In this document: positions 1 to 56,145 of the stretch, piece after piece | How positions within the stretch are numbered: position 1 is the stretch's first letter | Layout: the number at the start of each line of letters is the position of its first letter | Source: Gammaproteobacteria bacterium | Lineage (GTDB): Bacteria > Pseudomonadota > Gammaproteobacteria > Steroidobacterales > Woeseiaceae | Reading direction: 5' to 3' | Length of the DNA stretch: 56,145 nt | NCBI GenBank assembly: GCA_029863125.1 | Contig: JAOTWB010000012.1 | Span: 1-56,145 of the forward strand | Program-made: the position numbers and the translations under genes | Notes under the pieces: generated by a model | What the model was told of the DNA's origin: nothing | Databases searched by the model: none | What the model saw: the letters and a program-made list of their open reading frames with translations, nothing else

Positions 1-450
1 CGCAACGTTCTTTCCATTCACTTTGCTCTTTTCTGGTTAATGCTGTTAACCGCGCAGGTTAGTGCCGCAGCCGACAGCAGCATGGACGAGAAGATCAGCG
101 CCGGCAGCACTCCGGCCGAGACGCTGACGGGATTTCCCGAACGCCTTGGCGCCCTGCTCGGCCTGCCAGCGATGCCAATGTCCTTCTTCCTGATCTTCAA
201 TCTGGCGTGGCTCGTAATCTGGGTCTTTTCAGTCCCTGGGCTGCGGGCCGCGCGGGCTGCCGCATTTTTCGCCGCCTGGCTCCTTGCCATCGCCGGCATG
301 GTCAATGCCATCGCGCATCCGCTGCTCGCTGTCGCGGCCGGCGGCTACTTCCCGGGCCTCGTGACTTCGCCCTTTATCGCCGCGGCCGCCGTCTGGCTCT
401 GGATTCGACTGCGAGAGGCGACTGAACCGCCGCCGAACTTCCCGTCTTGA
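1..450 (+). CDS. HXXEE-like small membrane protein, possibly cut at its 5' end
   Basis: The frame is open from the window edge to the stop at 448-450. The first ATG is at 40, so the true start may lie at 40 or upstream of the window. From position 40 it gives 136 residues. Hydrophobic stretches lie near residues 45-65, 70-90 and 105-122. The C-terminal half has the pattern N-A-I-A-H-P followed by G-G-Y-F-P-G-L-V-T-S-P, which resembles the end of the HXXEE membrane family (function unknown). The HXXEE signature itself is not visible in the part seen. It converges on the MAPEG gene with a 12-base gap. The family call is moderate; the reading frame is more certain. Confidence 0.5.
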   Translation, partial: RNVLSIHFALFWLMLLTAQVSAAADSSMDEKISAGSTPAETLTGFPERLGALLGLPAMPMSFFLIFNLAWLVIWVFSVPGLRAARAAAFFAAWLLAIAGMVNAIAHPLLAVAAGGYFPGLVTSPFIAAAAVWLWIRLREATEPPPNFPS

Positions 451-462
451 TCGAGACCTGAT

Positions 463-846
463 CTAGAAATAGGCCCTGACGGCAGCGATCAGACCCCATA
501 CGAGCATTACGGCCGTCGGTACGAACGTGATCGTGAAACCCATTCCTCGGGCAGCGGGGTCCTTGACATACGACGAGCGGTAGATAAATCGTCCGATGAT
601 AAATACCAGCCCCATCGCGGCGCCCCAGAGTGGGTTCACGAGATAGCCGTACATCCACAGCGCCGGTATGAATGCAACCAGTTGCTCCATGGAGTTTTGC
701 TGCACGCGAAAAACCCGCTCGAACTCCGGGTGCCCGGTGGTAGCGGGCGCCTTGATGCCGTGCTTACCTCGCATCGATCCAACCTGGACGGAAAACAGAA
801 TGAACTGGCCTAGCGCCAGGATCGTGACAATTGCGATGGCTTCCAT
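463..846 (-). CDS. MAPEG family membrane protein
   Basis: This 127-residue protein has about four transmembrane helices. It contains the MAPEG-type segment R-V-Q-Q-N-S-M-E-Q near residues 48-56, followed by the FIPALW helix. The family includes microsomal glutathione transferases and leukotriene C4 synthase; bacterial members are inner-membrane proteins, often of unknown substrate, linked to glutathione-dependent detoxification. Length matches the bacterial family. The ATG at 846 has an AAGGGG-type ribosome site about 10 bases upstream. It diverges from the nucleotide-carrier-like gene. The substrate cannot be told from the sequence. Confidence 0.85.
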   Translation of the reverse strand: MEAIAIVTILALGQFILFSVQVGSMRGKHGIKAPATTGHPEFERVFRVQQNSMEQLVAFIPALWMYGYLVNPLWGAAMGLVFIIGRFIYRSSYVKDPAARGMGFTITFVPTAVMLVWGLIAAVRAYF

Positions 847-922
847 GATTTATGTTCCCCTTTAGGACTTTTGGTTGTTTTTCTGTGAGTATTGGTGCCT
901 CGTCAACGAATCGACTGCTGAC

Positions 923-2245
923 ATGGCCGGCCCGCCTTCCTTGAAGCTTCGCTCATTCCTGCTCGACAGGGTCCTCGGCCTCGAGGCACATGAGTATGTC
1001 GCGGTAGCCTGGTCCTTCGCCTACTTCTTTTGCGTACTGGCTTCATACTATATCCTTCGGCCGGTTCGCGAGGCGATGGCCGTGGGCAGCGGACCCGATA
1101 CCATACCCTACCTGTTCATCGGTACATTCGTGGCCATGCTGATCGCCACACCCGTTTTTGGGTGGGTAGCCTCCCGATTCCCGCGACGTACCTTTCTTCC
1201 GTGGGTATACCTGTTCTTCGTTACCAACATCCTCATATTCTGGGCCGTGTTCTCCAGGGCCGTCAACGCAGATCAGGAGTATGTCTGGCTGGGACGCGCC
1301 TTTTTCGTCTGGCTCAGCGTTTTCAACCTGTTCGTTGTCTCGGTATTCTGGAGCTTCATGGCGGACATCTACACCCGGGAACAGGGTCGCCGCCTGTTCG
1401 GCGTGATCACGGCCGGGGGGAGTATCGGCGCTCTTCTTGGCGGCGCGGCAACCAGCGCCCTGGTTGTACCGATAGGCTTCCAGAACCTGATGCCGATTTC
1501 AGCGGCACTTTTACTGATTGCCGTGCTATGCATATCGCAGCTTCGCACGTGGGTCGTTGTCGAGCATGAAAACGAGATATCCGAAACTATGGCGAGCGAA
1601 AAGCCGCTTGGTGGCAACCCGTTCGCAGGAATCACTCACCTGTTTTCGTCGAAGTACTTTGCCGCGATCGCGATCTCATCGGTCATTGCAAGCTTACTCG
1701 GAACGGCGCTCTATATGTTCGCGGCCGAACTCGTCGAACAGTCGATACCTGACTCGAATAAGCAGACGCAGTTTTTTTCCAACATGAATGTTGCAACGAA
1801 TGCGCTGTCCCTGGTCGGGCAGATGTTCCTTGTAAAACACGTCGTCAGTCGATTTGGTATCGGCGTCAGCCTGTCTTTGCTGCCTATCGTGTCGGTCGTG
1901 GGGTTCGGGCTGCTGGCTCTTGATCCGGTGCTCGGTGTCGTCGCCGTTCTCACGGTGGCACGGCGCGCGTTGGGATTCGGATTCACAAAACCTACAACCG
2001 ACATGCTGTATTCCGTTGTAACACCCGAGGAAAAATACAAGACGAAAAATTTCATTGACACCGCCGTGTATCGGGGCGGTGACGTCGTAGGGACGTGGAC
2101 GATCAAACTCATGTCATCGCTGGGTATCGCCGGAATCTCTCTTGTCGTGCTGCCATTCGCGATACTCTGGGCTATCGTTGCGCTCTGGCTCGGTCGGGAC
2201 TACCGACGTCAGGCCAGGGAGCTTAGACAAAGTGGTGTGATCTGA
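923..2245 (+). CDS. ATP/ADP-carrier-like (NTT/MFS-type) membrane transporter
   Basis: About 440 residues with 10-12 predicted transmembrane helices. The N-terminal region (residues about 20-60) has the segment Y-Y-I-L-R-P-V-R-E-A-M, which looks like the nucleotide-transporter (TlcA/Npt) branch of the MFS rather than sugar porters. A G-G-S-I-G-A-L-L-G-G-like loop follows later. Members of this branch in free-living bacteria are mostly uncharacterised; nucleotide exchange is known only for parasites and plastids, so the substrate is open. The only in-frame ATG near the start is 923. A TTG at 875 has a better ribosome site (AGGA at 864-867) and would add 16 residues. The RDD gene follows 2 bases after the stop. 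Confidence 0.65.
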   Translation: MAGPPSLKLRSFLLDRVLGLEAHEYVAVAWSFAYFFCVLASYYILRPVREAMAVGSGPDTIPYLFIGTFVAMLIATPVFGWVASRFPRRTFLPWVYLFFVTNILIFWAVFSRAVNADQEYVWLGRAFFVWLSVFNLFVVSVFWSFMADIYTREQGRRLFGVITAGGSIGALLGGAATSALVVPIGFQNLMPISAALLLIAVLCISQLRTWVVVEHENEISETMASEKPLGGNPFAGITHLFSSKYFAAIAISSVIASLLGTALYMFAAELVEQSIPDSNKQTQFFSNMNVATNALSLVGQMFLVKHVVSRFGIGVSLSLLPIVSVVGFGLLALDPVLGVVAVLTVARRALGFGFTKPTTDMLYSVVTPEEKYKTKNFIDTAVYRGGDVVGTWTIKLMSSLGIAGISLVVLPFAILWAIVALWLGRDYRRQARELRQSGVI

Positions 2246-2247
2246 GT

Positions 2248-2682
2248 ATGAGAAATACCGGACTGCTGCGCCGCATCGCGGCAATGCTGTATGACACCTT
2301 GCTGGTCACGGCACTGCTGTTTCTGGCAACGATTCCGTTTATCGCGATTCGCGGCGGTGAGCCGGTCGAGGTCGGCGATAACCTGCTGTACAGAACAGTG
2401 CTGGCGCTGGTGGTCTATGTCTTCTTCGTCGGCTTCTGGAGTCGTTCGGGCCGGACGCTCGGCATGCAGTCCTGGCGGCTGCAGCTGGAAACTGCCGACG
2501 GCGAAACGCCATCCATCGCAACGGCCAGCCTGCGTTTTTTCGCAGCGATCGTCTCGTTCTTGCCGCTCGGCCTCGGATTTCTCTGGCAGCTCTGGGATCG
2601 CGATAGCCTGGCGTGGCACGACCGAATAAGCCGGACCCGAATCGTCCACTACCCGCGACGCGAAACGCAGAAACAACGGTGA
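2248..2682 (+). CDS. RDD family membrane protein
   Basis: 144 residues. Near residue 3 it has the family pattern L-L-R-R-I-A-A-M-L-Y-D, followed by two hydrophobic segments (about 15-35 and 52-70), a G-R-T-L-G-M loop near residue 70, a third membrane segment, and a D-S-L-A-W-H-D-R-I end typical of RDD domains. The function of RDD proteins is poorly known; some act in ion or osmolyte transport. It starts 2 bases after the carrier-like gene and is probably cotranscribed and coupled with it, suggesting a membrane partner. It converges on lptG with a 7-base gap. Confidence 0.8.
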   Translation: MRNTGLLRRIAAMLYDTLLVTALLFLATIPFIAIRGGEPVEVGDNLLYRTVLALVVYVFFVGFWSRSGRTLGMQSWRLQLETADGETPSIATASLRFFAAIVSFLPLGLGFLWQLWDRDSLAWHDRISRTRIVHYPRRETQKQR

Positions 2683-2689
2683 ACAGCGG

Positions 2690-3757
2690 CTAGCGAATGC
2701 GCAGAAGTGCCATAACGGTCACCAGGCACAGGACAAGCGACGGCAACCAGTTGATCAGCACGGGATTCAGATTGAAGACCTGCCCGGAATTCGCCAGCGT
2801 CTCGCTGCCGAGGTAGTAAGCCAGGCCGATAATCACACCCAGCATCAGGCGGCCGCCGGCACCGCCGGTGCGCAAGGAACCAAATACGAACGCAAGGGCC
2901 ATGATCGGCATGATGAGCACGGTCAGCGTTCGTGAGGCCCGATACCAGAGCTCTGACTCATACTGCGAGGCATCGAGGTTGTTGCGTTTCAGATAATCGA
3001 TGTACACGATTAGTCCACGCGCCGAGAGACTCAACGGCTTCGAAATCGAGCTGCCCAGCAGCTCTGAATTCACCTCGAAAGACTCGACTGCAACCGACGA
3101 TTGCTCAACCTGCACGCCGTCGTCCCTGAAGCGGGTCTCGCGCAGGTTCTCGAGGATCCAGTTGTCGTTGTCGTCAATTCCGGAATTCTCCGCTTTCGCG
3201 ATCGATGCCAGTTCGTTCTCTTCATTGAAGCGGAACAGGTAAATGCTGCCAAATTCGAACTCGGCGTTGACTCGTTCAAGATGCAGATAAACCGGCCCGT
3301 CCTTTACCCATGTCTCGTTGCCCAAACGGGCATCGTCCTGCTGGTAACGTGCCTCCATCCGCATATTGCGTGCATACAGATCGAGTGGCGGTCCAATAAA
3401 CTCGCCGACAAGCCCGGTTATAACGAGCATCACGAGCCCGGACAGCGCTACCATGCCGGACAACCGGATCACCGACAGGCCGGCCGATCGCATGACGATG
3501 ATCTCGCTGTGTCCTGCAAGGGCACCGAGACCAAGCAGTGATCCAATAAGCGCAGCAACCGGCAGCATTTCAAAGGCGAGGTTGGGCAGTCGCAGCGCGA
3601 CGTATGAAATGACCTGCGGCGTCTCGTAACGAGCCTGCGTGTCGTCAAGTTCGGCAATGAACTCGAATAACCCGGCCAGAGCCAGAAGGACAACGAGCAC
3701 CAGGGCCGTACTCGTAAGTATCGTACGCATCAGGTATTGACTGAGGATCGCCGTCAC
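2690..3757 (-). CDS. lptG: LPS export ABC transporter permease LptG
   Basis: 355 residues. LptG pairs with LptF in the LptB2FG inner-membrane transporter that extracts lipopolysaccharide and drives it across the periplasm. Three N-terminal membrane helices (about 10-30, 60-85, 100-125), a long periplasmic beta-rich domain and three C-terminal helices match the YjgP/YjgQ fold. I chose the GTG at 3757 because it overlaps the lptF stop as GTGA (3754-3757) and gives the usual length and the N-terminus V-T-A-I-L-S-Q-Y-L; longer upstream reading only enters lptF. The order lptF-lptG beside pepA is the enterobacterial arrangement. Confidence 0.95.
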   Translation of the reverse strand: MTAILSQYLMRTILTSTALVLVVLLALAGLFEFIAELDDTQARYETPQVISYVALRLPNLAFEMLPVAALIGSLLGLGALAGHSEIIVMRSAGLSVIRLSGMVALSGLVMLVITGLVGEFIGPPLDLYARNMRMEARYQQDDARLGNETWVKDGPVYLHLERVNAEFEFGSIYLFRFNEENELASIAKAENSGIDDNDNWILENLRETRFRDDGVQVEQSSVAVESFEVNSELLGSSISKPLSLSARGLIVYIDYLKRNNLDASQYESELWYRASRTLTVLIMPIMALAFVFGSLRTGGAGGRLMLGVIIGLAYYLGSETLANSGQVFNLNPVLINWLPSLVLCLVTVMALLRIR

Positions 3758-4836
3758 CGCCACAGCCTCCGGTGCCAGCCGTTTTGAAAAGCCAGCAGAC
3801 CCAGCGTCAATAACAGCGCGCAACCGTGCACCCACCAGAGCCCCAGCGACGGAGAAATCGTCGCTTGTTCGATCCACGCTTTTGCCGCGCTCAGCATGTT
3901 GAGATAAATGATGAAGACGAGCAGACCGATCGCAAGGCGGCCATAGCGGCCCGAGCGCGGCTGACTCCTGCTCAGAGGAACGGCGAGCATTGCGAGTATG
4001 ATCGTTGCCAGTGGAATGCTGACGCGCCACTGCATCTCGGCAATGTGTTCGAGCTCGCGGGAATTCCTCAGACGCGAGAATGACATCGCACGCGGCCTGG
4101 GTTCGGCGGTGCGCAGGCTCGGCAGCTGGTAAGGAATACCGTGCTCGGCGAATTCGACAACCCGAAACCGCGTCGTTCCCGGGATACCCTCGTAACGTCT
4201 GCCATTGTGCAGCACGAGCATGCGGATATTCGTGTCATCAGATGCAAGCTGCTCACCGCGCTCGGCAATCACGACCTCGACCCGTCCGTCGTCGGCCAGG
4301 CGCTGCATGAACACTTTCTCCATCTCCCCTTTGTCCGTCACACGTTCGCCGTAGACAACAGCCTGATCCGGCCCGAAAACCGTGAATCGCCCGGGCTCGA
4401 TACTCGCCAGGTCGGCCTCGCGGCGAGCTTCCGCACCAATGCGATCAATTGCTGTCAGCGCCAGGGGGGCGCCTTCAACCGAAAGCCAGGCAACGCCCGC
4501 GGCCAGCGGGACCAGCAGCCACATCATCGGCCGGTAGATACCCGATGGCCCGACGCGACAGGCCATCATTGCGGGCATTTCACTGTCCCGGTACAAGCGC
4601 CCCAGGGCCAGCATGATCGACAGGAACAGGCCGATCGGAACGAGAATCGTCAGGTACTGTGCTGCCGACAGGCCGATAACGTCGAATGCCGCATCCTTGG
4701 GGAGCTTGCCCTTGGCCACGTCGCCCAGGACCCTCGCAAACTGGTTTGTCAGCAGGATCAGCAGCAGGACCATCGTGACCCCGAACCAGGTCATGGTGAT
4801 CTCACGAAAAATGTACCGATCCAGAATTCGCGTCAT
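3754..4836 (-). CDS. lptF: LPS export ABC transporter permease LptF
   Basis: 360 residues beginning with the family-typical M-T-R-I-L-D-R-Y-I-F-R-E. It is the second permease of the LptB2FG lipopolysaccharide exporter. The sequence shows an N-terminal membrane block (about 15-125), a periplasmic jelly-roll domain (about 130-265) and C-terminal helices (about 270-355). Translation is coupled to lptG by a GTGA overlap. It is divergent from pepA, with 103 bases between starts, as in Escherichia coli. Confidence 0.96.
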   Translation of the reverse strand: MTRILDRYIFREITMTWFGVTMVLLLILLTNQFARVLGDVAKGKLPKDAAFDVIGLSAAQYLTILVPIGLFLSIMLALGRLYRDSEMPAMMACRVGPSGIYRPMMWLLVPLAAGVAWLSVEGAPLALTAIDRIGAEARREADLASIEPGRFTVFGPDQAVVYGERVTDKGEMEKVFMQRLADDGRVEVVIAERGEQLASDDTNIRMLVLHNGRRYEGIPGTTRFRVVEFAEHGIPYQLPSLRTAEPRPRAMSFSRLRNSRELEHIAEMQWRVSIPLATIILAMLAVPLSRSQPRSGRYGRLAIGLLVFIIYLNMLSAAKAWIEQATISPSLGLWWVHGCALLLTLGLLAFQNGWHRRLWR

Positions 4837-4866
4837 CGGTGTCCGGGAATGGCGTGGCTGCGTGCA

Positions 4867-4883
4867 GCTGAAACGGTTAGACT
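4867..4883 (+). promoter_or_regulatory. Candidate promoter element upstream of pepA
   Basis: The 17-mer GCTGAAACGGTTAGACT ends in a TAGACT -10-like hexamer, 57 bases before the pepA ATG. A near copy (15 of 17 identical) lies 33 bases before proS. No convincing -35 is visible. The promoter role is inferred from position and recurrence. Confidence 0.35.
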
Positions 4884-4939
4884 ACCGCTTTTATTTTGTT
4901 CGTGACAGTCCCGCACCCACAGCAAGGCACGCAGAATCT

Positions 4940-6436
4940 ATGGAATATTTCACCTCTACGAGCAAACCCTCGCGACGAGCCGTTGATTGCGTCATCATCG
5001 GCATCTATGAACGCGGCAAACTGGGCGTCGCTGCAGACGACATCAATTCTGCCAGCAAAGGCGAGGTTCGCCGGCTGATCAAGAGCGGCGATCTTTCGTC
5101 AGAACTGGGTCAATCCGCGGTGCTGACAAAACTCGCCGGTGTCAAAGCGCATCGCATCGTTGTGGTCGGCCTGGGTAAATCGAGCGCTTTCGGCGCCCGG
5201 CAGTTCCGCAAGGCCGTCGCGGCTGCGGCAACAGTTATCACGAAGACCAGGGCGAAACAGGTGTTGAATGGCCTGATGCTTGAGACCGTTGCCAAGACCA
5301 GCCGTTACTACCTCGCACGGCACACCGCCGAAGCCTTCGGTGAAATACTGTATCGTTTCAATAAAATGAAAAGCGGTCGTCAACCGGCAGCCAGTCCTTT
5401 GAAAAAGATCGGCTATGCAATTGCAAAGCAAGCGGATGCGGCTGACATTACGCGCGGCGCTAAACACGGCGACGCAATTGCGGCGGGCGTCTCGCTGGCC
5501 AAAGATCTCGGCAACCTGCCGGCGAATGTCTGTACGCCGAGCTACCTTGCGCGTACTGCTAAAAAACTTGCGACAGGCAACGCCAAGCTGACAACCAAAG
5601 TGCTCAACGAGGCAGAAATGAAACGTCTCGGCATGAGATCCTTATTGTCGGTCAGCGCCGGCACCGAGGAGGCGCCCAAACTCATCGTAATGCAATACAA
5701 GGGAGGCGGCAGCAATAAGCCCGTCGTGCTCGTCGGCAAAGGCGTCACTTTCGACGCCGGCGGTATTTCCCTCAAGCCCGGCCCTGGCATGGACGAAATG
5801 AAATTCGACATGTGTGGCGCAGCCGGCGTCATCGGTGTTATGGCCACGGTGGTTCAGCTCAAGCTGCCCATCAACCTCGTTGTCGTGGTACCCACCGTCG
5901 AGAACATGCCGAGCGGCACTGCAACCCGGCCCGGCGATATCGTCAAGAGCATGTCGGGACAGACCATTGAAGTCTTGAACACCGATGCCGAGGGAAGACT
6001 GATACTTTGTGATGCCCTCACCTATTCGCGGCGTTTCAAGCCAGCTGCAGTTGTTGATGTAGCCACCCTGACCGGTGCCTGCGTCATCGCCCTCGGCGCT
6101 CACCGCTCGGCCGTCATGAGTAATGACGATGCGCTTCGAGCCGAATTGGTTGCCGCGGGCGAACGCTCGGAAGACCTCGCCTGGCCCATGCCGCTCGGCG
6201 AAGAATACGCCGAGCAACTGAAAAGCAATTTCGCCGACATGGCCAATATCGGTGGTCGCCATGGCGGCGCCGTCACGGCGGCGTGTTTTCTCGAAAAATT
6301 CGCCGATGGACTGACCTGGGCGCACATGGATATTGCCGGGACGGCATGGAACAGCGGCACCAAGAAAGGCGCAACCGGACGGCCGGTGCCACTACTGGCG
6401 GAGATGCTGCTCGCGCGCTGTCGCGCCCTGCCCTGA
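4940..6436 (+). CDS. pepA: Leucyl aminopeptidase PepA (M17)
   Basis: 498 residues; E. coli PepA has 503. A manganese/zinc aminopeptidase that trims N-terminal residues from peptides; in enterics it also acts as a DNA-binding architectural factor. The C-terminal catalytic domain carries V-G-K-G-V-T-F-D-A-G-G, L-K-P, the D-M-C-G-A-A segment and the family signature N-T-D-A-E-G-R, so the metal ligands and catalytic Lys/Arg are all present. The ATG at 4940 gives the usual M-E-Y-F N-terminus; reading upstream of it only crosses the promoter region. It heads the conserved pepA-holC-valS run. A second M17 protein lies at 52096-53604. Confidence 0.96.
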   Translation: MEYFTSTSKPSRRAVDCVIIGIYERGKLGVAADDINSASKGEVRRLIKSGDLSSELGQSAVLTKLAGVKAHRIVVVGLGKSSAFGARQFRKAVAAAATVITKTRAKQVLNGLMLETVAKTSRYYLARHTAEAFGEILYRFNKMKSGRQPAASPLKKIGYAIAKQADAADITRGAKHGDAIAAGVSLAKDLGNLPANVCTPSYLARTAKKLATGNAKLTTKVLNEAEMKRLGMRSLLSVSAGTEEAPKLIVMQYKGGGSNKPVVLVGKGVTFDAGGISLKPGPGMDEMKFDMCGAAGVIGVMATVVQLKLPINLVVVVPTVENMPSGTATRPGDIVKSMSGQTIEVLNTDAEGRLILCDALTYSRRFKPAAVVDVATLTGACVIALGAHRSAVMSNDDALRAELVAAGERSEDLAWPMPLGEEYAEQLKSNFADMANIGGRHGGAVTAACFLEKFADGLTWAHMDIAGTAWNSGTKKGATGRPVPLLAEMLLARCRALP

Positions 6437-6453
6437 GCAAACGATCCTCGAAT

Positions 6454-6882
6454 ATGGCAAGAATCGACTTTTATGTGCTCGAGCGCGCTGACGAACGCGC
6501 GCGGCATACGCTTGCCTGCCGATTGGCGGAAAAAGCATACCGTCTCAAGAACACGGTATACATACACACCAAGAATCGCGACGATGCCGTGCAACTTGAC
6601 GCGCTTCTCTGGACTTTCCGCGACGGCAGTTTCGTTCCTCATGGCATCAGCGGTTCCAGCGACGAGTCGGAAGTCTCGCCGGTCATGATCGGCTGTGAAA
6701 AAGAAGGCATCGAGTCACGTGATCTCCTGATAAATCTCGATGACGAGATACCGCCATTTGCGGAGTCATTCCCGCGAGTCGCCGAGCTCGTAACGTCCGA
6801 CGAGAATTGCCGGCTGTTGAGTCGGCGGCGATTTGCCGAATACCGGGACAAAGGTCACTCGATCCAGACGCACAAACTGTGA
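6454..6882 (+). CDS. holC: DNA polymerase III chi subunit HolC
   Basis: 142 residues starting M-A-R-I-D-F-Y. Chi joins the clamp loader to single-stranded-DNA-binding protein through psi. Typical features are the R-A-C-R-L-like helix after the first strand, the segment H-T-K-N-R-D-D-A near residue 40, and an [13 protein letters not shown] motif near residues 50-62. Its stop overlaps the valS ATG (TGATG at 6880-6884). Position between pepA and valS supports the call. Confidence 0.93.
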
Positions 6883-9638
6883 TGGACAAGTCTTACCAAC
6901 CTGAAGACATCGAACGGCGCATCTACGAGCGCTGGGAGAAGAATGGATATTTCGCGCCGCGGGGCGACGGAGAGTCTTATTGCATAATGATTCCGCCGCC
7001 GAACGTGACGGGAACCCTGCATATGGGTCACGCATTTCAGGATACGATCATGGATGCGTTGACGCGCTACCATCGTATGCGGGGTTACCGCACGCTGTGG
7101 CAACCTGGAATGGATCACGCCGGGATAGCAACACAGATGGTGGTCGAGCGAATTCTAAATAACGAAGGCTTATCCAAACATGACGTGGGGCGCGAAAAAT
7201 TCGTCGAACGTGTCTGGCGATGGAAAGAAGAGTCCGGCGGACAGATCGCGAACCAGACTCGCCGCCTCGGCGCGTCGGTCGACTGGAGTCACGACCGCTT
7301 CACGATGGATGACGGCCTGTCGAATGCCGTGCGGAAGGTTTTCGTGGAGTTGTACAACGAAGGCCTGATCTACCGCGGCAAGCGTCTCGTCAACTGGGAC
7401 CCGGTCCTGCATACGGCATTGTCGGATCTGGAGGTGTTGTCCGCCGACGAAGAAGGTCACCTATGGCATTTCCGCTACCCGCTGGCCAGTGGCGATGGTT
7501 ATCTCGTCGTCGCAACGACGCGACCCGAAACCATGCTCGGCGACAGTGCAGTCGCCGTGCATCCCGACGACGAACGCTACAAAACGCTAATTGGTCAGCA
7601 GGTCGTTCTGCCGATCGTGGGCCGGCACATTCCAATCATTGCCGACGACTACGTCGATCCCGAGTTCGGCACAGGCTGCGTGAAGATTACTCCCGCGCAC
7701 GACTTCAATGATTATGAAATCGGCAAACGGCATGAGCTCTCGCTTTACAACATTCTGACCGACGACGCGGCGCTGAACGACAGCGTGCCTGACGCCTATC
7801 AGGGGATGGACCGATTCGAGGCCCGTAAGCAGGTTGTTGCCGAATTCCAGCAGCTCGGCTTGCTGGAAAAAATCGAAGACTACGTGGTCAAGATTCCGCG
7901 CGGTGATCGCTCGCACGCGGTTGTCGAGCCCTACCTCACCGACCAGTGGTACGTGAAGATCGAGCCGTTGGCAAAACCGGCCATCGAGGCCGTCGAAACA
8001 GGAAGGATTCGCTTCGTTCCCGAAAGCTGGTCCAAGACCTACTTCGAGTGGATGTACAACATCCAGGACTGGTGCATCAGCCGCCAGCTCTGGTGGGGCC
8101 ACCGCATTCCCGCATGGTACGACGGCGACAACAAAGTCTACGTCGGCTATTCGGAAGAGGACGTTCGCAAGAAGTACAGGCTGGGCGCCGAAGTGATCCT
8201 CCGGCAGGACGAGGACGTGCTCGACACCTGGTTTTCGTCAGCGCTGTGGCCCTTCAGTACCTTGGGCTGGCCAGAGAAGACTGACAGGCTCGAGGATTTT
8301 TATCCCGGCACCGTCCTGGTTACGGGTTTCGACATCATTTTCTTCTGGGTTGCCCGCATGATTATGATGGGGCTGAAGTTCATGGACGACGTGCCATTCC
8401 GTGACGTGTATATCCACGGCCTGATTCGAGCCGAAGACGGTCAGAAGATGTCGAAGTCGAAGGGCAATGTACTCGACCCGCTCGATCTCATCGATGGCAT
8501 CGATGTCGCGACACTAATCGAGAAACGCACGAGCGGTATGATGCAGGATCACCTGGCGCCGAGGATCGAAAAAGCCACGCGCAAGGAATTCCCGGATGGA
8601 ATCAGTGAGTATGGCGCTGATGCACTGCGATTCACGTTCGCGGCGCTCGCAACCACCGGTCGCGACATTCGTTTCGACCTCGGCCGCATCGATGGCTACA
8701 AAAACTTTTGCAACAAACTCTGGAACGCGGCGCGATACGTTCTGATGAACACCGAAGCGCTGGATGACGGCGACATCGAACTTAGCGCAGCCGACCGCTG
8801 GATCGTGGCGCGCCTCAATCAGACCGTCGGCGGCATACACGGTCATTTCACCTCGTATCGGCTCGACCTCGCCGCACAGGCCCTTTACGAATTTACCTGG
8901 CACGAGTTCTGTGACTGGTACCTGGAGCTGTCCAAGCCCGTGCTGCAGTCGGAAGAGTTGTCCACGGCCCTGCAACGCGGCACCCGCAAAACGCTGATCG
9001 AGGTGCTGGAATCCCTTTTGCGGCTGCTGCATCCGCTGATGCCGTTCATTACCGAGGAAATCTGGCAGCAGGTTGCGAAACGGGCGGGAATTGACGGGGA
9101 GACGATAATGCTGCGTCCGTACCCCATCGCCTCCGATGTCGCAGCCGATGAAGACGCCGTCGGCGACATCGAGTGGGTCAAGCAGTTTATTCTCGGTATA
9201 CGACAGATTCGCGGAGAAATGGACATTTCTCCCGGCAAGTTCCTGCCGGTAATATTGCAGAACGCGAGCGGCACCGACAGGCACCGGTCTGAAGCGCATG
9301 CCTTGTTGCTGAAGCGCGTGGGTCGCGTCGAGTCAGTAACAGTTCTTGACGACGGCGCAGCCGCTCCGGCCGCCGCAACCGCGCTGCTCGGCGATATGCG
9401 GCTGCTCGTGCCCATGAAAGGCGTCATCGACGTCGACGCCGAACGGGCGCGACTCGAGAAGCAGATGGATAAGGTGCGTGCCGACCTTGCGCGCACGATG
9501 GGCAAGCTTGGTAACCAAAAATTTGTGAACAATGCGCCGGCTCACGTGGTCACACTGGAACGAACACGAGCGGCCGAGTTCGAAAAGACGATTGTCCAGT
9601 TGACCGACCAGCTGGTTAAGCTACAGGAGCTCGCCTGA
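6882..9638 (+). CDS. valS: Valine--tRNA ligase ValS
   Basis: 918 residues, class I aminoacyl-tRNA synthetase. The HIGH box is H-M-G-H at residues 47-50, in [12 protein letters not shown], and the K-M-S-K-S loop is at about 522-526. Between them lies the CP1 editing domain, which hydrolyses Thr-tRNA(Val). A C-terminal charged coiled coil (about 850-918) is typical of ValS and contacts the tRNA. The ATG at 6882 overlaps the holC stop; this start gives the usual N-terminus. No missing residues seen. Confidence 0.97.
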
Positions 9639-9690
9639 TCACACGACCATTCTGAGCACTGCATCACACTCTGACCGGCGAGCCAGTGCA

Positions 9691-9734
9691 AAAAGCCGTC
9701 GCTTGAGTGACCATGGCTTGATCAGGGCTTTTTT
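9691..9734 (+). terminator. Possible intrinsic terminator after valS
   Basis: AAAAGCC (9691-9697) can pair with GGCTTTT (9726-9732), and the right arm runs into six T residues (9729-9734). The loop is long, though it holds a small inner GTC/GAC pairing. Position between valS and the MoxR operon fits, but the G+C core is short. Confidence 0.3.
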
Positions 9735-9757
9735 GGCAGGATTTTGAGGACCGAAAG

Positions 9758-10723
9758 ATGCAGCGCGGGAATATTCTGGAAAAGTTGCACACCAGTGAGG
9801 AAGCGCAGCGGGCGGCCATAAAGCGTGCACAGACAGCGCTTGGCGGCATCATCCTCGGCAAGAACGAACAAATTACACTGGCACTGGCATGCCTGCTTGC
9901 CCGCGGACACCTCCTGATCGAAGATCTTCCGGGATTGGGCAAGACCATGCTTGCGCAAGCGCTGGCGCGAGTACTGGGCCTGAGCTTTCAGCGAATTCAG
10001 TTCACCAGCGATCTTCTGCCGGCCGACATCATCGGTGTATCGGTATTCCGTCAGAACCGCGGCGAATTCGAATTTCAGCCCGGACCAATATTTTCGCAGC
10101 TGATCCTGGCGGACGAAGTCAACCGTGCCACACCCAAAGCCCAAAGCGCGTTATTGGAGGGCATGGAGGAACAGCAGGTTTCCGTCGATGGAACGACGCG
10201 CGCGCTTCCCGATCCGTTCTTCGTGGTTGCGACACAAAACCCGGGCGACCAGATCGGCACCTTCCCTCTGCCCGAATCACAGCTCGACCGCTTCCTTATG
10301 CGTATTCAAATGGGTTACCCAAATGAAGACAGTGAACGGGAGTTGCTTGCGGGCGACGACCGGCGTTCAATGCTGAAGAACATCGAGCCCGTCGCGAATC
10401 CGGAGATGCTGATCGCATTGCAGAAATCGGTCAGGGGCGTGCACGTCAGCGAAGCGCTTATCGATTACATTCAGGCGCTCGTGCGCCATACTCGGGAATC
10501 GGCCGATATCGAAATCGGATTGTCGCCCCGTGGGGCGCAGGCGCTCGTGGCAGCCGCAAGAGCCGTGGCATTCGTCGAGAATCACTCCGGCGCCTTCCCC
10601 GATGATGTCCAGGCCGTGTTTGCGGCAATCGCGGGTCACAGACTCAAACCCGCCGGGGGTACCCGATTCCGCAGCCCGGCCGAACTTTGCCAGCATGTCC
10701 TCGATTCCGTGGCCATTCCCTAG
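9758..10723 (+). CDS. MoxR family AAA+ ATPase
   Basis: 321 residues. Walker A is near residues 57-64 (G-L-G-K-T in D-L-P-G-L-G-K-T-M), Walker B is L-I-L-A-D-E-V-N-R-A near 110-118, and sensor 1 is V-V-A-T-Q-N-P. MoxR ATPases act as chaperones that insert cofactors or remodel envelope protein complexes, usually with a DUF58 and often a VWA protein. The ATG at 9758 follows GAGGA at about 9746. It is the first gene of a three-gene operon whose next start (10695) lies inside its 3' end. Confidence 0.92.
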   Translation: MQRGNILEKLHTSEEAQRAAIKRAQTALGGIILGKNEQITLALACLLARGHLLIEDLPGLGKTMLAQALARVLGLSFQRIQFTSDLLPADIIGVSVFRQNRGEFEFQPGPIFSQLILADEVNRATPKAQSALLEGMEEQQVSVDGTTRALPDPFFVVATQNPGDQIGTFPLPESQLDRFLMRIQMGYPNEDSERELLAGDDRRSMLKNIEPVANPEMLIALQKSVRGVHVSEALIDYIQALVRHTRESADIEIGLSPRGAQALVAAARAVAFVENHSGAFPDDVQAVFAAIAGHRLKPAGGTRFRSPAELCQHVLDSVAIP

Positions 10724-11705
10724 CCCGGGCGGATTGCTGAGCTCCCTCCGAAGGGGCGCCGTCGCGCGCGTCGGGCGCTGGGCCCGCAGGCGCCAGGGCA
10801 CGGACCCGGCCACCACGAAGCTGCGGCCTGGCCGCGTTTATATTCTGCCGACAGGCGTTGGCATCGTGTTCGGCATCATGGTATTTGCCATGTTGTTGGG
10901 CTCGATGAACTACAACAACAACCTCTCCTTTGTCCTGACATTTATTCTGATCGGCATCGGCTTCGTATCGATGCACCAGTGCCAGCGAAACCTCGTCGGT
11001 CTTGAGCTGACGTTTGCCGGAACCGAACCGGTTTTTGCGGGGCAGGCAATGCGCTTTGGCATCGCCGTTGCCAACCGTTCGAAGACCGCACGTTACGGCA
11101 TTCGCCTGTACCGGGAAGGAATTGAGAGTGATATACACGACCTTAAGCCCGGGGAAAGCAAGGTGTTCATCCTTGCCGTTCCGACCGAGCAGCGCGGCTG
11201 GATCACGCTGGACCGCTTCGGCATCCGCACGCTTTTTCCGTTTGAATTATTCCGGGCATGGGCATGGCTGCACATGGACATCAGCGCTGTTGTTTTTCCG
11301 CAGCTGGCCACGAACCCCCCGGAGCCGCCGCCAACGATGGTTGCACACGGCCATCGGCAGCACGATGCGCGTGGAGAAGAAGATTTCGCCGGACTTCGTA
11401 AATATCATGAAGGTGATTCACCGCGGCACGTAGCGTGGAAAGCATATGCGCGAAGCGGACAGCTCCTGTCAAAACAGTTTGCCGGCGCAGACACGAGCAG
11501 TCAGTGGTTTGACTACGACCACATTCCCGTTGACGACGTGGAACAGCGGCTATCCATACTGACTCGCTGGGTCGTTGACGCCGACCGCACTCGTGAAGAC
11601 TACGGATTGCGACTGCCTGGCACGGAGTTCGAGCCCGCACACGGTGAGGCGCATCGCAGAGCGTGCCTCGAGGCGCTCGCGTTATTCGAGAAAGGCACGA
11701 CATGA
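10695..11705 (+). CDS. DUF58 domain membrane protein
   Basis: 336 residues. Two close hydrophobic segments (about 50-70 and 73-90) are followed by a soluble domain with the DUF58 hallmark G-L-R-K-Y-H-E-G-D-S-P-R-H-V-A-W-K near residues 232-250. DUF58 proteins regularly accompany MoxR ATPases and transglutaminase-like proteins; their biochemical role is unknown. I chose the ATG at 10695, which overlaps the moxR frame by 29 bases; a later start cannot be excluded. The stop overlaps the next ATG as ATGA (11702-11705). Confidence 0.88.
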   Translation: MSSIPWPFPSPGGLLSSLRRGAVARVGRWARRRQGTDPATTKLRPGRVYILPTGVGIVFGIMVFAMLLGSMNYNNNLSFVLTFILIGIGFVSMHQCQRNLVGLELTFAGTEPVFAGQAMRFGIAVANRSKTARYGIRLYREGIESDIHDLKPGESKVFILAVPTEQRGWITLDRFGIRTLFPFELFRAWAWLHMDISAVVFPQLATNPPEPPPTMVAHGHRQHDARGEEDFAGLRKYHEGDSPRHVAWKAYARSGQLLSKQFAGADTSSQWFDYDHIPVDDVEQRLSILTRWVVDADRTREDYGLRLPGTEFEPAHGEAHRRACLEALALFEKGTT

Positions 11706-13660
11706 AAGTGCGGCCACGCGGGACAGACGGATCGCTGCTCTCGAGCCTGCCATGGACCATGGCCGCGCTAGCGGTGTCTGTCGCTCCGCATCTTCCCTAC
11801 CTGCCGATCTGGATAAGCGGCGCGTTTTTTGGCTGCGCCGTCTGGCGCTACCTCATCGAGAGGCGCCGCCGGGCGCTGCCGTCCGTCTGGTTCCGTGCGC
11901 TGCTGGCGCTCGCTTGTTTCATGGGAGTGCTTGTAACTTACGCCACCATTAGCGGCGTCGGGCCCGGCTCGGCTCTGCTCGCCATCATGGCCGCATTGAA
12001 GCTCTTGGAGACAAGAAAGCGACGTGACCAGTTCGTTCTGTTGTTTATCTCGATCTTTCTCGTCATGTCCTCGCTGCTGCGCGAGCAGTATCTCTGGTCC
12101 CTGCCCTATCTGATTATCAGCATCGTCGTAATTATGACCGCATGGCTACGCATGTCCGCCGACCACGACGAGCCCGCCAGGCAGAGCTTCTCGACCGGTG
12201 GCCGGCTGCTGCTCTATGCAGCGCCGCTGACTGTTGCAATGTGGATATTCTTCCCACGCATCGCCGTACCATTCTGGGCGGTACCGATGGACACCGGCAC
12301 AGCGACGACTGGCATCAGCGATTCCATGAGTCCTGGGGATGTCAGCAAACTGTCGCTCTCGGATGCCGTCGCATTTCGCGTCAAGTTCGATGGCCCTATT
12401 CCCGCCGCGCGGTACCGCTACTGGCGCGGGCTTGTATTGACCGTATTCAATGGCCGAACCTGGTCGATGAACGATCCCTATGAGGGTCCGCGCGTGCATG
12501 AGGAGGTTTCCGGGCTAAGCGATCCGATCCAATACAAGATCACGCTAGAAGCCACCCGCCAATCGTGGGTTTTCGCGCTCGACATGCCGCAGTCCTGGAC
12601 ATTGGATAGTACGATCATGGGTCCGCAGCAACAGCTCGTCCGGGCACGGCCGATCGATCAACGTGTTTCTTACGACGCGGTCTCCTACATCGACTTCAGC
12701 ACTAACGCGAATCTGAGCAAATATGCGCGATCCTGGTATCAGCAGTTACCCGACGGCAGCAACCCGCGCACACAGGCCCTTGCGAGGAACATGCGTAGCG
12801 CTGCGGGATCTGACAATGCCTTTATTGAAGCGGTCCTGCGCAAGTTCAACGAGGAAGAGTACTTCTACACATTGGAGCCGCCGCCGCTGGGCAGTAATTC
12901 AGTCGACCGCTTCCTGTTCGATACTCGGCGCGGATTTTGTGAACACTTTGCATCGGCGTTTGCGGTGATCATGCGTGCCGCCGGCGTACCCGCTCGCATC
13001 GTGCTTGGCTATCAGGGCGGCGAAATAAATCCGATTGCCGGCCATCTGATCGTGCGCCAGTCCGACGCCCACGCATGGAACGAAGTCTGGCTCCCGGGCT
13101 ACGGCTGGTACCGGATCGATCCGACCGCGGCCGTCGCCCCGGATCGCATTGACCTGGGCGCCAACGATGCGGCGTTCGAAGGATTTGGCGCGGCCTGGGG
13201 ATCGTCCGCACAGTCACAATTCCTGCAGCGTCTGTCAATGGCGCTGGACGCGCTTGACGCGAGATGGAATGACTGGGTGCTGGGCTACGGCCCGGAAAGG
13301 CAAAACCAGTTCATGGAATGGCTTGGCATGCAAAACCCCGATTGGCAAAAACTGATGCTAACAATGATAGGTCTGGTCCTTGCGTTGATCGCCCTGATCA
13401 GCCTGTTGCTAGCATGGCGCTATAAACCGCCGGCATCAGACGCCGCCGCATTGCTCTTCCGGCGTTTCGCCCGGAAGACAGGCCTTGAACCCGGTACAGG
13501 TGAAACTTCGACACGTTTTGCACAGCGCGCTATACAATCCGGCCGGCTGCCGGCAGCTGCCGTCGAGTCGGTCACTTCCGCTTACCATGACGCACGTTAC
13601 GGCCCTGGCGACGAATCCGCTATAGCCCGCCTCAAGCGCGCGGTCGATGCTATTCGGTAG
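11702..13660 (+). CDS. tgpA: TgpA-type transmembrane transglutaminase-like protein
   Basis: 652 residues. N-terminal membrane helices (first ~190 residues, DUF3488 region), then a periplasmic region with a transglutaminase core: Cys in R-G-F-C-E-H (about residue 413), His in D-A-H-A-W-N-E-V (about 457) and Asp in R-I-D-P-T-A (about 473), an intact triad. One further helix lies near 560-580, then a cytoplasmic DUF4129-like tail. TgpA of Pseudomonas aeruginosa is an essential inner-membrane protein of this type. The MoxR/DUF58/TgpA order suggests an envelope-assembly unit. It overlaps the convergent MFS gene by 11 bases. Confidence 0.9.
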   Translation: MKVRPRGTDGSLLSSLPWTMAALAVSVAPHLPYLPIWISGAFFGCAVWRYLIERRRRALPSVWFRALLALACFMGVLVTYATISGVGPGSALLAIMAALKLLETRKRRDQFVLLFISIFLVMSSLLREQYLWSLPYLIISIVVIMTAWLRMSADHDEPARQSFSTGGRLLLYAAPLTVAMWIFFPRIAVPFWAVPMDTGTATTGISDSMSPGDVSKLSLSDAVAFRVKFDGPIPAARYRYWRGLVLTVFNGRTWSMNDPYEGPRVHEEVSGLSDPIQYKITLEATRQSWVFALDMPQSWTLDSTIMGPQQQLVRARPIDQRVSYDAVSYIDFSTNANLSKYARSWYQQLPDGSNPRTQALARNMRSAAGSDNAFIEAVLRKFNEEEYFYTLEPPPLGSNSVDRFLFDTRRGFCEHFASAFAVIMRAAGVPARIVLGYQGGEINPIAGHLIVRQSDAHAWNEVWLPGYGWYRIDPTAAVAPDRIDLGANDAAFEGFGAAWGSSAQSQFLQRLSMALDALDARWNDWVLGYGPERQNQFMEWLGMQNPDWQKLMLTMIGLVLALIALISLLLAWRYKPPASDAAALLFRRFARKTGLEPGTGETSTRFAQRAIQSGRLPAAAVESVTSAYHDARYGPGDESAIARLKRAVDAIR

Positions 13661-14945
13661 TCGGCTCCGACGGCCGTGTCCGCACCAGGGACAGCAGCAG
13701 CGCGCCGGCAAGAAATAGCGGCATCAGCGTAAGCAGGACCCACTTAGGGTCGTCAGACAGCATCGCCGCTGTGGCGACCATCGCGGGACCCAGCACGTGT
13801 GCAAACTTGGTGACCATGTTGTAGAAACCGAAGAACTCGCCGGGCTGTTCGGGCGGTATAAGCGAGGCATACAGCGATCGGCTCAATCCCTGCACGCCGC
13901 CCTGCACTGTGCCAATCACGATCGCCATGACGTAAAACTGTTGAACATCACGCATGAATATCGCCCAGGCGGACATGCCGATGTAGACGAGTAACGCGAA
14001 ATAAATGCCTGACTTGGGACCGAAGTGATGCGCGACAAATCCGTATACCAGCGTCGCCGGAAAGCCGATGAAGTTGGTGATGAGCAGAGCCATCACGAGG
14101 TCCCTGTCGTCGAACCCGAGCCGCTGGCCGTAATTGACCGCCATAAAAATCACGGTAAATACGCCGCCGATATACAGCCAGTAGCCGGTGAGAAAGACGA
14201 CGACGTTTCGATACTGGCCGACTTTGCGCATCGTCGCTCTGAGTTCAGCGTACGCGGCGCGAATGGCACCACTGCTGACCTCGAGCGGGCTGTGACGCTC
14301 GGGAACCAAATACAGCAACGGAATCAGGAAGATGGCCCACCATGCGCCCACGGAAATGAAGGCGAAGCTGAATACCTCCGAAGTATCCACAAAGCCGAAG
14401 GTCGCCGGCGACGACAACATCCAGAGATGCAGTGCCAGCAGCGCGGCGCCACCGAGGTAACCGAGCGAGAATCCCAGGGTCGAGACGAAGCTGTAGTAGC
14501 GGGGCTCGCAGACGTCGATCAGCAGGGAATCGTAAAACACCACTGAACTGTAGTAGCCGATGGACGCGAACAGGTAGACGCCGAGCGCGAGCGGCCAGTC
14601 TCCCTGGCCGACGAGCCCCAGCGCCGCCGTCATCGTCGCGCCGATTATGGCGAGCACGAACAGAAAGCGTTTTCGATAGCCTCCCGCGTCAGCAATGGTG
14701 CCGAATAACGGCGCCGTCACACAAACAATGACGCTGGCCGCAAACGTAATCCAGCCCAAACGCGCCGTTACGGCCGAACCGTCGTCACCGATGCTCCAGT
14801 AGTTGCCGAGCACCAGCGGAAAAAGGACCGCAAGAACACTCAGGGCAAAAGCGGAATTCGCCCAATCGTAAAGCGCCCAGCCGATGACTCGTCTATTGAA
14901 AATCGGGAATATCGACAATCTCTCGTCTCGATTCCGAGGCCTCAT
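13650..14945 (-). CDS. MFS transporter, UMF1/Atg22-like
   Basis: 431 residues with about 12 membrane helices. The N-terminal motif G-W-A-L-Y-D-W-A-N-S-A-F-A near residue 20 is characteristic of the UMF1 (vacuole effluxer Atg22-like) branch of the major facilitator superfamily; a second recognisable stretch is Q-G-G-V-Q-G-L-S-R-S near residue 350. The substrate in bacteria is unknown; amino-acid efflux is the role in yeast. The ATG at 14945 lies 2 bases after the prfC stop, so it is probably cotranscribed with prfC; an ATG at 14987 inside prfC is less likely. Confidence 0.85.
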   Translation of the reverse strand: MRPRNRDERLSIFPIFNRRVIGWALYDWANSAFALSVLAVLFPLVLGNYWSIGDDGSAVTARLGWITFAASVIVCVTAPLFGTIADAGGYRKRFLFVLAIIGATMTAALGLVGQGDWPLALGVYLFASIGYYSSVVFYDSLLIDVCEPRYYSFVSTLGFSLGYLGGAALLALHLWMLSSPATFGFVDTSEVFSFAFISVGAWWAIFLIPLLYLVPERHSPLEVSSGAIRAAYAELRATMRKVGQYRNVVVFLTGYWLYIGGVFTVIFMAVNYGQRLGFDDRDLVMALLITNFIGFPATLVYGFVAHHFGPKSGIYFALLVYIGMSAWAIFMRDVQQFYVMAIVIGTVQGGVQGLSRSLYASLIPPEQPGEFFGFYNMVTKFAHVLGPAMVATAAMLSDDPKWVLLTLMPLFLAGALLLSLVRTRPSEPTTE

Positions 14946-14947
14946 GA

Positions 14948-16528
14948 TCAGTGCTCTCGCGTTTTGCGGAACGCAATCTCCGGCCAACGCTCCTCGGTCA
15001 GGCTCAGGTTGACCCTGGTAGGCGCAATGTAGACCAGACTGTCGCCGTGATCCAGCGCCAGGTTGTCGTGCGCCTTGCGTTCGAAGTCAGACAGCATCTT
15101 GGCATCGTTAGATTCGACCCATCGTGCCGTAGCGACATTGACCGTTTCGAACTGACATTCGACGTTGTACTCGTGGCGCAGGCGATGCGCCACAACATCG
15201 AACTGCAGCGGACCGACGGCGCCGAGGATCAGGTCGTTATTGCGAAGCGGCTTGAACAATTGCGTTGCGCCCTCCTCGCACAGTTGGGCGAGGCCTTTTT
15301 GCAGCGCTTTGAGACGGAGCGGATCTTTCAGGACGGCTCGCCGGAAGATCTCCGGCGCGAAATTAGGTATCCCGGTAAAGCGAATGTACTCTCCTTCCGA
15401 AAAGCTGTCGCCGATATTTATCGTGCCGTGATTATGCAGGCCGATAATGTCACCGGCGTAGGCCGTCTCTGCATGCTGCCGGTCGGCAGCCATAAACGTA
15501 ATTGCGTCGGGGATTTTGACTTCCTTGCCCAGGCGAACGTGCAGCACACGAATTCCCCTGCGGTATTCGCCCGAACAAATTCGCATAAAGGCGATGCGAT
15601 CGCGATGACCAGGATCCATGTTTGCCTGGATTTTGAAGACGAAGCCCGTCAATTTTTCTTCGGTCGGACTAACGTCGCGCTGCTCGCTCGCACGCACCAG
15701 CGGAGCGGGCGCGTGCATCACGAATTCGTCCAGCAGTTCCTTAACACCGAAGTTGGAAATCGCGGAACCGAAAAAGACCGGCGTCTGCCTCGCCGCCAGG
15801 TACTCGTCCAGCAGGAAATCCGGGCACGCGCCTTTCACAAGGTCTATTTCCTCGCGAAAAGCGTCGGCCGCATCACCGAGCACTTGAGCTGCCTCTTCCG
15901 ACTGCAGGCCATCGACTACTCTAATGTCACCGGCCTTTTGGCGCCCGACGCGACTATAGAGGTAGATCTTGTCCTTCAACAGGTGGTAGACACCCTTCAA
16001 CGAACGACCCATGCCGATCGGCCATGTAATCGGCGCGCACTCGATCTTGAGGACCGATTCGATTTCGTCGAGCAATTCGATCGGCTCTCGCCCGTCGCGA
16101 TCCAGCTTATTGATGAACGTCATGATCGGCGTGTCGCGCAGCCGGCAGACTTCCATGAGCTTGATCGTGCGCGTCTCGACACCTTTGGCGCAATCAATGA
16201 CCATGAGCGCCGAATCAACGGCGGTCAAAGTGCGGTAGGTATCCTCGGAAAAGTCTTCATGACCCGGGGTATCCAGCAGATTGACGACATAGTCCTCGTA
16301 CGGGAACTGCATGACCGACGAGGTCACCGAGATGCCGCGCTGCTGTTCCAGTGCCATCCAGTCCGAGGTTGCGTGTCGACTTGCTTTTCGGCCCTTAACA
16401 GTGCCGGCGAGCTGAATGGCGCCGCCGTAGAGCAACAGCTTCTCCGTAAGCGTCGTCTTCCCCGCGTCCGGGTGCGAAATGATCGCGAACGTACGCCGTT
16501 TGCGTACCTGTTGTTCGATATTGGACAT
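14948..16528 (-). CDS. prfC: Peptide chain release factor 3 (RF3)
   Basis: 526 residues, near the E. coli length of 529. A translational GTPase that recycles RF1/RF2 after termination. The G domain has [10 protein letters not shown] (P-loop, residues about 18-27), the [11 protein letters not shown] switch and N-K-L-D-R-D. RF3-specific residues such as H-A-T-S-D-W-M near 52 are present. The start ATG at 16528 lies 8 bases after the rimI stop, so this strand reads UDG-rimI-prfC-MFS as one likely operon. Confidence 0.97.
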
Positions 16529-16536
16529 TTTTGAGC

Positions 16537-17013
16537 TCAGTCTTCTATGACAAGCTTCTTGGCGAGAACGGCCGCATCCTCGCGGCCTTGCTGAGACTGG
16601 TAGTAAGCCGGGCGATTCGCGACCTGGTAAAACCCTTTCTTGCGATACAGCGCCAGTGCCATCTTGTTGGACGGGCGTACTTCGAGGAAGACCTCCCTAA
16701 CGGACGCCGATCGAGCCCGAAACAGTATTTCATCGAGCAGGCGCTCGCCGTAACCCAGTGAGCGAAACTCGGGATCGACGCAAAGATTGAGAATATGCGC
16801 TTCACCGGCCGCCACCGAGAGAATGCCGTAACCCGCGACCCGCGCCTGGCGAATCAGGACGATGCATCGGTACCCGGCCAGCAGACAGTCCCGGAACACG
16901 CCGTGACTCCAGGGAAACTCATAGCTGCGGCGTTCGATATCGGAGACCATCTTGAGATCACCGTGCTGCATGTCCCGGATTGTGGTTGGTGGCTCGGCCA
17001 GCCGCGTATTCAT
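16537..17013 (-). CDS. rimI: Ribosomal protein S18 alanine N-acetyltransferase
   Basis: 158 residues, GNAT fold. The acetyl-CoA-binding segment is [10 protein letters not shown] in the middle, preceded by I-L-N-L-C-V-D-P, and followed by the RimI-typical V-F-L-E-V-R-P-S-N and Y-R-K-K-G-F. RimI acetylates the N-terminal alanine of S18; related enzymes acetylate other proteins. The ATG at 17013 overlaps the upstream stop as ATGA, which fixes the start; a start at 17049 inside the glycosylase gene is less likely. Confidence 0.9.
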
Positions 17014-17687
17014 GTGTCGCACTCCGCCGCAAGTCGCGTCGCGAGACAAAGATCGCTCCAGGACTTGGCTTTCTGCGAGGGACTCCGCAACAAGTAGGCC
17101 GGATGATAGGTGACGACGAGCGGAATCCCGCCGAAGTCATGCGGTCGGCCACGCATACGACCCACAGGCTCGTTGCTGCCGAGCAGGTTCTGGGCCGCGA
17201 TCCTGCCAACCGCGAGTATTATCTTCGGCTGCACCAGCTCGATCTGCCGCTCGAGGTACCGGCGACATGCCGCCGCCTCCTCGGGCCTCGGATCGCGGTT
17301 GTTTGGCGGCCGACACTTGAGAATATTGGCAATGAACACGCTGTCCCGGCTTTGCCCGATAGCGCGCAACATTTCATCGAGCAGCGTGCCGGCGCGGCCG
17401 ACAAATGGCTCTCCTCGACGATCCTCTTCCGCGCCCGGTGCCTCGCCGATAATCAGCCACTCGGCGTCCGGGTTGCCGACGCCGAATACCGTGTTCGTGC
17501 GACTCTGCGCCAGCTCGCAGCGCGTGCAGTGGGTAACGCACTCACGCAGCTCATTCCAGCCCATGCTGCCGGGCGCTTCGACAGATGCAGAGATCACCGG
17601 CTCTGGTGCATCCCTGGGCAACCAGACGTCGATCCCCATGGCCTGCAGGTAGGCGCGTCGTTGCTGTTCAGGGTGAATCATGGGCAA
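17010..17687 (-). CDS. Uracil-DNA glycosylase, family 4 (iron-sulfur)
   Basis: 225 residues. Removes uracil from DNA. The signature G-E-A-P-G-A-E-E-D and F-V-G-R-A-G near residues 77-95 and the second box H-P-A-Y-L-L-R near 195 mark family 4. Four cysteines for a 4Fe-4S cluster are placed as usual: C-T-R-C near residue 52, one in L-K-C-R-P-P-N and one in A-A-A-C-R-R. A long N-terminal extension of about 45 residues, with [11 protein letters not shown], is common in gammaproteobacterial members. Start at 17687 or the second ATG at 17681. Translation is coupled to rimI. Confidence 0.9.
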
Positions 17688-17766
17688 AGTCGGTGTTTCA
17701 CATTTCGGCCGGTGGACAGGCCGTAGTTTGCCACGCCGCCTGCTGCTTTACACGGAACGACTCGAT

Positions 17767-18396
17767 TCAGGAACGCGTCAGGGTGGCAATCAGGTCCTCG
17801 CCCGCGACGACCTGCTGCCCGGGCTTGACAAGAATCTTGCTGGTGATCGGCATATAGACGTCCGCATACTGCGCCAGCCGGAGGTAGGCGCAGCGATGGC
17901 CCTGCCCAATGCGCTCGCCAAAGCGTATGAACGATCGCGGCGCCAGGCCAAAGCGGTAACCGTGGAACTGCAGCACGACATTTTCGCCCTCGTCCGTCTG
18001 CACCCAGAGGGCATTCAACGGACAATCCGGCCCGATGCCCTCGACACTCGACTGCAAATCCATGACCTTGCCTTCAACCGGACTTCGTGCCGTGTAGGTG
18101 CCCAGGCCATTGACGCGAATACGAAGCAGGTAGGCCTCGCCCTGAACGACACACTTGTCGGTCGTTTCGACCGATACGACCGTACCGTCAGCCGGGCTGA
18201 TGATGCCCAGGGCAACCGATGGCACCTCCCGTATCGGATCGCGAAACAAGAAGTACAGCAGCGCGAGCAGGATCACGGGCAGAAGCACCAGCCAGGGATC
18301 GGCATAGCGCAGCAGTACGACGCCGACCGCCACGACCAGGATCATTGGCAGAATGCCCTCCTGGGCGATGAATGGATTGCGTTTCCCGTGCAACAC
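17767..18396 (-). CDS. Phosphatidylserine-decarboxylase-like protein lacking the pyruvoyl site
   Basis: 209 residues from a GTG start. Two N-terminal hydrophobic stretches (about 15-50) are followed by F-R-D-P-I-R-E and S-P-A-D-G-T-V, which are diagnostic for the short (archaetidylserine/phosphatidylserine) decarboxylase family. The catalytic end should read F-G-S-R-V-D, where the Gly-Ser bond is cleaved to make the pyruvoyl group; here it reads R-L-A-Q-Y-A-D-V-Y-M-P. The usual H-V-N-R-x-P-V-x-G is V-N-G-L-G-T-Y-T-A-R-S-P-V-E-G. I therefore infer a non-decarboxylating relative, possibly a lipid-binding membrane protein. It is divergent from proS. Confidence 0.7.
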   Translation of the reverse strand: MLHGKRNPFIAQEGILPMILVVAVGVVLLRYADPWLVLLPVILLALLYFLFRDPIREVPSVALGIISPADGTVVSVETTDKCVVQGEAYLLRIRVNGLGTYTARSPVEGKVMDLQSSVEGIGPDCPLNALWVQTDEGENVVLQFHGYRFGLAPRSFIRFGERIGQGHRCAYLRLAQYADVYMPITSKILVKPGQQVVAGEDLIATLTRS

Positions 18397-18486
18397 AGAA
18401 GAGTCTTCGATATGACGTCAACTTGGACGATCGCCTGCTTTAGCAGCCGAGTCAATATCGGAATCACGCAGCCATCACATCGTCGG

Positions 18487-18503
18487 GCAGAAACGGTTAG
18501 AAT
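18487..18503 (+). promoter_or_regulatory. Candidate promoter element upstream of proS
   Basis: GCAGAAACGGTTAGAAT ends in TAGAAT, a good -10-like hexamer 33 bases before the proS ATG. It differs at two positions from the element before pepA (4867-4883). Promoter role inferred. Confidence 0.4.
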
Positions 18504-18535
18504 GCGCGCCTCACGGACTGAAGGTTTTGCGATCG

Positions 18536-20242
18536 ATGCGTTTTTCCGAATTCGGGCTGACCACACTAAAGGAAGTACCTGCCGAGGCAGAAATTGTCAG
18601 CCATAAACTCATGCTGCGCGCCGGGCTGATACGACGCCTCGCATCCGGGCTCTTCACCTGGATGCCGATCGGCCTTCGAGTCCTGCGCAAAGTCGAAGCC
18701 GTGGTCCGTGAGGAGATGGATCGCGCCGGCGCGCTCGAGCTGCTGATGCCGGCCGTGCAACCTGCGGAGCTGTGGCAGGAATCCGGGCGCTGGGACCAGT
18801 ACGGTCCACTACTGCTGCGCATGCAAGATCGCCACCAGCGGGACTTCTGTTTTGGCCCGACGCATGAGGAAGTCATTACGGATATCGCGAGACGGGAACT
18901 GCGAAGCTACAAGCAGCTGCCAATTAATTATTATCAGATACAGACCAAGTTTCGTGATGAAATTCGGCCTCGGTTCGGCGTGATGCGAGCTCGCGAATTC
19001 ATTATGAAAGACGCGTATTCCTTCGATATCGACCATGCCGGACTCGAAGCGTCGTACTCCCGGATGCATGCGGCTTACACCGCGATCTTCGAGCGCCTCG
19101 GTCTGAAATTCCGCGTCGTCGACGCCGACAGCGGAGAAATCGGTGGCAGCCGCTCGCAGGAATTTCACGTACTGGCCGACTCCGGCGAAGACGCGATTGC
19201 GTACAGCGACGTGGACAACTACGCATCGAACATCGAGACGGCGGCGACGTCCGCGCCGGAAGGCAGTCGCCCGAGCGCGAAACAGCCGCTTGAGAAGGTC
19301 AGGACGCCCGGAATCGGGACGATTGATGCGCTGTGCAAATTCCTGGCCGTCACTCCGGCGCAGACGCTCAAGACCCTGATCGTCGACGGCACCGATGGAC
19401 CCGTCGCCCTTGCGCTACGCGGCGACCACGCGCTCAATTCCGTCAAGGCACAGAAAATTCCGGGGGTCGCATCGCCGCTGACGATGGCCAGAGCGGAGGT
19501 GATACACAATGTCACCGGGTGTTCGCCGGGATATGCCGGCCCGATCGGGCTCGACATTCCCCTGTTCTACGACCATGCAACCGCGGCTATGAGTGATTTT
19601 GTCTGCGGCGCCAATGAATCGGACATGCATTACAGGGGCGCCAATTTCGATCGTGACATCGAGGCAAGGGAAACGGTCGATATTCGTAACGTGGTCGCCG
19701 GCGACCCCACCCCGGGCGGCAAAGGCACGCTTAGCATTGCACGAGGTATCGAAGTCGGACATATCTTCCAGCTCGGCGACAAATACAGCCAGTCGATGGG
19801 CGCGACCGTGCAGGACCCGGACGGCAAGAACCGCGTCATGGCCATGGGCTGCTACGGAATTGGCATTACGAGGATCGTCGGTGCTGCGATCGAGCAGAAC
19901 CACGACGAGAATGGCATTATCTGGCCCGGGCCCCTGGCGCCGTTTGACGTGGTGCTGGTGCCGATAAATCTGCAGCGCTCCGATGCGGTGCGCGAGGCCG
20001 CTGAAACGCTGTACGAACAGCTGCAGGAAAAGGGCCTCGACGTGCTCTTCGATGATCGTGACGCGCGGCCAGGCGTAAAGTTTGCTGACGCCGAGCTGAT
20101 CGGGATTCCGCATCGGCTCGTGATCAGCGAACGTAGCCTGGCGGCCGGGGAACTCGAATACCGCCACCGCCGTGATGACGAATCGCGCAATTTGAAACGT
20201 GAAGAGGCTCTCAAACTGCTCGAGAAATATACTGTAAGCTAA
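18536..20242 (+). CDS. proS: Proline--tRNA ligase ProS (bacterial type)
   Basis: 568 residues, class II synthetase. The N-terminal M-R-F-S-E-F, motif 2 region with G-P-T-H-E-E and motif 3 with G-C-Y-G-I-G-I-T-R are present. An editing (YbaK-like) insertion occupies about residues 230-390, as in E. coli ProRS; it clears Ala-tRNA(Pro). The C-terminal anticodon-binding domain begins near 475. The ATG at 18536 follows GAAGG at 18520-18524. The transglycosylase gene follows at once. Confidence 0.97.
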
Positions 20243-20280
20243 TGATTTTAATACACTATAAACTATATGATACTGTGGTC

Positions 20281-20856
20281 ATGACATTCATTCGTCGCAT
20301 CGGAACCCTCGCCCTGTGCGCGGCCCTGATTTCAGGCGGGGCTGCCGCGGCCGAGCCGACGCCCGACCCGGAACTCCGCGAAGCACTGCGGCAGGCGGCC
20401 AGCGAGTCTGCGAGCTTTACAGATCGCTTTCATGCCGAGGTGTGGCTGACCGACATGTCGCGTCGCCTGGCACAGCAGGTCGAGGACCCGGATGAACGCA
20501 TCGAGATCCTGACGCTGGTGCACATGGAAGCCGCCCGAGTCGAGCTGCCGCCCGAGCTCGTGCTGGCCGTAATCGAGGTCGAGAGCAATTTCGACCGCTA
20601 CGCCGTTTCCGTCGCCGGGGCGCTCGGACTGATGCAGGTTATGCCGTTCTGGCTCAATGAAATTGGCCGGCCCGACGACAATCTTCTGCACACCGACACT
20701 AACCTTCGCTACGGCTGCACAATCTTGCGCTTTTATCTCGACAAGGAAAAAGGCGATTTGCGGCGGGCGCTGGGCCGCTATAACGGCAGCCTCGGCAAGC
20801 GCAAATACCCGAACAAGGTCATCGACAAGCTCAGCAAGAAGTGGTTTCAGGCCTGA
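20281..20856 (+). CDS. Periplasmic lytic transglycosylase (SLT domain)
   Basis: 191 residues. The start at 20281 gives a classic signal peptide, with a basic R-R-I-G n-region, a hydrophobic core and an A-A-A cleavage site near residue 24; a further ATG at 20242 would overlap the proS stop but add a poor leader. The SLT domain (about 85-190) has the catalytic Glu in V-I-E-V-E-S-N-F-D and the G-A-L-G-L-M-Q-V-M-P motif. It cleaves peptidoglycan between MurNAc and GlcNAc. The short form without extra modules fits the transglycosylase SLT proteins found after proS in Xanthomonadales-like genomes. Confidence 0.88.
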   Translation: MTFIRRIGTLALCAALISGGAAAAEPTPDPELREALRQAASESASFTDRFHAEVWLTDMSRRLAQQVEDPDERIEILTLVHMEAARVELPPELVLAVIEVESNFDRYAVSVAGALGLMQVMPFWLNEIGRPDDNLLHTDTNLRYGCTILRFYLDKEKGDLRRALGRYNGSLGKRKYPNKVIDKLSKKWFQA

Positions 20857-20861
20857 TGCGG

Positions 20862-21095
20862 CTAGCCGATCGTGAAGCCCGCCAGCTCCTGGTATTTAGC
20901 CGGACTTTCCTCAACGGCTGACACATCCGCCAGCGGCGGGCCCTGGTGCAACCAGGCTCCAAGCGCGTTCAACGCTTCCTCGGAGCCGCAGGCCAGGACT
21001 TCGACGTCACCGTTGTCGAGGTTGATCGCGTGTCCCGTGATTCCGAGCCGCTGCGCTTCACGCCGCGTGCTGTCGCGAAACCAGACGCCCTGCAC
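20862..21095 (-). CDS. Acylphosphatase without an obvious start codon
   Basis: 77 residues from GTG 21095. The frame is clearly an acylphosphatase: V-Q-G-V-W-F-R binds the phosphate (Arg) and A-I-N-L-D-N-G-D-V-E-V carries the catalytic Asn. The family normally begins about ten residues earlier, and the frame upstream does encode R-Y-R-V-R-G-R before V-Q-G-V. However, no ATG, GTG or TTG occurs in that frame between 21095 and about 21200. Either a non-standard start is used, the GTG inside the phosphate loop serves, or a sequence error removed the start. The enzyme hydrolyses acyl phosphates in the cytoplasm. Confidence 0.8.
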   Translation of the reverse strand: MQGVWFRDSTRREAQRLGITGHAINLDNGDVEVLACGSEEALNALGAWLHQGPPLADVSAVEESPAKYQELAGFTIG

Positions 21096-21157
21096 GCGGC
21101 CCCTGACGCGGTATCGCCGTGCTGTTTGCGGTGAACCTGCTGAAGACGAGCGCGGCG

Positions 21158-21484
21158 TTATCGGGAATCGTCCGGAGAATCGGCCTCTGCAGCCTCGCTG
21201 GCTTTGAGCGCATCCAGGGCCTTCATTTTCGCCTGCTTCGCGTTATATCGCGCCTGCGAGTACTGGCGTTCATTGAGCTTTTGCTCGGCACTCTGCAGAT
21301 AGGATTCGGCGGCTTTCAGGTGAATCGCAGCTTTTTCAGCCGCCCCGGCCTCCTTTGCGACGGCAATCGCCTGCCGTGCATCGCTCATTTCCTGGACAGG
21401 CGGCGCCGTTTCACACGCTGCCAGGGACAGGACAGCGGTGGCCAGGAGCACCTGCGCAAGTGATTTGAGTCCGGATTTTTTCAC
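21158..21484 (-). CDS. DUF4398 lipoprotein
   Basis: 108 residues. The signal peptide ends in a lipobox L-A-A-C at about residues 21-24, so it is predicted to be membrane-anchored by lipidation. The mature part is a single long amphipathic helix rich in Ala, Glu and Lys, with the Y-L-Q-S-A-E-Q-K-L segment typical of DUF4398. Such proteins are envelope lipoproteins of unknown function, sometimes next to OmpA-like proteins. Its stop is 63 bases upstream of the acylphosphatase GTG on the same strand, so the two may share a message. Confidence 0.85.
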   Translation of the reverse strand: MKKSGLKSLAQVLLATAVLSLAACETAPPVQEMSDARQAIAVAKEAGAAEKAAIHLKAAESYLQSAEQKLNERQYSQARYNAKQAKMKALDALKASEAAEADSPDDSR

Positions 21485-21579
21485 GCTTTATTCTTGCTTA
21501 TGAGAAACCCTCCAACGCTATCAATCGGGACCACCGGCCGTCAAGCCAACCGCTTTGCGCTGACGCGCCCGATCCTGCC

Positions 21580-21588
21580 TGCTAGAGT
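21580..21588 (+). promoter_or_regulatory. Extended -10 promoter candidate for arsC
   Basis: TGCTAGAGT is an extended -10 form (TGn plus TAGAGT) 38 bases before the arsC ATG. The same TGCTAGnnT pattern precedes two other genes here (44850, 51988). No clear -35. Confidence 0.35.
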
Positions 21589-21625
21589 TTGCTTTCGGCG
21601 CAGAAGCTCGTTTGACGAGGACCTC

Positions 21626-21982
21626 ATGGCATTAACGATCTACCACAACCCCGGCTGCTCCAAGTCGCGCAAGACCCTGGAAATCCTGCAAACTGCGGGC
21701 GTCGCGACGACCATCGTGCCCTATTTGGAACAGACGCCCGACGCGAGCCGGATTCTTGCTATCGCGGCCCAGCTCGGCAGCCCCGTGGCCGGGCTGCTGC
21801 GACGCGGCGAAAGCGCGGTCCGGGACGCGACCGACCTTCCCGCTCTCGACGACGACAACGCCCTCGCCGCCTGGATCGCCGCGCATCCTGTTGCGCTGCA
21901 GCGGCCCATCGTCGTTGACTCGGAAAGCGGCAGGGCAGTGATCGGCAGACCGCCCGAGAATGTGCAGGAACTGATTTCCTGA
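21626..21982 (+). CDS. arsC: Arsenate reductase ArsC, glutaredoxin-coupled type
   Basis: 118 residues, thioredoxin fold. The active-site N-P-G-C-S-K-S-R holds the catalytic Cys at residue 11, and R-P-I-V-V-D near 92 and I-G-R-P-P-E near 106 complete the ArsC pattern. It would reduce arsenate to arsenite with glutathione/glutaredoxin. No ars regulator or efflux gene is nearby, so a housekeeping or YffB-like role is possible. The ATG follows GAGGA at about 21616. The stop overlaps the wrbA start (TGATG). Confidence 0.9.
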   Translation: MALTIYHNPGCSKSRKTLEILQTAGVATTIVPYLEQTPDASRILAIAAQLGSPVAGLLRRGESAVRDATDLPALDDDNALAAWIAAHPVALQRPIVVDSESGRAVIGRPPENVQELIS

Positions 21983-22587
21983 TGGCCGAGATCCTCGTCC
22001 TATATTACTCGCGCAAGGGCGCCACGGAAGCGCTTGCTCGCGAAGTGTGCCATGGCGTCGACGCCGTGTCCGGCATGGCGGCGCGCCTCCGCACGGTGCC
22101 GCGGGTGTCGGATGTCAGCGAAGCCGTCGAGAGCGCCGTGCCCGGCTCCGGCCCGCCGTATGCCATACCCGCCGATCTCGCCGAGTGCGCGGGCCTGGTC
22201 ATGGGCAGCCCGGCCTATTTCGGCAACATGTCGGCGCCGCTCAAGCACTTTCTTGACGGCACGGTACAAGAATGGTTCAAAGGCGCTGCCGTCGGCAAGC
22301 CGGCCGGCGTGTTTGCCTCAACGTCGTCCTTGCATGGCGGTCAGGAGTCGGCGCTGCTTTCCATGGCGCAGCCGTTACTGCACCACGGCATGCTGATCGT
22401 CGGTTTGCCGTACACCGAAGAGGCATTGACGACAACGAGGACGGGGGGAACGCCCTATGGCGCCACACATGTCACCTGGAATCGCCGGCCCGACTCGCTG
22501 TCCGAAGAAGAAAAGCGGCTGGCGCGCGCCCTCGGAAAACGCGTCGCAGAAATTGCGAGCCGGCTGGCCGACCCGGTCACGGCTTAG
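21982..22587 (+). CDS. wrbA: NAD(P)H:quinone oxidoreductase, WrbA-type flavoprotein
   Basis: 201 residues. Flavodoxin-like fold: phosphate-binding loop Y-S-R-K-G-A-T near residues 9-15, G-S-P-A-Y-F-G-N-M near 74-82 and S-T-S-S-L-H-G-G-Q-E near 112-121 bind FMN. WrbA reduces quinones by two electrons and limits oxidative stress. Translation is coupled to arsC. It converges on hda, the two stops overlapping. Confidence 0.88.
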   Translation: MAEILVLYYSRKGATEALAREVCHGVDAVSGMAARLRTVPRVSDVSEAVESAVPGSGPPYAIPADLAECAGLVMGSPAYFGNMSAPLKHFLDGTVQEWFKGAAVGKPAGVFASTSSLHGGQESALLSMAQPLLHHGMLIVGLPYTEEALTTTRTGGTPYGATHVTWNRRPDSLSEEEKRLARALGKRVAEIASRLADPVTA

Positions 22588-23285
22588 CCGTTTTCGGGCA
22601 GATTGAGCACGTCCCGCACGAACGGAACGGTAAGGCGCCGCTGTGCGCGCAGCGCCTCCAGGTCCAGCTTGTCCAGCAATCCGTACAGGCTCGCCATGTC
22701 GCGACGGCTGCGCTTCAGCAAATAGCGCGCGGTTTCACCCGGAAGATCGAGTCCGCGATGCCTGGCGCGCAGCTGCAGGGCCGTCACTCTATGCTCATCG
22801 TCAAGCGCGTGGACGTGAAACACCGGCAGTCGCGACAAGCGGCTTGCAAGATCGGCCAGTCGTATCGGGCACTCGCGCGGCGCCATGCCGGCAGCAACAA
22901 TCAGCTGGCTCCCGGCGTCGAAAAGCTGGTTGCATAAATCAAATAACGCGGCCTCCCAGTCCGCGTCCCCCACGACTGTCTCGACGTCGTCGATGCAAAC
23001 CAGTTCGCGGCTCGCAAGCCCTTCCAGTATCCCCGGCCCTGATACGGCGAACTTTGACAGCGGGATGTACACGGAGCGATCACCGGCTCGGTCGCAGACC
23101 GCCTGTAGCAAATGTGTCTTGCCCGCGGATTCCGGGCCCCACAACCAGCATCCGTGTGCTTCCCGACCGCCGGCGCCACCGGCGAGCTCACGCAGCGTCG
23201 CCACCAGCGACTCGTTGCCGTGCGAGTAAAAACTGGCAAACACCGCGTGATCGGCAAGACGCAATGGCAAGACGAGCTGGTTCAT
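22584..23285 (-). CDS. hda: DnaA regulatory inactivator Hda
   Basis: 233 residues, AAA+ protein homologous to DnaA domain III. With the clamp it stimulates hydrolysis of DnaA-ATP and so prevents re-initiation. Walker A is G-P-E-S-A-G-K-T-H near residue 50 and Walker B is L-V-C-I-D-D-V-E near 95. The N-terminus M-N-Q-L-V-L-P-L-R-L fits the clamp-binding Q-L-x-L-P-L peptide. The ATG at 23285 overlaps the upstream stop as ATGA. The AI-2E protein / Hda order is common in gammaproteobacteria. Confidence 0.93.
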   Translation of the reverse strand: MNQLVLPLRLADHAVFASFYSHGNESLVATLRELAGGAGGREAHGCWLWGPESAGKTHLLQAVCDRAGDRSVYIPLSKFAVSGPGILEGLASRELVCIDDVETVVGDADWEAALFDLCNQLFDAGSQLIVAAGMAPRECPIRLADLASRLSRLPVFHVHALDDEHRVTALQLRARHRGLDLPGETARYLLKRSRRDMASLYGLLDKLDLEALRAQRRLTVPFVRDVLNLPENG

Positions 23286-24346
23286 TCGTCCTCGAGTACC
23301 ACCATGGCGTCGGGATGTTCCTTGAGATAGCGGTGAAATGCGAAGCGCACCAGCACAGAGAGAACCGCGGCCGTCGGCAGAGCAAGCAGTATCCCGAAGA
23401 AGCCGAACAGCTGGCCGCCGGCCGCGACGGCGAGAATGATAATCACCGGATGCAGACCGATGCGGTCGCCGACCAGCTTCGGCGTCAGCACCGAGCCTTC
23501 GAGAACCTGGGCGAGCGTGAAGGTGACGACAACGCCGACGATTTGCCAGAGCGGGTTTGGCTCGAGCGCGACCGTCAGGCCTGCAAGCGCGATACCGAAC
23601 ACGAATCCGAGGTACGGAACGAAGCTGACCAGACCTGCGACGACGCCGATAGCTACCGCAAACTTCAGCCCTACGAGGCTGAGCCCGATCGAATAGATGA
23701 TCGCAAGCGCGGCCATGACGAGTAGTTGACCGCGCAGGAACGCGCTGAGTACGTCGTCCGTTTCGCGCGCAAGCTGGAAGACGGTATCGCGCTGGCTTTC
23801 CGGCACGAGGGCGCCTACGTGCACGAGAATCGAATCCCAGTCGCGCAGCAGATAAAACGTCAGAATCGGGATCAGGAACAGGCTGAGGACGGCCGCCGCC
23901 AGAGCGCCGCCGGATTTGCTGACTGACAGCAAGAGCTTGCCACTCCAGCTGCCGACCATGTCGCTGTAGCGCGCAAGAAACGCGCCGATACCTACGTCGT
24001 CGCCCGATTCCAGATCGAGCCAATCGGTGACCGACGGCAGCCATTCCTGCTCGACGCGCCTCGCGATGTCGGGCAGCGCATCGAACAGCGCAGAAATCTG
24101 GGTCTTGATCAACGGCCCGACGAGCAGGATCAAGAGCGCGAGCAGGAGGAATGTAATCAGGAATACAGCGACAACCGCCAACGTACGCGGCATCTTGAGC
24201 TTCTGCAGACGATCCGCGAGGGGGTCGCCTATGTAGGCGAGCAACGCGGCAGCAACGAATGGAGTCAGCACCGGTGCCAGGAGATAGAATAGCCAGCCGG
24301 TCAAGGCTATAGCGATTAGCCAGTTAAGGCGAAGATCAGTCTGCAT
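23282..24346 (-). CDS. AI-2E family (PerM-like) membrane protein
   Basis: 354 residues with about eight membrane helices in the family pattern: two N-terminal pairs, a soluble stretch (about 75-150), then a helical block with L-V-S-F-V-P-Y-L-G and L-V-G-D-R-I-G-L-H-P. Relatives export autoinducer-2 or act as sodium/proton antiporters; the substrate of this one is unknown. It is the second-to-last gene of the run DUF2066 / CDP-alcohol transferase / AI-2E / hda on the minus strand, with only 2 bases to the upstream gene. Confidence 0.88.
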   Translation of the reverse strand: MQTDLRLNWLIAIALTGWLFYLLAPVLTPFVAAALLAYIGDPLADRLQKLKMPRTLAVVAVFLITFLLLALLILLVGPLIKTQISALFDALPDIARRVEQEWLPSVTDWLDLESGDDVGIGAFLARYSDMVGSWSGKLLLSVSKSGGALAAAVLSLFLIPILTFYLLRDWDSILVHVGALVPESQRDTVFQLARETDDVLSAFLRGQLLVMAALAIIYSIGLSLVGLKFAVAIGVVAGLVSFVPYLGFVFGIALAGLTVALEPNPLWQIVGVVVTFTLAQVLEGSVLTPKLVGDRIGLHPVIIILAVAAGGQLFGFFGILLALPTAAVLSVLVRFAFHRYLKEHPDAMVVLEDE

Positions 24347-24348
24347 GT

Positions 24349-24894
24349 CTATTCACCCGCGCGCACACGTATCGACCAGGACCGGGCATAGTCTACGCCA
24401 CTGATAACGACCGTGATCAGAATTGCGGCACCAAGCACCGTGATCGAGATCTCGTCCGGCCACCCAAAGCCGGCGCGACTCAACACGAATAGCAGGAACA
24501 GGAGCTGCAGCGCCGTATTGAGTTTGCTGATTCTCGTTGGCTCGCCCTGCACCGGCTTGACAATGAAATTGTACGCCGCCGCACCGCCAACGATAACGAC
24601 GTCCCGCAGTATCACGATGACCGTGAGCCAAACCGGTATGAGCTGCAGGAACGTCAGCGTGATAAACGTGCCTGCGACAAGCATTTTGTCCGCGACAGGA
24701 TCCAGCAAGGCGCCCAGGCGGGTATGCCAGTCGTATCGGTTCGCAAGATAACCGTCGACACCATCCGAAAAACCGGCCACGAAAAATAATGCGAGTGCCC
24801 ACGCGAAGTGATCGTGGAGTATCAACAGCAGTATCGGTGCCACGAGCAGGATTCGCAGCAACGAAATAGCGTTGGGTAACCAGCGGAGCGACAT
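24349..24894 (-). CDS. CDP-alcohol phosphatidyltransferase (PgsA-like)
   Basis: 181 residues with five to six membrane helices. The catalytic box is D-G-V-D-G-Y-L-A-N-R followed by R-L-G-A-L-L-D-P-V-A-D-K, carrying all four metal-binding aspartates; the usual A-R is A-N-R. Enzymes of this family transfer a phosphatidyl group from CDP-diacylglycerol to an alcohol; glycerol phosphate is most likely, but the alcohol is not fixed by sequence. Start ATG at 24894, 11 bases from the DUF2066 stop. Confidence 0.88.
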   Translation of the reverse strand: MSLRWLPNAISLLRILLVAPILLLILHDHFAWALALFFVAGFSDGVDGYLANRYDWHTRLGALLDPVADKMLVAGTFITLTFLQLIPVWLTVIVILRDVVIVGGAAAYNFIVKPVQGEPTRISKLNTALQLLFLLFVLSRAGFGWPDEISITVLGAAILITVVISGVDYARSWSIRVRAGE

Positions 24895-24905
24895 GTATAC
24901 GGGTG

Positions 24906-26003
24906 TCAGGGGCCGTAGAAAAACTCGAGGGCGCCCACGGACGAAACGTCGCCGACAAGAGAGGCGTTCTCCTGTTCCAAGAGCCCGTTAAACCTCAGGG
25001 CCCGACGGAGCCGATCCGCTCCACCACGAACGTCGACACGGTAACTGACACGATCGCCGGCCACCTCGGTGATGACGTAGTGCTCGATCAGGCTGATGCC
25101 GGCCAGCAGGCGCTGCAGGGAACCGTAGTCCTGCACGGACTCAATTCCGGACACGTTGAGCGCAACCGATTCGACCGGGGCATTGCCGCCGACGGCAAAC
25201 TCCGCGGTCAAGAGATCCGCGATACGACCGACAATTGCCTCGGGCGGTCCGGTCCAGCTGCGCTCTGCCCCGCTGAAATAATAGCTCCACTCTTCGCGGC
25301 GGCCGGACGACGGACGAATCCGTCCGATCAGGATGGAGTTGACGGCGTAGCGATTTGAAGCAGCGATTATTCGCTCATCGAAACCGCCCCAGATGTCGCT
25401 GAAGCTGACGCGCTGCAGGTCGATCGTATCGAGCAGCGGAAATACCAGCGGCAGCCCGCGCCGCTCGGCTATTTCCAGGATGCGCTCCCGTAGACGCTGA
25501 TTGACGTCGATTGAGCGGGACATGCCGTCCGTGCGATCCGGATCGTCGGCGGCGATTATTTCACGGCTGCCGCGACCCCAGTCGACGGCCACCCAGACCA
25601 GCGTCAGCGGTCGCTCAGCGCCCCAGACCGTCCTTCCCGCGTCGCGCAACGTCTGCTCGATGGCCTGCCCGTCGAATGACACCCACAGCGAATCCTTGGC
25701 GCCAGGTCGAAATTGCATGACATAGGACGCCGGATCAGGGAACAGCTCACGGACTGCCTCGGCATTGGAACTGAGATCGGATCCCGATACCCGCAGCAGG
25801 ACCGCGGCGAGAGCCAGTTCGTAGGCGGCTTCGCGCGGATTTTTTGCCTCGCGGTGGTACGGCACCTCGGCCGTGTACAGTGTCGGCACGTCCACGGCAG
25901 CCGCGACGGACAAGAGCCCGCCGTTCAAGACAGCGGCCGCCAGCGCCAAGCAAATCGTATGCCGGAGTCTACCGCAGCGTCGGTATAGTCGGGTTTTCAA
26001 CAA
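24906..26003 (-). CDS. DUF2066 domain-containing secreted protein
   Basis: 365 residues. An N-terminal signal sequence (hydrophobic about 17-35, cleavage near A-A-A) points to export. The domain contains V-R-V-S-G-S-D-L-S and later S-I-L-I-G-R-I, as in DUF2066 proteins, which in gammaproteobacteria commonly sit beside purM. Function unknown. The start is unusual: the frame begins TTG-TTG after a stop at 26019-26021 and no ATG lies before the signal peptide; TTG at 26003 is the likely start. It is divergent from purM with 64 bases between. Confidence 0.85.
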
Positions 26004-26067
26004 GGGTGGTTTCCCCGCTCAGAACGAAGCACTATTATATCGCCCTCGCAGAGTATGCCACTCCAAC

Positions 26068-27087
26068 ATGAGCAATAAACCTCTAACCTATAAAGAGGCC
26101 GGTGTCGATATAGACGCCGGCAACGAACTGGTCGAACGGATCAAGCCGCTCGTCAGACGCACACGGCGGCCCGAGGTACTTGCCGGTATCGGCGGTTTCG
26201 GCGGGTTGTTCGCGCTACCGCCGGGCCGCTATCGCGAACCCGTGCTGGTATCGGGCACCGATGGAGTTGGCACCAAGCTGATGCTGGCCCAGCACCTGAA
26301 TCGACACGACACGATCGGTATCGATCTCGTTGCAATGTGTGTCAACGACATACTGGCCCAGGGCGCAGAACCGCTGTTTTTCCTCGACTATTTTGCCTGC
26401 GGCAAACTGGACCCCGGGGTGGCACGTGACGTGATCGCCGGCATCGCCGACGGCTGTGTGCAGGCGGGCGCCGCGCTTGTTGGGGGCGAAACCGCTGAAA
26501 TGCCGGATATGTACGCCGACGGCGACTACGATTTGGCAGGATTCACGGTCGGGGCCGTCGAGCGAGCCGAGTTAATCGACGGCAGCAGCATCGCTGCCGG
26601 GGACGCACTGATCGGTATCGCATCCAGTGGACCGCATTCCAACGGTTACTCGCTGATACGCAAAATCCTCGATCGAGCCGGAGAGTCAGCTATCGACGGT
26701 GAGCCAGCGGACAGCAGGCTCCTTGCGCCAACGCGGATCTACGTCAAATCAATCCTGACGTTGCTTCGCGCGGTTCGTATCAAAGGTCTTGCGCACATCA
26801 CGGGTGGCGGCCTCACGGACAATGTGCCGCGCATTTTTCACGCCGAACTCGATGCCGAAATCGACACCTCGACCTGGCAACAGGGCGCCGTCTTCGACTG
26901 GCTGGCCGAACACGGAAATGTCGCGACAGACGAAATGCGCCGCACGTTCAACTGCGGCGTGGGCATGGTCGCGGCTGTCGATGACAACAAGGTTGAAGAT
27001 GCAATTCAAATCCTGAGGGACCAGGGTGAGAACGCCTGGAGAATTGGTCGCGTAGTGGCCGGCAGCCGGAAAACACGATACGTCTGA
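26068..27087 (+). CDS. purM: Phosphoribosylformylglycinamidine cyclo-ligase PurM
   Basis: 339 residues, close to the usual 345. Makes aminoimidazole ribonucleotide from FGAM with ATP in purine synthesis. N-terminal [12 protein letters not shown], then G-I-G-G-F-G-G-L and the [10 protein letters not shown] loop are family signatures; G-G-E-T-A-E-M-P and the T-G-G-G-L-T-D-N end region are present. The ATG at 26068 gives the standard start. Its stop overlaps the purN start (TGATG). Confidence 0.96.
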
Positions 27088-27755
27088 TGGCGGCGCGCTG
27101 TAAAACCGCGATTCTCATCTCCGGATCCGGCACCAACCTCCAGGCATTTATTGATCGAGTCGGCTGCGGCGCGCTGGATCTCGAACTTTGCGTCGTCTTC
27201 TCGAACAAACCCGACGCTTATGGCCTTGTCCGCGCCCGCGATGCCGGCATTCCGACGGCCTGCATCGAGCACGGGCAGTTTGCCGATCGCAGTGCTTTCG
27301 ATCGCGCCGTAGCCGCGAAACTCGATGAATGGCGGCCGAACCTGCTGGTCCTCGCCGGCTTTATGCGCATCCTGAGCCCCGACTTCCTGACACATTACGC
27401 CGGCAGGATTCTGAACATACATCCGGCGCTGCTGCCGGCTTACCCGGGACTGAATACACACCAGCGCGTACTGGACGCCGGGGACAGATGGCACGGCAGC
27501 ACCGTGCATTTTGTAACGGAGAAACTCGACGGCGGACCGCGGATCCTGCAGGGGCGCCTGCCCGTTACCGCCGGCGAGACCGCCGACCAACTGGCCGCAC
27601 GCGTGCAGGCCATCGAGCACCAGATTTATCCCGAGGCTGCCGGCTGGGTTGGCGAAGGTCGCGTCGAATTTCGTGACGACAGGACCTGGATCGACGGCGT
27701 CATGTCCGACGAACCGGTGATACGGATGTTCGATCGCAGGGGAAAAAGACTTTAG
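27087..27755 (+). CDS. purN: Phosphoribosylglycinamide formyltransferase PurN
   Basis: 222 residues. Transfers a formyl group from 10-formyl-THF to GAR. The sequence has I-S-G-S-G-T-N-L-Q-A near residue 11, the catalytic region I-L-N-I-H-P-A-L-L-P (Asn and His) near 109 and G-S-T-V-H-F-V with the later Asp in K-L-D-G-G-P. Translation is coupled to purM, giving a two-gene purine operon. It converges on dcd. Confidence 0.95.
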   Translation: MAARCKTAILISGSGTNLQAFIDRVGCGALDLELCVVFSNKPDAYGLVRARDAGIPTACIEHGQFADRSAFDRAVAAKLDEWRPNLLVLAGFMRILSPDFLTHYAGRILNIHPALLPAYPGLNTHQRVLDAGDRWHGSTVHFVTEKLDGGPRILQGRLPVTAGETADQLAARVQAIEHQIYPEAAGWVGEGRVEFRDDRTWIDGVMSDEPVIRMFDRRGKRL

Positions 27756-27797
27756 GAGCGCATCCCGTCGATCATCGTCGCCGCTCGTGCCGCTCCT
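27754..27797. terminator. Possible bidirectional terminator between purN and dcd
   Basis: AGGAGCG (27754-27760) pairs with CGCTCCT (27791-27797), a perfect 7-base stem around a 30-base loop, flanked by TTTAAATT on the right and CTTTA on the left. It lies exactly between two convergent genes. Confidence 0.35.
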
Positions 27798-27807
27798 TTA
27801 AATTCGA

Positions 27808-28374
27808 TCAGGCTTTCGGCAACGTCACGCCCGTCTGGCCCTGGTACTTGCCGCCGCGGTCCTTGTAGGACGTTTCACACGCCTCATCGGATTCCAGGAA
27901 CAGCATCTGCGCCACGCCCTCATTGGCGTAAATCTTGGCAGGAAGCGGCGTCGTATTGGAAAACTCGAGCGTCACGTGCCCTTCCCACTCGGGTTCAAGC
28001 GGCGTCACGTTCACGATGATGCCGCATCGGGCATAGGTCGACTTGCCGAGACAGATCGTCAACACGGTGCGCGGAATACGAAAGAACTCGACGGTCCTCG
28101 CGAGCGCGAAGGAGTTCGGTGGAATTACACAAACGTCGCTCTGGATATCGACGAAGCTGGTCTCGTCAAAGCCCTTCGGGTCGACGATCGCGGAATTGAT
28201 GTTGGTGAAGATCTTGAATTCATCCGAGCAACGAACGTCATAACCATAGCTCGACGTCCCGTAGCTGACGATGCGCCCGTCGCGATTCTCCCGGACCTGG
28301 TCCGGCTCGAACGGTTCGATCATGCCGTGTTCGACGGCCATGCGGCGAATCCAGTGATCCGCTTTGATGCTCAC
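27808..28374 (-). CDS. dcd: dCTP deaminase Dcd
   Basis: 188 residues. Deaminates dCTP to dUTP, feeding dTMP synthesis. The N-terminal M-S-I-K-A-D-H-W-I, the central G-K-S-T-Y-A-R-C-G and the catalytic Glu in T-P-L-E-P-E-W-E-G are present. The ATG at 28374 overlaps the mrp stop as ATGA (28371-28374), so mrp-dcd is one operon; these two genes are also neighbours of metG in enterics. Confidence 0.96.
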
Positions 28375-29468
28375 TTTCGCTCCTCGACGACAATCGGACC
28401 GAATTTCGAACTATGGTCGGCACGCTCCGCGGCTTGCGCAGCACCGATTTTCCAGGCTGCCGCACGAAAGGCCGCTGCTATCGGGGAATCGGGCTCAGCG
28501 ATCACTGTGGGCGTTCCCGAGTCGGTCTGCTCCCTGATACGCGAATCGAGAGGCAGTTGACCGAGCACCCGGACGTCGAAGTCGCGGCTCATTTTTGCCG
28601 CGCCCCCCTCGCCAAAAATCGGGTCCTCGTGCCCACAGTTGGAGCATACGTGCGTGCTCATGTTTTCAACGACGCCCAGTACGGGTATCGACACCTTGCG
28701 GAACATTGCCAGGCCTTTGCGCGCGTCGATGGCCGCAATATTCTGTGGCGTAGTGATAATCACGGTACCCGAGACCGGCACCTGCTGCGCCAGGGTTAAC
28801 TGGATATCCCCGGTGCCTGGCGGCATATCGACAATCAGGTAGTCGAGGTCCTCCCACTGCGTCTGGTGCGTCAGCTGGCTCAGCGCAGAGGTCACCATCG
28901 GGCCACGCCAGATCATCGGCTGGTCAGCGTCGACGAGCGCACCGATCGACATGACCTGCAGGCCGTGTGCCCGCAGCGGCAGCATCGTCTTGCCGTCCTT
29001 GCTGGCCGGCTGCTCGCCCACGATGCCCATCATATGCGGCTGGCTCGGGCCATAGATATCGGCATCCAGAATGCCGACAGACGCGCCTTCCGCTGACAGC
29101 GCCAGCGCGATATTCGCCGCAACCGTCGATTTGCCGACGCCGCCCTTGCCCGATGCCACGGCGATGATGTTCTTTACGGCCGGGATGGGCTGCAGGTTTT
29201 TCTGCACTGCATGACGTATGATTCTCGTTTGAAGCCCTATTTCCACGTTTGCCCCGCCGGTTTCAGCGCGCAGCGCGTCCGAGAGCTGTTCCCTGATGGC
29301 CGCGTGCGCACTCCGGCACGGAAACCCGAGTTCGATGCTCGCCGTCACACGGTCGCCCGAGACGCCGGCGTCCCGGACCCTGGCAACCTCGCCCAATTTC
29401 CGGTCCACCACCGATAATTCAATGGAATTGAGGAACTTGCTCACATCTGAATCTGTTGACGGCGTCAC
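28371..29468 (-). CDS. apbC: Mrp/ApbC iron-sulfur cluster carrier ATPase
   Basis: 365 residues. An N-terminal MIP18-like domain (about 1-95) precedes the ParA-type ATPase domain with G-K-G-G-V-G-K-S-T near residue 110 and the D-x-D-I-Y-G-P-S-Q segment. A C-S-N-C pair near residue 280 binds the transferred cluster at the dimer interface. It delivers 4Fe-4S clusters to apoproteins. The start is GTG at 29468; a second GTG lies 8 codons in. In enterics mrp is divergent from metG; here about 5 kb with a kinase and two PilT genes separates them. Confidence 0.94.
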
Positions 29469-29642
29469 ACTTCGCTCGCTTGTATTAGGTAAAATCTAGA
29501 TGCCGAGGACCGGTCTGCACCGGAAATTCGGTGGCACATTGTAACGAAGGTGAGCCGGGAACGAAGACGTTTTTGGGCATTCTCGCCGAATCGTCGTTAA
29601 TTGCTGGAAGCCGACAATGGCGACCGATGTGCCGGGTCCGTT

Positions 29643-29652
29643 GTGGCATAAT
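29643..29652 (+). promoter_or_regulatory. Extended -10 promoter candidate for the kinase-pilT cassette
   Basis: GTGGCATAAT contains an extended -10 (TGG plus CATAAT). The identical 10-mer precedes metG (34476-34485). It sits directly before the stem-loop leader in the 383-base gap between mrp and the kinase gene. No good -35 is visible. Confidence 0.45.
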
Positions 29653-29712
29653 GCCGCGTCGGGGACAAGGCGGCACTGCAACCGGGGGTGACTTTCGGGG
29701 CAATCACCCCCG
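29652..29712 (+). promoter_or_regulatory. Leader with two tandem stem-loops upstream of the kinase gene
   Basis: Stem 1 is TGCCGC (29652-29657) with GCGGCA (29670-29675). Stem 2 is CGGGGGTGA (29683-29691) with TCACCCCCG (29704-29712), a perfect 9 base pairs. Both loops have 12 bases and share TCGGGG and CAA (GTCGGGGACAAG; CTTTCGGGGCAA). No T-run follows, so it is not a plain terminator. About 140 bases separate it from the kinase ATG. Stem 1 would form only if transcription starts at or before 29652, which is slightly upstream of the start expected from the -10 at 29647-29652. I do not recognise a known riboswitch. The rest of 29469-29851 shows no gene. Confidence 0.45.
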
Positions 29713-29851
29713 TATTGCTTGGGCAAGAGCGAATTGACGAATTGGCGTTACGTAAGCATCCAGTGAATATTATGGCAATCACCAAGCGGCCGCTCGCGAG
29801 ACCGGCTGGTGTGTCGTGTTTGCGAAATGCAGTCGACGGCGGTTGCGCGAT

Positions 29852-32290
29852 ATGAGCTTCCTCGCGTCATTTCGCTCCGATCAGATCCTGTCGCAGCTCA
29901 TAGCGGAGCAGGATGCCGCATCGCCCTCGGCACAAAAGCTCGTCGACAAACTGAAGAAAGCCGGTAACCGGGCCGTGCCGAAAATCATCGACGCCCTCGC
30001 GCTGTCTGACAAGACGCACACGATGGTACTCGTCGATATCCTTGGCGAACTCGTCAACGACAAGAACCTGAACATGTACCGGGAAGGGCTCGCCGACGGT
30101 AATGAACGTGTCGTATCGGGCACCGCCTGGGCGCTCTCCAGCAGCACCGACTATAACCCCAACAGCCTGCTCGATTTTTTTGATGACGATGAAGTATCGA
30201 AAGCGGCGCTGATCGACGTGCTGCGCGTGCACAAGCAGGACCTCAGTGTGCACGAACTTCTGCGACGCGCCTACGAGTGCGAAACGAAGGAAAAGGCGGC
30301 GATCTTCAGGATCATCGAGGAAATTATCAAGCCCGAAATGGTACCGGACTTGATCGCTCGAATGGGCGGCAAGGACCCGGTTATCAAAATGCACTTGATG
30401 AACCTCCTGGCCCAATTCGACAAACCCGAAATCAATCATGCGTTGGAGATTCAGCTCAAGGATCCGAACAAGATGGTCCGTAGCGCCGCGCTGGCGGCAC
30501 TGGGCGCGCGCAGCGGCAATGTCAATATCGCAAAAGTCGCGGAAGTCCTTACCGACCCGGACCTCGACGTACAAAACAAAGCCGTCGACGTGCTCATCAA
30601 AGCCAATCATCCGGACACGATCCGTTACCTCGTCACCGCACTGAAAGACGAATCGGAATATGCGCGACGAGCGGCGGTCGAAGTACTCAATGAAATCGGA
30701 GACGTCAATTCCGTCAAGGACCTGCTGGATGCGATCAAAGACGACGATTGGTGGGTTCGCTCGCGCGCCGGCGATGCGCTGGCCGAAATCGGCGGCCCGA
30801 GGGTTGTCGATTCGGTTGTCACCCTGATCAATGACGAAGATGAAGACATTCGTCGCACCGCGATCGAGATTCTGAATACCACCAAGGATCAGCGCGCGGT
30901 CGACCATCTGATCAAGGCAACGGACGACAGCGACTGGTGGGTTCGCGAGCGCGCCGTCGATGCGCTATCGAAAATTGGCGACACGAAAGCGCTGCCAAAA
31001 CTCGAAGCCATGCTCGGCCAGGACAGCAAAACGGACACAGTTGTGATTCGGGCACTGGCGAAGCTGGGCAGCCACAAGCACATCAACAAGATCCTGCCGA
31101 TGCTGCAGCGACCGGAACGCGAAATCCAGATCGAAGCCATCAAGGCGGTGGCGCAGCTCGCGGACGATGCGAACGCCGATACGATTCGTAATCTGCTGAA
31201 GAAGATCAAGAATTCTGAAGACGCCACCATCATTAACGTTGCCGACAAAGCCCTAAAAGACCTCGACGCCCGTTACTCCGAAACCGTCCTCGAAGAAAAC
31301 GTGCGCGCGAAAAAGATCGCTTCGCATACCAAGACGCTGTTGCTCGAAAATGACGAGCTCGACAAACTGCTGGGCGCCCAGGCGGCCCAGATTGCGGAAG
31401 CCGCTAAACCGAAAGTATCGGAACAGGAGGCCGCATCCGGCCCGCGGATCCTGGACATTTCCAAGCTCAAACCGGGCGACATTATCGAAGGACGCTACCG
31501 GTATATCGAGAAAATCGGTAAGGGCGCGTTCGGCACCGTGCTGCTCATGGAAGACGAGGTCGTTGACGAGCAGCTGATTCTGAAGTTCTTGAATCCGAAT
31601 GTTTCCTCGGACGAGGAAATGATGAAGCGTTTCGTGCATGAGCTTCGTTACTCTCGCAAAATTACCCACCGCAATGTGATTCGTATATACGACTTCCTGA
31701 ACCTGCAGGGCTGTTATGCCATTTCGATGGAGTATTTCCCGTCGCACACCTTGTCGGGCGAAATTCCCGACGGCAAACCGATGGAAATGAAGAAAGTACT
31801 GCAATACTCGCGCGATATTGCCGCGGGAATGCACGTGGCTCACCAGGCGGGCGTCATTCACCGTGACCTCAAGCCGGCAAATATTCTGGTCAACGACGAA
31901 GGACTTCTCAAGATTGTGGATTTTGGTGTTGCAGCGGCGGCCAGCAGCGGCGACACTCAGCTCACCAAAACCGGCTACGTGATCGGGTCACCCAAATACA
32001 TGGCACCTGAACAAATTCTGGGCAAGAAAGTGGACGTAACCGCCGATGTCTACAGCGTCGGCGTCATTATTTACGAAATGGCAACCGGTATACCGCCATA
32101 CAGTCGCGGTGACCATATGTCGGTGATGTACCAGCACGTGCAGGGTAAGGCGAAACACTGCCAGGAAATCAACCCGGACATCAGTGATGAATTCGCGGAT
32201 CTCATCGTCAAGGCCATGTCGGTCGATAAATCAAAGCGTTTTCAATCGATGGCCGAACTGACTGAAGCGCTCGACGCAATTACAGGCTGA
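29852..32290 (+). CDS. HEAT-repeat protein fused to a Ser/Thr protein kinase
   Basis: 812 residues from ATG 29852, no signal peptide or membrane segment, so cytoplasmic. Residues about 1-490 are tandem HEAT/PBS-like helical repeats of about 31 residues; two of them, about 61 residues apart, share D-W-W-V-R-x-R-A-x-D-A-L-x-x-I-G (about 298-315 and 359-376). A linker (about 490-545) with an acidic/Ala stretch leads to a Hanks-type kinase: glycine loop G-K-G-A-F-G (556-561), lysine about 578, H-R-D-L-K-P-A-N with Asp 672, D-F-G Asp 690, then A-P-E; all catalytic residues are present. The activation segment has several Thr and Ser residues. The stop is 8 bases before the first PilT ATG, implying one operon. 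I infer a kinase whose HEAT scaffold binds a partner and which acts on pilus retraction; substrate unknown. Confidence 0.88.
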   Translation: MSFLASFRSDQILSQLIAEQDAASPSAQKLVDKLKKAGNRAVPKIIDALALSDKTHTMVLVDILGELVNDKNLNMYREGLADGNERVVSGTAWALSSSTDYNPNSLLDFFDDDEVSKAALIDVLRVHKQDLSVHELLRRAYECETKEKAAIFRIIEEIIKPEMVPDLIARMGGKDPVIKMHLMNLLAQFDKPEINHALEIQLKDPNKMVRSAALAALGARSGNVNIAKVAEVLTDPDLDVQNKAVDVLIKANHPDTIRYLVTALKDESEYARRAAVEVLNEIGDVNSVKDLLDAIKDDDWWVRSRAGDALAEIGGPRVVDSVVTLINDEDEDIRRTAIEILNTTKDQRAVDHLIKATDDSDWWVRERAVDALSKIGDTKALPKLEAMLGQDSKTDTVVIRALAKLGSHKHINKILPMLQRPEREIQIEAIKAVAQLADDANADTIRNLLKKIKNSEDATIINVADKALKDLDARYSETVLEENVRAKKIASHTKTLLLENDELDKLLGAQAAQIAEAAKPKVSEQEAASGPRILDISKLKPGDIIEGRYRYIEKIGKGAFGTVLLMEDEVVDEQLILKFLNPNVSSDEEMMKRFVHELRYSRKITHRNVIRIYDFLNLQGCYAISMEYFPSHTLSGEIPDGKPMEMKKVLQYSRDIAAGMHVAHQAGVIHRDLKPANILVNDEGLLKIVDFGVAAAASSGDTQLTKTGYVIGSPKYMAPEQILGKKVDVTADVYSVGVIIYEMATGIPPYSRGDHMSVMYQHVQGKAKHCQEINPDISDEFADLIVKAMSVDKSKRFQSMAELTEALDAITG

Positions 32291-32298
32291 GGCCGGCT

Positions 32299-33393
32299 AT
32301 GGCTCGTATCGACGCATTCCTGAAACTGGGACTGGCACAAGGATGCTCCGACGTGCATCTCGCGGTCGGTGTGCCGCCGATGCTGCGTATGAACGGCGAC
32401 CTGATGCCCATCAAGTTCCGGCAGCTGTCCGATACGGAACTCGAAACCTACATCACCGAAGTGCTGACAGCGAAACAAAAAGAACGCCTTGCAGAAGGGC
32501 ACGACCTGGATTTTTCCTATGTCGGTGATGAAAGCGGCCGCTTCCGCGTCAATGTCTTTCGTAAAGAAACCGGGATCGGCGCCGTATTCCGGCACATTCC
32601 GGGGGATGTCCCGAAACTCGACGATCTCAAAGTTCCGCCGATCCTGAAAAAGTTCTGTGACTATCACCAGGGCATGGTGCTGGTCACGGGGTCAACCGGT
32701 ACCGGTAAGTCGACCACGCTCGCGGCGATGATTGATCACCTTAACGAAACACGCAACCTGAACATCATCAGCCTGGAAGACCCTATCGAGTTCGTGCATC
32801 CGAGCAAGAATTGCCAGGTCATCCAGCGCGAGGTCGGTACACACGTGAAGAGTTTTGCCGACGGCGTCCGCTCCTCGATGCGTGAGGATCCCGACGTCAT
32901 ACTGGTGGGCGAGCTGCGTGATGCCGAAACCATCTCCATGGCAATGACGGCCGCGGAAACGGGCCATCTCGTGCTTGGCACCCTGCATACTACGGGCGCC
33001 GTAAAGACCATTGACCGAATCATCGATGCGCTGCCCGGCGAGCTCCGAGAGCAGACCAAGGGATTCCTATCGATGAGCCTCAAAGCCGTCGTTACGCAGG
33101 TGTTGGTAAAAACGCCGGATGGGCGCGGCCGGCGCGCCATCCTCGAGATCCTGGTGAACAGCCGGGCGATTTCGAAGCTGATAATGACCGACCAGACGCA
33201 CCAGATACCCTCGCAGCTCACGACCGGCAAGAACGTCGGTATGCAGATCATGGACCAGGCGTTGCTTGACGCGATTCGCGCCAAGGAAATCGACGCAGAT
33301 GATGCGATTCGCTACGCCGCGGACAAGAAGAAGTTCCAGCGATTTGTCACCGACACGGAAATGGTCCAGACGCTGGACGTCAGCGGAGGTTGA
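32299..33393 (+). CDS. PilT/PilU-family pilus retraction ATPase (first copy)
   Basis: 364 residues. N-terminal PAS-like domain (about 1-100) and RecA-like secretion ATPase core: Walker A G-S-T-G-T-G-K-S-T (Lys about 137), Asp box I-S-L-E-D-P-I-E-F, Walker [16 protein letters not shown] and His box G-H-L-V-L-G-T-L-H-T. PilT hexamers depolymerise type IV pili. The region that reads A-I-R-N-L-I-R-E in PilT is A-I-S-K-L-I-M here, and T-P-D-G-R-G-R-R-A followed by M-D-Q-A-L-L and a charged tail recalls PilU. I call it a PilT/PilU hybrid-like paralog. It follows the kinase by 8 bases. Confidence 0.9.
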   Translation: MARIDAFLKLGLAQGCSDVHLAVGVPPMLRMNGDLMPIKFRQLSDTELETYITEVLTAKQKERLAEGHDLDFSYVGDESGRFRVNVFRKETGIGAVFRHIPGDVPKLDDLKVPPILKKFCDYHQGMVLVTGSTGTGKSTTLAAMIDHLNETRNLNIISLEDPIEFVHPSKNCQVIQREVGTHVKSFADGVRSSMREDPDVILVGELRDAETISMAMTAAETGHLVLGTLHTTGAVKTIDRIIDALPGELREQTKGFLSMSLKAVVTQVLVKTPDGRGRRAILEILVNSRAISKLIMTDQTHQIPSQLTTGKNVGMQIMDQALLDAIRAKEIDADDAIRYAADKKKFQRFVTDTEMVQTLDVSGG

Positions 33394-33401
33394 GGTAAGT
33401 T

Positions 33402-34469
33402 ATGGCCACGATCGACAGCTACCTTCAACAGGCGCTCAAGCTTAATGCCTCCGACCTGCATTTTGTTTCGGGCGACCCGGTCCGGGCGCGCGTGCACGGC
33501 AACCTGACCGTCATGGTGGAAGAGCCACTGCTGACCGAGAAGGCCGAGGAAGCTGTTTTCGAAATCATGGACGGCATAACGAAAAAAGCGTTTGACGCCG
33601 ATGATGCCGCCGATTTCGCCTATGAGATCCCCGACGTTTCCCGCTTTCGGGTGAATGCTTTTCGCCATCTGAACGGCATTGGCGCGATTTTTCGCGCGAT
33701 TCCTTCCAGCGCCCTGACGCTGGTGGACCTTGGCATGCCCAAGGTCATTCACGATCTCTGCAAGTACACGCAGGGAATGATTCTGGTGACCGGCAAGACC
33801 GGGTCCGGCAAGTCCACGACACTCGCGGCCATGATCGACGCGATGAACAAACGTCTCAAAGGCCATATACTGACTATTGAGGATCCGATCGAGTTCGTTC
33901 ACAAGGCCCAGGGCTGTCTCATGAGCCAGCGTGAAATTGGCGTGCACAGCCCGAGCTTCGCGGAAGCCCTGCACTCGGCGATGCGTGAGGATCCGGACGT
34001 TATCCTGGTTGGCGAAATGCGAGACCTTGAAACGATCAGCATTGCCGTCACGGCGGCCGAGATGGGTATTCTGGTCATGGGCACGCTGCATACCAACGGG
34101 GCTGCACAGACTGTCGACCGGATCATCAACTCGTTCCCGGCCGACAAGCAAAGTCATATTCGCACCATGATCTCGACCTCACTGAGAGGCGTGGTTTCGC
34201 AGCAGCTGCTCCCCACTTGCCACAAACCCGGCCGCGCGGCGGCGCTGGAGATAATGATCAATACGCCAGCTGTCTCGAACCTGATTCGGCAGGGCAAGCT
34301 TGATCAACTCGAAACAGCCATTCAGAGCGGCGGCAACATCGGCATGCGAACAATGGACGGCGCGCTGATGGAGCTCGTCGAGAAAGGCTGGGTTTCGGCT
34401 CAGGAGGCTTACCAGCAGGCCAACAACAAGACGAAGTTCGAGAGCCTGAAGGAAGTCGAACAAGGCTGA
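33402..34469 (+). CDS. pilT: PilT-family type IV pilus retraction ATPase (second copy)
   Basis: 355 residues, same fold as the upstream copy, with which it aligns end to end (Walker A Lys at about 137 in both, G-K-T-G-S-G-K-S-T). Asp box I-E-D-P-I-E-F, Walker [16 protein letters not shown] and His box G-T-L-H-T-N-G-A are intact. The C-terminal [11 protein letters not shown] resembles the A-I-R-N-L-I-R-E region of true PilT more than the first copy does. It starts 9 bases after the first copy, so the two probably form a retraction pair like PilT/PilU. No other pilus gene is in the window. Confidence 0.9.
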
Positions 34470-34475
34470 CGTCAC

Positions 34476-34485
34476 GTGGCATAAT
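34476..34485 (+). promoter_or_regulatory. Extended -10 promoter candidate for metG
   Basis: GTGGCATAAT lies just after the pilT stop and 31 bases before the metG ATG, so metG probably has its own promoter and a leader of about 25 bases. Identical to 29643-29652. Confidence 0.45.
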
Positions 34486-34515
34486 CGCGGCCACTGCCGA
34501 CCCGAAGCCGCGACG

Positions 34516-36519
34516 ATGCCCCGAAAGCGAAAAATTCTCGTAACGAGCGCCCTGCCCTATGTCAACGGATCGCCCCACATGGGCCATCTCGTCGAGTACC
34601 TGCAAACCGATATCTGGGTTCGCTTTCAGAAGCTGCGAGGGCATGACTGCATTTACGTTTGCGCCTCCGACGCGCACGGCACGCCGATCATGCTCAAGGC
34701 GCGCGAACTCGGCATTACGCCGGAGGCCCTGACCGAAGGGTATGCAGCGGAATTCGTCAACGATTTCCGCGATTTCGGCGTTGACTTTGACAACTACTAC
34801 ACGACGCACTCGCCCGAGAATGAAGCGCTCGTTACTGAGATGTTCAAAGTTTTAAGTGACAACGGCGATATCTTTACCCGGACCATCGAGCAATCTTACG
34901 ATGAAAAGGAGGGCATGTTCCTGCCGGATCGCTTTGTGCGCGGCACCTGTCCGTTTTGCAGGGCAGAAGACCAGTATGGCGACGCCTGCGAAAACTGCAG
35001 CAAGACCTATTCGCCCGCCGATTTGATTAATCCTGTTTCGGTCATTTCGGGCACGGCCCCGGTAAGGCGCAAATCCGAACATTACTTCTTCAAGTTGAGC
35101 AGCTATGGCGACCGCTTGCGGCGCTGGATGAGCGAGGCAGAGCTGGACAACAACGTTGTCGCAAAGCTCGAGGAATGGTTCGAGGCCGGCCTGCAGGACT
35201 GGGATATCTCCCGCGACGCCCCCTACTTCGGATTTCGTATCCCCGGTACCGACGACAAGTATTTTTACGTCTGGCTGGACGCGCCGGTTGGCTACATGGC
35301 GAGCTTCAGGCATCTTTGCGAGCGACGCGACGATCTTGATTTCGACGACTACTGGCGGCCGGGCAGCGCTGCAGAGGTCTACCATTTCATTGGCAAGGAC
35401 ATCATGTATTTCCACACCTTGTTCTGGCCGGCGGTACTGGCGGGCGCCGGCTTTCGCACGCCGACCAGCGTGTTCGTGCACGGATTTCTGACCGTTAATG
35501 GTCAGAAGATGTCGAAATCTCGCGGCACTTTTATCAAGGCCCGAACCTACCTGGACAATCTTGATGCCAGCTTCCTGCGCTATTACTACGCGGCAAAACT
35601 CGGTCCGACGATCGAAGACATCGATCTGAACCTCGAGGACTTCATTGCGCGCGTCAATTCGGACCTCGTCGGCAAACTCATCAATATCGCCAGCCGCTGC
35701 GCCGGATTTATCAGTAAGCGTTTCGATGGCCGGCTGGCCAATCGCTTGCCCGACGCTGCGTTGTTCGACGAGTTCGCGAATGCTTCCGAGACGATCGCAA
35801 AGCATTACGATCGTCGCGAGTACTCGAAAGCTATGCGCCTGATTATGACGCTCGCAGACCGGGCTAACCGTTATATTGACGACAACAAGCCGTGGCTCAT
35901 GGTCAAGGACGAGAACAAGCTAACCGATGTGCAGCTCGTCTGTACGCAGGGTCTCAATATGTTCCGCAGCCTTATGATTTATCTGTCGCCGGTGATTCCT
36001 GCCGTCGCCGACGATGCCCGTGCGTTTCTCAGCGAAGACGGCTGGCTCTGGCAGGATGCTTCGTCACCGTTACTCGATGCAACGCTGCCCGACTTCCAAC
36101 CACTGCTGACGCGCGTGGAGCCGACACAGGTTCAGCGCATGATCGAACAATCCCAGGAGAGCACACCGGTGCCACAAGCTGAAACAAATAGCGCAATGAT
36201 CAGCATCGACGAATTCATGAAAATCGACCTGCGAATTGCTCGCATCGAAAAAGCCGAACCTGTCGAAGGCGCCGATAAATTGCTTGCTTTGACGCTCGAC
36301 ATCGGCGATTCGACGCGGCAGGTCTTTGCGGGGATCAAAGCAGCTTACGATGCGCCGAGCCTCGTCGGCAAACACGTGGTGGTTGTCGCAAATCTCACGC
36401 CGCGGAAAATGCGCTTCGGCGTTTCGGAGGGTATGGTGCTCGCGGCCGGCCCCGGCGGCGAGGATATCTTCCTGCTCTCGCCCGACGACGGCGCGGAACC
36501 CGGCATGCGGGTCAAGTAA
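34516..36519 (+). CDS. metG: Methionine--tRNA ligase MetG
   Basis: 667 residues. Class I synthetase with H-M-G-H at 21-24, zinc knuckle cysteines (C-P-F-C and C-E-N-C near 140-160), K-M-S-K-S at 331-335 and an anticodon-binding helical domain. The last about 110 residues form the EMAPII-like tRNA-binding domain ([14 protein letters not shown] near 560), which also drives dimerisation. This is the full E. coli-type layout. The rnfA gene starts 16 bases after the stop. Confidence 0.97.
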
Positions 36520-36535
36520 TTTCGGACATGAGCTG

Positions 36536-37117
36536 ATGACAGAACTGATCGTCATTCTCATCAGTACCGTGCTGGTCAATAACTTTGTGTTGGTCCGGTT
36601 CCTGGGGCTCTGCCCGTTTCTCGGTGTATCGCGGAACCTCGAAGCGGCGATGGGAATGTCGCTCGCAACAGGATTCGTGCTGACGGTGTCGTCGGCAACG
36701 GCTTACCTGTTGCACCAGTACGTTCTCGTGCCGCTCGATCTCGAGTACCTGCGAACGATTGGATTCATCCTCGTAATTGCGGCCAGCGTGCAGTTCACCG
36801 AGATCATGGTACGCCGCATGAGTCCACTGCTGGACCAGGTGCTCGGCATTTACATTCCACTCATTGCAACAAATTGCGCGGTACTCGGCGTGGCTTTGCT
36901 GAACGTGCAGCAGTCCAAGGGCTTCGTGCAGTCGCTTTTCTATGGATTCGGCGCGTCCATGGGTTTCGCGCTGGTGCTCGTGATGTTTGCCGCTATTCGC
37001 GAGCGCCTGGAGGCTGCCGATGTTCCAGCACCGTTTCGTGGCGCGGCCATCGCATTGATGACGGCAGGGATGATGTCGCTCGCATTCATGGGCTTCTCGG
37101 GCATGGCCCGTCTTTGA
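36536..37117 (+). CDS. rnfA: Rnf electron transport complex subunit A
   Basis: 193 residues, six membrane helices. RnfA/RnfE form the membrane core of the ferredoxin:NAD+ oxidoreductase (in E. coli, the SoxR-reducing Rsx complex). It starts [10 protein letters not shown] and contains [19 protein letters not shown], with the conserved Cys that helps bind a membrane 2Fe-2S cluster, and the N-C-A-V-L-G loop in the matching half. First gene of rnfABCDGE. Confidence 0.96.
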
Positions 37118-37126
37118 TAGCCGCCG

Positions 37127-37627
37127 ATGTGGATCGCCGTTTTGACAATCGCTCTTATTGCACTCATCGCCGGCCTGGCGTTGAGCTTGGCGTCTCGGCG
37201 GCTGCCCGCGACGACGGACGATCTCGTCGAGCGCGTGAATGAGCTCCTGCCGCAGACTCAGTGCGCGCAGTGTGGCTATCCCGGCTGTCGTCCCTATGCG
37301 ACCGCGGTCGTCGAAGGCACGGCGGAGATCAATCTCTGTCCGCCGGGCGGCGAAGCTACGGTGCGACGCCTTGCCGATCTCCTGGGCAGGGAAATCATGC
37401 CGCTGGTGGAACGGGTTGAGCCGTCGGTCGCAGTCATCGATGAGTCATTGTGTATCGGTTGCGTGCACTGCCGGAATGCGTGTCCTGTGGATGCAATTGT
37501 CGGGGCTCCACATTTCATGCACACGGTCATCCAGAGCGAATGCACGGGATGCGAGCTCTGCATCGCACCCTGCCCCGTGGACTGCATCAGTATGAGGCCC
37601 CTGGTCAGCGCGGGGCTCTCAACGTGA
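37127..37627 (+). CDS. rnfB: Rnf complex iron-sulfur subunit B
   Basis: 166 residues. One N-terminal membrane anchor (about 2-24), a four-Cys Fe-S domain (C-A-Q-C-G-Y-P-G-C near 46-54, then Cys near 69) and two ferredoxin-type clusters ([12 protein letters not shown] near 110 and [12 protein letters not shown] near 140). It passes electrons from ferredoxin into the complex. Somewhat shorter than E. coli RsxB (192) because the C-terminal tail is brief. The stop overlaps rnfC as GTGA. Confidence 0.95.
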
Positions 37628-39141
37628 CCGCACCTACCTATGACCTCGGCAATCTGCACGGCGGATTGCGGCTTCCCGGGCATAAGGCCGCATCCACGGC
37701 TGAACCCATCCGCGATGTGCCAATACCGTCGCAGCTGATCCTCCCGATCACGCAACACGTTGGCGACCCGGCCCAGCCGGTTGTCGGCGCCGGCGATCGA
37801 GTCCTCAAAGGGCAGGTAGTTGCAGAACCTGACGGCACGCTCGGGGCGCCGGTTCACGCGTCGTCGTCCGGCAAGGTCGTCGCCATAGAACCCTGGCCGG
37901 TGTCGCGGCGTTACGGCGACAGCGCCCCCTGCATCATCATCGAATGTGACGGCGAAGATCGAGCCTTTGAAACGGACGGTCGATGGGAAGACTACCTGTC
38001 GCTGCAGCCTGCGGACCTGCTGTTGAGAATTCTGGACGGTGGCATCGTCGGACTGGGCGGTGCCGTTTTCCCAACGGCGCAAAAGCTCATGCAGGCACGA
38101 ACCTGCAAGATCGAAACCCTGATCCTGAACGGCGTCGAATGCGAACCTTACATCAGTTGTGACGACATGCTGATGCGCGAACGTGCTGCCGAGATACTGA
38201 GCGGTGCGCAGATCCTGATGCACGCCATGCAGATCGAGTCCTGCTTTGTCGCCGTCGAAAGCGACAAACCCGACGCCCTGCACAGTCTCGGTGTCGCGCT
38301 GGCCGAGCTTGACGATGCCCGCCTGGTATTAAAGCAGGTACCGACAATCTACCCGTCCGGCGGTGAAGATCAACTTGTGCAGCTGGTTGCGAATCGCGAA
38401 GTGCCCAGCGGCGGATTGCCTACCGATGTCGGCTGCCTGGTGCAAAACGTCGGTACCGCGGCGGCAGTTCATGACTGGATCATCAACCACGAACCATTGA
38501 TTTCCCGCGTTACGACGGTTGCCGGCGACGGCATCGTGAATCCGATGAACGTTAGGGCGCGCATTGGCACGACGATTGCGGACGTTGTCGAATTCACGGG
38601 TGGCTATGCGGAACGCGCCGATCACCTGATCATTGGTGGTCCAATGACCGGCAAATCAATGAGCACGGATCGCGTGCCCCTGGTGAAAGCGACAAATTCG
38701 ATTCTCGTCGTACTGAAAACGTCATTTCAGGGCCGCGAGCTGCCCTGTATTCGCTGCGGCGACTGTGCCGCGGTCTGTCCGGTGCAGCTGTTGCCGCAGC
38801 AGTTGTTCCGGTATGCCTGCGCCGATAACGAAGCGAAACTGCGAGAATTCGGGCTCATCGACTGCATCGAGTGCGGCTGCTGCGACCTGGTCTGCCCCAG
38901 CCACATACCCCTGACGGCCAATTTCCAGATAGCCAAGAGTCGCATCCAGGAACTTGCCGATGAAAAAGCCCGCGCTGAACGCGCAAGACGGCGATTCGAA
39001 GCTCGCAACGAACGCCTGGAGCACGAAAAGCAGCAGCGTGAGGCCGAGCTTGCACGTCAAAAGGAATCAGCGAAGCAGGCCGGACCAGCCGCCATCGCCG
39101 AAATATTGAAACGTAAACAGCAGCAGGGCGAGGAGGACTAG
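37624..39141 (+). CDS. rnfC: Rnf complex subunit C
   Basis: 505 residues. Cytoplasmic NADH-binding subunit, related to NuoF. The N-terminal barrel region has [10 protein letters not shown], the nucleotide/FMN domain includes G-G-A-V-F-P-T-A and E-C-E-P-Y-I, and two 4Fe-4S motifs lie near 375-430 (C-I-R-C-G-D-C and C-I-E-C-G-C-C). The last about 70 residues are a charged Ala/Glu/Lys coiled coil, variable across species. The GTG at 37624 overlaps the rnfB stop. Confidence 0.95.
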
Positions 39142-39143
39142 AC

Positions 39144-40199
39144 GTGGAGTTTGCTCGACGCCAATCGCCGTACTGGTCCGCCAGGGTTGCTGTTCCATCG
39201 CTCATGCTGCAGGTACTCGCGGCACTGGTCCCTGCCGCGATCGCACACGTCTGGTTCTTCGGGCCGGGCTTTATCTTCAACCTGCTGATCGCGTCGATTT
39301 TCGCAGTCGGCGGTGAATGGCTGGCGATGCACGTGCGCAAGCGCCCCCCCGAAGTGGCGCTAAGCGACTACACCGCACTGGTCACCGCTGCCCTGCTCGC
39401 GTTCGCGGTACCATCGCTCACACCGTGGTGGGTTACGGCGACCGGCGCGCTGTTCGCGATAGTCGTTGCCAAACACCTTTACGGTGGCCTCGGATTCAAT
39501 ATCTTCAATCCGGCCATGGCCGGGTACGTCGTGATTCTCATCGCCTTTCCGATGCACCTCAATCTCTGGATCGCGCCGCGCATGGGCGATATCGACTATC
39601 AGTACCTGACCGTGCTGCAGACACTCACCTATACGCTGACAGGTTCGCTGCCGGATACGCTGGGCTTTGACGCCGTCAGTCGCGCGACACCGCTCGATGT
39701 CATGAAATCCGGACTCAACGGCATGCGTACGGTGAGCGAGATTCGCACCAACCCGATCATGGGGGACTTCGGCGGCCGCGGCTGGGAGTGGATCGGCAAC
39801 TTCCTCGCTATAGGTGGCTTCTGGCTGTTAATCAAGAAAATAATTCGCTGGCACATCCCGGTGGGGGTTGGCGTCGGATTGCTGCTGCCGGCAACGATCA
39901 TGTATTTCGTCGACCCCGGCAGCCATCCCAGCCCCGGCTTCCACCTTTTCGGTGGCGCGGCGATTTTGTGTGCTTTTTTTGTTGCCACCGATCCGGTTTC
40001 CGCCGCGACCAGCCCGAAAGGCAGGCTTATCTTCGGATTCGGGATCGGATTTCTCATTTTCTGCATTCGGACCTGGGGAAGCTACGCGGACGGCGTCGCC
40101 TTCGCCGTACTCCTCATGAACATGGCTGTGCCGGCCATCGACCTCGTGACGAGGCCACGAATCGTCGGGCATAGCAACGACGGTGATGGCACTCCATGA
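39144..40199 (+). CDS. rnfD: Rnf complex membrane subunit D
   Basis: 351 residues with about nine to ten membrane helices. RnfD carries a covalent FMN on a threonine; the matching site here is probably S-R-A-T-P-L-D-V-M near residue 183. The loop Y-G-G-L-G-F-N-I-F-N-P-A-M near 113 and the segment F-V-A-T-D-P-V-S-A-A near 277 are family signatures. The stop overlaps rnfG as ATGA (40196-40199). Confidence 0.95.
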   Translation: MEFARRQSPYWSARVAVPSLMLQVLAALVPAAIAHVWFFGPGFIFNLLIASIFAVGGEWLAMHVRKRPPEVALSDYTALVTAALLAFAVPSLTPWWVTATGALFAIVVAKHLYGGLGFNIFNPAMAGYVVILIAFPMHLNLWIAPRMGDIDYQYLTVLQTLTYTLTGSLPDTLGFDAVSRATPLDVMKSGLNGMRTVSEIRTNPIMGDFGGRGWEWIGNFLAIGGFWLLIKKIIRWHIPVGVGVGLLLPATIMYFVDPGSHPSPGFHLFGGAAILCAFFVATDPVSAATSPKGRLIFGFGIGFLIFCIRTWGSYADGVAFAVLLMNMAVPAIDLVTRPRIVGHSNDGDGTP

Positions 40200-40843
40200 A
40201 CGTCGCGGTGTTCAGGAGCGGGATTACGCTCGCGGTGATCGCGGCGATCTGCACGGCCCTGGTCGCGACAACATATCGCTACACCGCGGACCGGATCGCG
40301 GCCAATGAGCAAGCCTGGCTCGAGCGTAGCCTGCAGCCTGCGCTGTCGGGCCTTTTCTACGATAGCGGCGTCACGGAGTCGAAGATCGTCATTCCGCCAC
40401 CGCATGAGTTGCCCGGCAACGAGGCGGCCGTCGTCTATCGTGTCTACGCCGAGGGTGCGCCGGTTGCAGCGCTGTTTGTTGTCAGCGCGCGCGACGGATA
40501 TGCGGGGCCTATTCGTGTCCTGGTCGGCATCGAGACTGTGGGCGTCGTGACCGGACTGCATGTTCTGGAACACCGTGAAACACCCGGGTTGGGAGATCGC
40601 ATCGAATCGACGAAATCGGACTGGGCAAAGCAGTTTAACGGCCATTCACTGCTTGACCCTGAACCAGCAGGCTGGGCCATCAAGAGCGATGGCGGACAGT
40701 TTGACCAGCTTACCGGCGCGTCGGTAACGCCACGGGCGATTATCAAAGCAATAAAAGAGACATTGCTATACTTCGACGAACGTCACGAAGAGATTTTCGC
40801 CGAAGCAAATACGGAAGAATTGATGGAAGAGACAGAACAGTGA
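40196..40843 (+). CDS. rnfG: Rnf complex subunit G
   Basis: 215 residues. One N-terminal membrane anchor and a periplasmic FMN-binding domain. The flavinylation motif is T-G-A-S-V-T near residues 177-182, whose last Thr takes FMN; E-H-R-E-T-P-G-L-G-D near 124 is the usual companion motif. An acidic tail follows. Coupled to rnfE by GTGA. Confidence 0.94.
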   Translation: MNVAVFRSGITLAVIAAICTALVATTYRYTADRIAANEQAWLERSLQPALSGLFYDSGVTESKIVIPPPHELPGNEAAVVYRVYAEGAPVAALFVVSARDGYAGPIRVLVGIETVGVVTGLHVLEHRETPGLGDRIESTKSDWAKQFNGHSLLDPEPAGWAIKSDGGQFDQLTGASVTPRAIIKAIKETLLYFDERHEEIFAEANTEELMEETEQ

Positions 40844-41520
40844 CGTCGTCCGGCTTTGTCGATCGCTTCAGGACCGGCCTGTGGCACGAAAACCCGGGGC
40901 TCGTTCAGCTCCTGGGTCTATGCCCGCTGCTGGCCGTTACCTCGAGCTTCGTCAACGGATTGGGGCTCGGTATCGCCACGCTGGCCGTGCTGATGGCGTC
41001 GAATGGCCTGGTGTCTGCAACGCGCCGCTGGATCCAGGCGGAGATTCGCATACCGATGTACGTCCTCATCATTGCGAGCCTCGTCACCTGCATCGAGCTA
41101 ATTTTCAAAGCCTGGTTCCCGGCTCTCGACCGTTCGCTCGGCATTTTCATCCCCCTGATCGTGACCAACTGCGCTATCGTGGCGCGCGCCGAAATCTTCG
41201 CCTCCCGCAACCCGATCGGTTCGAGTATTGCGGACGGCTTCGTTATGGGTTCGGGTTTTGCGCTGCTGCTGATGACCATCGGTGCGTTCCGGGAGATGCT
41301 CGGACAGGGTTCTCTGTTTGCGCGAATTGACATGCTAACGGGCGGCGAGCCGATGCGCGGCATCGTGATTACCGACGGCGGTTGGCTGCTTGCAATTCTC
41401 CCCCCCGGGGCGTTCTTTAGCCTGGCGCTCGCGATAGCCCTAAAAAATATCATTGATCGCCGGCAGCAAAAAAAGCGCCAGGCCGCGATGCCGGGTCGTG
41501 CCCGACGCGCCGCGCGGTGA
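40840..41520 (+). CDS. rnfE: Rnf complex subunit E
   Basis: 226 residues with six membrane helices. Pseudo-symmetric partner of RnfA; L-V-Q-L-L-G-L-C-P-L-L-A and N-C-A-I-V-A-R-A-E correspond to the paired Cys-bearing loops. Starts at a GTG overlapping rnfG and ends in a basic tail (R-R-Q-Q-K-K-R). Last rnf gene, 10 bases before nth, the standard order in gammaproteobacteria. Confidence 0.95.
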   Translation: MTSSGFVDRFRTGLWHENPGLVQLLGLCPLLAVTSSFVNGLGLGIATLAVLMASNGLVSATRRWIQAEIRIPMYVLIIASLVTCIELIFKAWFPALDRSLGIFIPLIVTNCAIVARAEIFASRNPIGSSIADGFVMGSGFALLLMTIGAFREMLGQGSLFARIDMLTGGEPMRGIVITDGGWLLAILPPGAFFSLALAIALKNIIDRRQQKKRQAAMPGRARRAAR

Positions 41521-41530
41521 AGATAGCGCC

Positions 41531-42166
41531 GTGAACAGGGAAAAACGCACGGCCATTTTCAGAACCCTGCAGGCACGTCTGCCATCACCGACGACTGAAC
41601 TGGAGTTCCGGACTCCATTCGAGCTGTTGATTGCCGTCATCCTTTCTGCGCAGGCAACGGATGTCGGCGTCAACAAAGCGACGGCCCAACTCTATCCGGT
41701 GGCCCGTACGCCCGAGTCGATTCTTGCGCTCGGAGTCGATGGACTGAAGCGATATATTCGCAGCATTGGCCTGTTTAACAGCAAAGCTGAAAACATCATC
41801 AAGACCTGCCGGATCCTGATCGAGAAGCACAACGGTGAAGTGCCGCGTTCCCGTAAGGAGCTCGAAGCGCTCCCCGGCGTCGGGCGTAAAACGGCAAATG
41901 TCATTCTGAACACGGCGTTCGGCGAACCAACGATAGCGGTCGATACCCACATTTTCAGGGTCTCCAACCGAACCGGACTCGCGAAAGGAAAGACGCCGCT
42001 TGAGGTGGAAAAGCGGCTGCTTCGATTGACTCCCGATGAATTCAAGAAAAACGCGCATCACTGGCTGATTCTGCACGGTCGATATGTGTGCAAGGCCAGG
42101 AAACCACTGTGCGGCGAATGCCCTATTATCGAGTGCTGCGAATACACGAAGAAGGAACTCGCGTGA
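41531..42166 (+). CDS. nth: Endonuclease III
   Basis: 211 residues, the same length as E. coli Nth. A bifunctional DNA glycosylase/AP lyase for oxidised pyrimidines. The helix-hairpin-helix L-P-G-V-G-R-K-T-A-N near residue 115 holds the catalytic Lys, the Asp is in A-V-D-T-H-I-F-R-V, and the C-terminal four-Cys cluster (C-x6-C-x2-C-x5-C) binds 4Fe-4S. The GTG at 41531 gives the standard N-terminus V-N-R-E-K-R. Its stop overlaps the next gene as GTGA. Confidence 0.96.
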   Translation: MNREKRTAIFRTLQARLPSPTTELEFRTPFELLIAVILSAQATDVGVNKATAQLYPVARTPESILALGVDGLKRYIRSIGLFNSKAENIIKTCRILIEKHNGEVPRSRKELEALPGVGRKTANVILNTAFGEPTIAVDTHIFRVSNRTGLAKGKTPLEVEKRLLRLTPDEFKKNAHHWLILHGRYVCKARKPLCGECPIIECCEYTKKELA

Positions 42167-42588
42167 TCTTCGGCGAGGACCGTGCTCAGTTACGAACGAT
42201 GTATGCCGAAGCGTGGCGGAAGCAGTGTGAACGCCTGCCAATGTCCCCGCTGGAAGTACAAATCGCAGCGGTTATTGAGCTGCATCCCGAGTATCATGCC
42301 GACGTTACTGGTGGTCATCTCGATCGCAATTACACACCCGACGGCGGACAGACAAACCCGTTTCTGCACATGGGGCTGCACCTCGGCATCCGCGAACAGG
42401 TCGCTACCAATCGCCCGCCCGGTATCGCGAGGATTCATGAGGCGCTCGCCGCGAAACTCGGCGATGCCCATGCCGCCGAGCACCGGATGATAGACTGCCT
42501 CGCCGAAGCCCTCTGGGAAGCCCAAAACCAGAATCGTGCCCCGGACGAGGAAAAGTACCTGGACCGGCTGCAGCGCCTGACGCGATAG
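42163..42588 (+). CDS. DUF1841 family protein
   Basis: 141 residues, soluble and mostly helical. The GTG at 42163 overlaps the nth stop as GTGA, giving the family-like start M-I-F-G-E-D-R-A-Q-L-R. Characteristic segments are H-P-E-Y-H near residue 42 and N-P-F-L-H-M-G-L-H-L near 66, which match DUF1841, a small family of unknown function often placed after nth. No catalytic motif can be claimed. Confidence 0.85.
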   Translation: MIFGEDRAQLRTMYAEAWRKQCERLPMSPLEVQIAAVIELHPEYHADVTGGHLDRNYTPDGGQTNPFLHMGLHLGIREQVATNRPPGIARIHEALAAKLGDAHAAEHRMIDCLAEALWEAQNQNRAPDEEKYLDRLQRLTR

Positions 42589-42665
42589 AGCGGTGCACCC
42601 GTCATCGCATGTAATAATTACCAGCCACGGCAGGTCTGATGAACTAACGGCGGAACGGAATAGCC

Positions 42666-43520
42666 ATGAGCGACCTACAGCCACAGTACCCAGTCCACGG
42701 TGCGGGCCTCGGCCTGCGTCGGCCTATTGCCGATACACTCATGGCAGACCCCCCCGTCGACGTCGACTTCATGGAAGTGGCACCCGAAAACTGGATACAC
42801 GTCGGTGGCGCGCTGGCCCGAAAACTTCGCTTCTTTACCGAGCGCTACCCGTTTCTCATTCACGGCCTGTCGCTGTCGATCGGCGCGCCATCCGCATTGA
42901 ATGAACGGCTCGTCAGAGACATCAAGGATTTCATGGCGGAACACAATATCCGCCTGTACTCGGAGCACCTTAGTTTCTGTGGTGACGACGGCCAGCTCTA
43001 TGACCTGATGCCCATTCCCTTTACCGAGGAAGCCGTGCATTACGTATCCCGACGCGTGCGCCGCGTACAGGATATCCTCGAGCAACGCATTGCGCTCGAA
43101 AACGTTTCCTTTTATGCGCCGATCGATTCATCGATGAGCGAGAAAGAGTTTCTGCTCGCCGTCCTTGAAGAATCCGACTGCGACCTGATGCTCGACATCA
43201 ACAATATCGTCGTGAACAGCATTAATCATCGCTACGATGCGAACGACTTTCTCAACTCGATGCCGGCTGAACGAATCCGGTACTTTCACCTTGCCGGGCA
43301 TCATGTCGAGGCCGAGGATTTGCGCATCGATACGCACGGCTCGGCCGTCGATGCTCAGGCGTGGCGGCTCCTCGAAGACGCGTACGCACGCTTCGGGCCG
43401 GTTCCGACACTGCTCGAGCGTGACTTCAACTTTCCACCCATGGACGAATTGCTCGATGAAGTGCGCCGCATCAAGCAGCTTCAGCTGGCGACAGACAAGC
43501 GGCGGACCGCCAATGCCTGA
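42666..43520 (+). CDS. DUF692 multinuclear non-heme iron oxygenase (MNIO), BufB-like
   Basis: 284 residues, TIM-barrel. Metal-binding positions look intact: Glu in E-V-A-P-E-N-W, His in I-H-G-L-S-L, S-E-H-L-S, L-E-N-V-S, D-I-N-N, H-L-A-G-H, D-T-H-G and E-R-D-F-N. MNIOs modify Cys or Asp residues of ribosomally made peptides; BufB with BufC acts on the precursor BufA (DUF2282), and a DoxX gene often follows. Here BufC-like and DoxX genes follow, but the 77 bases upstream cannot encode a precursor. The stop overlaps the next ATG by 8 bases. Confidence 0.9.
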   Translation: MSDLQPQYPVHGAGLGLRRPIADTLMADPPVDVDFMEVAPENWIHVGGALARKLRFFTERYPFLIHGLSLSIGAPSALNERLVRDIKDFMAEHNIRLYSEHLSFCGDDGQLYDLMPIPFTEEAVHYVSRRVRRVQDILEQRIALENVSFYAPIDSSMSEKEFLLAVLEESDCDLMLDINNIVVNSINHRYDANDFLNSMPAERIRYFHLAGHHVEAEDLRIDTHGSAVDAQAWRLLEDAYARFGPVPTLLERDFNFPPMDELLDEVRRIKQLQLATDKRRTANA

Positions 43521-44286
43521 CAAATCCGATTTTCAGGCCCGGCAATATGCGTTTGCGGCGCACATTCGCGATCCGCAGAACGTCGCCGCGCCGGAAGGCA
43601 TCGAAGATCGCCGCATGGCAGTGTATCGGAAGCTGTTTTTCAATAATCTCAATAATCTTCTGGGCACGATGTTTCCGGTTCTTCGCAAGATCCACTCCGA
43701 CGATCAATGGCGCCGCATGATTCGGCAGTTCATGCAAAAACACCGGGCGGAGACGCCCTACTTTCTGCAGCTGCCCGAGGAATTCCTCGGCTTCCTGGAG
43801 ACGGAGTTCGAACCCGGCCCCCAGGACCATGCTTTTCTGCTCGAGCTTGCACACTACGAATATGCCGAGCTCGCTTTATCGATATCAACCAAAGAGAACG
43901 ATCCGGAAAGTATCGATCCGGACGGCGACCTGCTGAAGGAGACGCCCGTCAGGTCCGTGCTGGCATGGACGTATGCCTACCGCTATCCGGTGCACCGCAT
44001 TTCTCCCGACTTCCTGCCGGCAAAACCCGCAGAACAGCCGGTCTATCTCGCCTTGTACCGCGACGATAACGACAAGGTCCGTTTCCTGGAGCTCAATGCT
44101 GTAACGGCCGGACTCCTGGACGCAATCGAAAACAACCCTGATGCACAGAGCGGTGAGGGCTTGCTGCGAGAGCTCGCGAAAAAAATTCACTACCCCGATG
44201 TTGACGCTTTGATCGGACACGGTGCTGACGCACTCCAGGAAATGCGACAATTGAAAATTTTGATCGGCACAAGAAGCGCCAGCTGA
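43513..44286 (+). CDS. DUF2063 (BufC-like) partner protein
   Basis: 257 residues. The N-terminal helical domain (about 1-100) with F-A-A-H-I-R-D-P, R-M-A-V-Y-R-K-L-F-F-N-N and M-F-P-V-L is the DUF2063 'putative DNA-binding' domain, now seen as the peptide-binding partner of MNIO enzymes. The C-terminal half has a winged-helix-like end. It overlaps the MNIO frame, implying a stoichiometric partner. The start at 43513 avoids the long upstream reading inside the MNIO gene. Confidence 0.87.
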   Translation: MPDKSDFQARQYAFAAHIRDPQNVAAPEGIEDRRMAVYRKLFFNNLNNLLGTMFPVLRKIHSDDQWRRMIRQFMQKHRAETPYFLQLPEEFLGFLETEFEPGPQDHAFLLELAHYEYAELALSISTKENDPESIDPDGDLLKETPVRSVLAWTYAYRYPVHRISPDFLPAKPAEQPVYLALYRDDNDKVRFLELNAVTAGLLDAIENNPDAQSGEGLLRELAKKIHYPDVDALIGHGADALQEMRQLKILIGTRSAS

Positions 44287-44298
44287 AGGAGACTGACA

Positions 44299-44796
44299 AT
44301 GGAAGCACTGATCAAGCTGAAAAACCGGGTCATCAATGCGCTCGATTCCACGGGCGATTGGTTCGCGCTGCTGCCCATTCGGCTGCTCATGGCCTACGAA
44401 TTCGGTCGCGCCGGTATGATGAAACTGAACGGCAATAACTGGTTCGCCAATGTGCAGGAAAATTTCCCGTTTCCGTTCAATGTCATACCAGTCGAGACCA
44501 GCTGGTTTTTAGCAACCTGGACAGAACTGCTCGGGGCTACGGGCCTGGTGCTCGGATTGTTCACGCGCTTTTGGGCACTGAGCCTTATCATCCTGACAGT
44601 CGTCGCGATCGCCGGCGTGCACTGGCCCGCCGACTGGAACAGCCTCGCCGAGCTGTGGCAAGGCTACTCGGTTTCGAATAAGGGGTTTGGCAATTTCCGC
44701 ATTCCCCTGTTGTTCCTTGCGATGCTGATACCGCTTTTGTTCAGCGGCGCCGGCAGGTTCAGCCTCGATCACATGCTCGCCAAGAAGTTTTCCTGA
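44299..44796 (+). CDS. DoxX family membrane protein
   Basis: 165 residues with four membrane helices and the N-terminal pattern L-P-I-R-L-L-M-A-Y-E-F-G-R-A-G-M-M-K. DoxX proteins are integral membrane proteins, some acting as quinone-linked subunits; those in bufferin-type clusters have an unknown role. An AAGGAG ribosome site precedes the ATG, 12 bases after the DUF2063 stop, so it belongs to the same operon. Confidence 0.88.
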   Translation: MEALIKLKNRVINALDSTGDWFALLPIRLLMAYEFGRAGMMKLNGNNWFANVQENFPFPFNVIPVETSWFLATWTELLGATGLVLGLFTRFWALSLIILTVVAIAGVHWPADWNSLAELWQGYSVSNKGFGNFRIPLLFLAMLIPLLFSGAGRFSLDHMLAKKFS

Positions 44797-44849
44797 CGCG
44801 CAGCGTTAGCTGTTATCCGGATCCGCGACAGCGGCGGTCGCAGGCCGTC

Positions 44850-44858
44850 TGCTAGTAT
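44850..44858 (+). promoter_or_regulatory. Extended -10 candidate immediately before the permease gene
   Basis: TGCTAGTAT ends 6 bases before the ATG at 44865, with no ribosome site between. If active, transcription would begin at or next to the start codon, giving a leaderless message. Position-based inference. Confidence 0.3.
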
Positions 44859-44864
44859 TCGTTG

Positions 44865-46178
44865 ATGGGAACCGAACAGGCAAGCAGTCTCCGCCGAGAC
44901 ATCGGTTTTTTCGGCGCGTCGTTTCTCGTTCTCAACGCAATGATTGGCGCCGGTATTTTCGCGCTGCCGGGAAAGGTCGCCGTCAATGCCGGCCTTCTCA
45001 GTCCGTGGCTGTTCCTCGTCGTCGGCGTGCTGTTCCTGTCCGTTGTACTGACATTCGCAGAACTCGCGAGCTACTACGATAAGACGGGTGGCCCGGTAAT
45101 CTACGCGACCGAAGCTTTCGGTCCATTGGCCGGATTCAGTACCGGCTGGGTGATCTTTCTCGCGCGCATGACGGCGTTTGCCGCCAATGCCAACGTCATG
45201 GCGACCTACCTCGCATCGTTGTCCGATGTTTTTGCCGGCGACCTCGCCCGGGGAACTGTAATCAGCGTCGTGACGATCGGCCTGACATGGGCCAATGTGC
45301 TCGGCGTTCGTGACGGCGTGCGAACCATGGGTGTGTTCACGGTCCTCAAAGTCACGCCGCTGATACTCATGGTACTGCTCGGGTTTCAGCATGTAACGGG
45401 CAGTACTCTGCTGCCAGGCGCTCCGTTCGTCGTTGATCAGCTCGGCAGCACGACGCTGCTCCTGATCTACGCTTACGTGGGTTTTGAGACGATCGCCGTA
45501 ACGGCAGGCGAGACCTCGCAGCCGCGGAGCGTACTGCCGAGAGCCCTCGTAGGCACCGTTATCGGGACCGGCCTTCTGTATTTCGTCATCGTACTGGTAT
45601 TCGTGTCGATCATCTCGGCCGACCACTACGCGAGCGCCACGCTGGTCGACGTGGGCAGAGCACTGGCCGGACCCGCCGGTGCTCTCGCCATTACGCTGGC
45701 GGCCGTATTCTCGATCGGTGGCAACCTGGCCGGCTCCATGATCGCGGCGCCCCGGCTCATTTTCTCGCTGGCGGAAAATCGCCTTCTGCCGCAGTGGTTC
45801 GGCCACGTGCACGCCAGGCACGCCACGCCGGACCGCTGCATTTTGCTCATGGGTGGCATGGCCCTTGTCATGGCGCTCACGGGCTCATTCGTAGCACTGG
45901 CAATCGCCAGCTCGGTTGCGAGACTGCTGGGCTACCTCATCTGTATCGCGTCATTGCCGGCGATACGCCGCAATGCAAGCGCCGAGGTTCGCCAAAACGC
46001 CTATCGACTCAAAGGCGGATATACGATTCCCGTGATCGGCTTTGCCGTCTGCATCTGGCTGCTCATGCAGTCGAAAACAGAATCCTGGATTGCCGTTTCG
46101 ATACTGATCGCAATCGGTGCCGTACTCTACGGTATCGAAACGCTCACCGGTATTCGAGACAACGGCGGGAAGAATTAG
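44865..46178 (+). CDS. APC family amino-acid permease
   Basis: 437 residues, about 12 membrane helices. The helix 1 unwound motif N-A-M-I-G-A-G-I-F-A-L-P-G near residue 24 is the APC substrate site; a second recognisable patch is Y-A-Y-V-G-F-E-T near 205. Broad amino-acid transport is likely but the substrate is not. The ATG at 44865 is used; a TTG one codon earlier is possible. It converges on lpdA with the stops overlapping (46175-46178). Confidence 0.88.
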   Translation: MGTEQASSLRRDIGFFGASFLVLNAMIGAGIFALPGKVAVNAGLLSPWLFLVVGVLFLSVVLTFAELASYYDKTGGPVIYATEAFGPLAGFSTGWVIFLARMTAFAANANVMATYLASLSDVFAGDLARGTVISVVTIGLTWANVLGVRDGVRTMGVFTVLKVTPLILMVLLGFQHVTGSTLLPGAPFVVDQLGSTTLLLIYAYVGFETIAVTAGETSQPRSVLPRALVGTVIGTGLLYFVIVLVFVSIISADHYASATLVDVGRALAGPAGALAITLAAVFSIGGNLAGSMIAAPRLIFSLAENRLLPQWFGHVHARHATPDRCILLMGGMALVMALTGSFVALAIASSVARLLGYLICIASLPAIRRNASAEVRQNAYRLKGGYTIPVIGFAVCIWLLMQSKTESWIAVSILIAIGAVLYGIETLTGIRDNGGKN

Positions 46179-47902
46179 CGCCGCTTCGGGATGTAAAGGT
46201 CCGTTAGCGTTCCTTCGAACGCTTCCGCAGCCATACCCACGGTCTCCGCCAGGGTCGGATGCGGATGAATCGTCAGGCCGATGTCCGCTGCATCGGCGCC
46301 CATTTCGATGGCCAGACCGATCTCTGCGACCAAATCGCCTGCATTGGGGCCGACTACGGCGCCGCCCAACACGCGCTTGGTCTGCTTGTCGAACAGCAGC
46401 TTAGTGAGTCCTTCGGAACGTCCCAGCGCCAGCGCGCGGCCACTCGCGGCCCACGGAAACTGCGCTTTCTCGTACTCCACGCCCTGCGCTTTTGCGTCGA
46501 GCTCTGTCAAGCCGACCCACGCGATTTCCGGGTCCGTGTAGGCTACGGACGGAATCGTGCGCGCATCAAAATAACTTCTCTCCCCTGCCGCAACTTCGGC
46601 AGCGACTTTGGCTTCGTGCGTCGCCTTATGCGCCAGCATCGGTCCACCGGCGAGGTCGCCGATCGCGAATATATGAGCAACGTTGCTGCGCATCTGCTTG
46701 TCGACGGCAATGATGCCGCGCGAATCGACATTGACGCCGGCATGCTCGGCGTCCAGCAAACCGCCGTTCGCCTTTCGTCCCACCGCCACGAGTACTCGAT
46801 CGTAAACGCCGACCGACGGCGCTTTTTCGCCTTCAAAACTGACTTCGATGCCGGGCACCGTGGCGCGCATGCCGGTTACCTTGGTTGACACCATGATAGC
46901 TTCGTAGCGTTTCCTGATGATCTTCAGGAAAGGCCGGAGCAGGTCCGGATCCGTACCTGGCATCAGCGAATCGGTCAGCTCGACAACGCTGACGTCAGCG
47001 CCGAGCGCACTGTAGACACAGGCCATTTCCAGGCCGATGATGCCGCCGCCGACGACAAGAAGCCGCTTGGGCAGAGGCGCAAGTTCAAGTGCGCCGGTCG
47101 AATCGACAATGCGCGGATCCTCCGGCAGACCCGGCAACATCATGGGTTCGGAACCCGCGGCGATGATGCATTGCTCGAAATCGACGGTTTCGTCATTGTC
47201 GAGCTGCAGGCGATGAGCGGCCGTAAACCGGGCCGTCCCCCGGATGACCCGAACTTTACGCTGCTTCGCCATGGTCGACAGACCGCTCGTCAGCTGCCCA
47301 ATGACCTGGTTCTTCCATTCGCGCAGTTTTTCCGCCTCGATCCTGGGTTTGCCGAACGTAACGCCATGCTCAGCCATGGCGGCCGCTTCGTCGATGACCT
47401 TGGCGGCATGCAGCAGTGCTTTCGAGGGAATGCAACCGACGTTCAGGCAGACCCCGCCGAGAACGGGTGATCGCTCGATGAGAATGACATCGAGACCCAG
47501 GTCAGCTGCGCGGAATGCGGCCGTATAGCCACCGGGCCCCGCGCCGATCACGACCAGCTTAGCCGAATGTGTTGCATCGCCCTCCTGCGTCCTTGTCGCG
47601 ACAATCTCCGGCGCCGACATCTTGCGGGTCGATTCGATATTTTCGACCGGCACTTCGGATCCAGCGCCAGCGGCTTCTATCGTCACGACGGCGGAGCCTG
47701 TCGAGACTTTGTCGCCGACCTTGACGTCGACCGAAACAACGGTCCCGGCCTGGCTGGCGGGGATGTCCATCGAGGCTTTGTCCGTTTCCAGCGTGAGCAG
47801 CGGATCTTCGACCGCTACGCTGTCACCTGGCGCGACCAGGATCTCGATGACCTCGACATCTTCAAAGTCACCCAGGTCGGGAACCGTCAGCTGCACTCTC
47901 AC
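46175..47902 (-). CDS. lpdA: Dihydrolipoyl dehydrogenase with N-terminal lipoyl domain
   Basis: 575 residues; plain E3 has about 470, the excess being an N-terminal lipoyl domain (about 1-75) with the lipoyl Lys in E-T-D-K-A-S-M-D and an Ala/Glu linker. The FAD domain starts with G-A-G-P-G-G-Y-T near 118, the redox disulfide is in G-G-V-C-L-N-V-G-C-I-P, and the C-terminal H-P-H-P-T-L-A-E supplies the catalytic base. It reoxidises lipoamide to make NADH in the pyruvate dehydrogenase complex. The GTG start shares one base with the aceF stop (TAGTG). Confidence 0.95.
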   Translation of the reverse strand: MRVQLTVPDLGDFEDVEVIEILVAPGDSVAVEDPLLTLETDKASMDIPASQAGTVVSVDVKVGDKVSTGSAVVTIEAAGAGSEVPVENIESTRKMSAPEIVATRTQEGDATHSAKLVVIGAGPGGYTAAFRAADLGLDVILIERSPVLGGVCLNVGCIPSKALLHAAKVIDEAAAMAEHGVTFGKPRIEAEKLREWKNQVIGQLTSGLSTMAKQRKVRVIRGTARFTAAHRLQLDNDETVDFEQCIIAAGSEPMMLPGLPEDPRIVDSTGALELAPLPKRLLVVGGGIIGLEMACVYSALGADVSVVELTDSLMPGTDPDLLRPFLKIIRKRYEAIMVSTKVTGMRATVPGIEVSFEGEKAPSVGVYDRVLVAVGRKANGGLLDAEHAGVNVDSRGIIAVDKQMRSNVAHIFAIGDLAGGPMLAHKATHEAKVAAEVAAGERSYFDARTIPSVAYTDPEIAWVGLTELDAKAQGVEYEKAQFPWAASGRALALGRSEGLTKLLFDKQTKRVLGGAVVGPNAGDLVAEIGLAIEMGADAADIGLTIHPHPTLAETVGMAAEAFEGTLTDLYIPKRR

Positions 47903-49239
47903 TAGGGAATCGCCTGAAGCAGTGAATTGACGTCGGCCAGCTTCTTGCCGAGAAAGGTCGTGAATCGGACCGCCTGCGCGCCGTCGATAACGCGGTGATC
48001 GTAGGAGAGCGACAGTGGCAGCATCAGTCGCGGTTCAAACTCCGAGCCGTTCCAGACCGGCTGCATGGACGAGCGCGACACGCCGAGGATTGCCACTTCG
48101 GGCGCGTTGACGATAGGCGTGAACGCCGTACCGCCGATGCCGCCCAGGCTCGAGATCGTGAACGTTGCGCCCTGCAGCTGGTCCGCTTTCAGCTTGCCTT
48201 CGCGCGCCAGCGCCGAGAGCTCGCCGAGTTCCCTCGCGAGTTCATAAACGTCTTTCTTGTCCGCATCGCGGATCACGGGAACCATGAGTCCCTGGTCCGT
48301 GTCGGCGGCAAAGCCAAGATGACAGTATTTCTTGAAGACCAGGCTGGTACCGTCGTCCGACAGCGACGCATTAACCTTCGGGAATTCTTCGAGAGCCGCG
48401 ACACAGGCTTTCATTACGAACGCCAGCGGCGTCAAACCGATACCCCGTTCTTTTGCGGGTCCCTTGAGCGCCTGGCGCCTGGCCTCGAGGTCCGTGATGT
48501 CGGCCAGGTCGTGCTGGGTGACGTGCGGCACGTTGCTCCAGCTTGCCTGGAGCCGCGGACCCGAAATCTTCTGAATACGCGTGAGGGGCTGCACCTCCAC
48601 CTCGCCGAATTTGGCAAAGTCGACGCGTGGCGTTTTCAGCAGTCCCCCGCCGTCGGGCGCTGCCGCCTGCCCGGTCAGGATAGCCTTGACGAACGCCTTG
48701 ACGTCATCATGCACTACGCGGTTTTTCGCGCCGCTGCCTTTGACCTGCACGAGATTGACGCCGAGCTCCCGTGCCAGCTTTCTTACCGATGGGCTGGCGT
48801 GGGCTTTCGAGAAGCCGGCTTCGTCAATCCTTGGTAGCGTCCTGGCAGAAGGTATTGGCGCGGACTTCTCGGGTTCCAGTCTTGGCGCAGGAGCCCGCGC
48901 TGCTGCAGCAGGTGTCGCAGCGGCGGGCTCGACCGTCTGCGCTGTCTCGCCAGCCGGTTCCGCGGCCGCCGCCGGCGTCATGGCGACCGTGTCGCTGATC
49001 TGCGCCGTCATTCTGCCGATAACGTCGCCGGTCGAAACCGTGTCACCAACGGCGACCGTCAGTCTTTCGATGATGCCGCTTTCGGGCGCCGGCACGTCAA
49101 ATGAAGCTTTGTCCGTCTCGAGAGTAATGAGACCGTCCTCTCGAGCCACTGTATCGCCCGGTGCGACGAGCAGCTCGATGATCTCGACGTTTTCGAAATC
49201 GCCGAGATCGGGAACAACAATGTCGATCGAATTCGCCAT
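47902..49239 (-). CDS. aceF: Pyruvate dehydrogenase E2, dihydrolipoyl acetyltransferase
   Basis: 445 residues with a single lipoyl domain (about 1-75, E-T-D-K-A-S-F-D), a Pro/Ala linker, an E1/E3-binding domain (A-S-P-S-V-R-K-L-A-R-E-L-G near 150) and the catalytic domain ending with S-Y-D-H-R-V-I-D-G-A (catalytic His and Asp). It moves acetyl groups to CoA. E. coli has three lipoyl domains; here E2 has one and E3 another. The gene lies 18 bases after aceE. Confidence 0.96.
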   Translation of the reverse strand: MANSIDIVVPDLGDFENVEIIELLVAPGDTVAREDGLITLETDKASFDVPAPESGIIERLTVAVGDTVSTGDVIGRMTAQISDTVAMTPAAAAEPAGETAQTVEPAAATPAAAARAPAPRLEPEKSAPIPSARTLPRIDEAGFSKAHASPSVRKLARELGVNLVQVKGSGAKNRVVHDDVKAFVKAILTGQAAAPDGGGLLKTPRVDFAKFGEVEVQPLTRIQKISGPRLQASWSNVPHVTQHDLADITDLEARRQALKGPAKERGIGLTPLAFVMKACVAALEEFPKVNASLSDDGTSLVFKKYCHLGFAADTDQGLMVPVIRDADKKDVYELARELGELSALAREGKLKADQLQGATFTISSLGGIGGTAFTPIVNAPEVAILGVSRSSMQPVWNGSEFEPRLMLPLSLSYDHRVIDGAQAVRFTTFLGKKLADVNSLLQAIP

Positions 49240-49257
49240 AACGAAATCCCGGCCGAA

Positions 49258-51921
49258 CTACAGCGTCACCGGATCGCGACGATCCGGATCGATGCCATAT
49301 TTCTCGATGGCCTGGATGACGGTCTTTTGGTCGAGTACGCCGTCGTCGGCCAGTGCCTTGAGCGCGGTGATTGCAATGTATCGTCGATCGACCTCGAAGT
49401 GTTCACGCAGGGCTTTGCGAGCATCGCTGCGCCCGTAGCCATCGGTGCCGAGCGAGATAAAACGCCCCGGCATCCAGCGCTGGATCTGGTCGGCGATGAT
49501 CTTCATGTAGTCGGTCGCCGCAACGTACGGTCCCGGCCTGTTGCCCAGGCACTGCTCGATGTAACACTTACGCGGCTTTTCCGCCGGATGCAGCTGATTC
49601 CAGCGTTCGACCTCGAGCGCGTCGCGGCGCAGCTCATTAAAGCTCGTAACGGACCATACGTCTGCGGGTACGCCGAAATCCTGCAGCAGCAGCTCAGCGG
49701 CCGCGATCACCTCCCGCAGGATAGTGCCAGAGCCCATGAGCTGCGCACGAATCTTACCCTGGCCGCCGACCTGCAGCAGGTACATGCCGCGCAGAATACC
49801 GTCCTCCACCCCGGCCGGCATCGGTGGATGAATGTAGTTCTCATTCATGCAGGTGACGTAATAAAAGACGTCTTCCTGCTCGCCGATCATACGGCGCAGG
49901 CCGTCCTGGACGATGACCGCCAATTCGTACGCGTAAGTCGGGTCATAGGCGACACAGTTCGGCACGGTCGACGCGTTAACCAGGCTGTGGCCGTCCTGGT
50001 GCTGCAATCCTTCGCCGGCCAAGGTCGTGCGCCCGGCGGTGCCGCCGATCAGGAAACCGCGGGACTGCATGTCGCCGCCCGCCCAGATGAAATCGCCAAT
50101 GCGCTGAAAACCGAACATCGAGTAGTAGATATAGAATGGCACCATTGGCACGTCATGATGCGAATAGGATGTGCCGGCCGCCAGCCAGGAGCAGAATGCG
50201 CCCGCCTCATTGATACCTTCTTCGAGAATCTGGCCTTTCTTGTCCTCGCGGTAGTACATCAACTCGCCCGAGTCCTGGGGCTCATAAAGCTGTCCTTTTG
50301 ATGCGTAGATACCGACCTGGCGAAACAGACCTTCCATGCCAAAGGTTCGCGCTTCGTCGGGCACGATCGGCACGATATGCTTGCCTATCTGTTTGTCGCG
50401 CAGCAGCGCGGTGAGCAGCCGAACGAAGGCCATGGTCGTCGACGCTTCGCGCTCACCGGTACCCTCGATCTGGGTCCGGAATGCTTCGATTGGCGGCACC
50501 GGCAGCGCTTTCGACTTCGCGCGTCGCTTCGGCAACGAGCCCCCCATCGCATTGCGTCGCTCCAGCAAGTACTCGAGTTCGGCGCTGTGGGCTTCCGGTT
50601 TGCAGTACGGCACATTGTCGATATCTTTGTCCGAAACCGGGATATTGAATCGATCACGGAATTTCTTCAGCTGCTCGAGGCCGAGTTTTTTCTGTTGGTG
50701 CGCGATGTTCTGTCCCTCACCGGCCGATCCCATGCCGAAGCCCTTGACGGTTTTCGCGAGAATGATCGTCGGCGTGCCTTTGTGCTGCATCGCCGCGTCG
50801 TAGGCCGCGTACACTTTGAGCGGGTCGTGGCCGCCGCGATTCAGGCGCCAGATCTCTTCGTCCGACATGTTCGCGACCATCTCGGCCGTTTCCGGATGCT
50901 TGCCGAAAAAAGTGTCGCGAACGTACTTGCCGTCCATCGACTTGATTTTCTGATACTCACCGTCGACGGTTTCTTCCATTATCTGGCGCAGCTTGCCGGA
51001 CTGGTCTTTTGCCAACAGCGGATCCCACTTCGATCCCCAGATGACCTTGACGACATTCCAGCCTGCCCCGCCAAATGCCGCTTCGAGCTCCTGGATGATC
51101 TTGCCGTTGCCGCGCACCGGACCATCGAGCCGCTGCAGGTTACAGTTGACGACGAATACGAGGTTATCCAGGCCTTCGCGGACCGGCATCGTGATCGCGC
51201 CCATCGACTCGGGCTCGTCCATTTCACCATCGCCAAGGAAACACCAGACTTTGCGATCACTCGGCGCAACCAGGCCACGATTCTCCATGTAGCGCATGAA
51301 CCGTGCCTGGTAGATGGCCATCATCGGGCCAAGACCCATCGAGACGGTCGGGAATTGCCAGAATTCCGGCATCAGCCAGGGGTGCGGATAGGACGACAAG
51401 CCGCCGCCACCGACTTCCTGTCGGAAGCGGTTGAGCTGATTTTCGTGCAGCCGTCCTTCGAGGTAGGCGCGTGCATAGATACCCGGCGCCGAATGTCCCT
51501 GCATGAAAACCAGGTCGCCGCCGTGCTTTTCACTGGCGGCACGCCAGAAATGGTTGAATCCCACCTCATACAGGGTTGCGGAGGAGGCATAGCTCGAAAT
51601 GTGGCCGCCGTATTCCGTACTCTTGCGATTCGCCTGCACGACCATCGCCATCGCATTCCAGCGTATGTAGGCCTCGATGCGACGCTCAAGAGAGCGATCG
51701 CCCGGATACTCGGGTTGACGCGCCGTGGAGATCGTATTCAGGTATGCCGTGTTCGGCGTATAGGGCAGATAGGCCCCCGAACGACGCGCGAAATCGATCA
51801 TCTGGTTCAGCAGGAAATGGGCCCGCTCGGGTCCGTGCAGGGCAAGAACCGAATCGATCGACTCCAGCCATTCGGTGGTCTCGACCGGGTCTATGTCATC
51901 GAAAGGATTGAAGTTACTCAT
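49258..51921 (-). CDS. aceE: Pyruvate dehydrogenase E1 component (homodimeric)
   Basis: 887 residues, the E. coli length. Thiamine-diphosphate decarboxylase of the pyruvate dehydrogenase complex. The thiamine site has G-D-G-E-M-D-E-P near 229 and the later N-C-N-L-Q-R-L-D-G-P. The start is ATG 51921 (M-S-N-F-N-P-F); a GTG four codons earlier is less likely. It is first of the aceE-aceF-lpdA operon. I see no PdhR box (AATTGGTnnnACCAATT) upstream. Confidence 0.97.
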   Translation of the reverse strand: MSNFNPFDDIDPVETTEWLESIDSVLALHGPERAHFLLNQMIDFARRSGAYLPYTPNTAYLNTISTARQPEYPGDRSLERRIEAYIRWNAMAMVVQANRKSTEYGGHISSYASSATLYEVGFNHFWRAASEKHGGDLVFMQGHSAPGIYARAYLEGRLHENQLNRFRQEVGGGGLSSYPHPWLMPEFWQFPTVSMGLGPMMAIYQARFMRYMENRGLVAPSDRKVWCFLGDGEMDEPESMGAITMPVREGLDNLVFVVNCNLQRLDGPVRGNGKIIQELEAAFGGAGWNVVKVIWGSKWDPLLAKDQSGKLRQIMEETVDGEYQKIKSMDGKYVRDTFFGKHPETAEMVANMSDEEIWRLNRGGHDPLKVYAAYDAAMQHKGTPTIILAKTVKGFGMGSAGEGQNIAHQQKKLGLEQLKKFRDRFNIPVSDKDIDNVPYCKPEAHSAELEYLLERRNAMGGSLPKRRAKSKALPVPPIEAFRTQIEGTGEREASTTMAFVRLLTALLRDKQIGKHIVPIVPDEARTFGMEGLFRQVGIYASKGQLYEPQDSGELMYYREDKKGQILEEGINEAGAFCSWLAAGTSYSHHDVPMVPFYIYYSMFGFQRIGDFIWAGGDMQSRGFLIGGTAGRTTLAGEGLQHQDGHSLVNASTVPNCVAYDPTYAYELAVIVQDGLRRMIGEQEDVFYYVTCMNENYIHPPMPAGVEDGILRGMYLLQVGGQGKIRAQLMGSGTILREVIAAAELLLQDFGVPADVWSVTSFNELRRDALEVERWNQLHPAEKPRKCYIEQCLGNRPGPYVAATDYMKIIADQIQRWMPGRFISLGTDGYGRSDARKALREHFEVDRRYIAITALKALADDGVLDQKTVIQAIEKYGIDPDRRDPVTL

Positions 51922-51987
51922 AATTCCGTCCACCGGGCGTTTGCCGGGGCACTTCCCGGCGCGTCGCGTGAATTACCTGAAGCGTCC

Positions 51988-51996
51988 TGCTAGGAT
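51988..51996 (+). promoter_or_regulatory. Extended -10 candidate upstream of the second M17 gene
   Basis: TGCTAGGAT, 99 bases before the ATG at 52096, in the 174-base gap shared with divergent aceE. Third instance of TGCTAGnnT in this window. Confidence 0.3.
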
Positions 51997-52095
51997 CACG
52001 GCTTCGTTGCACCGGGCGGCGCGATTCGCTAGTGCGGCCGCCATCTTCGGGGTTTGTGCCGTGAGCGTCAAGCTCACGGTGGAGAATTAGATCGC

Positions 52096-53604
52096 ATGAC
52101 AACTGTCGTCCCTGACATCCATGATATTCGTATCTTTCAAAAGCCTGGCCGTGTCACCGGCCGGGTTGCCGACTCGGTCGATCAGTTACTTTTGATACTA
52201 CCTGCCAGACCGACCGTGGCGCATTTTCGACAGCTTCCACAGGGCAGCAAATTACAGGGTGTTTATCGAAAACGCGTAGCCGGCTCCACGCCGGCATTCG
52301 CGACGCATCTCGCCAACAAAAAGCAGACCCTGCTCGTTGCCGGCACGATTAGCGGTGATGCCAGCGCCTTCGAACAGCTGACGCTGGGCCGCAAACTCGT
52401 CGCTGCGGCAACCGGCCAAAAGGCCGGCGTTCTCGGCATTTGTGCCGTTGGATTCGAACCCGATGCGCAGGCAACCCTTGTCAACAACGTGCTCGCAGCG
52501 GCCCTGGCTGCGGGTCTGAAGCTGCCCACGTTTAAAAGCAAAGCGGCGCCCGCCAAGATCAAGAGCATCCGGCTGCTCGGCCTCAGCAAACCGCTCGACA
52601 CCAGCCGGACGGAGGCCGAAGCGAAGGGCAACAATCTCGCGCGCTGGCTTACCTCACTGCCGCCAAACATGCTGGATGCCGTTCGCTACGCGGATGTCGT
52701 CAAAGACCTGGCAAAAGAGCGCGGCTGGCAGTACAAGCGTTTTGTTACGAAGGATCTCAAGGCGCTCGGTGCCGGTGCGTTCCTGGCGGTTGCTCAGGGT
52801 AATGATGATGACAGTGCCGGCATCGTTCGTCTGCGTTATCGGCCGGGCGCTAAGAATGCGAATGCCGATCTGAGCCTGGTCGGGAAAGGCATCATTTTCG
52901 ACACGGGTGGCACCAACCTGAAGCCATTCGCGTCGATGCTCGACATGCACGGCGACATGCAGGGCAGCGCCGTCGCGCTCGGCACGTTCCTGACCATTTC
53001 CGAGCTCGAGCTGCCTCTTGCCGTCGACTGCTGGCTGGCACTGACAGAGAACCGCACCGGTCCGAATGCCTATAAATCGCAGGACGTCGTCACGGCCGCG
53101 AACGGCAAGACCATACAGATCATTCACACGGATGCCGAAGGACGCCTCGCGCTCGCGGATGCGCTGGTCCTCGCGAGTCGCGAGCACCCGGGGCTAATTA
53201 TTGACTACGCGACGCTAACCGGCACCTGCGTCAGTGCGATCACGAGCCGATATTCCGGCGTGTTCACCAACCGCGCCGAATGGCATTCTCGGCTGAAGAG
53301 AGCCGGCCGGCGCTCCGGCGAGCGCGTATGGCCGTTCCCGATCGGCAAGGAATTCCTGACAGAGCTGAAAAGCGACACGGCCGACTTCATGCAGTGCCTG
53401 CCGAAAGGCGCAGGTGACCATATCCTCGCGGCCAGCTTCCTCGCCGAGTTCGTCGAGAACGATATTCCCTGGGTACACCTCGATCTGAGCGCTGCTGATC
53501 GCGCTGGCGGTCTTGCCCATGTCGGCTCCAAGTTCACAGGATTCGGCGTCCGCTACACGATAAGCGTTATCCTTGACGAGAAACTATTCAAGGCAAGCCC
53601 GTAA
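52096..53604 (+). CDS. M17 leucyl aminopeptidase family protein
   Basis: 502 residues, the second M17 peptidase here and clearly diverged from PepA. The catalytic domain keeps V-G-K-G-I-I-F-D-T-G-G-T-N-L-K-P, G-D-M-Q-G-S-A and H-T-D-A-E-G-R; the usual N of N-T-D-A-E-G-R is H and the usual M-K before the D-M is M-H. By analogy with lens aminopeptidase, the metal ligands (Lys, Asp, Asp, Asp, Glu) and the catalytic Lys and Arg are all present, so activity is likely. Substrate preference is unknown. It is divergent from aceE and followed at once by rnt. Confidence 0.88.
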   Translation: MTTVVPDIHDIRIFQKPGRVTGRVADSVDQLLLILPARPTVAHFRQLPQGSKLQGVYRKRVAGSTPAFATHLANKKQTLLVAGTISGDASAFEQLTLGRKLVAAATGQKAGVLGICAVGFEPDAQATLVNNVLAAALAAGLKLPTFKSKAAPAKIKSIRLLGLSKPLDTSRTEAEAKGNNLARWLTSLPPNMLDAVRYADVVKDLAKERGWQYKRFVTKDLKALGAGAFLAVAQGNDDDSAGIVRLRYRPGAKNANADLSLVGKGIIFDTGGTNLKPFASMLDMHGDMQGSAVALGTFLTISELELPLAVDCWLALTENRTGPNAYKSQDVVTAANGKTIQIIHTDAEGRLALADALVLASREHPGLIIDYATLTGTCVSAITSRYSGVFTNRAEWHSRLKRAGRRSGERVWPFPIGKEFLTELKSDTADFMQCLPKGAGDHILAASFLAEFVENDIPWVHLDLSAADRAGGLAHVGSKFTGFGVRYTISVILDEKLFKASP

Positions 53605-54246
53605 GTGAATGACGAAATCCAAATGTCAGATCGCTTCCGCGGTTTTCTGCCTGTCGTCGTCGACGTGGAAACAGGTGGGTTCAACTCGCAGACCGACGCC
53701 CTGCTCGAAATTGCCGTCGTCTTGCTCAATTTTGATTCGGGCGGCCTGTTCAGGCGCGGAGAGACCATTCGCTACCACGTGAAGCCGTTCGAAGGCGCCA
53801 ACCTCGAAGCCGCGTCGCTCGCGGTCAACGGCATCGACCCTTTTCATCCGCTGCGCCCCGCCATCGATGAACGCGACGCGTTACAGCGCACTTTTCGCGA
53901 GGTCCGCCGCGCCGTAAGGGAAAGCCGATGCAGTCGCGCCGTGCTGGTAGGCCATAACGCACATTTTGACCTCGGCTTCCTGAATCAGGCGGTCGAGCGC
54001 TCCTCGATAAAACGCAACCCGTTTCATCCTTTCAGCTGTTTCGACACGGTGACCTTATGCGGAATAGCTTTCGGCCAGACGGTTCTGGCCCGCGCGGCAG
54101 TCGCTGCGGGACTGGGATGGGACGAGACTCAGGCACATTCGGCGTCTTACGACGCGGAAGTGACCGCGGACCTCTTCTGCGCAATCGTCAATTCCTACCG
54201 CGACATCTACGAGGCGGCGCTCAAGAATGCCCCGCCGCAGCCGTAG
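53605..54246 (+). CDS. rnt: Ribonuclease T
   Basis: 213 residues. DEDD-family 3'-5' exonuclease that trims tRNA 3' ends and other small RNAs. The motifs are V-D-V-E-T-G-G-F-N near 19, H-N-A-H-F-D-L-G near 116 and H-S-A-S-Y-D-A-E near 178. The family-typical [11 protein letters not shown] is close to the start. A GTG at 53605 directly follows the upstream stop; an ATG at 53623 (M-S-D-R-F) is an equally possible start. It converges on grxD. Confidence 0.93.
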
Positions 54247-54258
54247 CTCAACCCCAGC

Positions 54259-54573
54259 TCAATTGACGCTCTCCTCGAGCAGTTTTTGCAGCTCGCCTGA
54301 GCGGTACATCTCAATGACGATATCGCAGCCACCGATCAGCTCACCCTTGACGTAGAGCTGCGGGAAGGTCGGCCAGTTTGAATATTCCTTGAGCCCGTCA
54401 CGTATCTCGGGGTCTTCAAAAATATTCACAAAGGAATAGGGCTTGCCGATCGCGTTCAGCGCTGCAACAGCCTGCCCCGAAAACCCGCACTGTGGAAAAT
54501 CGGGCGTGCCCTTCATGTATAGCAGCACGTCGTTCGAGCCGAGCTGGTCTTTGATTCTGTTTTTTACATCCAC
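54259..54573 (-). CDS. grxD: Monothiol glutaredoxin Grx4 (CGFS type)
   Basis: 104 residues. The C-G-F-S active site near residues 29-32, K-G-T-P-D-F-P-Q just before it and W-P-T-F-P-Q-L-Y-V-K-G with G-G-C-D later are characteristic. These proteins carry 2Fe-2S clusters with glutathione and pass them on. The start is GTG 54573, preceded by an AGG-type ribosome site; no in-frame ATG is available near it. Confidence 0.95.
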   Translation of the reverse strand: MDVKNRIKDQLGSNDVLLYMKGTPDFPQCGFSGQAVAALNAIGKPYSFVNIFEDPEIRDGLKEYSNWPTFPQLYVKGELIGGCDIVIEMYRSGELQKLLEESVN

Positions 54574-54645
54574 ATCAGTTACCTGTTTGTCCGCTGACAG
54601 CCACTCAGGATTGGGTCGCTGTCGTATATTTCAATGCTGCCACCG

Positions 54646-54996
54646 TCAGTTGGCCGCGCTCTGGTCCTCAACCACGATGTGGTTATTAACGGCCCGTACG
54701 CCGCCGGTGCCTTTCGCAATCGATTCGGCCTTCTCGCGAGCAACGTAGCTGCCGACCGTCCCCGACAGAGTCACCGTGCCCTGCCAGGTCCGAACGCCGA
54801 TGTCGAACACGCTTACGATCGAATCCGCAGCGTACTTGCCCTTGATCTTGGTGGTTATAGCGGCATCGGAAGCGACTACGCTAGGGGGACGCTCGTCCCT
54901 GCCGTGCTGGTAACCGCCCGCGGATCCACCTCCAATCATGAGGCCAGTACAGCCGCAAAGCATCAGCACCGATAAAAGAACAACAAAGACCCGCAT
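54646..54996 (-). CDS. BON-domain lipoprotein
   Basis: 116 residues. Signal peptide with lipobox L-C-G-C (about 13-16), a Gly-rich spacer, then one BON domain (about 40-110) with D-A-A-I-T-T-K-I-K-G-K and V-T-L-S-G-T-V-G-S. OsmY/DolP-type proteins of this kind bind phospholipid and support envelope integrity under osmotic stress; only one domain is present here. A good GGAGAG ribosome site precedes ATG 54996. Confidence 0.87.
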   Translation of the reverse strand: MRVFVVLLSVLMLCGCTGLMIGGGSAGGYQHGRDERPPSVVASDAAITTKIKGKYAADSIVSVFDIGVRTWQGTVTLSGTVGSYVAREKAESIAKGTGGVRAVNNHIVVEDQSAAN

Positions 54997-55107
54997 TTCA
55001 TCTCTCCGTATTGAATCCGTGATTGTACCGTTAAACGCCGCTCAGACGAGCCGCCATTTCATCGTCGATCGCCCATTGTTATTCCTTCATAACTCATATA
55101 ATCAATA

Positions 55108-55120
55108 AGTTACATTAACT
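55108..55120. promoter_or_regulatory. Inverted repeat in the AT-rich gap 54997-55280
   Basis: AGTTA-CAT-TAACT is a perfect 5-base inverted repeat with a 3-base spacer, inside an AT-rich stretch (about 55078-55137) that stands out from the GC-rich surroundings. It lies between the divergent BON and PuuD-like genes and could be an operator. No gene is seen in this 284-base gap. Confidence 0.3.
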
Positions 55121-55193
55121 ATCTAGACTAGCTATCAACCCAAGGCGGGGCATCGTTCGATGCAAATAATTCTCTTTTCCGAACGGCACTCTC

Positions 55194-55199
55194 TATAAT
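55194..55199 (+). promoter_or_regulatory. -10 element for the PuuD-like gene
   Basis: A perfect TATAAT, 81 bases before the ATG at 55281. The -35 is weak. The leader of about 75 bases ends in a GGAG ribosome site. Confidence 0.45.
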
Positions 55200-55280
55200 A
55201 CCGACAGCGCGCGGGCGCGATCACTCCCGATACGCATTTAGAATAATCCAATAATCAAGAATCTTTCGGAGAACCAAACA

Positions 55281-55895
55281 ATGAATCCCTTGAAGAGCAT
55301 TGGCGGCACGATCATCGGCGGCTTCGTCCTTGCGATCATTATTGTACTCGTTACCAAAGGCAATCACATGGTGGCAGGCATCAGCGCCCAGTCTTTGATC
55401 ATCTGGCTGCATGTTCTCTCCGGGATTACCTGGATCGGCCTGCTCTACTACTTCAACTTCGTGCAGGTTCCGGCACTTGGCGAGGCTGCCAGTGACGAGG
55501 GTGGCCCGGGAGGAGCGGGCATCGCCAAATACGTAGCCCCGCGCGCCTTGGCCTGGTTTCGCTGGGGCGCTCTCGCCACCTGGCTCACCGGCGCAGCATT
55601 CCTGTTTCACAAGGGCCAGATGCTCAACGCGTTCATGCTTGGCCTGAACACCGATCCGGTGAACCAGTATGCGATGACCATCGGTGTCGGTGCCTGGCTT
55701 GGCACGATAATGCTGTTCAACGTATGGGTATTGATCTGGCCCAACCAGAAAAAGGTGCTGGGCATGGTGGAAGCCACCGGCGACCAGGTCGCGAAAGCAA
55801 AGAACATCGCGTTCCTGGCATCGCGCTCCAATACGTTGATGTCCATTCCGATGGCCATGAGCATGGTCGGCGCGGGCCACGGCTGGTTCATGTAG
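55281..55895 (+). CDS. PuuD-like (urate hydroxylase family) membrane protein without cytochrome domain
   Basis: 204 residues with five to six membrane helices. The segment [21 protein letters not shown] near residue 43, and later A-L-A-W-F-R-W-G-A near 92, match the membrane domain of PuuD/DUF989. True PuuD urate hydroxylases carry a C-terminal cytochrome c domain with C-x-x-C-H, which is absent here, so urate oxidation should not be assumed. It stands alone, with a strong -10 upstream and a strong terminator downstream. Confidence 0.8.
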
Positions 55896-55917
55896 AGCAG
55901 AGTCAGACTGTATCAAT

Positions 55918-55953
55918 AGAAGCCCGACATTCGTGTCGGGCTTCTTTCGTTTT
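55918..55953 (+). terminator. Strong intrinsic terminator with UUCG tetraloop
   Basis: A perfect 12-base stem, AGAAGCCCGACA (55918-55929) with TGTCGGGCTTCT (55934-55945), closed by TTCG and followed by TTCGTTTT. Textbook Rho-independent terminator for the PuuD-like gene. Confidence 0.95.
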
Positions 55954-55962
55954 CGAAAGGCT

Positions 55963-56145
55963 ATGCAGCTCTCAGACCAGTTCAGGAAGTCCATTGGCGC
56001 GACCGTCGCGACGGCGCTTGCGGAAGACGTCGGTGATGGTGACCTGACGGCATTACTCATCGATGCCGACGCCATCGTCGGCGCAACGATCATCGCCAGG
56101 GAGTCACTGCTGCTTGCCGGCCAGCCGTGGGTAGACGAGGTATTC
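55963..56145 (+). CDS. nadC: Nicotinate-nucleotide diphosphorylase NadC, partial (5' end)
   Basis: 61 residues before the window ends, no stop reached. The ATG at 55963 follows GAAAGG. The N-terminus contains [13 protein letters not shown] near residues 18-30 and a D-A pair followed by [13 protein letters not shown] near 45-57, which is the NadC amino-terminal domain. The enzyme makes NaMN from quinolinate and PRPP in NAD synthesis; the catalytic barrel lies beyond the window. Confidence 0.9.

Follow-up and report, generated by a model that had tools for sequence, protein, structure and literature searches.

A HEAT-repeat Ser/Thr kinase co-inherited with its own pair of PilT-family ATPases suggests a possible module controlling retraction of type IV pili

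A gene for a Ser/Thr kinase built on a HEAT-repeat scaffold, standing directly before two genes for PilT-family ATPases, raises the question of whether some bacteria control pilus retraction through a kinase reserved for its own motors. What determines when type IV pili are retracted, and with how much force, is to our knowledge an open question. Known pilus control acts mainly on the extension motor or proceeds via histidine-kinase chemosensory systems. Where a kinase gene goes with a retraction-motor pair of its own, genome for genome in a class sample, direct control of retraction by Ser/Thr phosphorylation can be tested with few proteins. PMC11656802 agrees with the view that control is exerted on the extension motor or through histidine kinases.

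The locus lies in a window of 56,145 nucleotides, the whole stretch of DNA analysed, taken from a 2.49 Mb assembly that is 73.9% complete and whose nearest named loci come from Woeseiaceae metagenome-assembled genomes (MAGs). Its genes are as follows.

29852..32290, + strand: K, HEAT-repeat/Hanks-type Ser/Thr kinase, 812 amino acids from the ATG (open reading frame list, Pfam)
32299..33393, + strand: T1, PilT-family ATPase, 364 amino acids (open reading frame list; TIGR01420, 420.9 bits)
33402..34469, + strand: T2, second PilT-family ATPase, 355 amino acids (open reading frame list; TIGR01420, 436.2 bits)
34516..36519: metG, beginning 46 bases past the end of T2 (open reading frame list)

The open frame of K begins earlier, at GTG 29816; we place the start at ATG 29852 because the Met at this position is nearly invariant in an alignment of 30 orthologues. 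The K/T1 and T1/T2 gaps are each 8 bases long, and in both the sequence TGAGG overlaps the preceding stop codon and could serve as a ribosome-binding sequence. An earlier note on this DNA had described an 812-residue HEAT-kinase with all Hanks catalytic residues, followed 8 bases on by the first of two PilT-family genes, and this description is borne out by the profile matches and alignments given below. Its figure of 9 bases between the two PilT genes is corrected here to 8.

In Pfam, K scores 192.5 bits against HEAT_2, for which the cut-off is 27.7, and 179.6 bits against Pkinase, for which it is 31.7. The Hanks catalytic set (K578, E597, D672 of HRD, N677, D690 of DFG, and P719 and E720 of APE) is invariant in the 30 orthologues. 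K is, by sequence, a Hanks-type Ser/Thr kinase with putative catalytic activity. An AlphaFold2 model based on the 30-orthologue alignment (mean pLDDT 84.3, pTM 0.50) depicts paired helices from residue 2 to about residue 475 followed by a kinase fold, with pLDDT values below 50 at residues 489-503 and 516-531. Three regions of K can be distinguished.

30602..30976, + strand: HEAT core (residues 251-375), in which the D-x-D-W-W motif occurs twice, at 297-301 and at 359-363 (conservation hot-spot)
31292..31471, + strand: variable linker from the HEAT arm to the kinase, residues 481-540 (none of its 60 positions reaches 95% conservation; low pLDDT)
31484..32248, + strand: kinase domain, residues 545-799, including activation-loop T705 (Pkinase match 549-799; residues invariant in 30 orthologues)

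Among the 30 orthologues, the HEAT core is conserved on a par with the kinase domain, as evident by the 39 of 125 and 55 of 255 positions, respectively, that are at least 95% conserved. The flanking HEAT repeats reach this level at only 7 of 250 positions before the core and 2 of 105 after it. Both DxDWW motifs are invariant in the same alignment, and we propose that residues 251-375, with these motifs, form a docking face.

We then asked how widely the arrangement recurs. The earlier note had proposed a neighbourhood search with the kinase sequence as a check, and this search reveals that the cassette is present in many genomes rather than unique to this one, and that kinase homologues mostly lie beside pilT rather than away from it. 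From 329 named loci encoding a relative, the closest 80 were kept, 78 of them with a kinase match extending past residue 700. A PilT gene lies next to K on the same strand in all 70 of these loci with at least 1.3 kb of downstream sequence, and two PilT genes follow K in all 67 with at least 2.5 kb. The closest 80 all derive from MAGs except for one isolate, Povalibacter uvarum DSM 26723 (L087), which also carries the cassette.

In a sample of the class, K is found in 37 of 274 genomes at E 1e-60. We read 39 loci, some genomes being represented twice; 38 include the kinase end and 36 have enough downstream sequence, and PilT directly follows K in 33 of these 36, the exceptions being L136 (genome G154), L209 (G265) and L205 (G163). 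A T1 profile of 23 rows run over the same 274 genomes recovers 35 of them at 613-685 bits; the next-best score is 452 bits, the level at which T2 proteins set in, followed by canonical PilT. Removing G154 and G265 from the 37 K-positive genomes leaves exactly these 35 T1-positive ones. The kinase matches of the two are divergent (28-32% identical), and with a T1 query their top PilT-family genes reach 313 and 316 bits, versus 482 bits for T1 of G163. In G163, K resides on one contig and the T1-T2 pair on another, so the genome-by-genome agreement of K and T1 extends to a case in which the two are unlinked. Because the sampled genomes are related, we claim no p-value for this co-occurrence and set aside its Fisher values, which take no account of kinship; mirror-tree correlations (Spearman 0.71-0.82), which were run without a control, are not counted as evidence.

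The recurrence of the cassette across the class indicates that the arrangement reflects more than chance. In a phylum sample whose make-up is known in part, K is present at E 1e-60 in 1 of 398 genomes, namely the source genome itself, and so the system seems confined to certain lineages. The earlier suggestion that the kinase is dedicated to the PilT ATPases stands as regards the pairing, with G154 and G265 as the two genomes of the 274 in which it does not hold. Given the strict co-inheritance, the short gaps at the source locus and the conserved catalytic residues, K and T1/T2 very probably constitute a dedicated kinase-motor module.

The same outlying genomes bear on the docking motif. The exact DxDWW motif is absent from the three kinases of G154 and G265, and degenerate forms (EWWGKERA and DDWQVRDRA) are readable in the L136 kinase of G154; the G163 kinase, unlinked from T1-T2, has both motifs. 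Divergent kinases without T1 and T2 thus keep degenerate forms. The hot-spot is accordingly shared beyond the motor-linked kinases, and the idea of an exclusive DWW signature for these was considered and then softened.

Both motors are bona fide members of the PilT/PilU family, as evident by scores well beyond the TIGR01420 (NCBIfam) cut-off of 319.1 bits, by Pfam T2SSE matches and by the retention of Walker A, Walker B and His boxes. Their tandem arrangement, with one member that keeps a form of the AIRNLIRE motif and one without a good form, also resembles PilT/PilU. T1 lacks a good version of the motif (it reads AISKLIMT) and is PilU-like in that respect. Two features of the motors can be placed on the sequence.

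33349..33351, + strand: T1 Thr351 codon, within the conserved tail motif F-V-T-D (candidate phospho-acceptor)
34269..34292, + strand: T2 AIRNLIRE-like motif AVSNLIRQ, residues 290-297 (sequence comparison)

According to PMC6762196, PilU lacks the AIRNLIRE motif and functions only together with PilT. By analogy, T1 may be a dependent partner of T2.

It might be argued that T1 and T2 are simply the ordinary PilT and PilU of their genomes. We rejected this idea on two grounds: genome G000 has three more PilT-family genes on contig C50, and a phylogenetic tree separates the canonical proteins from T1 and T2. This maximum-likelihood tree comprises 100 proteins (27 T1, 25 T2 and 48 canonical rows) and was midpoint-rooted for drawing only. 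T1 forms one clade (support 100/100), as does T2 (100/97), and the two are sisters (100/99) apart from the 48 canonical rows, falling outside both the canonical PilT clade and the PilU clade. A further split (100/100) groups T1 and T2 with PilT proper (19 rows) and sets them against the remaining 29 canonical rows. The stems are long, measuring 0.73 to the T1/T2 group and then 0.94 for T1. Each of 20 genomes searched (18 of them T1-positive) holds three to seven PilT-family genes at E 1e-60, and canonical PilT is also present in 17 of the 18 T1-positive genomes checked, the exception by the tree being G085. Unlike PilT/PilU, then, T1 and T2 form sister clades of their own, are additional to canonical PilT in 17 of 18 genomes and are preceded by a kinase gene. 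A duplication, probably within the PilT branch of the family, would have given rise to the two motors, with T1 taking a PilU-like and T2 a PilT-like role alongside the canonical PilT/PilU of the cell.

The FVTD tail at the C terminus is found only in T1 and corresponds to a gap in all 19 canonical PilT rows. Of 119 T1 sequences, near-copies included, 112 were parsed at the Thr351 position: 102 have Thr, 6 have Ser and 4 have Ala, Gly, Pro or Asn. Among the seven others, six show Thr on visual inspection and the last is truncated. This pattern makes Thr351 a candidate phospho-acceptor, although the four exceptions count against it.

In most K/T1 genomes the module is larger than K-T1-T2. A protein of approximately 155 amino acids, U155, occurs in 27 of the 274 class-sample genomes, all of them K/T1-positive, and would be an accessory part of the module. 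Two U155 members scanned against DUF6812 scored 20.7 and 22.4 bits (gathering score 27.1), some homologues in a large database bear a precomputed PF20660 label, and fold searches conducted mainly over the C-terminal barrel gave weak Sm/Hfq-like matches only. The set of upstream open reading frames, A1, holds 15 rows drawn from 19 such frames; L118 and L119 (taken as antisense frames), L127 (taken as unrelated) and L124 (a short-start frame) were left out, and rows L120, L121 and L131 were begun later than the original frame. In G085, stop codons interrupt both the U155 match and the T2 match, which suggests that this cassette may be decaying.

FHA or cyclase-FHA-like genes adjoin 20 of 32 readable cassettes. 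The remaining 12 have no adjoining FHA or cyclase gene, and these include the source locus, whose lineage carries the minimal K-T1-T2 form; an adjacent FHA reader therefore cannot be essential. Cyclase-FHA genes are located beside 7 loci, and an FHA-GAF-HD gene lies divergently upstream of the cassette in 6. A search for the FHA-GAF-HD protein in G000, G167 and G017 at E 1e-20, run without a positive control, gave no match. The FHA linker carries EPTMF, invariant in 6 of 6 rows, and resembles the phosphorylated stretch ETTSVFRADF of OdhI/GarA, as given in PMC8546545. These prospective U155, FHA, cyclase and HD-domain partners, like the separate motor clades, are new relative to the earlier note.

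From these data we propose that a conserved signalling cassette, with K-T1-T2 at its core, serves a specialised pair of motors that retract type IV pili. Through its twin DWW hot-spot, K's HEAT arm would dock the motor pair or a protein that recruits it. The kinase domain would then phosphorylate a motor threonine, with T1 Thr351 as the candidate, and/or an associated FHA adaptor, and this modification would gate how the T1/T2 motor engages the pilus base. In many lineages, FHA proteins might read the phospho-threonine and pass it to nucleotide-cyclase or HD-domain outputs, the latter in our reading being HD-GYP proteins of the c-di-GMP type. The mechanism that we rate highest, at an even chance, is that K phosphorylates the motor or an FHA adaptor and in this way sets retraction. 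We advance more tentatively, at somewhat short of that, a broader proposal, namely an undescribed phospho-threonine module that controls the retraction of type IV pili. In it a HEAT-scaffolded Hanks kinase, its co-inherited motor pair and the dual-barrel accessory protein U155 would work with FHA readers that convert the phosphorylation or the state of the motors into signals of the cAMP and c-di-GMP types. This would make the module a Ser/Thr-kinase counterpart of Pil-Chp in Gammaproteobacteria.

Each part of this module has known relatives. The kinase PknG of Actinobacteria, which acts with OdhI/GarA, is likewise a Hanks-type kinase on a helical-repeat scaffold (TPR there, HEAT in K), and an FHA protein with a Thr motif is its partner, as may be the case in cassettes of K's relatives. 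K differs in repeat type and domain order; its putative partners are pilus motors whereas those of PknG are metabolic regulators, and the source cassette has no FHA gene. The description of PknG follows PMC8546545. Pseudomonas aeruginosa Stk1 is a Ser/Thr kinase whose loss weakens twitching and lowers the levels of pilus-assembly proteins, and its authors suggest possible phosphorylation of pilus adhesion or contraction proteins (PMC8560001, in the part accessible). Unlike the case for K, the Stk1 data concern lowered assembly-protein levels, and that part of the paper contains 0 occurrences of "PilT" and mentions neither a HEAT scaffold nor a dedicated motor pair. Control by Pil-Chp and c-di-GMP resembles the cassette in coupling pilus motors to cAMP and c-di-GMP; it differs in using histidine kinases and response regulators, and the accessible portion of PMC11656802 mentions no control of a motor by a Hanks kinase.

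The earlier note knew of no described system that joins a HEAT-kinase to retraction ATPases, and among the matches listed from the open-access literature, from which most subscription journals are missing, we likewise found no HEAT kinase described with PilT. We rate the cassette as an undescribed combination of known parts with a motor lineage of its own. Such a scaffold kinase with its own motors in little-studied bacteria suggests an undescribed pilus-retraction switch. The cassette also provides a lead to function for proteins named, where they are named at all, only as HEAT repeat protein or serine/threonine kinase, as well as for the unnamed U155 family and the extra PilT paralogues.

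The main rival to phosphorylation of the motors treats T1 and T2 as scaffold partners of K rather than as its substrates. Their activity, either retraction load or ADP state, would be the input, detected by way of the HEAT arm, and the kinase would direct its output to FHA proteins, cyclases and HD-domain enzymes, such that the cassette serves a form of surface sensing that reads retraction rather than sets it. Genes suited to such outputs do adjoin cassettes (the 7 cyclase-FHA and 6 FHA-GAF-HD loci), and the co-presence of canonical PilT in 17 of 18 T1-positive genomes means that the T1/T2 pair may not be needed to power retraction. However, 12 of the 32 readable cassettes have no output gene of this kind adjacent, and a specific residue of the T1 tail is nearly always Thr or Ser. 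We regard this sensing role as rather unlikely, and favor a kinase that sets retraction.

Which filament the motors act on is a related question. A PilB of the type IVa pilus (T4aP) above the curated cut-off is found exactly once in 24 of the 29 K/T1-positive genomes tested; five (G035, G044, G048, G131 and G178), three of them at least 95% complete, have none above it, which suggests that in those genomes T1/T2 may serve another filament. Across K/T1 genomes as a whole, action on the type IVa pilus is thus likely, though perhaps not in every genome. A broader version of this idea, that T1 and T2 generally drive a different type IV filament or a secretion-like machine with K as its regulator, could draw on these five genomes and on the distance of the pair from canonical PilT, as measured by the stem lengths above. 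Set against it are the single PilB in the other 24 genomes and the full membership of both motors in the PilT/PilU family, and the cassettes, whose neighbouring genes mostly stayed unlabelled, showed no recognisable pilin gene or further extension ATPase. We consider it a distinctly improbable general explanation.

Passive linkage, in which the genes are held together by descent with no shared function, could appeal to the mrp and metG flanks, which are also conserved in the source's relatives among the named loci, Povalibacter included, so that conservation of the cassette says little locally; it is nevertheless rejected as highly improbable, since in the class-sample loci these flanks are confined to L220 and L221 while K-T1-T2 persists, the presence of K agrees with that of T1 in each of 274 genomes with two exceptions, and G163 keeps K and T1-T2 though they are unlinked. 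An MRP-like match of 27% near the cassette of L134 was set aside from the count of mrp/metG flanks.

Divergent HEAT-kinases standing without T1 and T2, the paired PilT-family ATPase genes that follow the HEAT-repeat/Hanks-type kinase K in the window, form a group with identities of 27-32% that comprises one locus in genome G154 (L136) and two in G265 (L209 and L210). At L136 the kinase is preceded on the same strand by an 860-aa gene whose product, as read from its sequence, is probably ClpB-like, and at L209 an 866-aa ORF of similar size likewise lies upstream on the same strand. The window's own genome, G000, carries another kinase domain with an FHA-domain match close by (C40:20089-22188), unlinked to the K-T1-T2 cassette.

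PilT-family genes also occur in rows of three. In G000, PilT, PilU and a third family member lie in a row at C50:71362-74636, and three PilT-family genes likewise stand in a row in G017, G044, G056, G062, G126, G127, G154, G167, G263 and G265.

Elsewhere in the 56-kb window, the protein encoded at 42666-43520 (+) strongly matches MbnB/TglH/ChrH (335 bits), a family of enzymes that modify RiPP precursors. A pyridine-nucleotide-disulphide oxidoreductase with its own N-terminal lipoyl domain (46175-47902, -), which reads as a putative dihydrolipoamide dehydrogenase type, is adjoined by E2- and E1-type pyruvate dehydrogenase complex genes. Two M17 aminopeptidase genes are also present, at 4613-6436 (+) and 52054-53604 (+).
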